In this document: positions 1 to 64,000 of the stretch, piece by piece
How the letters are laid out: the number at the start of each line of letters is the position of its first letter
Numbering within the stretch: the first letter of the stretch is position 1
Assembly (NCBI RefSeq): GCF_000173355.1
Contig: NZ_ABXA01000019.1
Location: 1-64,000, forward strand
Direction of reading: 5' to 3'
DNA: 64,000 bases
DNA from: Anaerococcus hydrogenalis DSM 7454
Lineage (GTDB): Bacteria > Bacillota > Clostridia > Tissierellales > Peptoniphilaceae
Made by a program: the position numbers and the translations under genes
Notes under the pieces: model-generated
What the model was told of the DNA's origin: nothing
The model's input: only the letters and a program-made list of their open reading frames with translations
Databases searched by the model: none

Positions 1-2
1 TG

Positions 3-164
<162 letters not shown>

Positions 165-183
165 TAATTTTATATATAAAAAT

Positions 184-215
184 AGGTTGCTATAGATTAA
201 ATAGCAACCTTTTTT
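184..215 (+). terminator. intrinsic terminator after thiolase gene
   Basis: A perfect 10-bp stem (AGGTTGCTAT at 184-193 pairing with ATAGCAACCT at 201-210) with a 7-nt loop is followed by a T run. It lies 20 nt after the thiolase stop codon. Confidence 0.9.
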
Positions 216-244
216 GTTTGTAAATATAAAACTTTAAAAAATAA

Positions 245-479
245 AACTACTCAAAAAGAGTAGTTACAGAGCGTAGACATACCCTCAAGCACGAATATCT
301 AAATCCAAAAATTGTTGATTTCTAAATTAAAAATTCTAAAATCGCAAACTCGTTGACGCTCGAACAGTGTGATTTTTACGAATTTTCAAATTTGAAATCA
401 AATCAATTTTTCGTATGATATTCTTAGCATGAGGATTTGTATACTTTCAACAATCTAAAACTACTCAAAATGAGTAGTT
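245..479. repeat. 235-bp imperfect palindromic intergenic element with terminal hairpins
   Basis: The gap between the thiolase terminator and tdk is almost filled by one large inverted repeat. Each end carries the same small hairpin: AACTACTC, a 5-nt loop, then GAGTAGTT (245-265 and 459-479). Further in, the left segment 273-299 matches the reverse complement of 417-444 (both end in GAATATC), and left 306-340 matches the reverse complement of about 372-416 with few gaps. The centre near 340-378 contains a G+C-richer hairpin (CGCAAACTCG facing CGAACAGTGTG). No ORF of note is present. The right end provides the tdk stop codon and could act as its terminator. It resembles a non-autonomous MITE or REP-like element, or a structured RNA. 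I noticed no second copy in the window. Confidence 0.75.
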
Positions 480-1083
480 AAATTTGATCTATTGATATTT
501 GATTTTTTGTTTTTTCACGTTCTTTCATTTTTCTATTGTAGCATGACCTACATAAGGGTTGGTAGGAGTCTTGAGCTCCAATTTCTATCCTATCTTCATT
601 ATAAGATTTTCTAAATGAAACCCAGGCATCTTCTCCACAAGAAGCACAGATTGCATGGTGTTTTATTAATTCATCAGCAATTGGCATAAGTTCTTTTACT
701 ATTTCAAAAGGCCTTGCCTTATAATCCATATCAAGTCCAGATACTACAATTGTTATATGAGAATTCATAAGCTTAATAAAATAATTAACAATTTCTGATG
801 GATCGTCAGGGAAAAATTGTACCTCATCTATTCCTATTGCATCAATTTGATTGTTTTTTGAATATTCAAAAATATCCTTAATTGAATTTATTTTTATAGC
901 GTCAAGCTCTAGGTTGTCATGACTAACTATTTTTTCATCCTCATGTCTTGAGTCAACAGATGGTTTGAATGCAACAGTCTTGTAACCTGCGATTTTCATC
1001 CTATATAATTCGCGCCAAAGAGAAGTTGTTTTCCCAGAAAACATAGAACCGGTGTGAACAATTAATTTAGCGTTTTTTTTCAT
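478..1083 (-). CDS. tdk: thymidine kinase (type II)
   Basis: Phosphorylates thymidine to dTMP in pyrimidine salvage in the cytoplasm. The protein has about 201 residues, normal for the bacterial type II enzyme. The P-loop GSMFSGKT is at residues 12-19, the Walker B stretch IGIDEVQFF follows, and two zinc-binding Cys pairs (CASC and CRSC) lie near the C-terminus. I place the start at 1083 because an AGGA ribosome site sits seven bases upstream; an in-frame ATG at 1125 lies inside ychF. It begins 7 nt after the ychF stop, so the two are probably co-transcribed from the ychF promoter. The stop codon overlaps the edge of the palindromic element. Confidence 0.95.
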   Translation of the reverse strand: MKKNAKLIVHTGSMFSGKTTSLWRELYRMKIAGYKTVAFKPSVDSRHEDEKIVSHDNLELDAIKINSIKDIFEYSKNNQIDAIGIDEVQFFPDDPSEIVNYFIKLMNSHITIVVSGLDMDYKARPFEIVKELMPIADELIKHHAICASCGEDAWVSFRKSYNEDRIEIGAQDSYQPLCRSCYNRKMKEREKTKNQISIDQI

Positions 1084-1090
1084 ATTTTTC

Positions 1091-2189
1091 CTAAACATTG
1101 AATTTAAAATTGGTAATATCTCCATCTTTCATAACATAATCTTTCCCTTCCATACGAAGTTGACCATGTTCTTTTACTTTTGTCATATTACCATATTCTT
1201 TTAAGGTATCAAAGCTAACAATTTCTGCCTTTATAAATCCTCTTTGAATATCAGTGTGGATTTTTCCAGCAGCATCTACAGCTTTTGTTCCATTTGTTAT
1301 AGTCCAAGCCCTTGTTTCATCTTCACCTGTTGTTAAAAATGAAATTAAATTTAAGGTTTTGTATGAATCTCTAATAACTTGATCGCAGCCGGATTCTTCA
1401 AGGCCTATCATTTCCAAAAATTCCTTCTTTTCTTCATCACTTTCAAGTTCAGATATTTCTTGTTCTATTTTTGCGCTTACTACAGAAACTTGGGCATTTT
1501 CATCTTTAGCAAATTCTCTAACTTTTTGAACAAATTCATTATCGTCTCCATTGTTTGCAACATCACTTTCGTCAACATTACATACATAAATGATTGGTTT
1601 TGTTGAAAGAAGTTGGTAGGATTTTAAAAGGGCTTTTTCATCATCATTTAAATTTAAAACCCTAGCAGATTTACCTTCTTCCAAAACTTCTTTAATTCTT
1701 TTTAATAATTCAACTTCACTTCTAGCAGACTTATCTGATTTTGCAACTTTTTCTCTTTTTACCAAAACTTTTTCTACAAGTTCAAGATCTGATAAGATAA
1801 GTTCAAAATTTATTGTTTCAATATCTCTTAGTGGATCAATTTTTCCATCAACGTGAGTTACATTTGGATCGTTGAAACAACGTAAAACTTCAACTATAGC
1901 ATCAGTTTCTCTTATATTTGATAAAAATTTATTTCCTAAACCTTCACCCTTGCTTGCACCTTTTACAAGTCCTGCTATATCATAAAATTCTATGGCTGCA
2001 GGAACAACTTTTTTTTGAATTATGCATTTTTGCAAGATAATCAACTCTAGAATCTGGTACATTTACAAGTCCAACATTTGGATCTATTGTGCAGAAAGGA
2101 TAATTTGCAATTTCTGCACCAGCTTTTGTAATTGCATTAAATAAAGTTGATTTGCCTACATTTGGTAGGCCAACTATTCCTAATTTCAT
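1091..2189 (-). CDS. ychF: ribosome-binding ATPase YchF (frameshifted in this sequence)
   Basis: An Obg-family P-loop ATPase that binds the ribosome and affects translation and stress responses. The N-terminus has GLPNVGKS (G1) and the second part has [16 protein letters not shown] (G3 region), with the C-terminal TGS/ubiquitin-like domain ending in NFKFNV. The frame breaks at a run of eight A on the coding strand (plus-strand T run 2009-2016). Seven A would restore Ser-Lys-Lys-Val-Val-Pro-Ala-Ala and one ORF of 365 codons, the usual family length. The whole span is therefore given as one gene. The break is probably a sequencing error, because everything downstream is fully conserved. Confidence 0.92.
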
Positions 2190-2230
2190 TTAATCACTCT
2201 TTCTTTTTTATTCTTTATTTAGCATTATTT

Positions 2231-2260
2231 ATTATATAGAAAGAGCTTAAAAAAAATCAA
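2231..2260 (-). promoter_or_regulatory. promoter for ychF-tdk
   Basis: On the minus strand a -35 TTGATT (2255-2260) and a perfect -10 TATAAT (2231-2236) are separated by 18 bp, about 42 bp upstream of the ychF start. It lies back to back with the pepP promoter. Confidence 0.6.
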
Positions 2261-2279
2261 TTTTTAAATTTTCTAACAA

Positions 2280-2288
2280 TGGTATAAT
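2280..2288 (+). promoter_or_regulatory. extended -10 promoter for pepP
   Basis: An extended -10 element TGGTATAAT lies 31 nt before the pepP start. No good -35 is visible, which is typical of extended -10 promoters. The pepP ribosome site AAAGGAG follows. Confidence 0.55.
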
Positions 2289-2318
2289 GTTTAAAAGACA
2301 AAAAATAAAGGAGAAATT

Positions 2319-4088
2319 ATGAATATAGATCAAAAACTAGAAAAGCTAAGAGAATTAATGGCTGATAGAAAAATTGATGCATATATAATAAATACTTCTG
2401 ATCCTCACCAATCAGAATATATTAGTGATTATTATAAAACTCGTGAATTTATTTCCGGTTTTACAGGTTCTGCTGGAGTTTGTGTAGTTACAAAAGATAA
2501 GGCAAGACTTTGGACTGATTCTAGATATTTTTTACAAGCAGAAAATGAATTGAAATTTTCAGAATTTGAATTTTATAAACAAGGCTTTGAAGAAGATCCA
2601 ACTATGGAAGAGTTTTTGTTAGAAGAAGTTGGAGAATTTGGAAAAATTGGTTTTGATGGAAGCTGTTATTCTGTAAAAGATTATAAGTCTTTAAGTGAAA
2701 ACATGGCTTCTCGTGCTTTGGTTTATGATATAGATTATATTTCACAAATTTGGGATGATAGGCCAAGTCTTCCAAAGGAAAAAGTTTGGGTATACGATCT
2801 TAAATATGTGGGAGAAAGCTTAGAATCAAAAATAAATAGATTAAGAAAAGAACTTAAGAAAAAAGATTGTGATTATAACTTTATAGGATCTCCAGAAGAT
2901 ATTTGCTACTTATTAAACATCAGGGGAAATGATGTTGCCTACAATCCGGTTGTACTTTCTTATTTGTTAGTATCAATGGATGAAATCCATCTTTGCATAG
3001 ACCAAGATAAGTTAGATGATGATGTTAAAAATTACTTAAAAGATAATAAGGTAAAGCTTCATTCTTATGATTATATTTATACTTTATTAAAAAATATTAA
3101 GGGCAAAAATAGGATCTATATAGACCCTGAAAGAACTAATGTTGCAATTTTTGACTCAATAAATCAAAACGTTAGGATTACAAGTGGGATAAATATTTCT
3201 ACACAAATGAAAGCTATTAAAAATGATGTAGAACTAGAAAATGAGAAAAAGGCCTATATCATTGATGGGGTTAATCTAGTTAAATTTTTCAATTGGGTAG
3301 AGGTGGGAACTAGCACAGGCTCACTAACAGAGCTTATAGCTTCAAAAAAACTTCACGATATAAGAAGTGAAAATGAATCATATATAGAAGATTCCTTTGA
3401 AACAATAGCAGGATATAAAGAAAATGGAGCTATTGTTCACTATGAACCAACATCACTTTCATCAAAAACTTTAGAGGAAAGATCACTTTTGTTGGTAGAC
3501 TCTGGAGCCCACTATAAAGAAGGAACAACAGATATAACAAGAACAGTTGCCCTAGGAAAACTTACAGAAGAAGAAAAAGAAAATTATACACTTGTATTAA
3601 AATCTCATATTACCTTGATGAGTGCAAGGTTTAAAGAAAAAACAAAGGGTCAAAGACTTGATGCTATTGCAAAATATCCACTATGGAAGGCAGGAAAAGA
3701 CTTCTTCCATGGAACAGGACACGGTGTAGGTTTCTGCCTAACAGTTCATGAAGGACCAAATAATATTTCTCAATTTAATGAGGTCGAACTTTTAGAAAAT
3801 ATGACAACTTCAATAGAACCTGGTTTATATATAAAAGATAAGCATGGGATTAGGATTGAAAGTGAAGTTTATGTAAAAAAAGATATAGAAAATGAATTTG
3901 GTAAATTTATGAAATTTGAGTGCCTAACCTATGTTCCTTTAGACACAAGACCAATCAATATTTCAATGCTTGATAAGTGGGAAATAGAATGGATTAATGA
4001 CTATAATAAAAAGTGTCAAGAAGTTCTATCTCCATACTTAGAAGGTTCTGATCTTGAATATCTAATAGAAAGTTGTAAAGAAATTTGA
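2319..4088 (+). CDS. pepP: Xaa-Pro aminopeptidase (M24B, long form)
   Basis: A cytoplasmic metallopeptidase that removes N-terminal residues preceding proline. At 589 residues it is the long three-domain form: two creatinase-like N-terminal domains (about 1-140 and 160-300), then the pita-bread catalytic domain. Metal ligands are visible in order: Asp in VDSGAHY, Asp in TTDITRT, His in HGTGHGVG, Glu in SIEPGLY and Glu in IRIESEVY. A strong AAAGGAG site precedes the ATG. The stop overlaps the uvrC start by one base. Shorter bacterial PepP proteins (about 350-440 residues) lack the extra N-terminal domain. Confidence 0.93.
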   Translation: MNIDQKLEKLRELMADRKIDAYIINTSDPHQSEYISDYYKTREFISGFTGSAGVCVVTKDKARLWTDSRYFLQAENELKFSEFEFYKQGFEEDPTMEEFLLEEVGEFGKIGFDGSCYSVKDYKSLSENMASRALVYDIDYISQIWDDRPSLPKEKVWVYDLKYVGESLESKINRLRKELKKKDCDYNFIGSPEDICYLLNIRGNDVAYNPVVLSYLLVSMDEIHLCIDQDKLDDDVKNYLKDNKVKLHSYDYIYTLLKNIKGKNRIYIDPERTNVAIFDSINQNVRITSGINISTQMKAIKNDVELENEKKAYIIDGVNLVKFFNWVEVGTSTGSLTELIASKKLHDIRSENESYIEDSFETIAGYKENGAIVHYEPTSLSSKTLEERSLLLVDSGAHYKEGTTDITRTVALGKLTEEEKENYTLVLKSHITLMSARFKEKTKGQRLDAIAKYPLWKAGKDFFHGTGHGVGFCLTVHEGPNNISQFNEVELLENMTTSIEPGLYIKDKHGIRIESEVYVKKDIENEFGKFMKFECLTYVPLDTRPINISMLDKWEIEWINDYNKKCQEVLSPYLEGSDLEYLIESCKEI

Positions 4089-5935
4089 TGAATAATCAAA
4101 TAAAAGAAAAACTAAAAGAATTACCAGACTTACCTGGTGTCTATATAATGAGAAATAGCCAAGATGAAATAATCTATGTTGGAAAGGCTATCAATCTAAA
4201 AAAAAGAGTAAGTCAGTACTTTGATAACAACCAAAACAAGGGAAGAAAAGTACTGGCTATGGTAAGTCATATAAATAAATTTGAATATATAATTGTAGAA
4301 AATGAAGTAGAGGCCTTAGTATTAGAGTCTAACCTAATCAAAAAAAATAGGCCAAAATATAATATTGTTTTAAGAGATGATAAGCAGTATCCCTATATTA
4401 AAATTACAAAAGAAAAATATCCTAGGATTCAAAAGGTAAGAAATGTAAAAAAAGACAAGGGCTACTATTTTGGTCCCTATCCTGATGCCTATGCAGTAAA
4501 TGATGTGATAGAATTATTTCATAATCTTTATCCCTTTAGAACCTGTAACTTAAATTTTGATAAGGGGCAAAAGTTAGAAAGGCCCTGTTTAAACTATTAT
4601 ATTCATAGGTGTAAGGGTCCATGTGTTGGTAGGGAAAACGAGAAAAAATACATGGAAAATATGGCAAAGGTCAAAGATTTTCTAGAAAATAAATCTAATG
4701 AAATACCAAATTTGGTCATTAAAAAAATGAACAAGGCAAGCCAAATATTAGATTTTGAAAATGCTGCAAAATATAGGGACTACCATATGGCCCTATCAAC
4801 CATTTCTCAAAAACAAAAAGTCACTACAACAAATGGGGATGATATAGATATAATAGCTATGTCTAAAGGCCTATTTTATGTAACTATGCAGGTATTTTTT
4901 ATGAGGGATGGAAAAATTGTAGATAGGGAGCATTTTATAATAAAAGATGACTATAGGGAAAAAGAATCAGATATAATGGCATCATTTATGAAGCAATTCT
5001 ACTTAAATTTAATGTATGTACCAAAAGAAATTTTGGTTCACAAATTGCCTTCAGAGCTAAATACCTTAAAATCATTTATAGAAAATAAAAAGGGTGGAAA
5101 AGTTACCATAAATTGCCCTAAACTAGGTAAGAAAAAAGAACTTGTTGATATGGCTTTCAGAAATGCAAGCGATATGATGAGAAAATACGAAAAAAGAATA
5201 GAAGAAAAAGAAAGAAAAAAACATTCTGGCCTAAATGGTCTAAAAGAAATTTTAAATTTAAAATCTATAGGAAGAATAGAAGCTTATGATATTTCCAACA
5301 CATCAGGAGTCCAATCTGTTGGATCAATGGTTGTATTTCAAAATGGAATAGCTGAAAGAAAAGAATATAGAAAATTTAAAATAAAAACTATTGAAGGACC
5401 TGATGATTATCATTCTTTAGAAGAAGTATTAACAAGAAGATTTAATAGAGCGAAAAAAGAAATCAAAAACAATAATACCTATACAGGATTTGGGAAATTA
5501 CCAGATTTAATCCTAATGGATGGAGGTAAGGGTCAGGTAAAATCAGCAAAAAAAGTACTAGCTGACCTAAACTTTTCCATAGAAGTTGCAGGCCTTGTTA
5601 AAGATGATAAACATACAACAAGGGCAATTATCTATGAAAACGAAGAAATACCAATTAAAAAACGTGACCCAGTTTATAAACTAATTTATGAAATCCAAGA
5701 AGAAGCTCATAGATTTGCCATAAATTACCATAGAAAATTAATGAGCCAAACTATGAAAAAATCAGAATTGGATAATATAAATGGAATTGGAAAAAGAAAA
5801 AAAGAAAATTTACTAAGACATTTTAAAACAATAAATAATATAAAAAAAGCAAGTTTAGAAGAGCTTATGGAAGTAGAATTAATAGGTAAAAGCCAAGCTC
5901 TAGAAATAATAAAATATTTTAAATTAAACAATTAA
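4088..5935 (+). CDS. uvrC: UvrABC system protein C
   Basis: The dual-incision nuclease subunit of nucleotide excision repair. The 615-residue product starts with a GIY-YIG domain (PGVYIMRN and IIYVGKAINLKKRV, residues about 14-45), followed by a Cys cluster near CNLNF/CLNYYIHRCKGPC, a UVR helix near residue 205, the RNase H-like C-terminal nuclease (EAYDISN, LILMDGGKGQ) and a helix-hairpin-helix (NINGIGKRKK). I chose ATG 4088, which overlaps the pepP TGA, over the TTG just before it. Coupling to pepP is likely. Confidence 0.96.
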   Translation: MNNQIKEKLKELPDLPGVYIMRNSQDEIIYVGKAINLKKRVSQYFDNNQNKGRKVLAMVSHINKFEYIIVENEVEALVLESNLIKKNRPKYNIVLRDDKQYPYIKITKEKYPRIQKVRNVKKDKGYYFGPYPDAYAVNDVIELFHNLYPFRTCNLNFDKGQKLERPCLNYYIHRCKGPCVGRENEKKYMENMAKVKDFLENKSNEIPNLVIKKMNKASQILDFENAAKYRDYHMALSTISQKQKVTTTNGDDIDIIAMSKGLFYVTMQVFFMRDGKIVDREHFIIKDDYREKESDIMASFMKQFYLNLMYVPKEILVHKLPSELNTLKSFIENKKGGKVTINCPKLGKKKELVDMAFRNASDMMRKYEKRIEEKERKKHSGLNGLKEILNLKSIGRIEAYDISNTSGVQSVGSMVVFQNGIAERKEYRKFKIKTIEGPDDYHSLEEVLTRRFNRAKKEIKNNNTYTGFGKLPDLILMDGGKGQVKSAKKVLADLNFSIEVAGLVKDDKHTTRAIIYENEEIPIKKRDPVYKLIYEIQEEAHRFAINYHRKLMSQTMKKSELDNINGIGKRKKENLLRHFKTINNIKKASLEELMEVELIGKSQALEIIKYFKLNN

Positions 5936-5945
5936 AGAGGAAAAA

Positions 5946-6878
5946 ATGGGAAAAACAACAAGCGTAAAATTAAAGGATGTAGTTGATAGACTAGCTTTAG
6001 AAATAGTCCATAAATCTACAGATTATGATGAAGTTATAATACAAAGCCCTGATATTAACAGACCAGGGCTGCAGTTGACAGGATACTTGGAAGAATTTCC
6101 ATACAAAAGATTGCAAATAATAGGAAGTGTAGAATATACTTATTTAACAAGTCTTGATAATAGGATGCAATATGAAAGATTTAGGGGGATTTTATCTTAT
6201 AAAATGCCAGCAATAATTTTTTCTTATAATGCTGGTTTACCAAAAGATATTCTAGATCTTGCTGATTATTATGATATTACAATTTTAAGATCAAAGCTTC
6301 CTACAACAAAATTGACATCTATAATTTCTGAAGAGTTGGAATATATTTTTGCAGATAGAACCCAAATGCACGGTGAATTATTAGAAGTGTTTGGTGTTGG
6401 TGTACTAATACTTGGAGAAAGTTCAGTAGGAAAAAGTGAAACTGCTCTAGATCTTGTAAATAGAGGACACAGACTTGTAGCTGATGATGTTGTTGAACTT
6501 GCTTCATATGATAATAAAGTAGCAGGCCAAGCTCCTGAAAATATAAGACACTACACAGAAATAAGAGGTCTTGGAATAGTAGATGTAAGAAGACTCTACG
6601 GAACAGGATCAGTAAAAGTATCTACAGATGTTGACTTAGTAATTGAGCTTGAACACTGGAGAGAAGATTACGAATACGATAGGCTAGGGCTAGATGATCA
6701 TTATACAGAAATTTTAAATGTAGAGATTCCAAAAATTTTAATCCCAGTAAGAGCTGGAAGAAATTTAGCTATGATTATAGAAGTAGCTGCAATGAACCAA
6801 AGAGAAAAATCAATGGGCTACAATGCAGCAAAAGTTATGACGGAAAATTTATTTAAGGAAAGTGGCAATGATAATTAA
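5946..6878 (+). CDS. hprK: HPr kinase/phosphorylase
   Basis: Phosphorylates and dephosphorylates Ser46 of HPr, controlling carbon catabolite repression in low-GC Gram-positive bacteria. The 310-residue protein has the family P-loop GESSVGKS near residue 157, followed by RLVADDVVE, and the conserved EIRGLGIVDV segment. An AGAGGA ribosome site precedes the ATG, and the gene starts 10 nt after uvrC, so it is in the same transcription unit. A sugar phosphotransferase system is implied, though none of its genes lie in this window. Confidence 0.95.
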   Translation: MGKTTSVKLKDVVDRLALEIVHKSTDYDEVIIQSPDINRPGLQLTGYLEEFPYKRLQIIGSVEYTYLTSLDNRMQYERFRGILSYKMPAIIFSYNAGLPKDILDLADYYDITILRSKLPTTKLTSIISEELEYIFADRTQMHGELLEVFGVGVLILGESSVGKSETALDLVNRGHRLVADDVVELASYDNKVAGQAPENIRHYTEIRGLGIVDVRRLYGTGSVKVSTDVDLVIELEHWREDYEYDRLGLDDHYTEILNVEIPKILIPVRAGRNLAMIIEVAAMNQREKSMGYNAAKVMTENLFKESGNDN

Positions 6879-6902
6879 TTTGTGAAAATATTTGATATTT
6901 GC

Positions 6903-6931
6903 TTGACTAATCACGATATTATGATTATAAT
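6903..6931 (+). promoter_or_regulatory. strong sigma-A-type promoter for pyruvate:ferredoxin oxidoreductase
   Basis: A -35 TTGACT (6903-6908) and a perfect -10 TATAAT (6926-6931) are spaced by 17 bp, 52 nt before the start codon. The ribosome site AGGAGG at 6971-6976 is also ideal. Both fit a highly expressed gene. Confidence 0.85.
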
Positions 6932-6982
6932 TTTATATAGTGTTAACGATAATTGATTCATATAATTTTTAGGAGGTCTTAA

Positions 6983-9900
6983 ATGACAATTAAAAGAGCT
7001 ATGAAGACTATGGATGGTAATACAGCAGCAGCTCACGTATCATATGCGTTTACAGATGTTGCAACAATCTATCCAATAACACCTTCATCACCAATGCCAG
7101 AAGCAGTAGATGTTTGGGCAGCAAACGGTAGAAAAAATATTTTTGGTAGACCAGTTGAAGTAAAAGAAATGCAATCAGAAGCTGGTGCAGCAGGAGCAGT
7201 TCACGGAGCACTTGCAGCGGGAGCACTTACTACTACATACACAGCAAGTCAAGGATTATTATTAATGATCCCTAATATGTATAAAATTGCTGGAGAAAGA
7301 TTACCAGGTGTATTCCATGTTGCAGCAAGAACACTTGCAACTCACGCACTTTCAATATATGGTGACCACTCTGATGTTATGGCAGCAAGACAAACAGGAT
7401 TTGCTATGCTATGCTCAGGTTCAGTTCAACAAGTAATGGACTTATCACCAGTTGCTCACTTAGCAGCAATAGAAGGAAGAATTCCTTTCTGTAACTTCTT
7501 TGATGGTTTCAGAACAAGTCACGAAATTCAAAAAATCCAAGTATGGGATTACGATGATTTAGCTCCATTAGTAGATATGGAAGCTGTAGATAGATTCAAA
7601 AATGAATCATTAAATCCAGAAAGACCAAAAACAATAGGTACTTCTGAAAAGAATATCTTCTTCCAAAGAATGGAAGCATCAAACCCAGCTTATACTGATA
7701 TTATTGGAATAACAGAAAACTACATGAACAAAATAAATGAATTGATCGGAACAAATTACGGTTTATTCAATTATTATGGTGCAGATGATGCAGAAGAAAT
7801 CATCATTGCTATGGGTTCTGTTTGTCAAGCAGCTGAAGAAGCAATTGATAAATTAGTAGAAGATGGTAAAAAAGTTGGTATGGTTGAAGTTCATCTTTAC
7901 AGACCATTCTCAAAAGAACACTTATTAAAAGCTATACCAAAAACAGTTAAGAAAATAGCTGTACTTGATAGAACAAAAGAAAAAGGTTCAATCGGAGAAC
8001 CATTATTATTAGATGTTAAATCAACATATTATGATGTTGAAGATAAACCAAAAATAATCGGTGGTAGATATGGTCTTTCATCAAAAGATACAATACCTGC
8101 AGATATTGAAGCAGTATACAAAAATCTTGAAGGAGAAATGAAAGATGACTTCACAATTTCTATAGTTGATGATGTAACACATAAATCTCTTGATAGAACT
8201 GATTTAAGAATCAGACAAGAAGGAACAAGTAGATGTAAATTCTGGGGATTCGGATCAGACGGAACTGTAGGTGCTAATAAACAAGCTATCAAGATTATCG
8301 GTGATAATACAGACATGTATGCTCAAGGTTATTTTGACTACGATTCTAAAAAATCTGGTGGACTTACTGTATCTCACTTAAGGTTTGGTAAAAATCCAAT
8401 TAGATCAACATACCTATTAGATGAAGCTGACTTTATTTCATGTTCAAAACCAGCATATGTTAATCAATATGATTTATTAGATGGACTAAAAGATGGTGGT
8501 AGATTCTTACTAAACTGCCCATGGTCAGAAGAAGATCTTGAAGAACATTTACCAGCAAAAATGAAAAGATATATTGCTGAACACAATATTGATTTCAACA
8601 TTATAGACGCATCACACATAGCAGAAAATATAGGACTTGGATCAAGAACAAACATGATCATGCAATCAGCATTCTTCAATCTTGCAAATGTAATTCCTAT
8701 AGATGAAGCTGTTAAATATTTAAAAGATTCTATTGTTAAATCTTATGGTCACAAGGGTGACGATATTGTAAACATGAACTACAAAGCTGTAGATCAAGGA
8801 ATTGATGCAGTAGTTAAAGTTAATGTTCCAGAATCATGGAAAGATGCAAAAGATGAAGTTAAAGAAGAAAAAGAACTTCCAGATTTCATTAAAAACATTG
8901 TTAAGCCAATGATTGAACAAAAAGAAGATGAACTTCCAGTTTCAGCTTTCAAAGATAGCACAAATGGAGACTTTGAACCAGGTACAACAAAATACGAAAA
9001 GAGAGGAATTGCTCTTAACGTACCTGAATGGCAAATAGATAATTGTATCCAATGTAACCAATGTTCATATGTTTGTCCACATGCTGTAATTAGACCATTC
9101 TTAGTAACAGAAGATGAAAAAGCTAATGCACCAGAAGGATTTGAAACAAAGAAAGCAATTGGTAAGGGAATGGATGGATATGACTTCAGAATCCAAATTT
9201 CACCACTTGATTGTACAGGTTGTGGAAACTGTGCTGATGTATGTCCAGCTCCAAAGAAAGCTCTTCTAATGAAACCTTTCGAAGAAGAAGTTGAAAAAGA
9301 AAAAGATAATTGGGATTATGCAAATGATGTAGTTGGATACAAAGAAGATGTTATGGATTCAATGACATTAAAAGGATCTCAATTTAAACAACCATTACTT
9401 GAGTTCTCAGGTGCTTGTGCAGGTTGTGGAGAAACTCCATACGCTAAACTTGTTACTCAATTATTTGGTGATAGAATGTATATAGCTAATGCTACAGGTT
9501 GTTCATCAATTTGGGGAGCATCATCACCAGCAACACCATACACAACAAATGCTTGTGGACAAGGTCCAGCTTGGGGTAACTCATTATTTGAAGATGCTGC
9601 TGAATATGGATATGGTATGAAACTTGCTGCTGATTCAAATAAATTACTTCTTGAAACATACATGAATGAATTTAATGAATTAGGAAGCGATTCAGAATTA
9701 AGTGAAGCATTTAAAGCTTGGTTAGAAGGAAAAGAAGATGTTAAGGCTTCAAAAGAAGCAACAGCTAAGATTCTTAACCTTGAAGAAAAAGCTAAAGCAG
9801 TTAGCGATGAAAAAGCTAAAGACTTATTACACAAAATTTATGCACTAAAAGATTATATGATCAAAAAATCAGTTTGGATCTTTGGTGGTGACGGATGGAG

Positions 9901-10513
9901 CTATGATATCGGATTTGGTGGAGTAGATCACGTACTTGCTAGTGGAGAAAACATCAATATCTTAGTATTTGATACAGAAGTTTACTCTAATACAGGTGGA
10001 CAATCATCTAAAGCTACACCATTATCAGCAGTAGCACAATTTGCTGCATCTGGTAAAAAGGTTAGAAAGAAAGACCTTGGTTTAATGATGACTTCATACG
10101 GATATGTTTACGTAGCACAAGTTGCTATGGGTGCTAACCAAAACCAAACAATAAAAGCTATGAAAGAAGCAGAATCTTATGATGGACCATCTCTAATCAT
10201 CTGCTATGCACCATGTATCAACCACGGTATCAGAATTGGTATGGGTAAATCTCAATTTAGAGAAAAACAAGCAGTTGATGCTGGTTACTGGCACTTATGG
10301 AGATTCGACCCAAGACTTGCTGAAGATGGAAAGAATCCATTCCAATTAGATTCAAGAGAACCTAAGGAATCATTCCAAGAATTTATCCAAGGAGAAGTAA
10401 GATACTCTTCACTTAAGAGATCATTCCCTGAAACAGCTGACCAATTATATCAAGAAGCTGAAAAAGCTGCTAAAGATAGATACGAAACATATAAGAGATT
10501 AGCTGGAAAATAA
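6983..10513 (+). CDS. nifJ: pyruvate:ferredoxin (flavodoxin) oxidoreductase, homodimeric
   Basis: Oxidises pyruvate to acetyl-CoA and CO2 and reduces ferredoxin, the central step of anaerobic fermentation. The 1176-residue protein holds every domain of the single-chain enzyme: the pyrimidine-binding domain from residue 1 (ITPSSPMPE), the transketolase C-like and gamma domains, an EKR linker, a two-cluster ferredoxin domain (CIQCNQCSYVCP near 687 and CTGCGNCADVCP near 744), and the thiamine-diphosphate domain with the proximal cluster (CAGC near 812, GDGWSYDIG, Cys near 1078 in CYAPCINHG). Codon choice is biased as in abundant proteins. It stands alone between its own promoter and terminator. 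The symbol por is also used. Confidence 0.97.
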   Translation: MTIKRAMKTMDGNTAAAHVSYAFTDVATIYPITPSSPMPEAVDVWAANGRKNIFGRPVEVKEMQSEAGAAGAVHGALAAGALTTTYTASQGLLLMIPNMYKIAGERLPGVFHVAARTLATHALSIYGDHSDVMAARQTGFAMLCSGSVQQVMDLSPVAHLAAIEGRIPFCNFFDGFRTSHEIQKIQVWDYDDLAPLVDMEAVDRFKNESLNPERPKTIGTSEKNIFFQRMEASNPAYTDIIGITENYMNKINELIGTNYGLFNYYGADDAEEIIIAMGSVCQAAEEAIDKLVEDGKKVGMVEVHLYRPFSKEHLLKAIPKTVKKIAVLDRTKEKGSIGEPLLLDVKSTYYDVEDKPKIIGGRYGLSSKDTIPADIEAVYKNLEGEMKDDFTISIVDDVTHKSLDRTDLRIRQEGTSRCKFWGFGSDGTVGANKQAIKIIGDNTDMYAQGYFDYDSKKSGGLTVSHLRFGKNPIRSTYLLDEADFISCSKPAYVNQYDLLDGLKDGGRFLLNCPWSEEDLEEHLPAKMKRYIAEHNIDFNIIDASHIAENIGLGSRTNMIMQSAFFNLANVIPIDEAVKYLKDSIVKSYGHKGDDIVNMNYKAVDQGIDAVVKVNVPESWKDAKDEVKEEKELPDFIKNIVKPMIEQKEDELPVSAFKDSTNGDFEPGTTKYEKRGIALNVPEWQIDNCIQCNQCSYVCPHAVIRPFLVTEDEKANAPEGFETKKAIGKGMDGYDFRIQISPLDCTGCGNCADVCPAPKKALLMKPFEEEVEKEKDNWDYANDVVGYKEDVMDSMTLKGSQFKQPLLEFSGACAGCGETPYAKLVTQLFGDRMYIANATGCSSIWGASSPATPYTTNACGQGPAWGNSLFEDAAEYGYGMKLAADSNKLLLETYMNEFNELGSDSELSEAFKAWLEGKEDVKASKEATAKILNLEEKAKAVSDEKAKDLLHKIYALKDYMIKKSVWIFGGDGWSYDIGFGGVDHVLASGENINILVFDTEVYSNTGGQSSKATPLSAVAQFAASGKKVRKKDLGLMMTSYGYVYVAQVAMGANQNQTIKAMKEAESYDGPSLIICYAPCINHGIRIGMGKSQFREKQAVDAGYWHLWRFDPRLAEDGKNPFQLDSREPKESFQEFIQGEVRYSSLKRSFPETADQLYQEAEKAAKDRYETYKRLAGK

Positions 10514-10535
10514 GATAAATTAATATAAAAAAATT

Positions 10536-10564
10536 AAAGGATGAGCTTGCTCATCCTTTTTTTT
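10536..10564 (+). terminator. intrinsic terminator after nifJ
   Basis: A stem of about 10 bp, AAAGGATGAG facing CTCATCCTTT around a CTTG tetraloop, followed by eight T, 23 nt after the stop codon. Confidence 0.9.
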
Positions 10565-10634
10565 GTGCAAATGTTAAAATGAAAAAAGATTATAATATTA
10601 AAATCTCAACAAAATTATAATAATTTCCTATTTA

Positions 10635-10643
10635 TGGTATAAT
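10635..10643 (+). promoter_or_regulatory. extended -10 promoter for the yloU-fakA-recG group
   Basis: TGGTATAAT at 10635-10643 lies 33 nt before the yloU start and 70 nt past the nifJ terminator. No clear -35 is seen. The 10565-10634 stretch holds nothing else that I recognise. Confidence 0.5.
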
Positions 10644-10676
10644 AATTTATATATTTAAAATAAAATGGAGGAGTTT

Positions 10677-11030
10677 ATGGCAATTAAGTATAAAAACAAT
10701 TACGGTAAAATTAGTATATCAGAAACAGTAATTGCAAATATTGCTGCATCTTCTGTTATGGAATCCTATGGAGTAGTAGGTCTTGCTAGCAGAAGCACAA
10801 AAGATGGATTATATAAACTTTTAGGCATAGAAAATATGAATAGGGGCGTAAAAGTTGTTAGAAATATAGATGGAAGTGTAAGTATAGATATATCATTATT
10901 TTTAAATTATGGTGTAAGAATTGCAGTTGTATGTCAAAATATTATAGAAAATGTTAAGTACAATGTTGAACATTCTCTTAATGTTGGGGTATCAAATGTT
11001 AATATTTTAGTTCAAGGAATTAGAAGTTAG
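10677..11030 (+). CDS. Asp23/Gls24 family protein (YloU-like)
   Basis: A small (117-residue) member of the Asp23/Gls24 envelope-stress family. The conserved core is ISETVIANIAASSVMESYGVVGL, and the middle reads as alternating strands (VSIDISLFLNYGVRI). These proteins lie next to fakA in most Firmicutes, but their exact molecular role is unsettled. The start at 10677 is chosen because GGAGGAG lies just upstream; the in-frame ATG at 10665 is part of that site. The next gene starts 7 nt later. A second paralogue is at 18001. Confidence 0.9.
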   Translation: MAIKYKNNYGKISISETVIANIAASSVMESYGVVGLASRSTKDGLYKLLGIENMNRGVKVVRNIDGSVSIDISLFLNYGVRIAVVCQNIIENVKYNVEHSLNVGVSNVNILVQGIRS

Positions 11031-11037
11031 GTGGAAA

Positions 11038-12609
11038 ATGAAAAAAATCGATAGTAATAAGTTCAAAAGCCTTATTATTAAGGCTTTTGAACTGCTTAAT
11101 GAAAAAAGAGACGTCGTTGATAGTTTAAATGTGTTTCCAGTTCCAGATGGGGATACTGGTACTAATATGACTATGACTATGAAATCTGGTGTTGAAAAAG
11201 TAAAACAGACTGAGTCTGATTCTTGTTATGATATAGCTAAGGCCTTAAGTCAAGGTACTTTGATGGGAGCTAGGGGAAATTCTGGTGTTATCTTATCTCA
11301 GCTTTGTAGGGGTATGTCTAAAGCTTTAAAGGGCAAAGATATAATTGATGCAAATGTAATCAAGGATATTTTTGCGACAGCTAACAAAACAGCTTATAGG
11401 GCTGTTATGAAACCTACAGAAGGTACAATTTTAACTGTTTCAAGACTTATGGCTGAAGAGGCTGAAAGTTCTTTTGAAGATAATATTGATATAGATAAAT
11501 ATTTATATAAAATTATTGGGGCAGGCCATAAAGCTTTGCTTGATACACCAAACTTACTTCCTGTTTTAAAAGAAGCTAAGGTTGTAGACTCTGGTGGACA
11601 AGGATTAATGTTTTTACTTGAAGGTGCTCTTAAGGCATTAAATGGAGAAATAAGCATAGAAACTGACTTATCAGAAATTGAAATCGAGGATTTACCTTCA
11701 AAAGACTTCAATGTTGATTTAACTATAAGTGTTGATGAAGATAAGAAGGATGATTTAATTGAAAAAATCAACCAATCTTCTACATCATTAACTGAAGATT
11801 TTGATAATGGGATTTTAAAACTTTCTTTTGATTGCGATGACATAAAAGATCTAATGGATATTGCAATTGATTTTGGACAAGTTTTATCTATGAATGTTGA
11901 AAATACAAATCCTGAAGTTCTTAATGATATTAAACTTAACAAAAAACCATCTAAAAAATATGGTTTTATAGCAGTATCTAGAGGGGATGGATATGATAAG
12001 GTATTTGAAAGTTTGAACGTTGATAAGATTATATCTGGTGGTCAAACAATGAATCCTTCTACTGAAGATATTTATAAGGCAATAGAAAAAGTTGATAGTG
12101 AAAATGTAATAATTTTCCCAAATAATAAGAATATTATTATGAGTGCAAAACAAGCCTGTGATTTGTCTGATAGGACATGTAGGGTTGTTGAGACTAGGTC
12201 TATTCCAGAATCATTCTCTGCTCTTTTATCTTTTGATGAAGATGAGTCACTTGATGAAAATATGGAAAATTTCAATGATGCAATAGAGGATGTAAGAGTT
12301 TTGGAAGTTACTATTGCAGTTAGGGATACTAATGTAAACAATGTTGAAATTAAAAAAGATGAATTTATTGGAATTGTTGATAACAAAATTGTAACTAGCA
12401 AAAATACAATTGAAAGAACAGCCAAAGAAACTTTAAAAAATGCTGTTGATGAAGATACTTCCTTGATTACAATTTATTATGGAGAAGATGTTGAAGATAA
12501 GGACGCAAAAAAACTTCAAAAATACGCTCAAAAGAAATTTAAAGATAGTGATGTTGAATTAATTTATGGTGGTCAACCTTTATATTATTATACAATTACC
12601 TTGGAGTAG
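11038..12609 (+). CDS. fakA: fatty acid kinase catalytic subunit FakA (DhaL/DAK2 domain, YloV)
   Basis: In staphylococci, FakA phosphorylates fatty acids held by a FakB (DegV) partner to make acyl phosphates for phospholipid synthesis. The 523-residue protein has the DhaL nucleotide domain at the N-terminus (VPDGDTGTNM near residue 36, QGTLMGARGNSGV near 78), a central linker and a C-terminal DegV-like/FakB-binding domain (about 300-520, ending in YYYTITLE). The ribosome site AGGTGG is good. It is tightly linked to yloU and recG, the common Firmicute order. No FakB gene is in the window. Confidence 0.92.
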   Translation: MKKIDSNKFKSLIIKAFELLNEKRDVVDSLNVFPVPDGDTGTNMTMTMKSGVEKVKQTESDSCYDIAKALSQGTLMGARGNSGVILSQLCRGMSKALKGKDIIDANVIKDIFATANKTAYRAVMKPTEGTILTVSRLMAEEAESSFEDNIDIDKYLYKIIGAGHKALLDTPNLLPVLKEAKVVDSGGQGLMFLLEGALKALNGEISIETDLSEIEIEDLPSKDFNVDLTISVDEDKKDDLIEKINQSSTSLTEDFDNGILKLSFDCDDIKDLMDIAIDFGQVLSMNVENTNPEVLNDIKLNKKPSKKYGFIAVSRGDGYDKVFESLNVDKIISGGQTMNPSTEDIYKAIEKVDSENVIIFPNNKNIIMSAKQACDLSDRTCRVVETRSIPESFSALLSFDEDESLDENMENFNDAIEDVRVLEVTIAVRDTNVNNVEIKKDEFIGIVDNKIVTSKNTIERTAKETLKNAVDEDTSLITIYYGEDVEDKDAKKLQKYAQKKFKDSDVELIYGGQPLYYYTITLE

Positions 12610-12614
12610 TTTAG

Positions 12615-14595
12615 ATGGATCTTTTAGATCTTAAAGGTTTAGGAAAAAAGAAGAAAGAATATTTAGAAAAATTATCTATTTATAAGGTAGAAGATTTATA
12701 TAATTATTATCCAAGAGAGTATGAGGATAGGTCAAAAAAATATGATTTATCCCATGGTCTTGATGGAAATAAACATTATTTTGAGTGGAAGATAGAGTCG
12801 AAAGTATATACAAATTACAGTAAGAAGTTTTCTATTTCATATCTTTATGGAAGTGAAAATGATAAAAGAATAAAGATAGTATTTTTTAATGATAAATTTT
12901 CACCAAGAAAACTTAAATTAGGACAAATTTATAAGTTTTATACAAAGATAGTAAAAAATGGATATGAGTATGAATGTCATAATCCAGAATTTACTGATAT
13001 AGATGATGGTAGAATTGGAAATATTGTGCCAATTTATCCTCTTACAAAATCTATTACTAATAAAAATTTGTCAGATTTTATTGACCAAGCCTTAAATTTT
13101 TTTGATCAAAATGAAATATTACTTGATAAAGATATTCTTGATAAATTTAGTTTTTCTGATAAGCTTTCTAATTTAAAAGAAATACACTTTCCAACTAGTC
13201 TTGATAGGTTAAAAAAAAGCAAAGTCTGAAATTAAAATTATTGATTTTTTAAAAGAATTAATTTTTATCTATGCTATGCAAAAGGAAAATTCGTATCAAG
13301 ACTTAAATTTAAAATTTGATTTGGATAAAATTTTAAATAGCTTAGATTTTAAACTTACTAAAAGTCAATACAATTCTCTTAGTGAAATTCTTGATGATTG
13401 TTCTAGTTCTAATATTATGAATAGACTTTTGTGTGGAGATGTTGGCAGTGGAAAGACAATTGTCGCTCTTATTGCAATGATTATTTTCTCACTTAATTCT
13501 TACCAAGCCTGTATGATGGTTCCAACAGAAGTTTTGGCTATCCAACAATTTGAAAAAAACAAAAATTTGATTGAAAGTTTTGGACTAAGGGTAGAATTGT
13601 TAACTTCTTCTACTAAAAATAAAGATTCAGTAAAAGAAAAAATTAAAAATGGTCAAATTGATATTGTAATTGGAACCCATGCCTTAATTGTTGATGATGT
13701 TGAGTTTAAAAATTTGAAGTTAATAGTTGCTGATGAGCAACATAGGTTTGGGGTTAGGCAAAGACAAGCTTTATATGAAAAGGGAAATAAGGCAAATTAT
13801 CTTACCATGACTGCTACTCCAATTCCAAGGACCTTATTTTTAAAAATGAAAAATTTACTTAGCCTATCACAAATTACGGAATTACCCAAAGGAAGGGGCC
13901 AAGTTATTACTGAATTAGTACTTATGTCAATGGAAGATTCTTTATTTTCAAAAATTAGTAATTTTTTAAATCAAGGTAGACAAGTCTATGTAGTTAGTGA
14001 TTCTATAGACAGTGAAGATGAAAATTCTGTAGAAAATTTATATAAACGCTATAAAACTAAGTTTACAGATAAAAGAATTGAAAAACTTCATGGGAAATTA
14101 AAGGCAGATGAGAAAGAAAATATTTTAAAAGAATTTTCTGATGGAAAAATTGATGTTTTAATTTCTACAACTGTAATTGAAGTTGGAATAGATGTCTCAA
14201 ACGCTAATTGTATGGTAATTTATAATGCCAATAATTTTGGCTTATCATCCCTTCACCAATTAAGAGGAAGAATTGGAAGAGGAGAACATGAGTCTTTTTG
14301 CTATTTAGTAAGTAAAAAGATAGATCAAAGAAGTAAATTAAATATAATTAAAAATTCTAATGATGGATTTGAGATTGCTAAAAAAGACTTAAAATTAAGG
14401 GGTGCTGGAAAAATTTTATCTACAATTCAGCATGGGCGAAACTTAGATGAGATTAATTATTTTAATTTAAAAGAAGATGAAATAGATCTTTGCTTTAAAA
14501 TTTTTACCTACCTTAAAGATATAAAGTTTGAAGGTGTAAATTTTTCTTATTTAGAAAAATATTTTAATATAGATAAAAGGATAGTACTTAATTAA
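12615..14595 (+). CDS. recG: ATP-dependent DNA helicase RecG (frameshifted in this sequence)
   Basis: A helicase that remodels stalled replication forks and Holliday junctions. The first part carries the wedge/OB domain (LKGLGKKKKEYLEKL, VPIYPLTKSITNKNL). The second carries the helicase motor: GDVGSGKT (motif I), ADEQHRFGV (DEQH box), TMTATPIPRTL and the RGRIGRGEHESFCYL motif. The frame breaks at a run of eight A (13211-13218). Seven A would read Leu-Lys-Lys-Ala-Lys-Ser-Glu and join both parts into 660 codons, slightly below the usual size. The stop shares bases with the rsmD start. Confidence 0.94.
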
Positions 14596-15155
14596 TGAGA
14601 GTAGTTGCAGGAAAATATAAAGGATTTAATTTAAAATCTCCAAAGGCAAATAATTCAAGACCAACAGATAATAAGGTTAAAGAAGCAGTTTTAGCTATGC
14701 TTTATCCTTACAAAAATGATTTTACAGCCCTAGATTTATTTGCCTGTACTGGTCAAATGGGCATAGAATTTTTATCACATGGTGCAAGGGAAGTTGTTTT
14801 TGGAGAACTTAATAATTCAAATTATAAAATACTAAAAGAAAATATAGAAAAAATTGCTTGTAAAAATGCCTATGTAATTAGGGGAGATTTTAGGAAAGTT
14901 TTGGAAATTTTACATAAGGAAAACAAAACTTTTGATTACATATACCTAGATCCTCCCTATAAGGAAGATTATTTGAAAATAAGCGTTGAGACTTTATTAG
15001 ACTACCATTTAATAAATAATAATGGTATAATAATAAGCGAATCAGATAGGAATATTGATTTTTCTTACATAGAAAATTTACAATTAATTAAAGAAAAAAA
15101 ATATGGAAGGAAGATCGTAAAAGTTTATTGCTATGAAAGTGATATATCCAGGTAG
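14595..15155 (+). CDS. rsmD: 16S rRNA (guanine(966)-N(2))-methyltransferase RsmD
   Basis: Methylates G966 of 16S rRNA using S-adenosylmethionine. In the 186-residue protein, the start MRVVAGKYKG, the SAM-binding ALDLFACTGQMGIE (about 45-58) and the catalytic DPPY at 119-122 are visible. The gene begins at the last base of recG and overlaps coaD by 23 nt, so translation is probably coupled. Confidence 0.95.
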   Translation: MRVVAGKYKGFNLKSPKANNSRPTDNKVKEAVLAMLYPYKNDFTALDLFACTGQMGIEFLSHGAREVVFGELNNSNYKILKENIEKIACKNAYVIRGDFRKVLEILHKENKTFDYIYLDPPYKEDYLKISVETLLDYHLINNNGIIISESDRNIDFSYIENLQLIKEKKYGRKIVKVYCYESDISR

Positions 15156-15624
15156 CTTCGATCCGATAACAATCGGACATTTAGATATAATAAAGAGACT
15201 TGACCAAATGTTCGACGAGGTAGTCGTTGCTATATTGATAAATGAAGCCAAGCACTCTCTTTTTTCAATTAAAGAGAGAAAACAATTAATAGAAGAAGAA
15301 ATTAAAGAAAATAAACTAAAAAATGTGAAAGTAAAAACATTTGAGGGTTTGTTGGTTGATTTTGCAAAAAAAGAAAATTCTAAGACAATAGTTAGGGGAA
15401 TAAGGGCTGTTACTGATTACGAGTATGAGATTAATATTGCTCAGTTTAATGCCAACCTTTATCCAGGATTAGAAACAATATTTTTACTTTCTAACCCAAA
15501 ATTCTCGTTTATAAGTTCGAGTGGAATAAGAGAGCTAGCTAGTTTTGGTGGAGATGTATCTAAATTTGTATCAAAAAATGTAAAAAAAGCTATATATGAA
15601 AAAAATAAACTAGGAGGAAAATAA
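15133..15624 (+). CDS. coaD: phosphopantetheine adenylyltransferase
   Basis: Catalyses the next-to-last step of coenzyme A synthesis, transferring AMP from ATP to 4'-phosphopantetheine. The 163-residue protein matches family length and shows YPGSFDPITIGHLDI with the TIGH nucleotidyltransferase motif, VRGIRAVTDYEYE, and the C-terminal FISSSGIRELASFGGDVS. It overlaps rsmD and is followed directly by the coiled-coil gene. Confidence 0.97.
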   Translation: MKVIYPGSFDPITIGHLDIIKRLDQMFDEVVVAILINEAKHSLFSIKERKQLIEEEIKENKLKNVKVKTFEGLLVDFAKKENSKTIVRGIRAVTDYEYEINIAQFNANLYPGLETIFLLSNPKFSFISSSGIRELASFGGDVSKFVSKNVKKAIYEKNKLGGK

Positions 15625-16094
15625 TGGCAAATATTAATGAACTTATTGATGAAATTGAAGATATAATGGACAATGCTAGTTCTGTTCCATTTTCAAGAAA
15701 GGTATCAGTTGATCCTGATGAAATTTTTGAAATAATTAGGGATATGAGAGATTCTTTACCAACAGAAATTAAAAATGCCCAATGGATTAATGATGAAAAA
15801 GATAGAATTTTGCAAGAAGCTGAAAATGAAGCTAGGTCAAAGGTTGATAATGCAAATAATGAGATAAAAAATTTCAAAGAACAAGCTAAAAGTCAATATC
15901 AAAGAATGATTTCTGAACACCAAATCACAGCTGAGGCAAGACAAGAAGCACAAAGAATTTTAGAAGAAGCAAATCAACAAGCAAACAGTATCAAACAACA
16001 ATCATACCAATATGTTGATCAATTATTCTCAAAATCATGCGATAATTTTAATCAACTAGCTCAATCATTGGAAAAAATAGAAAACATATACTAA
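15624..16094 (+). CDS. conserved coiled-coil protein downstream of coaD
   Basis: I do not recognise a defined function. The 156-residue product has an acidic N-terminal segment (about 1-55) and a long charged, Ala/Gln-rich helix (about 60-140; for example EAENEARSKVDNANNEI), resembling DivIVA-type or ATP synthase b-subunit coiled coils. Clostridial genomes often carry such a gene beside coaD under the name ATPase. There is no signal peptide or membrane segment. An AGGAGG ribosome site precedes the ATG, and the gene is last in its transcription unit. Confidence 0.8.
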   Translation: MANINELIDEIEDIMDNASSVPFSRKVSVDPDEIFEIIRDMRDSLPTEIKNAQWINDEKDRILQEAENEARSKVDNANNEIKNFKEQAKSQYQRMISEHQITAEARQEAQRILEEANQQANSIKQQSYQYVDQLFSKSCDNFNQLAQSLEKIENIY

Positions 16095-16103
16095 ATCAAA
16101 AAT

Positions 16104-16137
16104 AAAAAAATCCTCTATTTATTAGAGGACTTTTTTA
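16104..16137. terminator. bidirectional terminator between convergent genes
   Basis: TCCTCTA (16111-16117) pairs with TAGAGGA (16123-16129) around a 5-nt loop. An A run on the left and a T run on the right let it work on both strands. The minus-strand tmcAL stop codon (16115-16117) lies inside the stem. Confidence 0.85.
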
Positions 16138-17293
16138 TTGTAATTTTTTGAGTAAAATCGCTGTTCATATTTCTATTTATTAGGAAAGAATAAAGGTTAG
16201 ATGCCTTTATCATTTGATCATAGATAATTTTTTCATTATCTTTTAATTTTTTTTCATCTTTTTTTTGTATTAAAATTGAAACAGCCTGGTCTTTGAAAAA
16301 TCGAGTAGATTTTTTATTAAAGGCTAAAACTTTTATAAAATTAATTTCTAGATTATTAAAATCTATAGTATTTTCCAATAAGTAATTTATCATAAGTCTT
16401 TTTATTCTTGATTTTGTAAACCTTAAACTACTTGCTTCATTAATAAAATCATTATATAAAAAGTTTTTTTCTGCTAATTTTTTTAAGTAGTTATCCATAC
16501 CTTCTTCATAGCAAAGAATATTGCTCATATTTATATCTTCAATTAATATTTTGTACCTAAAAAGTTCATATAATCTTTCCATATCTGGAAAATTATTGTA
16601 TTGGTGTTTAAATTTTTCTATATTTTCCAAAGATGATTTTGGAAGATAAGATTTTATATTCGAATTATTTATATTATTTCTAATAGCAGTAGATGATGCG
16701 AATGTTTTCTTATCTAAATTTTTATCTTTATTCATTGACTTAATTCTTTTAATTGGAATGGCCTTAATTTTCGAATTAGAGTTTTTTAAAGCTCTTACAT
16801 ATTCTAGAGCTAAAATATTATTGGCAGAAAAAAATTTTTGATTAAGGGCATAAGTTTTTGAAGCCTCATAGGATGCCTTGGAAAATGATAGGCCCTTATC
16901 CAAAAAATATTTTGTTTTTTTATCTATATTCTCATTATTATTCAGTATGTTTTCAACTGATTTAAAAAAATCTTCCTCGCTAATATTTTCTATACCAAAA
17001 GCAAGATAATCAATTTTCAATTTATCTAAGATTTCAATATTTTTTCTAGCAAATAAATTTGCGGATTGTAATGAAATAAATGAAGGCATTTCAATAATTA
17101 AATCTGCAGAAATCATAGCAGAATCTGCTCTTTTATATTTATCTATCAAAGAAGGTTCACCTCTTTGAACAAAATCTCCACTCATTATTGAAATAATAAG
17201 GTCAGCATTTGTTAGCTCTCTTGCTTTTTTTTGTATAAAATTGTGACCATTGTGAAATGGATTATATTCGGAAATAATTGCTAATTTTTTCAT
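16115..17293 (-). CDS. tmcAL: tRNA(Met) cytidine acetate ligase TmcAL (YlbM-like nucleotidyltransferase)
   Basis: In Bacillus this enzyme makes N4-acetylcytidine at the wobble base of elongator tRNA(Met) from acetate and ATP. The 392-residue product starts with AIISEYNPFHNGH, holding the HxGH nucleotidyltransferase motif at 14-17, followed by SGDFVQRGEPSL and the conserved STAIR motif. The start at 17293 is set by AGGTGA just upstream; an ATG six codons earlier has no such site. It is a single gene opposed to its neighbours. Confidence 0.9.
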   Translation of the reverse strand: MKKLAIISEYNPFHNGHNFIQKKARELTNADLIISIMSGDFVQRGEPSLIDKYKRADSAMISADLIIEMPSFISLQSANLFARKNIEILDKLKIDYLAFGIENISEEDFFKSVENILNNNENIDKKTKYFLDKGLSFSKASYEASKTYALNQKFFSANNILALEYVRALKNSNSKIKAIPIKRIKSMNKDKNLDKKTFASSTAIRNNINNSNIKSYLPKSSLENIEKFKHQYNNFPDMERLYELFRYKILIEDINMSNILCYEEGMDNYLKKLAEKNFLYNDFINEASSLRFTKSRIKRLMINYLLENTIDFNNLEINFIKVLAFNKKSTRFFKDQAVSILIQKKDEKKLKDNEKIIYDQMIKASNLYSFLINRNMNSDFTQKITIKKSSNK

Positions 17294-17394
17294 AAAATCA
17301 CCTAAGAACATTATAGCAAATTAGAAAATTAAGTGAAAAATTATTTCTAATTATTACATATTATTACATAATAATTTAAAAAATTATTTAATAG

Positions 17395-17403
17395 TGGTAT
17401 AAT
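17395..17403 (+). promoter_or_regulatory. extended -10 promoter for efp
   Basis: TGGTATAAT at 17395-17403, 29 nt before the efp start. The AT-only stretch upstream includes a short tandem duplication (ATTATTACAT twice, about 17350-17369). The -35 is poor. Confidence 0.5.
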
Positions 17404-17432
17404 ATTATAAAAAGACCGAATTAGGAGGACAT

Positions 17433-17990
17433 ATGATATCAGCAAATGATTTAAGAAAAGGAATAACTTTTGAATACGATGGGGATGTTTACCAAGTAAT
17501 TGATTTCCAACACGTAAAACCAGGAAAGGGAGCTGCTTTTGTTAGGGCTAAGATTAAGTCTGTTATGCAAGGTGGAAATAAGGATGTAACTTTTAACCCA
17601 AATGAAAAATTTGAACAAGCAATTATTTCTACAAAAGAAATGCAATATTTATATAATGATGGACAATTATATTATTTTATGGATCCAGAAACATTTGAAC
17701 AAATTCCTGTAGACAAGGATGCTGTTGCAGAAGCTATTCCTTACATAAAGGAAAATGATACAGCTACAATGAGATTTTATAAAAATAATCCATTCTCTAT
17801 TGAAGCACCAAATTTTGTAGAGCTTGAAGTTGTAAAGACAGAACCAGCTATTAAGGGAGATACAGCAACAAATGTAACAAAACCTGCAGAAGTTGAAACT
17901 GGAGCTGTAATAAATGTACCAGTTTTTGTAAATGAAGGTGACGTTATTAAGATAGATACTAGAAAAGGGGAATATCTATCAAGAGTATAA
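17433..17990 (+). CDS. efp: elongation factor P
   Basis: Relieves ribosome stalling at polyproline stretches. The 185-residue protein has the three beta-barrel layout of EF-P. The loop that reaches the peptidyl-transferase centre reads KPGKGAAF with Lys32 at the tip, the position modified in other species. The ribosome site AGGAGGA is strong. It heads a run into asp23, nusB and xseAB. Confidence 0.97.
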
Positions 17991-18000
17991 AGGAGAAATA

Positions 18001-18315
18001 ATGACAAGAGCATTTAAATATGGAAGTGTAAAGATTGCAAATGAAACCATTGAAGCTATTGCTAAAAAAGCTTGTGAGGAAATTAATGGTGTAGTTGAAT
18101 CAAATACAAAATCCAATAAAGAAGCAAAAAAAGATACAAAAATTTCTGTAGTAAATGGTTTTGTAATTATAGACTTAAATCTTGTTCTTAGTGCAGACGT
18201 AAATGTTAGAAAAACAATAAAAAATGTTCAAGAAAATGTAAAAAGACAAGTTGAAACTATGACTGGCTTATCTGTAAAGAGAGTTAATGTCGAAGTGAAT
18301 AGTTTAGTAATATAA
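18001..18315 (+). CDS. Asp23/Gls24 family envelope stress protein (second paralogue)
   Basis: A 104-residue member of the same family as the protein at 10677, with the motif GSVKIANETIEAIAKKACEE and a C-terminal VKRVNVEVNSL. Genes of this family sit between efp and nusB in many Firmicutes. An AAAGGAG site gives the start, and the stop overlaps nusB by one base. The function is not established; a role in envelope or nucleoid homeostasis is proposed for relatives. Confidence 0.9.
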   Translation: MTRAFKYGSVKIANETIEAIAKKACEEINGVVESNTKSNKEAKKDTKISVVNGFVIIDLNLVLSADVNVRKTIKNVQENVKRQVETMTGLSVKRVNVEVNSLVI

Positions 18316-18704
18316 TGAATAGAGCAAAACAAAGAGACTGGGTCTTTAAAATAATATTTGAAAATCAAATTAAAAATATTGATGATATAGATCAAGCTAT
18401 TATAAATCATGACTTAGACTTAAAAAGAGATTCTTTTTTATTTCAGTCTTTAAAATCATATATTGAAAATTTTAAAAATATAGAAGATATACTTATTAAT
18501 CAAATAGGTTTATCTTCTTTAAAAAGACTTGCTAAGGTTGATAGGGCAATTTTATTTTTAAGTGTAAATGAAATGAAATACTTAGATATCCCTGTAAGTG
18601 TATCTATAAATGAAGCTGTGAATATTTCAAAAAAATATTCAACAAGCGATGGGTATAAATTTATTAACAGTGTTTTAGGAAAAATTGCAGAAAAGAGTAA
18701 TTAA
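18315..18704 (+). CDS. nusB: transcription antitermination factor NusB
   Basis: Binds boxA RNA with S10 in rRNA antitermination complexes. The 129-residue all-helical protein has the N-terminal RAKQRDWVFKIIFE and the C-terminal signature VSINEAVNISKKYSTSDGYKFINSVLG. It starts on the last base of the preceding gene, and xseA begins right after its stop. Confidence 0.94.
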   Translation: MNRAKQRDWVFKIIFENQIKNIDDIDQAIINHDLDLKRDSFLFQSLKSYIENFKNIEDILINQIGLSSLKRLAKVDRAILFLSVNEMKYLDIPVSVSINEAVNISKKYSTSDGYKFINSVLGKIAEKSN

Positions 18705-19886
18705 TTGAAATCTTTGAGTGTTAAACAATTTAACCAATATATAAAGACTTCTTTAAAACTTGATCCCTTATTTCAAAATGTAAGTATAAAAGGTGAAATA
18801 GCTAATTATAAGATATCTCATAATCATATTTATTTTTCATTAAAAGAAGATGAAGAAATTATAGATTGTGCGATTTACTATTATGAAGATAAGGATTTAG
18901 GAGTTTATAATAATGGAGACGAAGTTATTGTAGAGGGTAATTTGATCTATAATAGCTTTTTCTCCAAAATTTCTATTGCTGTAAATAATATTGAAAGCAA
19001 AGGATTATCTGAAGACTATATAAAATTTTTAAAACTTAAAGAAGATTTTTATAAAAAAGGTTATTTTGACCAAGAAAGAAAAAAATCAATAAGTTCCTAT
19101 CCAAAAAACATAGGACTTATAACATCAGATAAATCAGCAGCTATTGTTGATTTTATTTCGGTTATTAATAAGGAAATATCGGATATAAATATTTATCTTT
19201 ACCCTGTAAAAGTTCAAGGTCTTAGTGCCAAAAGTGAAATTATTAATGCCATTGATATTTTGGATGAAAAAAAATTAGATGCAATAGTAATAACACGAGG
19301 TGGTGGCAGCAAGGAAGACCTTAAAGTTTTTAATGAAAAAGATCTAGTAGAAAAAATTTACAAGGCTAAATCTCCGATTATATCAGCTATAGGACACAAA
19401 ATAGATTTATCTTTAACCGACTTAGTAAGTGATGTGTCCTTACAGACACCAACTGAAGCGGGATCTTATTTAGTGAGAAACTATAAAAAAATTAGGGATA
19501 AGATAAATGACTTGTTTATAAATATTAGAAAGACCTTAAATAGGAATATAGACTTAAAAGAATTAAAATTAAGAAATCTAGGGGATAAATTAGAATTATA
19601 TAAAATTGAGAATTTATTAGAAAAAAAATCAAATGATTTAGATCTATTATTTGATAAATTTAATAAAACTATAGAAAATGATATAAGACAAAAAGAAAAT
19701 AAAATTTCACTTTTAAAATATAGGCTTAATTCTATAAATTCAATTTTAGAAATCAAAAAGAAAAGTATTTATATTAAAGACTTAGAGGATAAGTTAATTT
19801 ATTCTAGAAATAGCTTAAAAAACAAGGATAAGGTTAAAATAGTATTTAGTGATGGAGAAGTGAAAGCTGAGATATATGATGGATAA
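18705..19886 (+). CDS. xseA: exodeoxyribonuclease VII large subunit
   Basis: The catalytic subunit of a single-strand-specific exonuclease. The OB-fold N-terminus (SVKQFNQYIK, VSIKGEIANYKI, IYFSLKED) and the catalytic region (IGLITSDKSAAIVDF, VITRGGGSKEDL, ISAIGHKIDLSLTD, TPTEAG) are clear. The 393-residue length is near the family norm. The start is a TTG directly after the nusB stop; no ATG fits the conserved N-terminus. It overlaps xseB by 11 nt. Confidence 0.94.
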   Translation: MKSLSVKQFNQYIKTSLKLDPLFQNVSIKGEIANYKISHNHIYFSLKEDEEIIDCAIYYYEDKDLGVYNNGDEVIVEGNLIYNSFFSKISIAVNNIESKGLSEDYIKFLKLKEDFYKKGYFDQERKKSISSYPKNIGLITSDKSAAIVDFISVINKEISDINIYLYPVKVQGLSAKSEIINAIDILDEKKLDAIVITRGGGSKEDLKVFNEKDLVEKIYKAKSPIISAIGHKIDLSLTDLVSDVSLQTPTEAGSYLVRNYKKIRDKINDLFINIRKTLNRNIDLKELKLRNLGDKLELYKIENLLEKKSNDLDLLFDKFNKTIENDIRQKENKISLLKYRLNSINSILEIKKKSIYIKDLEDKLIYSRNSLKNKDKVKIVFSDGEVKAEIYDG

Positions 19887-20061
19887 TTCATTTGAAGAAA
19901 ATTATAAAAAAATGGAATCCTTGTTAGAAGATTTAGAAAAAAACAAGGATAATCTCGATAAGAGCCTTGAAATTTACAAAGAGGCAAAGGAAATTTATAA
20001 TACACTCAACGAGAAAATTAATGACTACAAAGCAAAGGTAGAAGTAATAAATAATGACTAA
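19876..20061 (+). CDS. xseB: exodeoxyribonuclease VII small subunit
   Basis: The 61-residue helical small subunit, with the usual SFEENYKKMESLLEDLEKN and LDKSLEIYKEA pattern. Several copies wrap the large subunit. Two adjacent ATGs (19876, 19879) overlap the end of xseA and either could be used. The stop overlaps the start of the prenyltransferase gene. Confidence 0.94.
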   Translation: MMDNSFEENYKKMESLLEDLEKNKDNLDKSLEIYKEAKEIYNTLNEKINDYKAKVEVINND

Positions 20062-20893
20062 TATGAACAAAAAAGAATTTGATAGGATATTAAATACTGA
20101 CAAAAAAATTATAGATCAAGCTATGAAGGAAAAATTTGTGGATGATAACCCCTTAAATGAGGCCTTGATTTATGCAAGTGATTCTGGCAAAAGAATTAGA
20201 CCGATTGTATTTTTAGAAACTTGTAGGATGCTTTTAGGAGATAAGTTAGATAAAAATATTATTGATTGTGCCTTATCACTTGAAATGGTTCATGCTTACT
20301 CCTTAGTACATGATGATATGCCTTGCATGGATAATGATGATTATAGAAGAGGAAAATTTACAGTTCATAAAAAATTTGGAGAAGACCAAGCTATTCTAGT
20401 TGGCGATAGTCTTTTGTCATTTGCCTTTGAAAATATCTTAAACTTGAGTATAGAGGACCAACGTTTTCTTAAACCAGCAAGGTATTTGGCAAGGGCATGT
20501 GGAAAAGATGGAATGATTAAGGGTCAAATTTTTGACATAAAAGCAAATAAAAATGAAAATCTTTCTTACATTTTGGATGTTTATAAAAATAAAACTTCAA
20601 GATTATTTATGGCAGCTTTAATGATGGCGGGTTTATATTGTCAATTAGACGATGAAAAATTAACAAAACTTGAAAACTACGCTTATTATTTGGGGATGGC
20701 CTTTCAATTACAAGATGATATTTTAGACAAATATGATGAAATAGAGTTAAATATCTTATCTTGTATTTCAATGGATGAAGCTAAAAAATTATTATTAGAT
20801 TTTAATGGAAAGGCAAAAGAAAATATTAAAGATTTTGATAATAATGATTTTCATATTTATTTAATTGACTATTTAACAGAGAGGATCAAATGA
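20054..20893 (+). CDS. ispA: polyprenyl (farnesyl/geranylgeranyl) diphosphate synthase
   Basis: Condenses isopentenyl diphosphate with allylic diphosphates to make C15 or C20 isoprenoids. The 279-residue protein has the first Asp-rich motif HDDMPCMDNDD near residue 87 followed by RRGKFTVHK, and the second QLQDDILDKYDE near the C-terminus. Its position after xseB matches many Firmicutes. Substrate would come from the MEP pathway, in line with the ispH gene at 27944. Product chain length is not certain from sequence alone. Confidence 0.92.
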   Translation: MTNMNKKEFDRILNTDKKIIDQAMKEKFVDDNPLNEALIYASDSGKRIRPIVFLETCRMLLGDKLDKNIIDCALSLEMVHAYSLVHDDMPCMDNDDYRRGKFTVHKKFGEDQAILVGDSLLSFAFENILNLSIEDQRFLKPARYLARACGKDGMIKGQIFDIKANKNENLSYILDVYKNKTSRLFMAALMMAGLYCQLDDEKLTKLENYAYYLGMAFQLQDDILDKYDEIELNILSCISMDEAKKLLLDFNGKAKENIKDFDNNDFHIYLIDYLTERIK

Positions 20894-21342
20894 AAAAATA
20901 TACTAGACAAAGACTTATTTTAGATATAATTCAAAATAATGAAGTTAAAACACAAAGTCAACTTTCAAGATTACTAAGAGATCAAGGAGTTGATGCTACT
21001 CAAGCTACAATTTCTAGAGATATAAAAGAGCTTAGAATTTCCAAAGTTCAAACTGACGATTATGAATACAAATATACTGTTATAGATACAGTTTATGATT
21101 CCTTGAATGAAAGAATGGAAAAAATCTTTAAAGAGTCAGTCTTATCAGTTGAAAGATCTTATCAACTTGTTGTTATAAAAACTATTTCTTATACAGCAAC
21201 AGTGTGTGGGCTTTTTATAACAAATGCAAAGCTTGAAAATATTGGTGGAATAGTAACAGGACTTGATACAATTTTTATTACACCGAAAAATCTTGATGAC
21301 ATTGACGATTTAATAGAAACTTTAAGAAGTATGGTGAAGTAA
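20890..21342 (+). CDS. argR: arginine repressor ArgR/AhrC family
   Basis: A winged-helix regulator that binds ARG boxes with arginine as cofactor. The 150-residue product has the DNA-binding domain at 1-65 (QSQLSRLLRDQGVDATQATISRDIKEL) and the C-terminal hexamer and arginine-binding domain (GGIVTGLDTIFI, ending DDLIETLRSMVK). GAGAGGA precedes the ATG, and the gene overlaps ispA by 4 nt. It sits just before recN, as in Bacillus. Confidence 0.94.
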   Translation: MKKYTRQRLILDIIQNNEVKTQSQLSRLLRDQGVDATQATISRDIKELRISKVQTDDYEYKYTVIDTVYDSLNERMEKIFKESVLSVERSYQLVVIKTISYTATVCGLFITNAKLENIGGIVTGLDTIFITPKNLDDIDDLIETLRSMVK

Positions 21343-23033
21343 GTGTTAGCTGAGTTATTTATAAATAACTTTGTAATTATCAAGAGAGATCATTTATTTT
21401 TTGATAAGGGATTTAATGTTTTTACTGGAGAAACTGGTTCAGGTAAAAGTTTAATCTTAGATGCCATAAATATAGTTTTGGGGAAAAGAGCTAATAAAGA
21501 TGTAATTGGTAAATTTGATGATAAAACTATAATAGAGGCTGTCTTTATATTGGACGATCAAACATTAAAAAAATTAGAAAATAAAGATATTATATTTGAT
21601 GATAATAAGCTTATAATTACTAGGACAATTTCACAGCAATCTTCTTCAATTAGATTAAATAATAGGGCTGTTAATCTTTCTTTGGTAAAGGAAATAGCAT
21701 CATTACTAATTGACATTTATAAGCAAGGTGATTCTAATGTTTTTATGGATAAGGATAATTACTTAAATATTATAGATTCTTACCAAAAAAATGATCAGTC
21801 TATTTTTCTAAAAGAAGAAATTAAAAGTCTATATAATAAAAAAAATCAACTTCTTAAAAAATTTGATGAATTTAACCTATCTCAAGAAGAAGTCTTAAGG
21901 GAGAAAGAGCTTATAAATTATCAACTTGATGATATAGAACAAATTGATTTAGAAAATATAGATGAAGAGGCAATCTATCAAGAATATAAAAAATTAAATT
22001 CTGTAACAGAACTTAGAGAAAGTATAGAAAAAAGTGAAGAGCTAATTTCATCTTTTGATTATGATCAAGCTACAATTAGTTCTCTTTTGGCAGGTCTTTC
22101 TTCAAATCTATCAGAATTTTCATCTATCGATAAGGAAATAGAAGATGTAAATGAGAAGATAAATACAGTTATAGACCTAGTAAATGAGATTTATTCAGAT
22201 TTGGATGGATTCAAAGATAGCTTAGATCAAAATCCAGAAAGATTGTATGAACTTGAGATGATAAATCAAAAAATATTTGATTTAAAGAGAAAATATGGCA
22301 ACGAAATAGAAGATATTTTAAAATATCATCAAAAAATTTCTTTGAGATTAAAAGAACTAGAGAAAATAAGTGATTTCAAGAAAAATATCAATAAGGATAT
22401 AGAAAAAATAGACTCAAAATTGGAAGAATATTCCAAAAAATTATCATCAATCAGAAAAGAAAAATCAATAAATCTAGAAAAAGAAATAAAAAAGAAATCC
22501 AATCTTTAAACATAAAAAATGGAGATTTTAAAGTTTTATTTATGGAAAAAACTAATATAGATTCTGATGGAATTGATAACATTGATTTTTTAATAAAAAC
22601 CAACAAGGGTGATGATTTAAAATCACTATCTTCAACAGCTTCTGGTGGTGAAATTTCTAGGATTGTACTTTCTTTTAAAAAAATATTTGCAGATTATGAT
22701 AAAATAGATACTATGATTTTTGATGAAATTGATCAGGGTATAAGTGGAAGGACTGCACAAATTGTTGGTGAAAAGATACTAGATCTTTCTAAAAAAAGAC
22801 AAATTATTGCAATTAGCCATTTACCACAAATTGCTTCTTTATCAACAAATCATATTTTAATTGAAAAGTATGACCAAGATGATTTGACAATATCAAATTC
22901 AAAGAATATAAAAGATATAGAAAGAACAAAAGAGATTGCAAGACTACTAGCAGGAGTTGACATAACCGAAAAAACTATAGAATCTGCTAAAGAAATGCTA
23001 GATATGGCAGAGAATTTAAGAAGAGGAAACTAA
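21343..23033 (+). CDS. recN: DNA repair protein RecN (frameshifted in this sequence)
   Basis: An SMC-like ATPase acting early in double-strand break repair. It has an N-terminal Walker A (FTGETGSGKSLILDAI near residue 25), a coiled-coil middle, and a C-terminal part with the ABC signature TASGGEISRIVLSFK and Walker B (DTMIFDEIDQGISG). The frame breaks at an A run of six (22488-22493); seven would read Glu-Ile-Lys-Lys-Glu-Ile-Gln and give 563 codons, a normal size. The start is GTG directly after the argR stop. Confidence 0.94.
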
Positions 23034-23034
23034 T

Positions 23035-23574
23035 ATGGATAATTATGAAAAAACAATAAAAGTTGACAATATTTATGAGGGTAAGATTCTTTCCCTAAGG
23101 GTGGAAACTGTAGAGATGTCTGATAAAAAATATTCAAAAAGAGAAATAGTTGACCATATGAAAGGGGTAGGAATAATTGCTTTTGATGGAGAAGATTCCA
23201 TTTATTTGGTTCGCCAATATAGAAAAGCAGTTGATGAATTCACCTTAGAAATTCCAGCAGGTTTGGTTGAAGCGAATGAAAAACCAATTGAAACTGCCAA
23301 AAGAGAATTGCAAGAAGAAATTGGTTTTAAACCAGTAGATATCGAATATTTATTTGATATGCATGCATCTCCTGGATTTACTAATGATAAATTGTCTTTC
23401 TTTTTAGCGAAAAATTTAGAAGAGTCTAAACTTGAAGAAGATGAAGATGAATTTTTAGAAAGTAAATCTTATAAAGTAGATGATGTTTATAATATGGTTA
23501 TAAACGGTGAGATTACTGATGCAAAAACTATAATTGCAGTTTTATATGCAAAAAGATTTATTGATGAAAAATAA
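23035..23574 (+). CDS. nudF: NUDIX hydrolase, ADP-ribose pyrophosphatase-like
   Basis: Hydrolyses nucleoside diphosphate derivatives, most likely ADP-ribose to AMP and ribose 5-phosphate. The 179-residue product has the NUDIX box at about 76-98, with GLVE, RELQEEIGF and the conserved Glu residues, and an aromatic LEIPAG just before it, typical of NudF. A GAGGAAA site precedes the ATG. It overlaps scpA by 11 nt. Confidence 0.9.
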   Translation: MDNYEKTIKVDNIYEGKILSLRVETVEMSDKKYSKREIVDHMKGVGIIAFDGEDSIYLVRQYRKAVDEFTLEIPAGLVEANEKPIETAKRELQEEIGFKPVDIEYLFDMHASPGFTNDKLSFFLAKNLEESKLEEDEDEFLESKSYKVDDVYNMVINGEITDAKTIIAVLYAKRFIDEK

Positions 23575-24277
23575 TAGTTTAAATATTGATCTAGAGGTTT
23601 ACACAGGTCCATTTGATGTCTTGTTAAAACTTATAGAAAAACAAAAAGTAGATATTTATGATATTAAAATAGAAGATATAACAAGCCCTTATATGGAGGC
23701 TATCAAAGAAATGGATATACCTCTTGGACAATTAAGTGAGTTTATTTATATATCTTCTATTTTGTTGTATATAAAATCAAGTAAGCTAATGCCAAAAGAA
23801 AAAGATGACACAATAGAGGAAGATTTTATTTCATATTTAATTGAATATAAAAAGATAAAAAGTGTTGAGGATGATTTAAAATTTTTGGAAGAAGAATCGA
23901 AAAAATTTTATACTAAATATCAAGAAGACTTATCCCAATATAAAAACGAAGATGAAATAATAAGTAAAGATGTAAATATATTAAAAAATGAATTTACAAA
24001 ATTAATTAAGGCCTACAAAAATGAAAAAATTGAAAAACCAGACCTTATTAAGACAATAAAAAGACTAGATGTAAATGATTATATTAAAAAAATAAGAAAT
24101 ACATTAAAATTTTCGACATCAATTAGGTTAAATTCAATTATTGATGAAATAAAATCTAAGGCTTCTTGCATCGGAACTTTTTTGGCTCTCCTTGAGCTAG
24201 TTAGGCTTAAGGAAATTTATTTGGAAGAGGAAAATATAAATGAATTTTTGATAATAAAAAGGGAAAAAGATGAATAG
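23564..24277 (+). CDS. scpA: segregation and condensation protein A
   Basis: The kleisin subunit that bridges SMC heads in the condensin complex. The conserved N-terminus LEVYTGPFDVLLKLIEKQKVDIYDI and a C-terminal winged-helix segment (IGTFLALLELVRLKEI) are clear. The length is 237 residues. I use ATG 23564, which gives the family N-terminus; more upstream starts lie inside nudF. It overlaps scpB by 8 nt, so the partners are coupled. Confidence 0.95.
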   Translation: MKNNSLNIDLEVYTGPFDVLLKLIEKQKVDIYDIKIEDITSPYMEAIKEMDIPLGQLSEFIYISSILLYIKSSKLMPKEKDDTIEEDFISYLIEYKKIKSVEDDLKFLEEESKKFYTKYQEDLSQYKNEDEIISKDVNILKNEFTKLIKAYKNEKIEKPDLIKTIKRLDVNDYIKKIRNTLKFSTSIRLNSIIDEIKSKASCIGTFLALLELVRLKEIYLEEENINEFLIIKREKDE

Positions 24278-24809
24278 ATATTATTTAAAGGGAATAATTG
24301 AAGAAATTTTATATATATGGGGAGACCCAATAGATATTGATGATTTATCAAAAATAATTTTTGATGCAGAGAAATCTGAAATAAGAAATGCTCTTGATGA
24401 AATTATGGCAGAAAGAAATGAAAAATCAAGTGGACTTCTTATAAAAAAATATGAAAATAAGTATCAGTTTTCTACAAGGGCTGAACACGAAAAATATATA
24501 TCTAATATTGTAAAAAAATCCGATAAAAAACTATCTAATTCATCCTTAGAAACTCTTTCAATCATTGCCTACAAACAACCAATAACAAGGGCAGAAATAG
24601 ATAAAATAAGAGGGGTTAAATCTCAGTCAACAATAGATAATCTACTTGAAAAAAAGTTGATAAAGGAAAATGGTAGGCTTGATAAAATTGGAAAACCAAT
24701 TATTTATGCCACAACTGATTTATTTTTAAAATATTTTAATATTTCGACTCTTGATGATTTGCCAAAAATTGATCAAGAAGTGTTGGGAGAGTTTGATGAG
24801 AATCAATAA
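24270..24809 (+). CDS. scpB: segregation and condensation protein B
   Basis: The dimeric winged-helix partner (kite subunit) of ScpA in SMC-ScpAB. In 179 residues it shows IIEEILYIWGDPIDI at the N-terminus and the diagnostic LETLSIIAYKQPITRAEID near residue 92, followed by GVKSQSTIDNLLEK. The stop overlaps the rluB start region by 14 nt. Confidence 0.95.
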   Translation: MNRYYLKGIIEEILYIWGDPIDIDDLSKIIFDAEKSEIRNALDEIMAERNEKSSGLLIKKYENKYQFSTRAEHEKYISNIVKKSDKKLSNSSLETLSIIAYKQPITRAEIDKIRGVKSQSTIDNLLEKKLIKENGRLDKIGKPIIYATTDLFLKYFNISTLDDLPKIDQEVLGEFDENQ

Positions 24810-25491
24810 ATATATAGCAAAAGCAGGGCTTGCTTCAAGAAGAAAAAGTGAAGAGTATATAAAAAAAGGCTTAGTTTTTGTAAATGGTAAAAAACTAGAT
24901 GATTTATCTTACCAAGTTAAGGAAAATGACCAGGTTAAAGTTATGGGCAAGCTCTTAGAAATAAAGGAAAAATTTTATTATAAATTAAACAAACCTATAG
25001 GCTTTATTTCATCAAATTATGATCCTCATAACAAAAAAGACTTAAATAGTTTAGTAAAAATTGACCATAGATTTTTTTGTGCTGGAAGGCTTGATAAGGA
25101 CTCCCATGGTTTAATGTTAATTACAAATGATGGAAAAATAACAAATAAATTAATTCATCCAAGTAAAAAAATAGAAAAGACCTATATAGTTAAAGTTGAT
25201 AAATTGCTTAATAAAGACGATGAAGCTCTTTTTAGAAAGGGTATAAAACTATCAGTTAATGAAAAGACATCTGATGCAAAAATAAATTTAATAGATGAAA
25301 ATAGTAAAATATATGAGGTTATTATTCATCAAGGATTTAATAGGCAAGTAAGAAGGATGTTTTTATACTTTGGATCAAAAGTAATAGATTTAAAAAGAAT
25401 AAAAATTGGACAAATTGAGCTAGGAAAACTAGAAGATGGAAAATATAAAAAGCTTAATAAAAAAGAGTTAGAGTATTTAGAAAGTTTATAA
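24796..25491 (+). CDS. rluB: 23S rRNA pseudouridine synthase (RluB/RsuA family)
   Basis: Converts a uridine in rRNA to pseudouridine. The N-terminal S4 RNA-binding domain (RINKYIAKAGLASRRKSEEYI) is followed by the catalytic motif AGRLDKDSHGLMLITNDG with the active Asp, and IHQGFNRQVRRMF. The start at 24796 matches the conserved MRINKYIA and has GGGAG upstream; longer forms read into scpB. It is 231 residues. The location after scpB is the common Firmicute order and favours the RluB type, though the target base is not provable here. Confidence 0.92.
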   Translation: MRINKYIAKAGLASRRKSEEYIKKGLVFVNGKKLDDLSYQVKENDQVKVMGKLLEIKEKFYYKLNKPIGFISSNYDPHNKKDLNSLVKIDHRFFCAGRLDKDSHGLMLITNDGKITNKLIHPSKKIEKTYIVKVDKLLNKDDEALFRKGIKLSVNEKTSDAKINLIDENSKIYEVIIHQGFNRQVRRMFLYFGSKVIDLKRIKIGQIELGKLEDGKYKKLNKKELEYLESL

Positions 25492-25496
25492 GAAAT

Positions 25497-26719
25497 ATGG
25501 ATATAGGAATAATAGGAGCAGGAGCTGCAGGAGTATTTACTGCAATAAATGCTAAAAACAAAAATAATAAGGTAAGCATAATTGAAAAAATAAGCAAATA
25601 GGTAAAAAATTATTTATAACAGGAAAGGGCAGGTGTAATATTACAAATGCCAAATTTTTTGATGAATTTCTTGATAATATTGTTGTAAACAAAAAATTTA
25701 TGTACTCATCTTTTACTAACTTTGATAACTATGCACTTATGGACTATTTAGAAAATAAAGGTTTAAAACTTGTAGTTCAAAGAGGAGATAGGGTATTTCC
25801 AAAAAGTGAGAAATCAAGTGATGTAATAAAATTTTTTGAAAATTTAATTACAAAAAATCATATAGATTTAAAATTAGACGAAAAAGCAGAGAAAATAACA
25901 AAAGATGAAAAAGGAAAATTTCTAGTAAAAACAAATAAAGATACTTATAGCTTTGATAAGCTAGTTATAGCAACTGGAGGTCTTTCCTATCCTTTAACTG
26001 GATCTACTGGTGATGGATATAAATTTGCCAAAGAATTTTCTCATAATCTTATTGAAACAAAGCCTGCTTTGTGTCCAATAAAATTTAAGGATAAGGACCT
26101 AGATTCATTAAATGGAATTTCTTTAAGAAATGTTTCATTAAATGTTGAAACAAAAGATATGAATTTTAGTGAGTTTGGCGAAATGCTTATAGGTAAAGAT
26201 TTTATTACAGGTCCAATAGTTCTTACCATGTCTTCATTAATAAATAAAAGCCAAGTTAAAGGTTTATATATAGACTTAAAACCAGCACTAGATTTTGAAA
26301 AGCTTGATAATAGGCTGGTTAGAGATTTTGAAAATGATTTAAACAAGGATATAGTAAATGTGTTAAAAAATCTTTTACTAAATGCCTTTGTAGAAGTAAT
26401 CTTAGAAAGAGCAAAAATAGATTTTCATAAAAAGGTAAATCAAATAACAAAAGATGAAAGATATAAATTAATAGATGTAATAAAACATTTTAAATTAGAG
26501 TTTAATGGATTAAGCCATGTAAAAAATGCAGTAGTAACTTCTGGGGGAGTTGATTGTAAGGAATTAAATCCTAAAAATATGGAATCAAAAAAAGTTTCAG
26601 GCCTATATTTTGTAGGAGAAGTAACAGATGTTGATGCTCTAACAGGCGGATATAACCTACAAATTGCCTTTTCGCAAGCCTATGCCTGCGCTGAAGATTT
26701 AAGGAGTTTTAATGAATAA
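25497..26719 (+). CDS. HI0933-family FAD-dependent flavoprotein (frameshifted in this sequence)
   Basis: An NAD(P)/FAD-dependent oxidoreductase of the HI0933/aminoacetone oxidase-like family; the physiological substrate is unknown. The N-terminus has a Rossmann motif GIIGAGAAGVFTA, then FITGKGRCNITNAK, LVIATGGLSYPLTGSTGDGY, TSGGVDCKELNPKNMESK and GEVTDVDALTGGYNLQIAF, all family hallmarks. The frame breaks at six A (25585-25590); seven would restore Glu-Lys-Asn-Lys-Gln-Ile-Gly-Lys-Lys and a 407-residue protein of normal size. It is linked to rluB and cmk. Confidence 0.9.
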
Positions 26720-27362
26720 TTTTATAATAGCTTTAGACGGTCCAAGTGGATCAGGAAAAAGTACAATTGCAAATTTATTAGCAAAAAAATTAAAAATTTC
26801 ATATTTAAATACCGGCTCTATGTATAGGGCACTGACCCTTTATTTTTTGGAAAATAATATAAAAAAATCTGATGATTTTGACAAAAATATTCTCGAAAAT
26901 ATAAATATAGATATAAATAAAGACAAGGTATTTTTAAATGGAGAAGATGTAAGTAAAGAAATAAGAGATAAGGAAGTTACTGAAAATGTATCTTGGGTTT
27001 CATCAATGCCAGAAGTTAGGGAATATTTGGTGGAAATGCAAAGAAATATTTCAAATAATAAATCAATAATTTTGGATGGACGTGATATTGGTACTGTTGT
27101 TTTTCCAAATGCTAAATATAAATTTTATCTTACAGCCTCATCCTTCGTTAGGGCTAAAAGACGTTTTGACCAAAAAGAAATAGATAAAAGTTTCGAAGAA
27201 ATTAAAGAAGATATAGAAAAAAGAGATTATTTAGATTCTCATAGGGAAATTTCTCCTTTAAAAAAAGCTGATGATGCAATAGAAATAGACTCTTCAGATT
27301 TAACAATTTCTCAAACAATTGATAAGATAATAGAAAACATGGATAAAGAAGATGTTTTATAG
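26712..27362 (+). CDS. cmk: cytidylate kinase
   Basis: Phosphorylates CMP and dCMP. In 216 residues it shows the P-loop ALDGPSGSGKSTIA near the N-terminus, LNTGSMYRALTLYF, DGRDIGTVVFP and RDYLDSHREISPLKKADDAI, all typical of Cmk. It overlaps the preceding flavoprotein gene by 8 nt and plsC by 11 nt. The cmk-plsC-ispH order is a known Firmicute cluster. Confidence 0.96.
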   Translation: MNNFIIALDGPSGSGKSTIANLLAKKLKISYLNTGSMYRALTLYFLENNIKKSDDFDKNILENINIDINKDKVFLNGEDVSKEIRDKEVTENVSWVSSMPEVREYLVEMQRNISNNKSIILDGRDIGTVVFPNAKYKFYLTASSFVRAKRRFDQKEIDKSFEEIKEDIEKRDYLDSHREISPLKKADDAIEIDSSDLTISQTIDKIIENMDKEDVL

Positions 27363-27942
27363 GTTTATTTATTTTTTGATTAGGCTTATAGTAACGCCTA
27401 TCTATAGAATAAAAGTACATGGTATTGAAAATATACCAAAAGATCAAAAATATATTATTTGTGCAAATCATAAGTCTTTACTTGACCCTGTTTTTGTAGC
27501 CTTAGCTGTAAACAGACAGGTTCACTTTATTGCTAAAAAAGAATTATTTGAAATACCAATTTTAAAAAGTATTTTAAAAAAATTAAAAGCCCTACCTGCC
27601 CAAAGAGATGGAAAAGATTTAAGTGTGTTAAGAGATTCTATAAAGTTAATAAAAGAAGGAAAAATTTTGGGAATATTTCCTGAAGGAACTAGAGTAAATG
27701 AAATAAAAAGAGAAAATATAAAAGATGGGGCAGGATATATTGCACTTAAATCAAAAACAGATATATTAACAATAGAAATTATCTCTTCTTATAAACCATT
27801 TTGCAAAACAGACTTATATATAAAAAATCCTGTAAAGGTTGAAAATTTTAAAAAATATAAATCAAAAGATGCAATGGAAAAATTAATGGATGAAACTTAT
27901 GAGAAGATGTATGAAAATCATAAATTTCTAAGAAAGGTTTAA
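27352..27942 (+). CDS. plsC: 1-acyl-sn-glycerol-3-phosphate acyltransferase
   Basis: Adds the second acyl chain to lysophosphatidic acid at the membrane. The 196-residue protein begins with a hydrophobic anchor (FIYFLIRLIVTPIY) and has the H(X4)D catalytic motif in NHKSLLDP and the substrate motif FPEGTR. Length and position next to cmk fit PlsC. It stops one base before ispH. Confidence 0.93.
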   Translation: MFYRFIYFLIRLIVTPIYRIKVHGIENIPKDQKYIICANHKSLLDPVFVALAVNRQVHFIAKKELFEIPILKSILKKLKALPAQRDGKDLSVLRDSIKLIKEGKILGIFPEGTRVNEIKRENIKDGAGYIALKSKTDILTIEIISSYKPFCKTDLYIKNPVKVENFKKYKSKDAMEKLMDETYEKMYENHKFLRKV

Positions 27943-27943
27943 G

Positions 27944-30022
27944 ATGAAAGTAATTGTAGCTAAAAATTCTGGATTTTGTAATGGAGTTAGAAGAAGTGTA
28001 GACCTTGCAAATAAAGCAAGTGAAAAAAATAAAAAAACTTATACTCTAGGTCCCTTAGTCCATAATCCTACTCAAGTTCAAATGCTTGAAGATAAGGGCG
28101 TTGGAGTTATTGATGAAAATGAAGTTATAAAATTAAATGATTCCCAAATTGTAATAAGAAGCCATGGAGTTAGGGAAGAATTAAAAGATAATATAAGAAA
28201 AAATCAAAATAATGTAATAGATGCAACTTGCCCTGTTCTTATCAACATATATAAAAAAATAAAAGAGAAAGAAAATGAGGGATATAAGGTAGTAATTGTT
28301 GGTGATAAAAATCATCCTGAAATAAAAGCTATGGCATCTTACATAAATGATGGTATAATAATAAAAGATGAGACTGAAGCAAAAAATATTACAAATATGT
28401 CAAAACTTTATGTTGTTAGTCAAACAACAAACAGAATTGATTTTTTTGAGAATATTGCTCATGAGTTAGAGAAGACGAATGATGATGTAGTAATAGAAAA
28501 TACAATCTGCAATGCGACTAGATTAAGGCAAGAAGCATGTAAGAGTCTTTCAAAAGAAGTTGATTGTATGGTTGTTGTTGGTGGTTTTAATAGTTCGAAT
28601 ACAAACAAGCTTTATCAAATAGCACAAAAGTATTGTAAAAATGTTCAAAGAATAGAAACTGTTAAAGATCTACCTTTGCAAAAGCTCTCAAATTTTAATA
28701 TAATAGGGGTAATCGCTGGTGCATCCACACCAGATAAGGTTATCGAGGAGGTAGTTAATAGGATGGATGATTTAACAAATGAAGAATTAATGAACAGCAT
28801 TGAAGATAGTATGAAAAAAATATATCCAAGAGATGTTGTAAATGGAACAATTATTGATGTGAAAGATGATGAGGTTTTTGTAGATATTCAATATCGTGCA
28901 GACGGAATCGTAAAACTTGACGAAATGACTGAAGAAGAAAAAGAAAACCCAAAAGATCATTTCGAAGTTGGCCAAGAAATCGAAGTTTATGTAATTAAAC
29001 TTGATGATGGCGAAGGTAACGTAGCTTTATCTACTAGAAGAGTAGAAGGAATGAAAAATTGGAAAAACCTAAGAGAAGCTTTTGAAAATGATCAAACAGT
29101 AGAAGGTGATATTACTGGATCAAACAAGGGTGGATTAACAGCAAGAGTTATGGGAATCAACGGTTTTGTTCCAGCAAGCCAAATTGCACCATATTTTGTT
29201 AAAAACTTCAAAAAATTTGTAGGAGAACATTGGGATCTTAAAATCATTTCAATTGATGAAAGAAAAAATCGTCTAGTTTTATCAAGAAAAGATATAGTTG
29301 AAGAAAAACTTGATGAACAATGGGATGAATTAGAAGAAGGCCAAGTAATCACAGGTAAAGTTGCAAGACTAACTGACTTTGGTGCTTTCGTAGAAATAGG
29401 AAGTCTTGATGGATTACTTCACGTTTCAGATATAGCTTGGACAAGAGTAGAACATCCAAAGGATGTTTTAAATATCGGAGATGATATTGAAGTTAAAATA
29501 TTAAAACTTAACAAAGAAAAGAACAGAATTTCTTTAGGAAGAAAACAACTTTTAGAAAAACCATTTGCAGAATTTACTAACAATCATGAAGTTGGTGATG
29601 TTATAAATGGAAAAGTTGTTAACTTATTAGACTTTGGTGCTTTCGTAGAAGTAAGTGAAGGTGTTGAAGGTTTAATCCACGTTTCTGAAATTTCATGGGA
29701 ACATGTAGAAAAACCATCAGATGAACTAACAGTTGGTGACGAAGTAGAAGTTAAAATCTTAAGCATCGACCCAGAAGAAGAAAAAATTGGTCTTTCTATC
29801 AAAGCTTTAAAAGAAGCTCCAGAAAGAACAGAAAGAAAACCAAGAAAAAATAATAACGAAGAAAACAAAAACAGATCTAATGCAAAAGCTAAAAGAAGAG
29901 CTGAAAAGAAAGAATCAAATAACGAATTTGGTGATAATGATTTAAATAACAACATTGGATTTGCTATAGAAGAAGTACTATCAGGTATTGAAATAGAAGA
30001 CGAAGATTCTACTGAAGAATAA
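27944..30022 (+). CDS. ispH: fused 4-hydroxy-3-methylbut-2-enyl diphosphate reductase / S1 RNA-binding protein
   Basis: The N-terminal 280 residues are IspH, the last MEP-pathway enzyme, with the three cluster-binding Cys (Cys12 in GFCNGV, Cys96 in DATCP, Cys189 in TICNAT) and the RSHG motif. From about residue 293 there are four S1-type OB folds (for example VVNGTIIDVKDDEVFVDI, VITGKVARLTDFGAFVEI, VINGKVVNLLDFGAFVEV), then a basic, Asn/Lys-rich tail. This IspH-S1 fusion is known in clostridia. No separate rpsA is visible, so the S1 half may serve the ribosome. The ORF is intact at 692 residues, with a codon shift to a highly expressed style in the S1 half. Confidence 0.95.
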   Translation: MKVIVAKNSGFCNGVRRSVDLANKASEKNKKTYTLGPLVHNPTQVQMLEDKGVGVIDENEVIKLNDSQIVIRSHGVREELKDNIRKNQNNVIDATCPVLINIYKKIKEKENEGYKVVIVGDKNHPEIKAMASYINDGIIIKDETEAKNITNMSKLYVVSQTTNRIDFFENIAHELEKTNDDVVIENTICNATRLRQEACKSLSKEVDCMVVVGGFNSSNTNKLYQIAQKYCKNVQRIETVKDLPLQKLSNFNIIGVIAGASTPDKVIEEVVNRMDDLTNEELMNSIEDSMKKIYPRDVVNGTIIDVKDDEVFVDIQYRADGIVKLDEMTEEEKENPKDHFEVGQEIEVYVIKLDDGEGNVALSTRRVEGMKNWKNLREAFENDQTVEGDITGSNKGGLTARVMGINGFVPASQIAPYFVKNFKKFVGEHWDLKIISIDERKNRLVLSRKDIVEEKLDEQWDELEEGQVITGKVARLTDFGAFVEIGSLDGLLHVSDIAWTRVEHPKDVLNIGDDIEVKILKLNKEKNRISLGRKQLLEKPFAEFTNNHEVGDVINGKVVNLLDFGAFVEVSEGVEGLIHVSEISWEHVEKPSDELTVGDEVEVKILSIDPEEEKIGLSIKALKEAPERTERKPRKNNNEENKNRSNAKAKRRAEKKESNNEFGDNDLNNNIGFAIEEVLSGIEIEDEDSTEE

Positions 30023-30045
30023 TATTTGATAAATTACAATTATAC

Positions 30046-30076
30046 AAAAAGAGATGGGTAAAATCATCTCTTTTTT
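30046..30076 (+). terminator. intrinsic terminator after ispH-S1
   Basis: AAAAAGAGATG (30046-30056) pairs with CATCTCTTTTT (30065-30075) around an 8-nt loop, and the T run continues to 30076. It separates the housekeeping run from miaB. No clear promoter for miaB is seen in the 16 nt that follow. Confidence 0.85.
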
Positions 30077-30092
30077 GGTTCTAAGGAGATAT

Positions 30093-31445
30093 ATGCAATT
30101 AAAAATTAATGAAAAGTATAAGGATTATTTTAAAGGCAAAAAATATAATATAACAACTTTTGGTTGCCAGATGAATGAACATGATTCTGAAAGAATATCT
30201 TATATTTTAGAAGATTTAGGTTATACACTGACAGACGATAGAAATGAAGCTGATTTTATTTTATTCAATACTTGCTTGGTAAGAGAAAATGCAGAACTAA
30301 AATTATATGGGCAAGTTAGCAGTTTAAAAAAATTAAAAGAAGAAAATCCCGAAAAAATAATTGCTGTGTCAGGCTGCATGATGCAAACAAGTGTTGCAAG
30401 GGAAGTTATTGAGAAAAAACATAAAGAAGTTGATATTATTTTTGGTACAAAAAATATTAATTCCTTACCAGATTTATTATTTAAATATCTAGAAGCAGGA
30501 GAAAGGGTTATAGATGTATCTGAAGATAATGTTAAAGATGATTATGTAAATTACAACAGTAAAAATAATTTCCAAGCTTATGTAAATATAATGACTGGAT
30601 GCGATAATTTCTGCTCTTACTGTATAGTGCCTCAATCAAGAGGAAGAGAAGAAAGTAGAAGACCATCTCATATTATAGAAGAGATAGAAAATTTGGTTAA
30701 TAATGGTTACAAAGAAATAACCTTACTTGGGCAAAATGTAAATTCTTATGGAAATAAATCTGATTTTAATGTAACTTTTCCAGAACTTTTAGAAAGATGC
30801 GCTCAAATAGAAGGACTAGAAAGACTAAGATTTACAACAAGCCATCCTAAAGACTTATCTGATGATTTGATTAGGGTAATTAAAGAAAATGATAATATTT
30901 GCAATTATTTCCACCTACCTATGCAGTCAGGTTCCGATAAGGTTCTTAAAGATATGAATAGAAAATACAACAAAGAGCAATATCTAGAAAAGGCTAGAAA
31001 ATTAAGGGAAGAAATTCCAAATATAGCAATTTCTACTGATATTATTGTAGGCTATCCTACAGAAACGGAAGAAGATTTCCAAGAAACTTTGGATGTTTGT
31101 AGAAAAGTTGGTTTTGATACAGCATTTACATTTAAATATTCACCAAGACCAAAAACAAAAGCAGCAAAACTTGAGACGATTGATGAAAAAATAGTTCAAG
31201 ATAGGTTTGATAGATTACTAGATACCTTATACCCAGTATTTAATGAAAAAAATAAAGAATATGTTGGGAAAGTTGTTGATGTTTTATTAGAATCAGAAAG
31301 TAAAAATAACAAGAATGTACTTACTGGAAGGACAGATACCTTTAAGCTAGTTCATGTTGAAGCTGATAAGAAATTAATAGGACAGATTGTAAAAGTAAAA
31401 ATAACTGATAACACATCATTTACCATTTCTGGTCATTTAGTTTAA
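30093..31445 (+). CDS. miaB: tRNA-2-methylthio-N6-dimethylallyladenosine synthase
   Basis: A radical-SAM methylthiotransferase modifying A37 in tRNAs reading UNN codons. The N-terminal UPF0004 domain has its three Cys (TFGCQMNEHD with Cys25, FNTCLVREN, VSGCMMQ), the radical-SAM CxxxCxxC lies in TGCDNFCSYCIVP, and the C-terminal TRAM domain ends in SFTISGHLV. The start at 30093 is fixed by AAGGAGAT just upstream; an earlier in-frame ATG at 30054 lies inside the terminator. Length is 450 residues. The V-ATPase operon starts 20 nt later and may be read through. Confidence 0.96.
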   Translation: MQLKINEKYKDYFKGKKYNITTFGCQMNEHDSERISYILEDLGYTLTDDRNEADFILFNTCLVRENAELKLYGQVSSLKKLKEENPEKIIAVSGCMMQTSVAREVIEKKHKEVDIIFGTKNINSLPDLLFKYLEAGERVIDVSEDNVKDDYVNYNSKNNFQAYVNIMTGCDNFCSYCIVPQSRGREESRRPSHIIEEIENLVNNGYKEITLLGQNVNSYGNKSDFNVTFPELLERCAQIEGLERLRFTTSHPKDLSDDLIRVIKENDNICNYFHLPMQSGSDKVLKDMNRKYNKEQYLEKARKLREEIPNIAISTDIIVGYPTETEEDFQETLDVCRKVGFDTAFTFKYSPRPKTKAAKLETIDEKIVQDRFDRLLDTLYPVFNEKNKEYVGKVVDVLLESESKNNKNVLTGRTDTFKLVHVEADKKLIGQIVKVKITDNTSFTISGHLV

Positions 31446-31465
31446 ATAAAAAGAAAGAAGGCACT

Positions 31466-32443
31466 ATGAAGGCTTATGTAGTTAAAGCAAAAGCTAAACT
31501 TGGTAAATTGCCTAAAAAAGAAACTTGTAGAGATTTATTATATGAAGATAGTTTGGAAAGAAAGTTTGATATAATTAGAAATAATAATAGTGAAATACCT
31601 AATTTATCTTCTAAAAAAGATTTAGAAATCTTTCTTTCAAATAAACTATACGATGACTTGTATTCTTTTTTGAAATTTTTAAAAGGTGAAGAAAAGGAAT
31701 TTTTCATAAAATATATTTCAAAATTTGAATTACAACTTATGCAATTAATAGTTCAAGCTATTATTAACAATCATTTAGATGACAGTTTAGATATTATAAA
31801 AAGAGAAAAATTTTCACATGATATAAATGTCTCAAAGGATGATGATTTTGAAAGTTTTGTAAGAAAGTCTAAATCAAGTAAGTATTATAGGACTCTTTAT
31901 CCATTTTTAAATGAAAACATAGAAAAGAAGTCTATTATATTTTTAATTTCAAATTCTTTAAATAAATTATATTATAGACAATTACTTGAAGAGTCAAAGA
32001 AGTTACCAAAGAATATTGGCTTTGAATTAAAAGATTTTGTAGGTAAGCAAATAGATATTTTTAATATAGAAATGTTATATAGGTTAAAGAGAAACTTCTC
32101 TCTAAATAACTATGAAATATTTAATTATTTAATTGAGGGGGGTAAATATTTAAGAACAAAAGACTTGAAAAAATTATCAAGTTTAGATTTTAATAAATTT
32201 AAAGATGAGATTTTAAAAACAAATTATAAAGACTTATTTCTTTCTACCTATAACTTTTACAAGGCTAAAGAAGATTTGTTAAGTGAAAATTCAAAGAAAT
32301 TATCAAGTTCTAAATATGACTTGTTAAATTTAATTTATATAGTAGATATGATGACAATTTCAAATAAAAATATTATAAGTATATTAGAATTTGATGAAAC
32401 ATTTGATAAGGATGAAAAGAAACATTATATAATAAAGAGGTGA
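31466..32443 (+). CDS. ntpC: V-type ATP synthase subunit C
   Basis: The central-stalk socket (V-ATPase d/C family) that joins the rotor ring to the D-F shaft. The 325-residue protein is mostly helical; FVGKQIDIFNIEMLYRLKRNF matches the family motif for the repeated helical bundle. It is more diverged than the A, B and K subunits. It is the first gene of the operon, whereas C usually follows E in other Firmicutes. The only upstream gap is 20 nt after miaB. Confidence 0.85.
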   Translation: MKAYVVKAKAKLGKLPKKETCRDLLYEDSLERKFDIIRNNNSEIPNLSSKKDLEIFLSNKLYDDLYSFLKFLKGEEKEFFIKYISKFELQLMQLIVQAIINNHLDDSLDIIKREKFSHDINVSKDDDFESFVRKSKSSKYYRTLYPFLNENIEKKSIIFLISNSLNKLYYRQLLEESKKLPKNIGFELKDFVGKQIDIFNIEMLYRLKRNFSLNNYEIFNYLIEGGKYLRTKDLKKLSSLDFNKFKDEILKTNYKDLFLSTYNFYKAKEDLLSENSKKLSSSKYDLLNLIYIVDMMTISNKNIISILEFDETFDKDEKKHYIIKR

Positions 32444-32447
32444 TAAT

Positions 32448-33319
32448 ATGGCTGTCGAAAAAATGCACTTGGTTAATATTATGGCAAGGCTAGATAATCT
32501 TGATGATTTTTTAGAAGATTTAATAGATATTGATGAATTTGACCAAGTTGATGCTTTTAGACAAATACAAAACAGAGAATTTTCGATTAGAGCAAGTGAA
32601 GAAAATATTGAAAAAACTGAGGACTTTAATGATCTTGAAAGTTTTGATAAAGTAGATACTTCATTTATAAATAAACTTGAAGATATAAAAGATTTTCTAA
32701 ATTTAGATGATTCTAAGGGCGGCAGAAGAATTAATGATGAAAAACTTAAAAATTTGCTAGAAATATTTGAAGAGAATATTGAAAAGAAAAAAGCTTTAGA
32801 AGAAAGAAATGACAAACTTGAAGAGTATTTAAACAATTTGCAAGCTCTTGAAAATGAAGAAATTGATATAAATAAAATAACAAGCTTAAATTATTTCGAT
32901 TATAGGCTTGGAGAAGTTAGTAAAGATGGAAGATTTATCTTAAAAAATAACTATGAATCAATCCCATCACTAATTATTCATTTACAAAAAAATGACCCTG
33001 ATATAGAAAAAAATAAAGAGGCCTTAAAAAGTATTTATAGCATAGATGATGAAACTTCTAAGCTAAGAAAAGATACAGATAATATCATAAAAAATGAAAA
33101 AGATAATGTAAATAAAGTAAGCTTAGAATTGTCAAAAGATTACGATAAAAAACAAAAGAAGATGCTAATAAATTCTATGATGATATATTAAAAGAGGCAG
33201 ATTATAAGAATAAAGAAATTGAAAGTTTCTATGAAAAGCAAAAAGTAGAAAGTGAAAAAGTATTTAAGGCTAAGAAAGAAAACTTAGTTAAGGAATTTTT
33301 CAAAAAAATTATTGAATAA
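32448..33319 (+). CDS. V-ATPase subunit I N-terminal-like domain fused to an H/G-like coiled coil (frameshifted)
   Basis: Residues 1-180 look like the start of V-ATPase subunit I: MAVEKMHLVNI, a coiled helix (about 70-140), then the beginning of the distal lobe (FDYRLGEVSKDGRF, YESIPSLIIHL). From about 185 to the end it is a continuous charged helix (TDNIIKNEKDNVNK, KEADYKNKEIESFYEKQ, ending EFFKKIIE) like the peripheral-stalk subunit H/G. The subunit I continuation is found only in the next gene. The frame breaks at six A (33147-33152); seven restores one ORF of 290 residues ending at TAA 33317. Homology calls here are by eye. An alternative is a local rearrangement of an ordinary I gene. 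Confidence 0.6.
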
Positions 33320-33336
33320 TAAAGAAAGGAGGTTTT

Positions 33337-34751
33337 ATGAATTTATTAGAAAAATTTGGCTTTAAAGATAGGTCAAGAAATAATCGTGACCAATCTATAG
33401 AAAGTGGAAATGAAGATTATCTATTAGTTTATCCAAAAAGTGTAGAAGATGAAGTAAATAGGACTATATCTTCGCTTGGCTTTATTGACAAGGATATACC
33501 AGATGGCAAAAGTATTGATGAAATAAAAAAGAATATGAAGATAATAAGTCTAAACTTAAAGAAATAGACAATAAACTTAAAAAAATAAAAGATGATAATA
33601 TCGATGATCTTAAAAATTTACCTAAAACCATAGATTTTTATAAAAAATCATCAAAGCTTAAGGATAAAATGTTAAAGGGTCGAAAATATTTTTATTTATC
33701 AGGGTGGGTCCCAGAGTCTAAAATACAATTAGTTAAAGATACAGTCGACAAGTATGAAGATAGCTTAGTCGACCAAAAAAAAAATAGCCAAACAATAGCT
33801 AATCCACCTACAAAGTTAAAAAATAATAAAATAACTAGGCCTTTTGAATTCTTGGTAAATATGTATGGAGCACCAAATTATAACGAAATAGATCCAACAG
33901 GGTTTTTTGCTATAACTTATATGCTCTTATACGGAATGATGTTTGGAGATTTGGGCCAAGGATTAGTATTTGTTTTAGCTAGTTTTTTGATAGAAAAGAA
34001 AAGTAAAATTTTCGGTCAATTAATTAGAAGAATTGGTTTTTCAGCATCGTTTTTTGGCTTGATGTATGGTTCTGTTTTTGGTATAGAAGATTTGATTCCA
34101 ACAATTTTAATTAAGCCTTTTGATAATATAATTAAAGTTTTGATAGCATCTGTTGCTTTTGGTGTAATATTGATGATAATAGCCTATATTTTAGGAATTT
34201 ACAATAAGCTTCACAAGCAAAAAGATTTTGAAGAAGGTGTATTTGGCAAAGAAGGATTTGCAGGATTATTGATGATGATTTCATTTATCTTAATAATTTT
34301 AAATATAGTCAAAGTTAATCCTATGCCAATGACAGTTTCAATTATATTATTAATTTTATCAATAGTAATGATGGTATTTAAACAACCTATTTCAAGAAAA
34401 TTATTAGATATTTATCCAATATATGACCAGTCAAGTTCTGATTATTATATAGAGAGTTCCTTTTCAATTATAGAGGCTCTACTATCTGTATTTTCAAATC
34501 TTGTATCTTTTACAAGAGTTGGAGCATTTGCCATAAACCACGTAGGCTTATATATGGCATTTGAAGTAATGAGCAAACTTGTAGGTGGTGGATTTATTGG
34601 GATAATAATTTTAATCTTAGGAAATATTTTAATTATAGGTCTTGAAGGTATGATCGTATTTATTCAAGGTTTAAGACTGGAATTTTACGAAATGTTTAGT
34701 AAATATTACAAGGGTGATGGACAAAAATTTAGTCCAATTAGTAAATTATAA
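33337..34751 (+). CDS. ntpI: V-type ATP synthase subunit I, lacking the usual N-terminus (frameshifted)
   Basis: The membrane stator subunit forming the ion half-channels. It begins mid-lobe (EDYLLVYPKSVEDEVNRTISSLGF), continues through the returning coiled coil to YFYLSGWVPESK, then the conserved PPTKLKNNK and MYGAPNYNEIDPT and a block of about seven membrane helices (FFAITYMLLYGMMFGDLGQG, SFTRVGAFAINHVGLYMAF). A perfect AAAGGAGG site gives a real start at 33337, so it is translated apart from the preceding gene, which carries the missing N-terminal part. Six A at 33525-33530 break the frame; seven gives about 471 residues. Confidence 0.87.
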
Positions 34752-34761
34752 GGAGAAAAAA

Positions 34762-35187
34762 ATGATTTTAGTTTCAATATTAGCATTAGCTTGTGTAGTA
34801 ATGACAATTTATTCAGGTTTATACCTATTAAAAAATAACGAAGATGCGTCAAAAGATAAAATAAGAAAAGCATTAAAGATTAATTTATCAACATTTGTTC
34901 CAATAATGGTTATGATATTAGTTTTAGTTTTACCAAATGGTGTAAAAGCTGCAGCAGCAGGATCTGCCAGTGATGCCGGAAATGGTTTAAAATATATTGG
35001 TGCAGCACTTTCAACAGGACTTGCAACAATAGGAACAGGATATGCAGTTGGTCAAGTAGGATCAGCAGCTTTAGGTGCAATTTCAGAAGATGCGTCAATT
35101 CTTGGTAGAACAATAATTTTCGTAGGACTTGCTGAAGGTATTGCAATCTTTGGTGTAATTATTTCAATAATGATTTTATTTGCTTAA
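34762..35187 (+). CDS. ntpK: V-type ATP synthase subunit K (proteolipid ring)
   Basis: The rotor-ring proteolipid that carries ions across the membrane. In 141 residues there are four hydrophobic helices: 1-22, about 44-60, about 76-105 and about 113-141. Only the second hairpin has the ion-site residues: Gln98 in TGYAVGQVGSA and Glu125 in GLAEGIAIFG. The first helix pair looks like an added leader or insertion hairpin. The start at 34762 is fixed by AAGGAGA; an upstream in-frame start reads into ntpI. Gln plus Glu is compatible with Na+ coupling, but this is not proven. Confidence 0.92.
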   Translation: MILVSILALACVVMTIYSGLYLLKNNEDASKDKIRKALKINLSTFVPIMVMILVLVLPNGVKAAAAGSASDAGNGLKYIGAALSTGLATIGTGYAVGQVGSAALGAISEDASILGRTIIFVGLAEGIAIFGVIISIMILFA

Positions 35188-35188
35188 A

Positions 35189-35425
35189 ATGAAAGCAAAA
35201 ATTATAACAAATGATATGTCTTTACTTCTAGGCTTTAGGCTTGGAGGTATCGAAGGTGTCATTGTAGAAAAAGAAAATGAAATATCTGAAAATTTTCAAA
35301 AACTTGCCAAAGAAAAAGATTTGGCCTTAATTATTTTTTCTAAATTTTGTTATGAAAAAATAAAAAAAGAAGTTGAAGATTATAGGGTAGATAACGCTAC
35401 TCCTTTAGTAGTAGTTTTAGATTAG
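35189..35425 (+). CDS. ntpF: V-type ATP synthase subunit F
   Basis: A small central-shaft subunit that pairs with D inside the A3B3 head (called NtpG in Enterococcus). The 78-residue form starting MKAKIITNDMSLLLGFRLGGIEG matches the family N-terminus, and the C-terminus ATPLVVVLD is near the usual end, although the family often runs to about 100 residues. It starts 1 nt after the ntpK stop, with no clear ribosome site of its own, so coupling is likely. Confidence 0.88.
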   Translation: MKAKIITNDMSLLLGFRLGGIEGVIVEKENEISENFQKLAKEKDLALIIFSKFCYEKIKKEVEDYRVDNATPLVVVLD

Positions 35426-35439
35426 TAAAGGAGACTTAA

Positions 35440-36060
35440 ATGCTAGATTTAAGTGCAAAAATTTCTAGTTTTAGAAAAATGGTCTGGTCAAATGAAAAAA
35501 GAAAAAGTGAAAAAGAATTATATGAATCTACAGATTCATCTTCTAAAACTTTAAATGAAATGAAAGATCGTTTAGATAAAAACTATAGGAAATATATAGA
35601 AAAGAGAAAAGAATTTGCTAATTCTAGAAAGAATGAAAAAATAGCAAATATATCTCAACATAAAAAAACTTCATATAATAAGTTTAAGGAATCTTTGTTA
35701 AATCAATTAATTGATGAAATCAAAGATGAATTAATTGAATATAGCAAAAGTGAACAATATAAAGAAAAACTAAAAAGTGAAGCAAGTAAAGTTTTTAAAA
35801 AACTATCAGAGGATAATCAAGATTTAATTTTATGTGTAAAAAGATCTGATCAAGATCTGTTTGACTTTGACACTGATATTATAGATGATTCAAAAATTGG
35901 AGGCTTTGTAATAAAAAGCAAGGATTTAACCTATCAATATGATTATTCTTTAGAAAAAAAATTAGAAAACTATAAATACGAAATCGGAAGTAAATTTTAT
36001 AAAATAATTTCTGATGAATATGAAAAGGAAATGGAGGATGAAAATGACTCCAACAATTAA
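35440..36060 (+). CDS. ntpE: V-type ATP synthase subunit E (peripheral stalk)
   Basis: The peripheral stalk subunit joining the catalytic head to subunit I. The 206-residue product has a long charged helix (about 10-115) and a small globular C-terminus (IGGFVIKSKDLTYQYDYSLEKKLE) as in the family. An AAAGGAGA site precedes the ATG. It overlaps ntpA by 17 nt. Sequence similarity is low, as is normal for E, and the call depends partly on operon position. Confidence 0.82.
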   Translation: MLDLSAKISSFRKMVWSNEKRKSEKELYESTDSSSKTLNEMKDRLDKNYRKYIEKRKEFANSRKNEKIANISQHKKTSYNKFKESLLNQLIDEIKDELIEYSKSEQYKEKLKSEASKVFKKLSEDNQDLILCVKRSDQDLFDFDTDIIDDSKIGGFVIKSKDLTYQYDYSLEKKLENYKYEIGSKFYKIISDEYEKEMEDENDSNN

Positions 36061-37795
36061 ATCTATAAATGGACCTGTAATTCAAGCGAGAAATGCATCA
36101 TCTTTAAAAATTAGAGAGATGGTTACAGTTGGCGATTTAAAACTAATTGGTGAAGTTGTATCTATTGATGGAGATCTTGCTACAATCCAAGTTTATGAAG
36201 ATACATCTGGTTTAAAAGTTAATGATGAAATAATAAAAACAAACAGGGCCTTATCAGTTAGACTTGGACCAGGAATGATTGGGAATATGTTTGATGGTAT
36301 CCAAAGACCTCTTGATAAGATCAAGGCCAAGCACGGATCTTTTATTCCATCTGGACTTGGACTTTCAAACCTAGATGAAGAAAGAAACTGGGATGTTAAA
36401 ATCAAAGTTAAAAATGGAGATAAAATTAAAGTAGGTCAAATTTATGCCACAATAGATGAAACATCAGTTATTGAACATAGGTTAATGTCAACTGTTGATG
36501 GAGAAGTAATAGAAGTTGAAAAAGATGGAGAATTTAAATTAGAAGATACAGTTGTTAAGGTGAAAACAGATAATGGCATAGAAAATTTAAAACTTTACCA
36601 ATATTGGCCAGTAAGAGTTCAAAGACCTATAAAAAGATCTAAACCATTAAGTGAACTTTTGTTAACAGGTCAAAGAGTATTAGATATTTTCTTTCCAATA
36701 GCAAAGGGTGGAACTGTTGCTATTCCCGGTGGTTTTGGAACAGGAAAGACAATGCTTCAACACCAATTAGCCCAATATTCAAATGCAGATATAATTATTT
36801 ATATAGGCTGTGGAGAACGTGGAAACGAAATGACCCAAGTTCTAGAAGATTTTCCAGATTTAATTGATCCAAATACTGGAAGAGGTCTAATGGAGAGGAC
36901 TATTCTAATAGCTAATACTTCTAATATGCCAGTAGCAGCAAGAGAAGCTAGTATTTATACAGGAATAACTATGGCAGAATATTTTAGAGATATGGGCTAT
37001 GATGTAGCCTTAATGGCAGATTCTACTTCAAGGTGGGCAGAAGCCTTGAGAGAAATATCTGCAAGACTTGAAGAGATTCCAGCTGAAGAAGGATATCCAG
37101 CTTATCTTGGTTCAAGACTTTCACAATTTTACGAAAGAGCTGGGGATTTTGATAACTTAAATGGAAGTCATGGGTCTGTAACATTAATTGGAGCAGTATC
37201 TCCAACAGGAGGGGATTTTTCAGAACCTGTAACTGAAAATACAAGAAGGAGTGTAAATGTATTTTTGGGTCTTGATAAAAACCTTGCTTATTCTAGACAT
37301 TATCCTGCTATAAACTGGTTAACATCTTATTCAAATTATTTAAATCAAATGGCAGGCTATTATGAAGACTTAACAGGTGAAGATATTGTTTTGTTAAGAA
37401 ATAGCATGATGGAAATTTTGACAGAAGAAGAAAAACTACAATCTATTGTAATGTTAGTTGGTAAAGATTCTTTATCAAATAAACAAAAAAATCTTTTAGA
37501 TGTAGCAAGTATGTTAAAAATTGCATTTTTGCAACAAAATGCCTTTAACGATATAGATAAGTATGTTCCACTTGATAAACAAATTCAAATGCTTAAGGTT
37601 ATAAAAAATTACTATAAACTTTCAAACACAGCTATTGATAAGGGAATTTCCTATAATAAAATTTATAATAAAGGCTTAATAGCAAAAATTAATTCCATGA
37701 AATATGATATTAAAAATGATGAACTTGAAAAATTTGTTGAATTAAATAATAATATTCGCTCATATTTTCAAACTTTAGAAGAAGGTGAAGAATGA
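36044..37795 (+). CDS. ntpA: V-type ATP synthase catalytic subunit A
   Basis: The catalytic ATPase subunit. The 583-residue protein has the N-terminal beta-barrel ([13 protein letters not shown]), the family-specific non-homologous insert (about 115-190), the P-loop [11 protein letters not shown] near residue 230, and conserved [14 protein letters not shown] and [16 protein letters not shown] chose ATG 36044 because GGAGG lies 6 nt upstream; an earlier start reads through ntpE. The 4-nt overlap with ntpB links the two head subunits. Confidence 0.97.
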
Positions 37796-39165
37796 GAAAG
37801 CAATATACAAGGATTAAAAAAATAGAAGCATCAATTATTGAACTTGAAAAAGTTGAAGATATTGCCTATAACGCTGTTGTAAAAATAAACACTTTGGGTC
37901 AAAATTTTATTGGTCAAGTTGTAAAGATTGATGATGAGACTGTAACTGTAGAAGTTTTTGGAAACACCCAAGATTTTTCTTTAAATGATATAGTTGTAGA
38001 ATTTGAAGAAAAACCATTGGAAATTCCTTTAAATGAATCTATTTTAGGAAGAACTTTTAACGGTATAGCAAGACCAATAGATGATGGTGGAGAAATTTAT
38101 TCTGATAAATTTTATTCAGTTGAAGGAAATCCGCTAAATCCTGTTGCAAGAGAGTATCCAAGAAACTTTATCCAAACAGGTATTTCATCTATCGATATTT
38201 TAACAACTCTTATTCGTGGTCAAAAATTACCAATTTTTTCTGGATCTGGTATGCCACACAATGAAATTGCAGCTCAAATTGTTAGACAGGCAAAATTAAA
38301 AACTAATGAAGATTTTTGCTTTGTTTTTGCAGCAATGGGAATTAAAAAAGATGAAGCTATGTTTTTTGAAGATGCCTTCACAAAGGCCGGTGTTAAAGAT
38401 AAGGTTGTAATGTATGAAAATTTGGCTGATGATCCAATTATGGAAAGATTAATAACACCTAAATGTGCACTAACAGCTGCCGAATATTTGGCCTTTGAAA
38501 AAAATAAACATGTTTTGGTAATAATTACTGATATAACTTCTTACGCAGAAGCTCTTCGTGAAGTTTCTTCAATTAGACAAGAAGTTCCTTCTCGTAAAGG
38601 ATATCCTGGATATTTATATTCAGATCTTGCAAGTTTATATGAAAGAGCTGGTATGATTGAAGGAGTTAATGGATCAGTTACCTTAATTCCTATTTTAACC
38701 ATGCCAAACGATGATATAACTCATCCTATTCCTGATTTAACTGGATATATCACAGAAGGACAAATTGTAATTGATAGGATGCTTGACCAAAAAGGAATTT
38801 ATCCACCAATTAATGTTTTGCCATCTTTATCAAGACTTATGAAGGACGGAATTGGTGAAGGATATACAAGAAAAGATCATGAAGATCTTATGAACCAACT
38901 TTATGAATCTTATTCAAAAGTTCAAGAAATTAGAAATATTTCACAAATTGTAGGTGAAGATGATTTATCCGATGTTGACAAGGCATACTTAAATTTTGGT
39001 AAAGAATTTGAAAGTAGGTTTTTAAGTCAAGATCCTTATGAGAATAGAAGTCTTGAACAATCTTTAGATTTAGGATGGAATATTTTGAAAATTTTACCAA
39101 TCGAAGAAATTCATAGGGTAAGTCCAGAAAACAAAGAAAAATTCTTGGGTGATAAAAATGACTGA
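37792..39165 (+). CDS. ntpB: V-type ATP synthase subunit B
   Basis: The non-catalytic nucleotide-site subunit of the A3B3 head, 457 residues. The family features [36 protein letters not shown] (a P-loop-like stretch lacking the Lys-Thr of true Walker A, as in all B subunits), [12 protein letters not shown] and [12 protein letters not shown] are visible. It overlaps ntpA by 4 nt and ntpD by 8 nt. Confidence 0.97.
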
Positions 39166-39783
39166 GACAAAATTTGCTCCAACAAAGGCAAATTTAATGA
39201 AGGCCAAAAGTCAACTTGACTTGATTAACGAGGGTTATGATATTCTTGATAAAAAAGAAAAGCCTTGATTGGTCAGTATAATGCAAAAATAAACCAAAGA
39301 AATGAATTAAATAAGATTGTAAATTCTTATATTAAAGATGTTAAGAAAAATATTAAAAAGGCTATAGTTACTACTGGGGAAGATAGGCTAAAATCAATAG
39401 CCTTATCTGTTCCGATAGATAATTCCATATCTTTAAAAGAGAAAAAATTTATGCAAACAAAAATTTTTGAAATTAGTTTTGATGAAAAGAAATTAGACTT
39501 GTCATATTCATTAAATCTAACAAATTCTTTGTTTGATGAAGCTCTTATTTCTTTGAATGATTTGAAAGAAAAGGTATATAAATTAGCAGAACTTGATACA
39601 ACTATTAAAAATTTGGATACTGAAATCAAAAAAACTTCAAAGAAGGTAAATTCTCTAGAGAAAGTACAAATTCCAAATTATAAGTCTATAATAAAGTCCA
39701 TTTCAGGTCAAATAGAAGAAAGAGAAAGAGAAGAATTTTCTAAAACAAAAATGGTTAAGGATAAAAAAAATTCAAAAAGGTAA
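39158..39783 (+). CDS. ntpD: V-type ATP synthase subunit D (frameshifted in this sequence)
   Basis: The rotor shaft, two long antiparallel helices inside the head. The N-terminus [27 protein letters not shown] is a clear D signature and the second long helix (about 120-200) follows. The frame breaks at six A (39251-39256); seven would give Asp-Lys-Lys-Arg-Lys-Ala-Leu-Ile and a single 208-residue protein. The gene overlaps ntpB and ends the operon; its stop codon lies in the terminator stem. Confidence 0.93.
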
Positions 39784-39808
39784 ATGATATATCATTTATC
39801 TTTTTTTA
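39778..39808 (+). terminator. intrinsic terminator at the end of the V-ATPase operon
   Basis: The palindrome TAAATGATATATCATTTA (39781-39798) extended by G-T pairs and followed by a run of T. The ntpD stop codon is its first triplet. Confidence 0.75.
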
Positions 39809-39846
39809 TTGGGTATATTTATAAAAAAGATATATAAGGAGGATTT

Positions 39847-40383
39847 ATGGATAAGATAAAAAATGATATAGAGGCAGCTTGTCTTGAAATTCTTGATAAA
39901 AGCCATGCAAAAGAAGGAGATGTTTTTGTTCTTGGCGGTTCTTCTTCTGAAGTTGTAGGTTATAATATTGGATCTCATTCTAGAGAAGAAGTAGGAGAAA
40001 TAATTGTAACAACACTTCTTAAAATTTTAAATGAGAAAAAAATTTATCTTGCAGTTGGAGGATGTGAACATATAAATAGGGCTATTGTAGTTGAAAAAAA
40101 CCTTGCCATAAGAGATAGGTATGAAATTGTATCAGTTGTACCAAAAATTCATGCTGGTGGATCTTTTGCTACAGCAGCTTATAAAAACTTTAAAGATCCT
40201 GTTGTTATAGAACATATAAGTGGAGATTTTGGTATGGATATTGGTGATGCAAATATAGGTATGCATATAAAATTTGTTCAAGTTCCTCTTAGGTTAAGTG
40301 TAAAAAATATTGGTTCAGCTCATTTGACTGCCCTTAAATCAAGGCCTAAATTAATTGGTGGGATAAGGGCAAGATATGAATAA
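39847..40383 (+). CDS. UPF0340/TIGR01440 family protein (YwlG-like)
   Basis: A conserved 178-residue protein of unknown role found in many Firmicutes. The family segments FVLGGSSSEVVGYNIGSHS, AVGGCEHINRAIVVE and ISGDFGMDIGDANIGMHIKFVQVPLR are visible. A strong AAGGAGG site precedes the ATG. It appears to be transcribed alone: a terminator lies on each side. Nothing in the neighbourhood hints at its function. Confidence 0.92.
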   Translation: MDKIKNDIEAACLEILDKSHAKEGDVFVLGGSSSEVVGYNIGSHSREEVGEIIVTTLLKILNEKKIYLAVGGCEHINRAIVVEKNLAIRDRYEIVSVVPKIHAGGSFATAAYKNFKDPVVIEHISGDFGMDIGDANIGMHIKFVQVPLRLSVKNIGSAHLTALKSRPKLIGGIRARYE

Positions 40384-40392
40384 TTTTTAAAT

Positions 40393-41568
40393 TTAAAATA
40401 GCTTTGCAATTTGCAAAGCTATTTTTTTTATATTATTAAATTTAATTGTCTCATACTCGCTTGTATCTTCTATATCATATGATGATTTTTGCATTGAAGC
40501 CGAAAGGGCAAGTCCAATATTTACAAAACAAATTAGTAAAAATGTTCCTCCAGATGAGAAAAATGGAAGAGGTATTCCAGTTACCGGCATTAAACCAATT
40601 GTCATCGCAACATTTTCGAATATATGTATAAAAAACATTGCACAAATACCTGAAACCATAAATGATATAAAAGAATTTTTTGAATTCTTGCTTATAATTA
40701 AAAGTCTATAAATAATTATAACAAAAGCTACTAGCATAAGTACAGCTCCAATAAAGCCTAGCTCTTCTGCAAGAACTGAAAAAATATAGTCAGTTTCCTT
40801 CTCAGGAATATATCCATATTGGGCTTGGGTACCCTTCATATATCCCCTTCCGGTAAACATACCTGATCCAATTGCAATTAGCCCTTGTTGTTGTTGCCAA
40901 CCACTTCCTGATGTATCTCTTGATGGATCTAAGAAATCATGGATTCTGTCAGCCCTATAACCTTCTAGATTTAATAGTAAAATTAAACCAAATACTCCTG
41001 CAAGAAGGAGGAGGGAGATTATCCATTTCCAAGAAAGACCAGCTAAAAATAACATCACTGCTATAAAAAATATATATACCATGGCTGTTCCAAAATCTGG
41101 CTGCAACAAGATGAATAAAATTGGAAGACCTGCAAAAACTATAGTAAATAATAATCTTTTAGGGTCATTAATATCATCTTTATATTTTTCTAGATAAGCA
41201 GAAAGGGCAAAAATTATACCAACTTTTGTGATTTCGGATGGTTGTATTTGGATAGGTCCTAAAATTAACCAGGAATTAGAACCCCATTGTTGCTCACCTT
41301 GTCCTAAAAATATGGTCAAAATCAAAAGGGCTAGCGAAATTCCATAAATCGGATAAGCTGCTTTTTTTATGACATCCATATCCATAGTACAAATTAAGAT
41401 TATAAAAATAAATCCTAATATAGAAGCAAATATTTGACTTCGAATTTTTAAAATATTTCCAGAAAATGCCGAATAAAGGACAATTAGTCCATAAATACTT
41501 AAAAAGGCAACACTTAAAAATAAGGGCCAGTCAAATTTTTCAAATTCTTTTTTCTTTAAATTAAACAT
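40393..41568 (-). CDS. rodA: rod shape-determining SEDS glycosyltransferase RodA/FtsW
   Basis: A polytopic membrane peptidoglycan polymerase of the SEDS family (391 residues, about ten membrane helices). Signatures include GQWSNSWL-like WGSNSWLILGPIQIQPSEITK, LQPDFGTAMVY, YGYIPEKETDYIFSVLAEELG and GIPLPFFSSGGT. The start at 41568 follows GGAGTGA at proper spacing; an ATG 18 nt further out lies before that site. FtsW and SpoVE look alike. Without a division-gene neighbourhood RodA is the better guess. The last ten codons lie inside the shared terminator hairpin. Confidence 0.88.
   Translation of the reverse strand: MFNLKKKEFEKFDWPLFLSVAFLSIYGLIVLYSAFSGNILKIRSQIFASILGFIFIILICTMDMDVIKKAAYPIYGISLALLILTIFLGQGEQQWGSNSWLILGPIQIQPSEITKVGIIFALSAYLEKYKDDINDPKRLLFTIVFAGLPILFILLQPDFGTAMVYIFFIAVMLFLAGLSWKWIISLLLLAGVFGLILLLNLEGYRADRIHDFLDPSRDTSGSGWQQQQGLIAIGSGMFTGRGYMKGTQAQYGYIPEKETDYIFSVLAEELGFIGAVLMLVAFVIIIYRLLIISKNSKNSFISFMVSGICAMFFIHIFENVAMTIGLMPVTGIPLPFFSSGGTFLLICFVNIGLALSASMQKSSYDIEDTSEYETIKFNNIKKIALQIAKLF
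40395..40425. terminator. bidirectional terminator between UPF0340 gene and rodA
   Basis: AAAATAGCTTTGCAA (40395-40409) is fully complementary to TTGCAAAGCTATTTT (40411-40425). T runs lie in both directions. The left half also encodes the last codons of rodA on the minus strand. Confidence 0.85.
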
Positions 41569-41646
41569 TTCATCACTCCAATTCAAAATTAATTATATAA
41601 TAGAAATAAGTATTCTTCAATTAATATTTTTCCATAAAGGGGTATA

Positions 41647-42312
41647 ATGATATCCGGTAAAGAGGTGATAGTTATTTTAAATAAGAAGCAAATTAATGAA
41701 GTAATAGAAAGACTCGATAATTTATATCCAAACTTAGAAAAAAGTTTTCTTGACTTTACGACACCATTTGAGCTATTGGTTGCTACAATTTTATCTGCCC
41801 AATGTACTGATGTAAGGGTAAATAAGGTTACAAACCATATGTTCAAATATGCTAATAAGCCAGAAGATTTTTCAAAAATGGATATAAAAGAAATAGAAGA
41901 TTATATTAAAACTTGCGGATTATATAAAAATAAGGCAAAAAATATAAAAAATGCATCAATAATGCTAATTCGAGAATTTGATGGAGAAGTTCCTTCTAAC
42001 ATGAAAGATCTCATTAAACTTCCAGGAGTTGGAAGAAAAACAGCAAATGTTGTAATGAGTAATGCATTTGGAATTGATGCAATAGCTGTGGACACTCATG
42101 TTCAAAGAGTTTCAAATAGGATAGGCCTTGCCCACAGTAAGGATGTTTTAAATACAGAAAAAGATCTTAGAAAAAATTTACCTAAAGAAAAATGGTCCAA
42201 GCTTCACCATCAAATAATTGCACATGGAAGAAAAATATGTAAGGCAAGAAATCCCCTATGTGAAGAATGTGACCTAAGAGATTTATGTGAAGATTATAAG
42301 GAGAGAAAATGA
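41647..42312 (+). CDS. nth: endonuclease III
   Basis: A DNA glycosylase/AP lyase that removes oxidised pyrimidines. It shows the helix-hairpin-helix LPGVGRKTANVVM with the catalytic Lys, the catalytic Asp in VDTHVQRVSNR, and the C-terminal [4Fe-4S] ligands in CKARNPLCEECDLRDLC. The start is uncertain. ATG 41647 lies inside a TATAAT box (41643-41648), so it may not be transcribed. The ribosome site AGAGGTGA instead points to an in-frame ATT at 41674, giving the family-like LNKKQINEVIERL. The span given is the longest form. Confidence 0.92.
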   Translation: MISGKEVIVILNKKQINEVIERLDNLYPNLEKSFLDFTTPFELLVATILSAQCTDVRVNKVTNHMFKYANKPEDFSKMDIKEIEDYIKTCGLYKNKAKNIKNASIMLIREFDGEVPSNMKDLIKLPGVGRKTANVVMSNAFGIDAIAVDTHVQRVSNRIGLAHSKDVLNTEKDLRKNLPKEKWSKLHHQIIAHGRKICKARNPLCEECDLRDLCEDYKERK

Positions 42313-43142
42313 TAAAATTATTTGCTATGGATTTGGATGGAACAAGTCTAGATAGTAATTCAATATTACAAGAAAAAACAATAAAAGCTTTAAAAAAACT
42401 TGATGAGAACGGAATAAAATTCGTATTTACATCAGGAAGGGCAACCCCATCAGTTAGATATTTAATGGATTTGACAGGACTAGATAATCCCATGGTTACT
42501 AATAACGGTGCCTTGGCTTTTATAAATAAAGAAAATTTAATATATGAAAATCCTCTAAAACACGAAGAAGTTAAAGAATTAATTAATTTTAGCGAAAACA
42601 ACAAGTTTTTTTATCAATTTTATGATAAAGATACTTACTATTCAAATAGGATATGGCCAGAAAGATTTGATCATTTAGAAAATAATTCTTCATATGGAAT
42701 GAACTTTCAAGTAAATTTCTCATTTTCTACCAATCCCTTAAAAGAATTGGAATTAAGAAAAGATTCTGCCTTTAAATTTCAGATATTTCCAGATATAAAA
42801 AAACCTGAGGAAGAAAGAAAAATTCTAGAAAAAGTTTCAGATATGGGACTTTATCCAACAACATCAGCCTATGGAATGATAGAAATCATGCAAAATAATG
42901 TTAATAAGTATAGGGGTTTAAGTGAGATTGGAAATCTTTTGGGTATAAGTAAAGAAGAAATGGCAGCAATAGGTGACCAAGACAATGATATTCCTATGTT
43001 ATCTAATGTTGGCTTATCTTTTGCTATGGGAAATGCAATTGATGAAGTTAAAAAAATATCTGATTATATAGTATCAAGTAATGATGATTTTGGTCTTGTA
43101 GAAGCCATAAACATAGTTTTGGAGAAAAATTCTAATGTTTAA
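42309..43142 (+). CDS. Cof-type HAD-IIB family hydrolase (sugar-phosphatase-like)
   Basis: A cytoplasmic HAD phosphatase of 277 residues, probably acting on small phosphorylated compounds. Motif I is AMDLDGTSLD (Asp8 and Asp10), motif II is FTSGRA, and motif IV is AIGDQDNDIPML followed by GLSFAMGNA. The large cap between motifs II and III marks class IIB. The substrate is unknown. It overlaps nth by 4 nt and trmL by 8 nt. Confidence 0.9.
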   Translation: MIKLFAMDLDGTSLDSNSILQEKTIKALKKLDENGIKFVFTSGRATPSVRYLMDLTGLDNPMVTNNGALAFINKENLIYENPLKHEEVKELINFSENNKFFYQFYDKDTYYSNRIWPERFDHLENNSSYGMNFQVNFSFSTNPLKELELRKDSAFKFQIFPDIKKPEEERKILEKVSDMGLYPTTSAYGMIEIMQNNVNKYRGLSEIGNLLGISKEEMAAIGDQDNDIPMLSNVGLSFAMGNAIDEVKKISDYIVSSNDDFGLVEAINIVLEKNSNV

Positions 43143-43593
43143 TATTGTTTTAATTTCACCAGAACACCCGGGAAATGTAGGAAATATTTCAAGAACCTGT
43201 GTTTTGACAGAATCAAGATTACACCTTATAAGACCCTTTAAATTTGATTTTTCTAATAAAAGTTTAAAAAAGGCAGGGATAGATTATTGGGATAAACTTG
43301 ATTTAGTAGTACACGATTCCTTAGATGAATTTTTTACCTATGTTAAAGATAAAAATATTTATTTAATTGAAACAGGCAGTGATAAAAATTATGCCGATAT
43401 TTCCTATAAAGATGGAGATTATTTCATATTTGGTAGAGAAAAAGAAGGAATTGAAAAAGAGATTTTGGATAAATATAAGGAAAAAATTTATACAATTCCA
43501 ATGACAAAGAAATTAAATAGGTCCCTTAATTTGGCAAATTCTGTTGCTATAGTACTTTATGAGGGACTTAGACAAAATAATTTTAAAATATAA
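43135..43593 (+). CDS. trmL: tRNA (cytidine(34)-2'-O)-methyltransferase
   Basis: A SPOUT-class methyltransferase that modifies the wobble base of leucine tRNAs. The 152-residue protein has the family start NIVLISPEHPGNVGNISRTC, FIFGREKEGIEKEIL and the knot region IPMTKKLNRSLNLANSVAIVLYEG. Part of the nth-HAD-trmL run. Confidence 0.93.
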   Translation: MFNIVLISPEHPGNVGNISRTCVLTESRLHLIRPFKFDFSNKSLKKAGIDYWDKLDLVVHDSLDEFFTYVKDKNIYLIETGSDKNYADISYKDGDYFIFGREKEGIEKEILDKYKEKIYTIPMTKKLNRSLNLANSVAIVLYEGLRQNNFKI

Positions 43594-43605
43594 AGAGGTG
43601 GTTAT

Positions 43606-44532
43606 ATGCTAGATGTAATAATTATTGGAGCAGGTCCTGCTGGACTTACTGCAGGTTTATATGCAGGTAGAGCTAAATTAAAAACATTGATTTTAGAAAA
43701 AGATATTTCAGGTGGACAAATTGCTACAACAGAACATGTAGAAAATTATCCAGGATCAATGAAAGGTGCTGGTGGACTTGCCTTATCTGAAAGAATGGAA
43801 GAGCAAGCAAAGCAATTTTGTGATATAAAATATAAAGAAGTTACAAAAGTCGATTTAACTAGTGACATAAAAAAAGTTTACACAAAAGATGAGGTTTATG
43901 AAGCAAAAGTTGTAATCTTATCAACTGGTGCAAGTCACAGGAAATTAAATGTAAAAGGTGAAAAAGAATTTGCAAATCTAGGAGTATCATACTGCTCAAC
44001 ATGTGATGGACCATTTTACCAAGGACTTGACATTTATGTAGTAGGTGGTGGTGAAGCTGCTCTTGAAGAAGCCTTATATTTAACAAAATTTGGAAAAAGT
44101 GTAAATATAATTCACAGAAGAGAGGGCCTTAGAGCAAGTCAAACAGTGATTGATAGGTGTAAGGAAAACGAAAAAATTAACTTTTTACTTAACTATACAG
44201 TAAATGAAATCAAGGGAGATACTGAAGTTAAGGAATTAATTTTAAAAAATACTCAAAATGGAGAATTAAAATCAATAAAAAATGATGATAATAGTCCAAT
44301 TGGGGTATTTATATATATAGGCAATATCCCACAAACTGATTTGTTTAAAGATCAAGTAAAACTTGAAAATGGTTATATACCAACTGATGAAGATATGAAA
44401 ACAAATGTTAAGGGAGTATTTGCAGTTGGAGATACCAGAGTCAAAAAAATTAGACAAATGGTAACAGCAACAAGTGATGGATGTATTGCAAGTGAGATGG
44501 CAAACAAGTACATCGAAAATGGCGAGTGGTAG
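43606..44532 (+). CDS. trxB: thioredoxin reductase
   Basis: A flavoenzyme moving electrons from NADPH to thioredoxin. The 308-residue protein has the FAD motif GAGPAGLTAGLYA, the redox pair Cys130 and Cys133 (CSTC in place of the common CATC), the NADPH-binding VVGGGEAALEEAL, and GDTRVKKIRQMVTATSDG near the C-terminus. An AAGAGGTGG site precedes the ATG. The cognate thioredoxin is not in this window. Confidence 0.93.
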   Translation: MLDVIIIGAGPAGLTAGLYAGRAKLKTLILEKDISGGQIATTEHVENYPGSMKGAGGLALSERMEEQAKQFCDIKYKEVTKVDLTSDIKKVYTKDEVYEAKVVILSTGASHRKLNVKGEKEFANLGVSYCSTCDGPFYQGLDIYVVGGGEAALEEALYLTKFGKSVNIIHRREGLRASQTVIDRCKENEKINFLLNYTVNEIKGDTEVKELILKNTQNGELKSIKNDDNSPIGVFIYIGNIPQTDLFKDQVKLENGYIPTDEDMKTNVKGVFAVGDTRVKKIRQMVTATSDGCIASEMANKYIENGEW

Positions 44533-44537
44533 ACAAC

Positions 44538-44565
44538 TTGACAAAAAAACGACAATTAGTAAAAT
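44538..44565 (+). promoter_or_regulatory. strong promoter for the glycolytic operon
   Basis: A perfect -35 TTGACA (44538-44543) and -10 TAAAAT (44560-44565) are separated by 16 bp, 41 nt before the gap start. I see no cggR regulator gene or obvious operator palindrome. Confidence 0.75.
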
Positions 44566-44606
44566 AATTATTGTAAAACACATTGAAAAGCACTTAGGAG
44601 GAAATA

Positions 44607-45614
44607 ATGACAACAAAAGTAGCTATTAACGGATTTGGAAGAATTGGACGTCTTACATTAAGAAGAATCTCTGAAGTAGAAGAAAATATCGAAGTAGTTG
44701 CAATCAACGACCTTATTGATAAAAAAGGTTTATTATATGCATTCAAATATGATACAGCTCAAGGAAGATTCAACGGAGATGCTGAATTAACAGAAGATGG
44801 ATTTAAAATCAATGGTAAAGAAATAAAAGTATTTGCTGAAAGAAATCCAGAAGATTTACCTTGGAAAGACTTAGGTGTTGATATAGTTCTTGAATGTACA
44901 GGATTCTTTACAGAAAAAGAAAAAGCTGAAGCACACATCAAAGCTGGAGCTAAAAAAGTTCTAATTTCTGCACCAGGAAAAGGTGACTTAAAAACAATAG
45001 TATATGGTGTAAACCATGAAATTCTTGATGGATCAGAAACAGTAGTTTCAGGAGCAAGCTGTACAACAAACTGCTTAGCACCAATGGTTAATGTATTGAA
45101 AAATGAATTTGGATTTGTTTCAGGACAAATGTCAACAATCCACGCTTATACAGCAACTCAAGCTATCCAAGATACACCAGCTACTAAAAAAGATTTAAGA
45201 GGTGGTAGAGCTGCAGCACAAAATACAATTCCAGCATCTACAGGAGCTGCAAAAGCTGTAGGTAAAGTACTTCCAGAAGTTGAAGGAAAAATTGATGGAT
45301 CAGCATTAAGAGTTCCTACAATAACAGGATCAATCACAGAACTTTACTCAGTTCTTGAAAAGAAAGTTACTGTTGAAGAAGTTAATGCAGCTATGAAAAA
45401 ATACTCATCAGATGCATTTGCTTATACAGAAGATGATATTGTATCAAGCGATATAGTAGGATACCCAGCAGGTTCAGTATTTGATTCTCAACTTACAAAA
45501 ATAGTTGAAGGAGCAAATGGAACTCAAGTTGTTAAAACTGTTGCATGGTATGACAATGAAATGGGATACGTATCTAACCTAGTTAGAACACTTGATTACT
45601 TAGCAAATCTTTAA
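44607..45614 (+). CDS. gap: glyceraldehyde-3-phosphate dehydrogenase, type I
   Basis: Oxidises glyceraldehyde 3-phosphate to 1,3-bisphosphoglycerate using NAD+. The 335-residue protein has the NAD-binding NGFGRIGRL, the catalytic Cys152 in [12 protein letters not shown], and [15 protein letters not shown]. Codons are those of very abundant proteins. An AGGAGG site precedes the ATG. It is the first gene of gap-pgk-tpiA-eno and is followed by a terminator that may trim downstream expression. Confidence 0.98.
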
Positions 45615-45624
45615 GAGTTAAACG

Positions 45625-45650
45625 GGCGAGATATTATTCTCGCCTTTTTT
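45625..45650 (+). terminator. internal terminator between gap and pgk
   Basis: GGCGAGA (45625-45631) pairs with TCTCGCC (45638-45644), followed by six T. It lies in the 47-nt gap-pgk spacer, and pgk has no obvious promoter of its own, so partial read-through is implied. Confidence 0.85.
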
Positions 45651-45661
45651 AGAGGAGAATT

Positions 45662-46858
45662 ATGAATAAAAAAACAGTAAATGACTTAAATGTAAATGGA
45701 AAAAAAGTTCTTGTAAGAGTTGACTTCAATGTTCCTTTATCAAAAGAAAACAACGAAGAAATTGCTGATGATACAAGAATTAGAGCAGCTCTTCCAACAA
45801 TTGATTACCTACTAGAAAATGATGCTAAGGTAATCCTAATGAGCCACTTAGGTAGACCAAAGGGAGAAGCTAAGCCAGAATTTGCTCTAAAACCTGTAGC
45901 AGATTGGCTAGAGAATCACTACAAAGATAAATTCCACTTCTTCCCAAGCCCAGAAGTAGTTGATGACAAAGTTAAAGAAGAAGTAGCAAATCTTAAAGAA
46001 GGTGAAGTTTGCCTAATAGAAAATACAAGATATGTTGCTGGTGAAACAAAAAATGATCCTGAATTTGCTAAAAAGCTAGCATCTCTTGCAGACCTATATG
46101 TAAATGATGCCTTTGGAACAAGCCACAGAGCACACGCATCTAACGTTGGAGTAGCAAGCATTCTTCCTTCAGCAGTAGGCTTCCTAATAGAAAAAGAAAT
46201 AGACGTAATGGGTAAGGCACTAGAAGCCCCAGAACACCCATTTGTTTCAATCCTTGGTGGAGCTAAGGTATCTGATAAGATTGGGGTAATCGAAAATCTA
46301 ATAACTAAAGTAGATACAATCCTAATAGGTGGAGGAATGGCTTATACCTTCCTCAAAGCTCAAGGAAAAGAAATAGGTAAATCTCTTCTAGAAGAAGATA
46401 AGATGGATTTATCACTTGAATTAATCAAGAAAGCTGAAGCTAACAACGTAGAAATTCTACTACCAGTAGATGTTGTTATAGCAGATGAAATCAAAGCAGG
46501 TGCTGAAACTGAGATAGTTGATATTGACTCTATACCAGAAGATAAAGAAGCCCTAGATATAGGACCAAAAACTGCAGAACTTTTCTCATCAAAAATTAAA
46601 GAAGCTAAGACTGTTGTTTGGAATGGACCAATGGGAGTATTTGAAATAAAAGAATTCGCAGATGGTACAAATAAGGTTGCAGCAGCCCTTGCAGAATCAG
46701 ATGCAATTACAATAGTAGGTGGAGGAGATTCTGCACTTGCAATTGAACTTGCAGGTCTAAAAGATAAGATCACTCACGTATCAACTGGTGGTGGAGCAAG
46801 TCTTGAATTTTTAGAAGGAAAAACTCTACCAGGAATAGATTGTATTGACGAAAAATAA
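45662..46858 (+). CDS. pgk: phosphoglycerate kinase
   Basis: Makes ATP from 1,3-bisphosphoglycerate. The 398-residue protein shows [37 protein letters not shown] and the nucleotide loop WNGPMGVFE with [18 protein letters not shown] lies 6 nt upstream of the ATG. Codon bias is strong. Confidence 0.98.
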
Positions 46859-46867
46859 GGAGTAAAT

Positions 46868-47620
46868 ATGCGTACACCAGTAATAGTAGGAAACTGGAAA
46901 ATGAATATGACACCTAGCCAAGCAAAAACTTTGCTAGAAGAGTTAGTAAAACTTGACCTTGATGAAAGTGTTGAGAAAGGTGTTTGCGTACCAGCAATTG
47001 ACCTTTTACTAGCTAGTGAAATATTAAAAGATTCTGATATAAAATTTGGTGCTGAAAATATGCACTATGAAGAAAGTGGAGCTTACACAGGAGAAATTTC
47101 TCCAACAATGTTAAATGATATTAAAGCTGATTATGTAATATTAGGACATTCAGAAAGACGTGAATATTTCAAAGAAGACGATGAATTAATTAATAAAAAA
47201 GTTCTTTCAGCTCTAGATCATGATATAACTCCAATTCTTTGTGTTGGTGAAACTTTAGAGGAAAGAGAAGCTAACAAACAAGAAGAAAAAGTTAAAGATC
47301 AACTTGAAAAAGATCTTAAGGGAATAGAAGGTTCAGATATTACAAAAGTAATAATTGCATATGAACCAATTTGGGCTATAGGAACTGGAAAAACTGCCTC
47401 AGCTGAAGATGCTGATGATATGTGTTTATTTATCAGAAACTATATAAAAGAAGCTTTCTGTGAAGATTGTTCTCAAAAAATAAGAATTCAATATGGTGGA
47501 TCAATGAAACCAAATAATGTTAAAGAACTTTTAGCTAAAGAAAATATTGATGGTGGTCTTATTGGTGGAGCAAGCCTTAAGGCAGAAGATTTCGAAAAAT
47601 TAGTTAATCATAAAAAATAA
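46868..47620 (+). CDS. tpiA: triosephosphate isomerase
   Basis: Interconverts dihydroxyacetone phosphate and glyceraldehyde 3-phosphate. In 250 residues: GNWKMN with catalytic Lys11, GHSERRE with the catalytic His, AYEPIWAIGTGKTA with the catalytic Glu, and the phosphate loop IQYGGSMKPNN. It begins 9 nt after pgk. Confidence 0.98.
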   Translation: MRTPVIVGNWKMNMTPSQAKTLLEELVKLDLDESVEKGVCVPAIDLLLASEILKDSDIKFGAENMHYEESGAYTGEISPTMLNDIKADYVILGHSERREYFKEDDELINKKVLSALDHDITPILCVGETLEEREANKQEEKVKDQLEKDLKGIEGSDITKVIIAYEPIWAIGTGKTASAEDADDMCLFIRNYIKEAFCEDCSQKIRIQYGGSMKPNNVKELLAKENIDGGLIGGASLKAEDFEKLVNHKK

Positions 47621-48937
<1,317 letters not shown>

Positions 48938-48955
48938 TTTTATAAAATGGTAAAT

Positions 48956-48989
48956 AGAGGGGTAAAATATTATTAAGCCCCTCTTTTTT
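48956..48989 (+). terminator. terminator of the glycolytic operon
   Basis: AGAGGGG (48956-48962) pairs with CCCCTCT (48978-48984), with a 15-nt loop, followed by a T run to 48989. Confidence 0.88.
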
Positions 48990-48990
48990 A

Positions 48991-49019
48991 TTGTAATAAT
49001 TATCTTTTTATGATATTAT
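48991..49019 (+). promoter_or_regulatory. promoter for secG
   Basis: TTGTAA (48991-48996), a 17-bp spacer and TATTAT (49014-49019) with an upstream TG (extended -10). It lies 28 nt before the secG start, right after the eno terminator. Confidence 0.5.
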
Positions 49020-49046
49020 AAAATAGTATGAAAACGGAGGTGTCAG

Positions 49047-49274
49047 ATGACAACAGTATTATCAGTATTATTGATGATAGCTTCTGTAGTTTTGGTTATA
49101 GCTGTAACCTTACAAGAACCAAAAACTGATGGGCTAGGAACACTTGCTGGTCAAGAAACAAATGTTTTTGGTAGAAGCGCTCACAGATCAAAAAATGAAA
49201 TGTTAGACAAAGTTGTAATTTTTGCTGGTGTTGTCTTATTTTTATTAAGTACAATACTACTTGCAATAAGCTAA
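49047..49274 (+). CDS. secG: preprotein translocase subunit SecG
   Basis: A small membrane partner of SecYE. The 75-residue protein has two membrane helices (about 3-22 and 53-74) around the conserved cytoplasmic loop LQEPKTDGLGTLAGQ. A CGGAGGTG site precedes the ATG. The secG-rnr-smpB order is the usual Firmicute arrangement. Confidence 0.94.
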   Translation: MTTVLSVLLMIASVVLVIAVTLQEPKTDGLGTLAGQETNVFGRSAHRSKNEMLDKVVIFAGVVLFLLSTILLAIS

Positions 49275-49310
49275 GGGGTTTAGTAGAAATTTTTAATTTG
49301 TTAAGCAAGT

Positions 49311-49338
49311 TAAAAAGGCTTTTACTAGCCTCTTTTTT
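49311..49338 (+). terminator. weak terminator/attenuator between secG and rnr
   Basis: AGGCT (49316-49320) pairs with AGCCT (49327-49331) and flanking A and T runs extend the pairing past a C bulge, followed by six T. The stem is short, so it is probably leaky. Confidence 0.5.
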
Positions 49339-49351
49339 AATAGGAGAAAAA

Positions 49352-51454
49352 ATGAATTTTAAAGATTTAATTTTAAATATAGTTAATGATGAAAATTACA
49401 AACCAATGACTATTAAAGAAATGTTAAAGTACTTGGATTGTGATAAATATATAAAAAAAGATGTAAAAAAGATAATAAAAAAGCTTGCTAAAGATAATGA
49501 AATTAAAATAAGCTCAAAAAAGAAAATTCACCCTTTAAGCACAGAAGATAAGTCTTTGATTGGTCAAATAAATCTAGCCCAAGGTGGATATGGATTTTTT
49601 ATTTCTGACAATAAAGACTTTAAGGATGTATTTATTTCAGCCAATAATCTTAATACTGCCAATAATTTGGACAGGGTTAGGATTAAAATAATAAAAAATA
49701 AGGAATTTGGTAAAAATGCTGAGGGAAAAGTAGTTGAAATTATCGAAAGAAATTCAAATAAGATAGTTGGACTTTATCAAAAAAATAAGGGATTTGGTTT
49801 TGTAATAAGTGATTCTAATAATATCACATCTGATATATACGTAGATGAAAAAAATTCAAAAAAAGCCAAAAGCAATGATAAGGTTCTTGTTGAGATAATA
49901 AATTACCCCAAAAAAGGATCGCCTGAAGGTAAGGTTATAGAAGTTTTAGGAAACAAAGATGAGGCAAATGTGGATTTGATTTCTATTGTAAAATCTCATG
50001 GTCTGAAGGAAAATTTTTCTAAAAAAGTAAAAAAAGAAGCGGTTTTTATTGAAAAAGATGTGGACTTGTCTAAGGTTAAAAATAGAGAAGATTTAAGAGA
50101 TCTTTTTACAGTTACCATCGATGGTAGGGATTCAAAAGATTTTGATGATGCAATATCAATAGAAAAAGATAATGAAGATTATATACTCTATGTACATATA
50201 GCTGATGTAAGTCACTATGTAAAAGAAAAAAGTGAAATTGATAAAGAAGCCTACCAAAGAGGAAATTCAACCTACCTATATAATTTAGTACTCCCAATGT
50301 TACCAGAAGAGTTATCAAATGGTATTTGTTCACTAAATCCTAATGAAAATAGACTTTCTTTAAGTTTAAAGATGAAAATTAATGATAAGGGTAAGGTAAT
50401 AGACTATAAGATATATAAGGCTCTTATAAGGTCTAATTATAGATTAGTCTATGACGATGTAAATGATTATTTAGATTATAATAAAAAAGTTTATGATGAT
50501 GAAGTTTTATTAGAGAAATTGGATTTATTTAATGACTTATATAAAATTTTAAAGAAAAAAAGAGAGAAAAGAGGGTCTATAGATTTTAATTTTACTGAAA
50601 GTCAAATCGATGTAAGTAATCAAGGCGATGTTTTAAATATTTCTTTATTTGAAAGAGGATCTGCAAATAAGATGATTGAGGAATTTATGTTGGTTTCAAA
50701 TGAGACTATAGCAAGTTTATTTGCCTTCATGGATTTTCCATCAATTTACAGGATTCATGAGAAGCCAAAAGAAGAGAAGGTAGAATCTTTTAAAAATATT
50801 TTAAATACTCTTGGATATAATATTAAGGGAAAAGAACTTCATCCAAAAGATTTTCAAGATATCTTAAAACAAATAAAAGGAAAAGATGATGAGAGTCTTA
50901 TTAATATGTTGATGCTTAGGACTATGAGAAAGGCAAAATATACCAATTATAGAGATATGCACTTTGGTCTTGCCACAAAATATTATACACATTTTACAGC
51001 TCCAATAAGAAGATATCCAGACCTTATTGTCCATAGATTGGTTAAAGATTTTATTGATAATAAATTGGAGTCTATAAACCAAACCTCACTTGAAAAGAAG
51101 CTTTCAAAATTTGCCGAACACTTGTCTATTACAGAAAGAAATAGTGAAGATTGTGAAAGAGATGTGGAAGATCTTTATAAGTGTAAGTACATGAAAAAAT
51201 TTATTGGAGAAAGATTTGAAGGAATTATTTCATCAATAACAGATTTTGGTATCTTTGTAGAATTAGAAAATACTGTCGAAGGTTGCTTTATGTATAAGTT
51301 TTCTGATAGTCATTTCGAATATATAGAGGATAAACTAAGCTGTATTAATATAGACAAGAATAAAAGATATAAGATTGGGCAAAAAGTAATGATAGAAGTT
51401 AAAAATGTCGATCTAGATAAGAGAAATATTGATTTTGATTTGATGGAGGGATAA
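49352..51454 (+). CDS. rnr: ribonuclease R
   Basis: A 3'-5' exoribonuclease of the RNB family that degrades structured RNA. In the 700-residue protein are an N-terminal winged helix (about 1-60), cold-shock domains (QGGYGFFISD, NKGFGFVISD), the RNB catalytic centre with its Asp cluster (TIDGRDSKDFDDAIS) and YTHFTAPIRRYPDLIVHR, and a C-terminal S1 domain (FEGIISSITDFGIFVELE). The start at 49352 follows AGGAGA; a longer form would read through the weak terminator. RNase R works with SmpB and tmRNA, encoded next. Confidence 0.96.
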   Translation: MNFKDLILNIVNDENYKPMTIKEMLKYLDCDKYIKKDVKKIIKKLAKDNEIKISSKKKIHPLSTEDKSLIGQINLAQGGYGFFISDNKDFKDVFISANNLNTANNLDRVRIKIIKNKEFGKNAEGKVVEIIERNSNKIVGLYQKNKGFGFVISDSNNITSDIYVDEKNSKKAKSNDKVLVEIINYPKKGSPEGKVIEVLGNKDEANVDLISIVKSHGLKENFSKKVKKEAVFIEKDVDLSKVKNREDLRDLFTVTIDGRDSKDFDDAISIEKDNEDYILYVHIADVSHYVKEKSEIDKEAYQRGNSTYLYNLVLPMLPEELSNGICSLNPNENRLSLSLKMKINDKGKVIDYKIYKALIRSNYRLVYDDVNDYLDYNKKVYDDEVLLEKLDLFNDLYKILKKKREKRGSIDFNFTESQIDVSNQGDVLNISLFERGSANKMIEEFMLVSNETIASLFAFMDFPSIYRIHEKPKEEKVESFKNILNTLGYNIKGKELHPKDFQDILKQIKGKDDESLINMLMLRTMRKAKYTNYRDMHFGLATKYYTHFTAPIRRYPDLIVHRLVKDFIDNKLESINQTSLEKKLSKFAEHLSITERNSEDCERDVEDLYKCKYMKKFIGERFEGIISSITDFGIFVELENTVEGCFMYKFSDSHFEYIEDKLSCINIDKNKRYKIGQKVMIEVKNVDLDKRNIDFDLMEG

Positions 51455-51455
51455 T

Positions 51456-51899
51456 TTGAAAATATTAGCAAACAATAAAAAAGCAAGGCATGATTATTTT
51501 TTGGAAGAAAAATATGAAGCTGGAATTGAACTAAAAGGAAATGAAGTCAAAAGTATAAGGGAAGGGAAAGTTTCAATTAAAGAATCACATGTTGGAGATT
51601 ATAAGGGCGAATTATTTATCTACAATATGAACGTCACTCCTTATAAACAATCATACGAAAAAAATATTGACCCAATTAGAACTAGAAAACTTTTACTTCA
51701 TAAAAAAGAAATTGATAAGCTTATAGGAAAAGTTTCTCAAGCAGGATATACAATGATTGTGAATAAAATTTATTTAAAAGAAGGACTTATTAAAGCTGAG
51801 ATTGCCCTTGCCAAGGGTAAGAAAAATTATGACAAGAGAGAAACAATTAAGAAAAATGATGCTAAAAGAAAAATAGAAAGAGCACTCAAGAATTATTAA
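51456..51899 (+). CDS. smpB: SsrA-binding protein
   Basis: Binds tmRNA for rescue of stalled ribosomes. The 147-residue protein has NKKARHDYFLEEKYEAGIELKGNEVKSIREGKVSI and the basic tail KGKKNYDKRETIKKNDAKRKI in family order. The start is a TTG with GGAGGG five bases upstream, one nt past the rnr stop. I did not see an ssrA gene after it; the next gene begins 4 nt later. Confidence 0.95.
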   Translation: MKILANNKKARHDYFLEEKYEAGIELKGNEVKSIREGKVSIKESHVGDYKGELFIYNMNVTPYKQSYEKNIDPIRTRKLLLHKKEIDKLIGKVSQAGYTMIVNKIYLKEGLIKAEIALAKGKKNYDKRETIKKNDAKRKIERALKNY

Positions 51900-51903
51900 T
51901 ATT

Positions 51904-52605
51904 ATGGCATATATAGAATTAAAAAATGTATATAAATATTTTAAAGTTGGGAAAAACAAGATAGTTGCTAATAATGATATAAATCTCTCAATTGAACAAG
52001 GGGAACTGATTATAATAGTAGGAGCTAGTGGAGCAGGAAAAACAACTCTTTTAAATATGATTGGTGGAATGGATACATTAAGCCAAGGAGAGATTATAGT
52101 AGATAAGAAAGAATTATCTAATATGAATGAAAAAGATTTGACCAGGTACAGAAGAGATGATGTTGGATTTGTTTTTCAATTTTATAATTTGATTCCAAAC
52201 CTTACTAGTATTGAAAATGTTGAGCTTGCAAGTGAAATTGCAAAAGATAATATGGATGCGAGTAAGGCCTTGGATGAGGTAGGACTTTCAAATAGAAAAG
52301 ATTCTTTTCCATCACAACTTTCTGGTGGCGAGCAGCAAAGAGTTGCAATAGCAAGGGCTATTGCAAAAAATCCAAAACTCTTATTATGTGATGAGCCAAC
52401 CGGAGCACTAGATTATAAAACTGGAAAATCAATTTTAAAATTACTACAAAATACAGCTAAAAATCTAAATACTACAGTTATAATTATAACCCATAATGGA
52501 GCTATAAAAGATATAGCAGATAAGGTGTATGAGCTTAAGGATGGTAGAATAGTAAATTCATATAAGAATGAAAATCCAAAAAATGTTGAAGATATAGAGT
52601 GGTAA
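51904..52605 (+). CDS. ABC transporter ATP-binding protein (MacB/LolD type)
   Basis: The nucleotide-binding partner of the FtsX-type permease that follows. In 233 residues it has Walker [18 protein letters not shown], the Q-loop [11 protein letters not shown], the signature [14 protein letters not shown], Walker [13 protein letters not shown] and the H-loop IIITHNG. This subgroup does not carry typical import cargo; members drive mechanotransmission, peptide or lipid export, or antibiotic resistance. The substrate cannot be told from sequence. It sits one nt before the permease gene. Confidence 0.93.
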
Positions 52606-52606
52606 A

Positions 52607-55600
52607 ATGAAAAAAAATAATTATTATAAGTCAATTTTTAGGGATATAAAAAAGACTAAGGGAAAGATTTTTTCTATATTTATAATGATTATGCTAGCTT
52701 CTATGGTTGTGGTTGCTCTTTTTATGACTGGACCTTCTATGAGAAAAACTCTAGGAAAAACTTTAAATAAAAATAAGCACCCAGATATTAGTATAAGGGC
52801 AAGTTATGGAATAAAAAATGAAGATAAGTTAATAATCGAAAAAGATAAGGATATAGATAAGATATCTTATAGAAATAATCTCGACTTGTACGCAAAAGAT
52901 AAGCTTGTATCAGTTAAATCATTTGATAAAGATATAGAAAAATTAAATATCATCGAAGGTAAAAAAATATCTAATGATAAGGAAATAATCTTAGATAAAT
53001 TATATAAAGATGATTATAAAATAGGAGATTATATCAGTTTTAAAGCACTTGAGGATGATAAAATAAATGATTTATTAAAAAATAAAACTTATAAGGTAGT
53101 TGGTTTTGCAAATTCTTCTGAATATTTGATGGAAGATTTAAGAGATATGTCTATAAAGGGCAAAGAAATGGTCTATGGATTTGCCTATATCAATAAAAAT
53201 AATTTTAAAAAAGATCAGATTAGCCAAGTTGATATTACTTATAAAAAAACGAGAAATATGGATAGGTTCTCTGAAAAATATAAAACTTACGTGAAAAATA
53301 AGAGAAAGAATTTAAAAGAAGATTTTAAAAACCGACCTAGCCAAGTACTAAAGAAATTAAAAGACGATACTAATAAAAAACTTGATAAAAAAGAAGATGA
53401 ATTAAATGATAATGAGAAAAAATTAAAAGATGAAAAAAATAAGTTAATTGACGCTAATCAAAAATTATTAGATGGTCTTTCTGCTTATAATAAGGCAGAA
53501 AATGAATATAAAACAAAAATTCTAGGTGGAGAAAGGACCTTAGCTAGCTCAAAAAATCAAATCGACCAAGGATTTAAAAATTAAATGAAGGAAAAATAGC
53601 CTATAAAAGAAATTTAGATTCATTTAATAAAAATATAGGAGAAAACGAGAAAAAACTTGAAGTTTCCAAAATAAAATTAGATGAAGGATATAAAGAAGTA
53701 AATAAAAATTATGATGAAATAATAGCTAATAAGTCTTTAATTGAAAACAGTTTTTCAGATAAAAAAACTTCTTTAGATAATTTAGCAAAAAAAATTGATG
53801 ATGAAAATTTAAGCTTATCTAATTATGAGAAAAGCCTTGACGATATAAATTTAAAGATCCAAAATGTAAGCATTAAATTAGAAACACTTTCTAACGCTAG
53901 TGATAATAATTTGAATAAAGACCAAATATTAAAGTTAAAAAATGAGTTAGAAAGTTTAAATGAAAAAAAATCAAATTTATATTTTAAGATTGAAAAAAGT
54001 AAGAGACTGATTTCAGCTTTAAATTCAGAATATAAAAAAGGAAAAGAAGAATTTGACCTATCTTATAATAAGGCAATGGAACCAATAAATGAAAATTTAG
54101 GAAAGTTAGATAAGGTAAAAAGTGATTTAGATAAGAAAAAATCTCTTTATGAAACATCTATTAAGAAATTAAATGATGAAAAAGACCAATCATCTAAAAA
54201 ATTAAGCCAAGCAAAAAAAGAACTTGATAAAAATGAAGAGAAATTAAATAATTCTTTAAGTTCATACCAAAAAGGACTTAGAGAATTTAATTATCAAAAA
54301 GAAAATGGAAAAAATCAATTAGCTAAGAATTTTAATAATCTTTTAGAAAATCAGAGAAAATTAGATCAAGCAAATAAAAAATTTGATGAGGAAGCTAAAA
54401 AGGCCCGAAAAGAGATAGATGGAGGATATAAAAAAATAAAAGATGCAAGAGAAAATCTTGTAAATTTAGTTGATCCTACTTATGAAATTGATGATATCTT
54501 TTCAAATAAATCCATCGATACTTATTATAAAAATAGCTTAAATATGGATGAATTATCTAAAGTTTTTCCTACATTTTTCTATTTTATAGCCCTTTTAGTC
54601 TCCTTAACTACTATAAAAAGATATATTGAAGAACAAAGAGTTCAAAATGGAACCTTAAAGGCTTTAGGTTATAGTAATTTTGATATAGGAAGAAAATTTT
54701 TTATCTATGCCTTAATTCCTACAATTTTAGGCTCTATCTTGGGGTGTATCATTGGAAAATATTTAATTTGTAAGATTATATTTAATGCTTATTCATCAGG
54801 ATTTGATATTTTATCCTTAGATTTTATTAACTCTTTTTGGATAGCCTTATTTACTATATTTTTATCTACTCTTTTAATTTCTTTAACAGTTTATTTTACA
54901 AGTATAAGTGAAGTAAAGGAACAAACTGCAGATTTACTAAGGCCAAAAGCTCCTAAAAAAGGCTCTAGAATATTTTTAGAAAAAATTAAGTTTATATGGA
55001 CAAGACTTTCATTTATGACAAAAATTACCTTTAGAAACTTATTTAGGTATAAGGCTAGAATGTTTATGACGATTTTTGGTATTGGTGGGTGCACAGCTCT
55101 TTTATTTTTCGGTTTTGCAATGACAGATTCTGTGAAAGATACTTCAAAAATTCAAAGAGGACAAATTACTAAATATGATTACATTTCACTTTTTGATGAA
55201 AATGTAAAAGAAAGTGATAAAAAATCTTACCAAAAAATATTAAATGATGCTAAGTCTTTAAAAATCTTATATAAGAAAGTTGATGTTTCCACAAAAAAGG
55301 GAAATATGAAAGTTAACTTAATAGTATTTGATGATGTATCAAAAGTGGATAAATTTATTAATATAAGAGATAAGAAGAAAAATAAAATTGATTTTAACGA
55401 TAAAAGTGTTATAATCAGTAAAAATTTATCTAAAAATATTAATTTAGATAAAGATTTAGAATTTGACTTAGATAATAGGACAAAAAAAGTTAAGGTAAAG
55501 GATATTTCTGAAAACTATATAGATGATTATATTTATATGTCTAAAGATGCCTATAAAAATATATTTAACAAGAATGTAAGTTTTAATGGAGATATAGTAA

Positions 55601-56106
55601 AGTCTGACAAGAAAACAAAGGATAAAATTTTGTCTAATAAAATTAGCCAGGCATTAATAGAGCCAAATAAATTTTATGAAAGAATGGATTCTTTAATGGC
55701 AAATTTAAATTTGGTAATAGCAATAATAACCTTAGTTTCAATGATACTTGCGGTAGTTGTTTTATATAATTTAACTAATATTAATGTTAGCGAAAGAAAA
55801 AAAGAATTAGCCACAACAAAAGTTTTAGGATTTTACCCTAGAGAAACAACAGCTTATATTTACAGAGAAACTTATATTTTAACAATCTTAGGTATAATTC
55901 TTGGTTATATTTTAGGATATATAATGTTAAGGTATGTTTTAAATGTAGTTGCACCAGATGGGATTTTTATTTCAAACAAAACTCACTTGTCATCATATGT
56001 AATATCAGCCTTTATAACCCTATTTACTTCATTTTTAATAATGATAATTGTTCATTTTAAACTAAAAAAAATAAATATGGCGGAAGCAATGAAAGCAGGC
56101 GAATAA
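52607..56106 (+). CDS. FtsX-family ABC permease with a long extracytoplasmic coiled coil (frameshifted)
   Basis: A two-module FtsX/MacB-like permease, about 1166 residues when repaired. It has an N-terminal membrane helix (IFSIFIMIMLASMVVVALFM), an extracytoplasmic domain (to about 230), a Lys/Glu-rich coiled coil of almost 400 residues (about 235-620), three membrane helices with the first FtsX domain (about 645-765), a further helix near 820, a second external domain, and the last FtsX block (about 1035-1160). The frame breaks at five A in TTTAAAAATTAAA (53576-53580); six restores Phe-Lys-Lys-Leu-Asn-Glu-Gly. Such exporters occur in other Gram-positives; the cargo is unknown. Confidence 0.85.
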
Positions 56107-56129
56107 AAAGCATTCGAGCCTGCTTTTTT
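56092..56129 (+). terminator. terminator after the ABC permease
   Basis: AAAGCAGGC (56092-56100) pairs with GCCTGCTTT (56118-56126), with an inner GAAT/ATTC pairing, followed by T. It includes the end of the permease gene and its stop codon. Confidence 0.85.
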
Positions 56130-56132
56130 ATG

Positions 56133-56141
56133 TGTTATAAT
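56133..56141 (+). promoter_or_regulatory. extended -10 promoter for the histidine phosphatase operon
   Basis: TGTTATAAT at 56133-56141, 16 nt before the ATG, with an AAAGGTGA ribosome site between. The -35 region would fall inside the preceding terminator and is weak. Confidence 0.4.
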
Positions 56142-56157
56142 TAGTAAAGGTGATTAT

Positions 56158-56727
56158 ATGAAAATAATATTTTTAAGACATGGATTAACAGAATCAAATA
56201 AAGAATGGAGATTTTCTACTCCTGAAACTAGACTTGCTAAAAATGCAGGAATTGACCTTTGTAAGAGTAGGGAAAATTTAAAAAAATATAAGATAGATAA
56301 AGTTTTTACATCAAAATTAATAAGAAGTCAGGAAACTGCAAAATTTTTGGGATTTGATAAATCCATTGAAGATGAGAGATTAAATGAATTAAATTTTGGA
56401 GACTTTAGGGGACAAAAAGTTTTGGATACTAGAAAAAAATATAAAGATTTCTATGAAAAATTAAAAAAAGATCCTTATACAACTAGATATCCCAATGGTG
56501 AAAGTGTAGAGGATTTGGTTAATAGATTAAATGATTTTATGGAAGAACAATCAACTTTTGATGGAAATATATTATGTGTAAGTCATGGTATAGCTATTAG
56601 GTCTTCATTGTTTACAGTTTTAAAAGATTTAGATAATTTTAAAAATTTTTGGATAGACAATGGTTCACTTACAGTGTTTGATATAAGTGATAATAAAAAA
56701 ATGATAGAGTGCGTGAATTTAATATGA
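56158..56727 (+). CDS. histidine phosphatase family protein
   Basis: A phosphoglycerate mutase-like phosphatase of 189 residues. The RHG motif is at residues 7-9, then the conserved SKLIRSQETAKFL and LNELNFGDFRGQ, and the second catalytic His in VSHGIAIRSSL. Members include cobalamin phosphatases, sugar phosphatases and 2,3-independent mutases; this protein lacks features that would decide. It overlaps the next gene by 4 nt. Confidence 0.88.
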   Translation: MKIIFLRHGLTESNKEWRFSTPETRLAKNAGIDLCKSRENLKKYKIDKVFTSKLIRSQETAKFLGFDKSIEDERLNELNFGDFRGQKVLDTRKKYKDFYEKLKKDPYTTRYPNGESVEDLVNRLNDFMEEQSTFDGNILCVSHGIAIRSSLFTVLKDLDNFKNFWIDNGSLTVFDISDNKKMIECVNLI

Positions 56728-57755
56728 AATTTGCCCATATTTCTGATATACACCTAGCAGATAAGTTAAGTTTTTCTTCTAAATATAGTAGGCTTATTAG
56801 AAAAGTTAGATGGGATAGTTTTGAAAAAATCCTTAAAGATAACCAAGACAAGGACTTTTTATTAATTTCTGGAGATCTTTACGAAAGAGATTTTTTTACT
56901 TTGAAAGACTACCAAAAATTATTTGATCTTTTTAGAGATTTTAAAAAAGATATTTACTATATTTGTGGTAATCATGATTATATTGACTCAAAAAATGAAA
57001 TATTTTTCTTAGATATCCCATCCAATCTCCATATTTTTTCTAGTCATAGAATAGAATTTTTTGAACAGAAGAATGTAAGAATTTATGGGATTTCTTATAA
57101 GGACAGGATATTTGATAAAAGATTTAACTATAATATTAATTTAAACCATGATTATTTTAATATTTTTTTAGGACATGGTGAATTTGACCAAATAAACTCT
57201 TCATATATGAATCTTGATTTGGAAAAAATTAAGGAAATGGGATTTGACTATGTTGGTCTTGGACATATCCATAAAAGAAAGTCTTTTTCTGATAAGATTT
57301 TTTATGTAGGAAGTATAGAACCTTCTAGTTTCAAGGATAAAAGTGAATTTGGTTACAATATTTTTGAAGATGGAAGGGTGAAGTTTATCAACTTTTCACA
57401 AATGAATTTTAAAGAATTAGACCTAGATTTAAATGATTATAAAAATTACCAAGACTTTGAAATATATTTAGATAAGATACTAGATAAAAAATATAATTTT
57501 CTTACTTTAAATCTTTCTAATTATGATAAGATTTTTATAAATGAAAAAAAACTAAAAGATAAGTTGAATTTATCCTATTTAAAAATAAATTTTTTAAAAA
57601 ATAAGGATTATTATTTTAATATGGCAAAAATATATAATAATACTTTACTTTCAGATTTTTATGAAAGTATTAAAGATTTAGATATGGATGATGAGATAAA
57701 TAAAAGATGTTTAGAAATTGGTTTTGATGCTATTTTGAGGAGCAAAAATGAATAA
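56724..57755 (+). CDS. metallophosphoesterase, SbcD/YhaO-like DNA repair nuclease
   Basis: The nuclease half of an SbcCD/YhaON-like pair. The phosphoesterase motifs are FAHISDIHLADK, LISGDLYERDF, CGNHDY, FLGHGEFD and GLGHIHKR. The start at 56724 gives the family N-terminus MKFAHISDIHL and overlaps the previous stop; an upstream GTG has no support. It is 343 residues, in the range of YhaO. It overlaps the AAA ATPase gene by 8 nt. Confidence 0.88.
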   Translation: MKFAHISDIHLADKLSFSSKYSRLIRKVRWDSFEKILKDNQDKDFLLISGDLYERDFFTLKDYQKLFDLFRDFKKDIYYICGNHDYIDSKNEIFFLDIPSNLHIFSSHRIEFFEQKNVRIYGISYKDRIFDKRFNYNINLNHDYFNIFLGHGEFDQINSSYMNLDLEKIKEMGFDYVGLGHIHKRKSFSDKIFYVGSIEPSSFKDKSEFGYNIFEDGRVKFINFSQMNFKELDLDLNDYKNYQDFEIYLDKILDKKYNFLTLNLSNYDKIFINEKKLKDKLNLSYLKINFLKNKDYYFNMAKIYNNTLLSDFYESIKDLDMDDEINKRCLEIGFDAILRSKNE

Positions 57756-59655
57756 AATATTCATCAAAGAAATAAATTTAATATCTTTTGGTAAATTCCA
57801 AAATAAAACTATCATTTTAAAACCGGGTTTTAATTTAATTTATGGAAATAATGAAAGTGGAAAATCAACCATATCTGACTTTATTGAGGGTATATTTTAT
57901 GGCTTTGATGTAGGAAATAATAAAAGAAATTTTTCCTATAAGAAAGAAAAATATAAGCCGATAGGATCTTATAAATATGCTGGTAATATTATTTTATCTT
58001 CTGATGGTAAGGATTATAGGATTGAAAGAAATTTTGAAGATGGATCTTATAAGATACATGATTTATCTACGAATAAGGAAATTGAAAGCAAAAAGTCTAA
58101 TCTATCCTATCCTGGAGAATATTTTTTGGATTTAAATTATAGTTTATATAAAAGTATAATAGATAATTATCAAATGCAAAATATTGATAAGGATTCTAAG
58201 AAAAAGCTTGTTGATTTTTTAAAAAATCCGTCTTCAGATCTTGTGTTTTCTCAATTAAAAGCTGTCGAAAATATTGAAGAAATTTTAAATAAAATAGGAA
58301 GTCCTAGAGCTTACACTAAACCTTTTGCAAAAAATAAAAAAGAATTAGAAGAAAAATATAAAGAGATTGAAAATATTAAAAATATCAGAAGATTCTATAA
58401 TAGCGACATTGTAAAATTAAAAAAACAAAGAGAAGATATAAATAATATTAAAAATATCCTAGAAAAGTTAAAAAATGATAGGGATAATTACAGAAAATAT
58501 AAGGCTAATTCAAATTATATTGAATATAAGTCTAGGAAAGACTCCTTAGCTTTATTAGATGAGAAATTAAAAAAGTACAGAAAATTTGAGACTATAGATA
58601 AACTTTACTTCGAAAAAGTAGATGATCTTTTAGATAGAAAGGCTGAATTTTATAGAGAATCTAATAAAAAAAATAATTATTCTTTGCTTATAATTTCATC
58701 ACTTTTATTAATAGTTTCAATATTTACTAAAAAATATTACATTTTATTTTTTATTATTCCTATTCTTATATATTATTATTTTAAAACTAAATCAAAGGAT
58801 ATAAATAAAAAAGAAGAAATTAATAATCTTAATATAAAAATCAGTAATGAGTTTTCTAAAATTTCAGTTTCTACAAAATCTCTCTACGAAAAAGCAAAAG
58901 AAGACTATATGGAATATGAAAAACTTATAATTGAAAGAGATAAAATTTTAGAAATATTAAAAATTCTTGAAAAACAAGAAATAAGTGAAGATATAAGTGA
59001 ATTTGAAATTGAAGATTTTAACATTTCAAAAATTGAAGAAGAAATAAAAAAATATGAAAAATCCTATAGCACTTTATTAGATAATAATTTAAAACTTGAA
59101 AAAAAATTAGCAAGAATAGAAGATGAAATTTCTAAAGAAATTGATTTAGTTGATGATATAAATAAGTTAAAAAGGGAAGAGCAAGAATTAGAAATTAAAA
59201 TAAAAGCATCTAAGAAGGCTATAGAATTAATAAAATTAAATGAGAATAAATTAGATCATAATAGGAAGAATATTTCTAATCGTATAAGTGAAATTATTGG
59301 TCAAATTTCTATGGGAAAATATATAAATATAGGATTAGATGATAAGCTAAACCCAATTATTTATAATGAAAATAATGAAATAATTAGCTTAGATAAACTA
59401 TCTGTGGGATTTTTTGACCAGGTTAATTTTTCCTTAAGATTTTCAATTTCAAAGGATATAATAAAAAATTCTTTTTTGATTTTTGATGATGCCTTTATAA
59501 ATTATGACAATAAGAGATTAAGGACTGCCTTGTTATATTTATTAGATCTTTCAAATCAATTTCAAATGATTTATTTTACTTGCCATGATAGGGAAGAAAA
59601 AATATTAAAGGCTGAGGGCATAGAAATAGAAGTAAAGGATATGGATAAGATATGA
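57748..59655 (+). CDS. SMC/SbcC-like AAA ATPase (YhaN-like) with central membrane helices
   Basis: The ATPase partner of the YhaO-like nuclease. In 635 residues: an N-terminal Walker A (LIYGNNESGKSTISDFIEG near residue 30), coiled coils (about 190-300 and 360-520), two adjacent membrane helices (about 308-345) in the middle of the coil, and a C-terminal signature (LSVGFFDQVNFSLRFS) with Walker B FLIFDDAF. A YhaN-type membrane-anchored form is known in Bacillus but is longer. AGGAG lies before the ATG; the stop overlaps the next gene. Confidence 0.86.
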   Translation: MNKIFIKEINLISFGKFQNKTIILKPGFNLIYGNNESGKSTISDFIEGIFYGFDVGNNKRNFSYKKEKYKPIGSYKYAGNIILSSDGKDYRIERNFEDGSYKIHDLSTNKEIESKKSNLSYPGEYFLDLNYSLYKSIIDNYQMQNIDKDSKKKLVDFLKNPSSDLVFSQLKAVENIEEILNKIGSPRAYTKPFAKNKKELEEKYKEIENIKNIRRFYNSDIVKLKKQREDINNIKNILEKLKNDRDNYRKYKANSNYIEYKSRKDSLALLDEKLKKYRKFETIDKLYFEKVDDLLDRKAEFYRESNKKNNYSLLIISSLLLIVSIFTKKYYILFFIIPILIYYYFKTKSKDINKKEEINNLNIKISNEFSKISVSTKSLYEKAKEDYMEYEKLIIERDKILEILKILEKQEISEDISEFEIEDFNISKIEEEIKKYEKSYSTLLDNNLKLEKKLARIEDEISKEIDLVDDINKLKREEQELEIKIKASKKAIELIKLNENKLDHNRKNISNRISEIIGQISMGKYINIGLDDKLNPIIYNENNEIISLDKLSVGFFDQVNFSLRFSISKDIIKNSFLIFDDAFINYDNKRLRTALLYLLDLSNQFQMIYFTCHDREEKILKAEGIEIEVKDMDKI

Positions 59656-60332
59656 TTTATGCTATAGCAGATTTGCATCTTGATTATACCGAAAAAAAGT
59701 CAATGGAAATATTTGGAAAAGCTTGGGACAATTATCAAGATAAAATTTTTAATAATTGGAATAAAATTGTAAAAAAAGAAGATACTGTACTAATTTCTGG
59801 GGATATTTCCTGGGCTATGGATATTGATAATGCCTTTATTGACCTTAAAAAGCTTGATCAACTAAATGGCAGAAAAATAATGCTGAAAGGAAATCACGAT
59901 TATTGGTGGCAATCCTTAAAGAAATTGAATGACCTTGAATTAGAAACAATAGATTTTTTACAAAATAATTCTTTTTTTATAGAAGGTTATGATATTTGTG
60001 GAACTCGTGGTTGGATTAGTAGGGATAACAGTGAATTTACTGATCACGATGAAAAAATTTTTAAAAGGGAACTTCAAAGATTAAAAAATTCTTTAGAATA
60101 TAACAAAGAAAATAAGAAGAAAATTGTGATGCTTCATTATCCACCCATTAATAGCGATAAGACTTTAAATGAATTTTTTGGAATTTGCAAGGATTTTCAA
60201 GTAAAATGTTTGATATATGGTCATCTACATGGACAAGGGCACAAACAGATTATTGAAGGTATAGTAGACGATATAGAAATAAAATGTGTGGCAGGAGACT
60301 ATATAGATTTTTTGCCAGAAAGGATAAGTTAA
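59652..60332 (+). CDS. metallophosphoesterase (COG1768-like)
   Basis: A calcineurin-like phosphoesterase of 226 residues, with ADLHLDYTEKK, ISGDISWAMDID, LKGNHDYWW, MLHYPPIN and YGHLHGQGH. The substrate is unknown. It is a different subfamily from the SbcD-like gene at 56724, and overlaps both neighbours (4 nt with the ATPase gene, 1 nt with the CYTH gene). Confidence 0.88.
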   Translation: MIYAIADLHLDYTEKKSMEIFGKAWDNYQDKIFNNWNKIVKKEDTVLISGDISWAMDIDNAFIDLKKLDQLNGRKIMLKGNHDYWWQSLKKLNDLELETIDFLQNNSFFIEGYDICGTRGWISRDNSEFTDHDEKIFKRELQRLKNSLEYNKENKKKIVMLHYPPINSDKTLNEFFGICKDFQVKCLIYGHLHGQGHKQIIEGIVDDIEIKCVAGDYIDFLPERIS

Positions 60333-60865
60333 TGGATAGAGAATTAGAAATCAAAGTACTAAAAATTGATGTAGAAGAAATGAAAAAGAAATTAGAAGAA
60401 AAAGGGGCAGAATTTATTGGAGTAGAAATTCAAAAAAACCATACATTTGCACCAAAAAATGCTAGCGAATTTTCAAATGGTTATTTGAGAATTAGGGAAA
60501 AAACCTTAAATGACAAAAGAGAAAGAACTGAATTAACCTTTAAAGAATCTGTAGACAGCAAAGATAAGGTGAGGGTTAATAATGAATATACAACAACAAT
60601 TGATTCAACTTCAAACATGATTAAAATTTTAGAAGAAATTGGTTTAGTAGAAAAATATGTTGGAGACAAAGAAAGAATTTCATATTCTTACAAAGGACAA
60701 AAATTTGATATAGATATTTGGTCAAAAAATGTATATCCAGAAGCCTACATGGAAATTGAATTTACCAACTTAAACTTGATGGATGAGATTTTAGATGAGT
60801 TTGAAATAGATAGAGAAAATGTTACAACAGAATCAATTAACGAATTAATAGAAAATTACAAATAG
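60332..60865 (+). CDS. CYTH domain protein (class IV adenylate cyclase/triphosphatase-like)
   Basis: A triphosphate-binding tunnel enzyme of 177 residues with the ExExK motif at the N-terminus (Glu4, Glu6, Lys8), followed by YLRIREKTLN, ELTFKESVD and the strand WSKNVYPEAYMEIEFTN. Bacterial relatives hydrolyse tripolyphosphate or thiamine triphosphate, or make cyclic AMP; this cannot be settled here. ATG 60332 overlaps the previous stop and follows AGGA; the longer upstream ORF lies within the phosphoesterase gene. Confidence 0.88.
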   Translation: MDRELEIKVLKIDVEEMKKKLEEKGAEFIGVEIQKNHTFAPKNASEFSNGYLRIREKTLNDKRERTELTFKESVDSKDKVRVNNEYTTTIDSTSNMIKILEEIGLVEKYVGDKERISYSYKGQKFDIDIWSKNVYPEAYMEIEFTNLNLMDEILDEFEIDRENVTTESINELIENYK

Positions 60866-60868
60866 TTG

Positions 60869-60897
60869 TTGACGTATAAAAACTCCTTTGGTATAAT
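60869..60897 (+). promoter_or_regulatory. promoter of the pyrimidine operon
   Basis: TTGACG (60869-60874), a 17-bp spacer and TATAAT (60892-60897) with an extended TG, just after the CYTH stop codon. It drives the pyrB-like leader and the genes that follow. Confidence 0.85.
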
Positions 60898-60923
60898 AGA
60901 AAAAACAAAAAAAGGAGTGTCAA

Positions 60924-61104
60924 ATGCTAAAGATTAAAAATTCGCCTAGTGCAAAAGATTTATACAAAAATGATTTAATTGAAATATTTAATTTAGCAGA
61001 AGACATAATTAAGAGTCCTCTTCAATTTTCCAATTATTTTAATGGGAAGTTGTTAGGGACTCTTTTTTTTTGAGCCTTCAACTAGAATAAATTGTATTTT
61101 TTAA
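60924..61104 (+). pseudogene. pyrB remnant acting as a leader ORF of the pyr operon
   Basis: The first 55 residues match aspartate carbamoyltransferase PyrB: DLIEIFNLAEDIIKSP, FNGKLLGTLFFEPSTR. The catalytic domain is then lost. As written, nine T (61063-61071) put a TGA right after LFF, giving a 49-residue ORF (60924-61073). With eight T it would read FFEPSTR and stop at 61102. Beyond that, a decayed match (FFKSSMLK) remains in another frame before pyrF. An AAAGGAG site shows the leader is translated. Codons 30-49 overlap a strong intrinsic terminator. Either the remnant is pure debris or it is kept as a leader peptide. Confidence 0.7.
61011..61071 (+). promoter_or_regulatory. intrinsic terminator/attenuator inside the pyr leader
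   Basis: AAGAGTCCT (61011-61019) pairs with GGGACTCTT (61056-61064). An inner stem CAATTTTCC with GGGAAGTTG adds eight or nine more pairs. The hairpin is followed by a run of nine T. It lies between the pyr promoter and pyrF, within the translated pyrB remnant. I found no PyrR-binding consensus. Confidence 0.75.
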
Positions 61105-61142
61105 ATCATCTATGTTAAAAAATGAGAAAGGAATATTAGAAT

Positions 61143-62009
61143 ATGACATTAATGGAAAGACTTTATAAGAAAGTAGAAAAAAATGGTTTTGTATGTGTAG
61201 GACTTGATACATCACTTGACTACATACCAGAAAAAATGAAAGAAAATAAAAGCATATGTGATCAATTATTTGATTTTAATAAGGAAATAATAGATAACAC
61301 TAAAGATGTTTGTGCAATATATAAATTACAAATAGCATATTATGAATCATATGGAATAGAAGGTATGAAAGCTTACAAAAAGACCCTATCCTATTTAAGT
61401 GAAAATGACCTTTTATCAATAGCTGATGTAAAAAGATCTGATATTGCACAAAGCGCAAGTCAATACGCAAAAGCACATTTTTCAGGAGACTTTGAAGCTG
61501 ATTTTATGACCTTAAATCCATATATGGGAATGGACTCAATTTCTCCTTATTTAGAATTTATAAAAAATAATGACAAGGGAGTATTTGTCCTATTAAGAAC
61601 ATCAAATCCAGGTGCAAATGATTTTGAATGTTTAAAACTAAAAGATGATAGCAAATTATTCTATACCATAGGCGATAAGTTAAAAGAATTAAATGATAAA
61701 TTTGTAGATAATTCTGGGTATGGTCCAATAGGTCTTGTAGTTGGTGCAACTCATAAAAAAGAAGTTGAAAAAATAAGGAAAAGATATAAAAACATGTTTT
61801 TCTTAATACCTGGTTTTGGAGCACAAAAAGCAGATTCTTTAAATGTATATAATCTTTTAAACTCTCTAAATGGAGGAGTCGTAAATTCATCTAGGGCTAT
61901 TCTTAAAAATTATATGAATTATGAAGATGGCCAAGATAAGGTAGGTTTTTATGCAAGAGAAAAATGTATAGAAACAAGAAAGGAAATCCAAGATAATGCA
62001 ATCTTATAG
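61143..62009 (+). CDS. pyrF: orotidine 5'-phosphate decarboxylase (type 2)
   Basis: The final step of UMP synthesis. The 288-residue length and sequence mark the longer PyrF subfamily 2: [12 protein letters not shown] near residue 19, catalytic Lys97 in [30 protein letters not shown] and GLVVGATH. An AAAGGA site precedes the ATG. It overlaps pyrK by 14 nt. Confidence 0.95.
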
Positions 62010-62710
62010 GGATGCTAAGCTAATATTTAATAAAAAATAAAAGATGATATTTATTTTTGTAAAGTAAAAACAAAATTAAATGCAAAACCTGGTCAATTTT
62101 TTATGTTAAGGTGTGATAGTTTTAGAAACTCACCCCTTCTTTCAAGGCCCTTTGGCGTATGTGATCAAGATGATGAAACCATGTCTTTTTTGTACCAAGT
62201 TAAGGGTGTGGGAACAAAAATTTTAAGTGATTTAAAAGAAGGATCTAAAGTAAAATTATTAGGTCCTTTGGGTAAGGGCTTTGAAATAAAAAAAGGGAAA
62301 AAAGCAGCTATAGTTGCTGGAGGAATTGGAATTGCTCCTCTTTTATACCTTGCAAAATCCCTAGATCAAAAAGCAGATTTTTATGCAGGTTTTAGCGATG
62401 AGGAATATTTTACAGATTATTTTAAAGATTTTGTAGAGAAAAAAACCGTAACAATTGATAAAAAGATAAAATTTTTATTACTGATAAAATAGATACAGAA
62501 AAATATGACATTATTTATGCCTGTGGTCCAAATCCAATGCTAAAAACTCTTTCAAGTAAAAATAAAAATACTGAAATTCAAATTTCTATGGAAGCTCATA
62601 TGGCTTGTGGGATAGGAGCTTGTCTAGGCTGTACGGTTGAAAATTCTAAGGGTGAATTTATTAGAGTTTGTAAAGAAGGACCAGTATTTGATTCAAAGGA
62701 GATTTTCTAA
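61996..62710 (+). CDS. pyrK: dihydroorotate dehydrogenase B electron transfer subunit (frameshifted twice)
   Basis: The FAD/[2Fe-2S] subunit that passes electrons from dihydroorotate oxidation by PyrD to NAD+. Parts visible in order: [14 protein letters not shown] (flavin site), [16 protein letters not shown] (NAD-binding) and the cluster loop [13 protein letters not shown] with a fourth Cys in RVCKEG. Two one-base gaps break it: six A at 62032-62037 (seven expected) and five A at 62460-62464 (six expected). Repairing both gives 238 residues, a normal size. The start overlaps pyrF and the stop meets the pyrD ATG. Confidence 0.92.
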
Positions 62711-63609
62711 TGAGTTTAAAAGTAAATATTTGTGGGATTGAATTTAAAAATCCAATAATTGCTGCAAGTGGAACTTTTGGTTTTGGAAAAGAATTTGCAG
62801 AATTTATCGATTTGAATAAACTTGGAGGAATTTCTTCAAAAGGATTAACCTTACATAAAAATTTAGGAAATAAGGGGATTAGAATTTATGAAACTGCTTC
62901 TGGAATTATGAATTCAATCGGTTTACAAAACCCTGGAATTGAATATTTTATAAAAGAAGAATTACCATTTTTAGAAAAAAAAGATGCTGTTACAATTGCA
63001 AATCTTGGTGGACATAGTGTTGAAGATTATGTTAAAGGCTGTGAACTTTTAGATAAAACTAGTGTTCCAATTATTGAACTTAACATATCTTGTCCTAATG
63101 TAAAAGAAGGGGGAATGGCTTTTGGAACAGATCCCATGAAAGCTTGTGAAGTAATTGAAAAAGTAAGAAAGACAACAAAAAAAGTATTGATGGTAAAACT
63201 ATCACCAAATGTTGGAGATATAAAAGAATTTGTAAAAATTGCTGAAAACTCTGGTGCCGATTGTATTTCTTTAGTAAATACCTTTAATGCAATGGCTATA
63301 GATGTTGATAATAAAAAAGCAGTTTTTGAAAATAAAACAGCAGGACTTTCTGGCCCATGTATAAAACCAATAGCCTTAAGAATGGTATATGAAGCAAGTA
63401 AAGCAACAAGCTTACCAGTAATTGGCATGGGTGGAATTTCAAATTATAAAGATTGTTTGGAATTTATTATGGCAGGAGCAAGTGCTGTACAAGTTGGAAC
63501 TAGTAATTTTGTCGATTTTAATACTATGACAAATATAATTGAAGATTTAGAAACTTATATGAAAAAAGAAAAATTAAATTCATTAGAAGAAATAAGAAAT
63601 ATTATTTAG
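62710..63609 (+). CDS. pyrD: dihydroorotate dehydrogenase B catalytic subunit
   Basis: An FMN enzyme that oxidises dihydroorotate to orotate, working with PyrK. The 299-residue protein has NPIIAASGTFGFG, the active-site Cys128 in LNISCPNVKEGG (Cys is typical of class 1B), KLSPNVGDI, VNTFNAM and GMGGISNYKDCLEFI. It follows pyrK immediately and is followed by pyrE after 10 nt. Confidence 0.96.
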   Translation: MSLKVNICGIEFKNPIIAASGTFGFGKEFAEFIDLNKLGGISSKGLTLHKNLGNKGIRIYETASGIMNSIGLQNPGIEYFIKEELPFLEKKDAVTIANLGGHSVEDYVKGCELLDKTSVPIIELNISCPNVKEGGMAFGTDPMKACEVIEKVRKTTKKVLMVKLSPNVGDIKEFVKIAENSGADCISLVNTFNAMAIDVDNKKAVFENKTAGLSGPCIKPIALRMVYEASKATSLPVIGMGGISNYKDCLEFIMAGASAVQVGTSNFVDFNTMTNIIEDLETYMKKEKLNSLEEIRNII

Positions 63610-63619
63610 GAGGAATAAA

Positions 63620-64000
63620 ATGGATAGAACTATAGAATTATTAAAAAAATCAGATGCACTTTTGGACGGACACTTTTTATTATCAAGTAGTAAACATACA
63701 AGAAAATATATTCAATGTGCAAAATTAATTGAAAATCCTGTTTACTGTCAAGAGGTTGCCGAAAAAATTGCCCAAAGAGTAAAGGAAGCTGGAATAAAAG
63801 TTGATTTATGTGTAGGACCTGCTATGGGTGGAATAATTATAGCCTATGAAGTAGCAAGAGCCTTAGGTGTAAAGGCAATTTTTACAGAAAGAGTTGATAA
63901 TATAATGACCTTAAGAAGAGGATTTGATATAAAAGAGGGAACTAATGTAATTATTGTAGAAGATGTTATTACAACAGGTAAATCTTCGTTTGAAACAGTA
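63620..64000 (+). CDS. pyrE: orotate phosphoribosyltransferase (partial, cut by window end)
   Basis: The first 127 codons are present; the window cuts the gene. Converts orotate and PRPP to orotidine monophosphate. DGHFLLSSSKHTRKYIQCAKL at the N-terminus and the PRPP-binding motif VIIVEDVITTGKSSFE are visible. An AGGAGG site precedes the ATG. It continues the pyrF-pyrK-pyrD order and the frame is intact as far as seen. Confidence 0.95.
   Translation, partial: MDRTIELLKKSDALLDGHFLLSSSKHTRKYIQCAKLIENPVYCQEVAEKIAQRVKEAGIKVDLCVGPAMGGIIIAYEVARALGVKAIFTERVDNIMTLRRGFDIKEGTNVIIVEDVITTGKSSFETV

Follow-up and report, generated by a model that had tools for sequence, protein, structure and literature searches.

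A split subunit I carrying the stalk subunit H in a V/A-type ATPase operon of Anaerococcus

Rotary ATPases are familiar from textbooks, and their subunit layouts are stable. Among the V/A-type enzymes, subunit I (NtpI; subunit a of eukaryotes) is known from the Thermus and Enterococcus structures. In Thermus its soluble arm consists of a proximal and a distal subdomain, which bind the two EG stalks (PMC7367684, PMC6131620), with two such stalks for each arm subunit in an a1E2G2 arrangement (PMC7367684). The N-terminal end of a stalk docks at the distal lobe (PMC7367684), a hinge or elbow has been proposed at the arm-stalk joint (PMC5758568), and the membrane domain carries the Arg R563 (PMC5758568). 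The stalk subunit H/G, a helix of about 100 residues, also goes by the names AhaH and NtpF. Outside this family, two described cases bear likeness to the locus reported here. The b-delta fusion of the mycobacterial F-ATP synthase combines a covalent stator fusion with a duplicated attachment domain (PMC8617483); however, the enzyme is of the F-type, whole subunits are fused, no subunit is split by an insertion, and we make no claim of homology. The insertional fission of mitochondrial cox2 in a scoliid wasp replaced one gene by two that complement each other and whose products presumably pair (PMC5374615), but there a cluster of antiparallel overlapping ORFs, rather than a fused partner subunit, lies between the halves.

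We analyzed a V-ATPase operon in a 64,000-nucleotide stretch of the Anaerococcus hydrogenalis DSM 7454 genome (henceforth the window). In comparison with the known subunit I, all of its domains are encoded here in order, and a fold match extends over both products; however, two polypeptides take the place of one, the break falling at the distal lobe's tip, with the stalk subunit fused to the first. In comparison with a free H/G, the helix is homologous end to end to the free H of the same operon type, but it has no gene of its own and its N-terminus is joined to the arm. The parts come from known families; what departs from them is the splitting of subunit I together with the fusion of H to its first half. 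An earlier note, made from the DNA without database searches, had proposed such a split with an H/G-like coil at the junction and knew of no described example. Both the split and the fused coil held, on the basis of the loci of relatives and the profile matches given below, although coiled-coil pairing is only inferred. We likewise found no described example in the open-access literature searched, judging from titles and the beginnings of abstracts, with subscription papers outside the scope of the search.

The window operon has the order C, I-N::H, I-C, K, F, E, A, B, D, in which I-N and I-C are the first and second parts of subunit I. Pfam recognizes C, I-C, K and F and, by a weak match only, E; the remaining three genes we take, by eye, to be A, B and D. 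The first gene, subunit C, lies at 31466-32443 on the forward strand, as do all the features given here with a match or motif (PF01992, E=3e-28). The ORF immediately upstream (30054-31445), which we take by eye to be MiaB-like, occupies the place where outgroups carry a free H. Another ORF (27944-30022; 692 aa) appears to the eye to be in two parts, one IspH-like and one ribosomal protein S1-like. Elsewhere in the window, at 15801-16001, an ORF of 161 aa shows a weak match to PF16999 (V-ATPase_G_2; E=5.4e-4), below the cut-off. The fusion gene I-N::H (32448-33319; 290-297 aa in relatives) encodes the first half of the soluble arm followed by a complete H. Its I-N segment (residues 1-180; 32448-32987) covers the first part of the proximal lobe, the outgoing coil and the first half of the distal lobe, a strand-helix-strand unit; the H segment (33015-33316), matched by the free-H profile, is a helix of about 100 residues, and the stop is at 33317-33319. 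A Shine-Dalgarno-like AAAGGAGG, read directly at 33325-33332, precedes the ATG of I-C at 33337, in keeping with the claim of the earlier note that the second gene starts from a new ATG with a good ribosome site. I-C (33337-34751; PF01496 on 33669-34748, E=5.7e-30) encodes, from about 33409, the part of the distal lobe that I-N lacks, then the returning coil, the remainder of the proximal lobe and the membrane domain; relatives whose I-C has just one arm half show a length of 453-477 aa. The ring subunit K follows at 34762-35187 (141 aa; PF00137, E=4e-15); the Pfam ring domain spans just residues 79-138 of it, and additional hydrophobic segments are visible by eye N-terminal to this. Subunit E (35440-36060) is open over its full length and matches PF01991 only at E=0.0077, under the curated cut-off, though its position agrees with that in the other loci read. 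It is the expected partner of the fused H helix, an inference for which we have no data on the heterodimer.

In the window both halves are frame-broken, each at a run of A's. I-N::H is open up to the run at 33147-33152 and then in the -1 frame to its stop; I-C is broken at the run at 33525-33530, after which the frame is open again to 34751. The nearest relative available for comparison is A. senegalensis (L007), with a subunit A 97% identical to that of the window over 591 columns, and it has one more A in both runs. I-N::H is unbroken in 26/26 loci of relatives and I-C in 24/26, being broken elsewhere, at another A-run, in L007 and L029. Since the relatives are open at these places and L007 has the additional A, the two breaks are most likely base-calling, sequencing or assembly errors in the window genome, a draft of 84% completeness in 52 contigs. 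We also weighed programmed -1 slippage at 33147 and rejected it, because the frame is simply open at that place in relatives. At 34756, 35636 and 39251, too, the window is one A short of L007 in a run of A's. Not every such difference is an error of the window, because at 35636 its subunit E is open and that of L007 is the broken one. The run at 39251 lies just upstream of TTG 39265, the called start of subunit D, and may have truncated that start. A run of ten A's is also seen within I-C at 33775-33784; in L007, whose I-C is frame-broken, this run is shorter by one A, and the I-C of L029 is broken at the corresponding place.

In profile-profile comparisons (hhalign), I-N aligned from Met1 with 20 unsplit subunit I proteins of Clostridia (E=3e-8) and the fused tail aligned end to end with 19 free H's (E=1.2e-5); the cross-pairings, tail against I arm and I-N against H, gave only E=0.3-0.4. 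Both matches are far beyond chance. A profile built from eight free H's, none of them from Anaerococcus, had the tail of the fused gene as its best match in 30/31 genomes of the genus (E 3e-17 to 2e-5), with no match to the tail in the remaining one (G016). In the window genome (G000:C34) it matched 33119-33316 (E=2.3e-5) and, when read through the frame break, 33015-33305 (E=0.003). All other matches to this profile in the 31 genomes had E-values of 7.5e-4 or weaker, one of these being a second piece of the window gene; at that sensitivity, then, no second H of this type was found in the genus. A profile of the fused gene in turn recovered 51 unsplit subunit I frames, with E-values down to 2.8e-34.

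Family libraries give a different picture. PF01496 has no match on I-N::H, the NCBIfam subunit I models match the fused protein weakly (best E=2.7e-4), and PF03179 matches 6/20 fused proteins (best E=6.6e-5). A search of the window genome with PF16999 returned nothing above the cut-off, Pfam also misses four free H's of this operon type, and a PDB sequence search with the fused alignment gave two chance-level matches (E 0.12 and 0.52). The libraries alone would thus seem to refute the subunit I identity, while profiles made from relatives do not. This bears on the earlier note, which had taken the absence of a subunit I profile match to residues 1-180 as grounds for refutation: such an absence is what Pfam returns, and NCBIfam is weak, but against profiles from relatives the match is clear and the claim stands.

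The second product is readily recognized. A PDB search with a profile from an alignment of 20 relatives' I-C proteins finds E. hirae subunit I (E=2.3e-36), and the I-C of one relative, L009, matches PF01496 at E=1.5e-30. In the membrane domain a conserved S-F-T-R segment aligns with S-Y-T-R of the E. hirae protein, and its Arg (R393 in L009) is invariant in 20/20 aligned rows; that it is the counterpart of Thermus R563 is inferred, without a direct alignment. As regards membership of subunit I, homology to the N-terminal arm and a membrane domain with the Arg are both present, and what is not met is encoding as one polypeptide (two genes in 26/26 loci). As regards the stalk H/G family, whole-length homology is present and the separate gene is not (fused in 33/33 genomes of the clade). 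All three segments are under purifying selection: in eight species pairs dN/dS was 0.06-0.18 for I-N, 0.08-0.35 for H and 0.06-0.31 for I-C, given only where dS was computable, with dS saturated for H in two pairs.

In a MAFFT alignment with six unsplit I proteins, H and its linker are inserted where one distal-lobe strand gives way to another, thereby locating the insertion at the loop at the tip of that lobe. The two pieces together cover the parent arm as a split protein should, overlapping by just seven residues of the reference arm: when the stand-alone arm of L096 (see below) is compared with the L028 pair, its residues 1-198 align with I-N and 192-341 with I-C. We modeled both L009 products as one chain, the stop being read as glycine, which is an artificial joining, and obtained a model of modest quality (mean pLDDT 72.9, pTM 0.46). 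In it the I-N elements (E2-4, E6-14, H97-136, E150-157, H159-167, E175-178) are followed by the H helix (186-289), a low-confidence, flexible linker (282-319) and a strand (321-328) with which the distal lobe is predicted to resume. The best Foldseek match is Thermus subunit I (6r0z_N, E=8.9e-17). Structural superposition gave Z 14.2 with 6r0z_N (model residues 3-743, rmsd 8.3, 550 aligned) and Z 9.8 with 3rrk, the crystal structure of a subunit I arm (6-443, rmsd 8.4, 255 aligned); Z-scores under about 13 may reflect merely a common arrangement in helical models. With so large an rmsd, and with a Z near 10 not being strong for a helical model, this match supports the predicted closure of the arm halves without proving it; strand pairing in particular is presumed, without inspection of coordinates. 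Likewise, the one-chain model is compatible with I-N and I-C binding each other in the cell, which is inferred without experiment, and the coiled-coil heterodimer of the fused H with E is also an inference, as the model shows just a single long helix. The suggestion in the earlier note that a fusion at the stalk-binding part of the arm would be structurally sensible is nevertheless supported by the Thermus literature (PMC7367684) and by this modest model.

A scan of named genomes with I-C yielded 47 loci. In all 26 belonging to the Anaerococcus group, including two from near MAGs, a gene of 290-297 aa is paired with one of 453-477 or 607-687 aa, and a separate gene for the membrane domain and what remains of the arm is present in all 28 related loci that were read. 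Conversely, the 21 outgroup loci from other Clostridia have I as one gene in 20 cases and a small free H gene before C in 19, the exceptions being loci that start inside I (L035) or too late for H (L035 and L041). Subunit C was left unread in five loci by a position filter (L022, L024, L025, L028, L030). A fused-profile search of 130 family genomes gave a match in 89 and none in 41. Fused-length matches, spanning profile positions 1-291, occur in 31/31 genomes of the genus Anaerococcus and in both genomes of the neighboring genus g17 (G068, G069). In 51 other family genomes the I part lies within one frame of 643-671 aa; in 44 of these the H part matches apart from it, at a distance of about 1.0-1.3 kb. 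Four of these H matches run across at least one stop, but one of the four genomes (G054) proved on direct reading to have a plain 102-aa H gene. The other seven had no H match in this search, though one of them, G124, has a free H when read directly (L093). Not included in the 51 are G065 and G119, with truncated or broken I frames, and G058, G061 and G103, with an H match only; G207, with a short I-N frame cut by the contig end, was not counted. Direct reading of five family genomes that do not belong to the fused clade (L091-L095) showed the order H-C-I. The search for further fusions was confined to the taxonomic order (249 genomes at E of at most 1e-12).

Since the outgroups carry a free H before C, this is the outgroup state and the fusion is derived; and as other family genomes have a whole I with a free H before C, it is H that moved into I. 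A tree of subunit A that included nine unfused rows, and lacked L036 and L094 for want of an obtained subunit A, supports a single origin of the fusion (SH-aLRT 98). The operon comparison across Anaerococcus and its relatives therefore upholds the split and fusion as genus-wide, and relatives with a free H and a whole I do exist, but only outside the fused clade among the genomes searched. On one point the earlier note failed: it took the fused gene to stand where H is normally found, before I, whereas this operon type has H before C. Its statement that no separate H gene is present held only in part: none of this type was found, but the genome has a second V-ATPase operon with a free one. This operon lies on another contig (G000 contig C6, about 68.6-71.5 kb; L002) and is canonical, with an 86-aa H directly before an unsplit 646-aa I, and with a ring subunit of 155 aa. 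Such an additional subunit I, unsplit and 641-660 aa long, is present in 31/31 genomes of the genus (frame-broken in G037).

In the 26 loci I-C starts near the end of I-N::H, the exception being a gap of 102 bases in L027. Several near relatives share the Shine-Dalgarno-like motif of the window, and other loci show stop-start contact or an overlapping start, the picture expected of two neighboring and mostly coupled genes. In G068 a frame of 879 aa was considered as an unsplit I-N::H::I-C and rejected in favor of two genes with a TGA between them.

We consider it likely that these operons encode a V/A-type ATPase that works, and that H left its place before C for the gene for I, leaving an arm made by two genes. 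There are no protein data, and the reassembly, stoichiometry and function are inferred. I-N::H would supply the first arm half and then the H helix, I-C the second arm half and the membrane domain, and the two would refold together into one arm, in the manner of a split protein. The H helix would leave the distal lobe directly, pair with subunit E and reach the top of the catalytic head, such that one stalk is covalently tethered to the arm and not docked on it. The polarity of the fusion is right for such tethering because in Thermus the N-terminal end of a stalk docks at the distal lobe. The likeliest stoichiometry would be two I-N::H per enzyme because Thermus holds two G (equivalent to H) per arm subunit: if H is available only as I-N::H and there are two stalks, there must be two I-N.

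A possible trace of this stoichiometry is seen in I-C. In eight loci (L022, L024, L025, L027, L028, L030, L031, L088), seven around A. octavius and that of G068, the arm half of I-C occurs twice in tandem, the copies being 36-58% identical. The doubled unit comprises the second half of the distal lobe, the returning coil and the remainder of the proximal lobe. The proximal-lobe motif GWVP is altered in the first of the two copies. The doubling is present in 8/28 fused loci on the subunit A tree, not counting the window; G032 and G034 have I-C frames of 612 aa, the size of the doubled forms, though this rests on length only. No unsplit I frame longer than 671 aa was found in the 51 family genomes. 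In the tree of half-domains the two copies from the seven-locus clade form a group (100/98.8 for the ingroup, 93/99 with outgroups), while a single clade of doubled loci is rejected on the subunit A tree (p-AU 0.0006). As the copies of the octavius group cluster in this way and the doubled loci do not form one clade, the doubling most likely arose at least twice within the fused clade. A single ancestral doubling, with all first copies in one clade, had p-AU 0.0501 on the half-domain tree, at the border of rejection; it is opposed by the copy grouping and the subunit A tree, and is disfavored rather than cleanly rejected. A model of a doubled species was too poor for use (pLDDT 59.8, pTM 0.31).

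The presence of doubling in fused lineages and its absence from the 51 genomes with an unsplit I suggests, by inference, two I-N::H chains per enzyme. Against the two-chain view stands the fact that I-C has just one arm half in the window and in the majority of the fused loci read, as a second I-N::H would have no partner in these species. A bolder reading is that there are two I-N::H per enzyme and that in the lineages with doubled I-C each of them could complete an arm of its own, giving two separate arms on one membrane subunit; on balance we lean slightly against it. In a genus of the same order (g85; G232-G234) we observed a stand-alone soluble arm of 344 aa between C and a full-length I (L096:4703-5737, L097:4964-5998, and L098 on the reverse strand). 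It ends just before the membrane domain and in L096 is 43% identical to the arm of the neighboring I. It is another supply of a second soluble arm in the same operon type, but is complete and unsplit, with no H fused to it and H as a separate gene. The doublings and this extra arm suggest that a second arm is useful in this branch.

Several alternatives to this account need weighing. The split might be an assembly or sequencing artefact, in which two homopolymer errors combine with a mis-joined H gene. In its favor, the genome is a draft and the window has one A fewer than L007 in both frame-breaking runs, and drafts of the group do carry A-run errors, L007 itself being broken in subunit E and I-C. 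However, the same junction is found in 26/26 loci, from named or MAG assemblies, and throughout the genus; it does not depend on the window assembly, because it is also present in three fused genomes each recorded as a single contig (G016, G032, G038). Nor do assemblies split I at random, because the I of the second operon is unsplit in the same 31 genomes, save for the frame break in G037. We regard this explanation as all but excluded. Alternatively, the operon could be decaying, with I broken by the insertion of H and this second ATPase heading for loss, as the splitting of a central subunit and the frame breaks in some drafts might suggest. This is very unlikely given the conservation across the genus, dN/dS well under 1 in all segments, the open K, F, E and A genes downstream in the fused loci L088-L090, and the invariant membrane Arg. 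It is also conceivable that I-N::H and I-C are joined in the cell by readthrough of the stop codon, since I-C is in frame with a gap of 0 in nine loci, 9-15 bases in seven and 3 in L088. Against this, other loci are out of frame (gaps of 5, 11, 14, 16 and 17) or overlapping, and these retain the start codon of I-C, mostly with a recognizable ribosome site; moreover, the stop varies among loci (TAA, TAG, TGA), and in G068 subunits C and A also terminate in TGA. Hence, we hold readthrough to be very improbable.

The alternative that is harder to dismiss concerns stoichiometry. There may be a single tethered stalk, with one I-N::H per enzyme and the second stalk either missing or using the H of the second operon. 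One I-N per I-C is the simplest arrangement for the species with a single arm half, and the second operon, with its own 86-aa H in the same genome and its I in 31/31 genomes of the genus, offers a source: its free H could conceivably serve the second stalk, which would tell against both H's coming from the fusion. However, the I of the second operon has diverged far from the split form, with parts of which it shares 25-46% identity, and because of this a swap-in of its H is doubtful, although the H's themselves were not directly compared. Further, that fused lineages doubled the arm half of I-C on separate occasions agrees better with two I-N. A single tethered stalk remains possible, with two I-N::H per enzyme as our preferred inference.

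What emerges is a stator strut apparently welded covalently to the arm that carries it, with the arm cut at the same point, and this arrangement kept across a genus of anaerobes. Given the hinge or elbow proposed at the arm-stalk joint, the fusion makes it testable how much flexibility that joint needs and how the asymmetry of two stalks and one arm can be remade. If the two-arm reading is true, gene architecture would set the stoichiometry of the stator, with one type of polypeptide supplying both stalks and both arm halves, and the free second arm gene of g85 would have solved the same problem in parallel. With its arm half doubled repeatedly, the group offers a natural experiment on stator stoichiometry.
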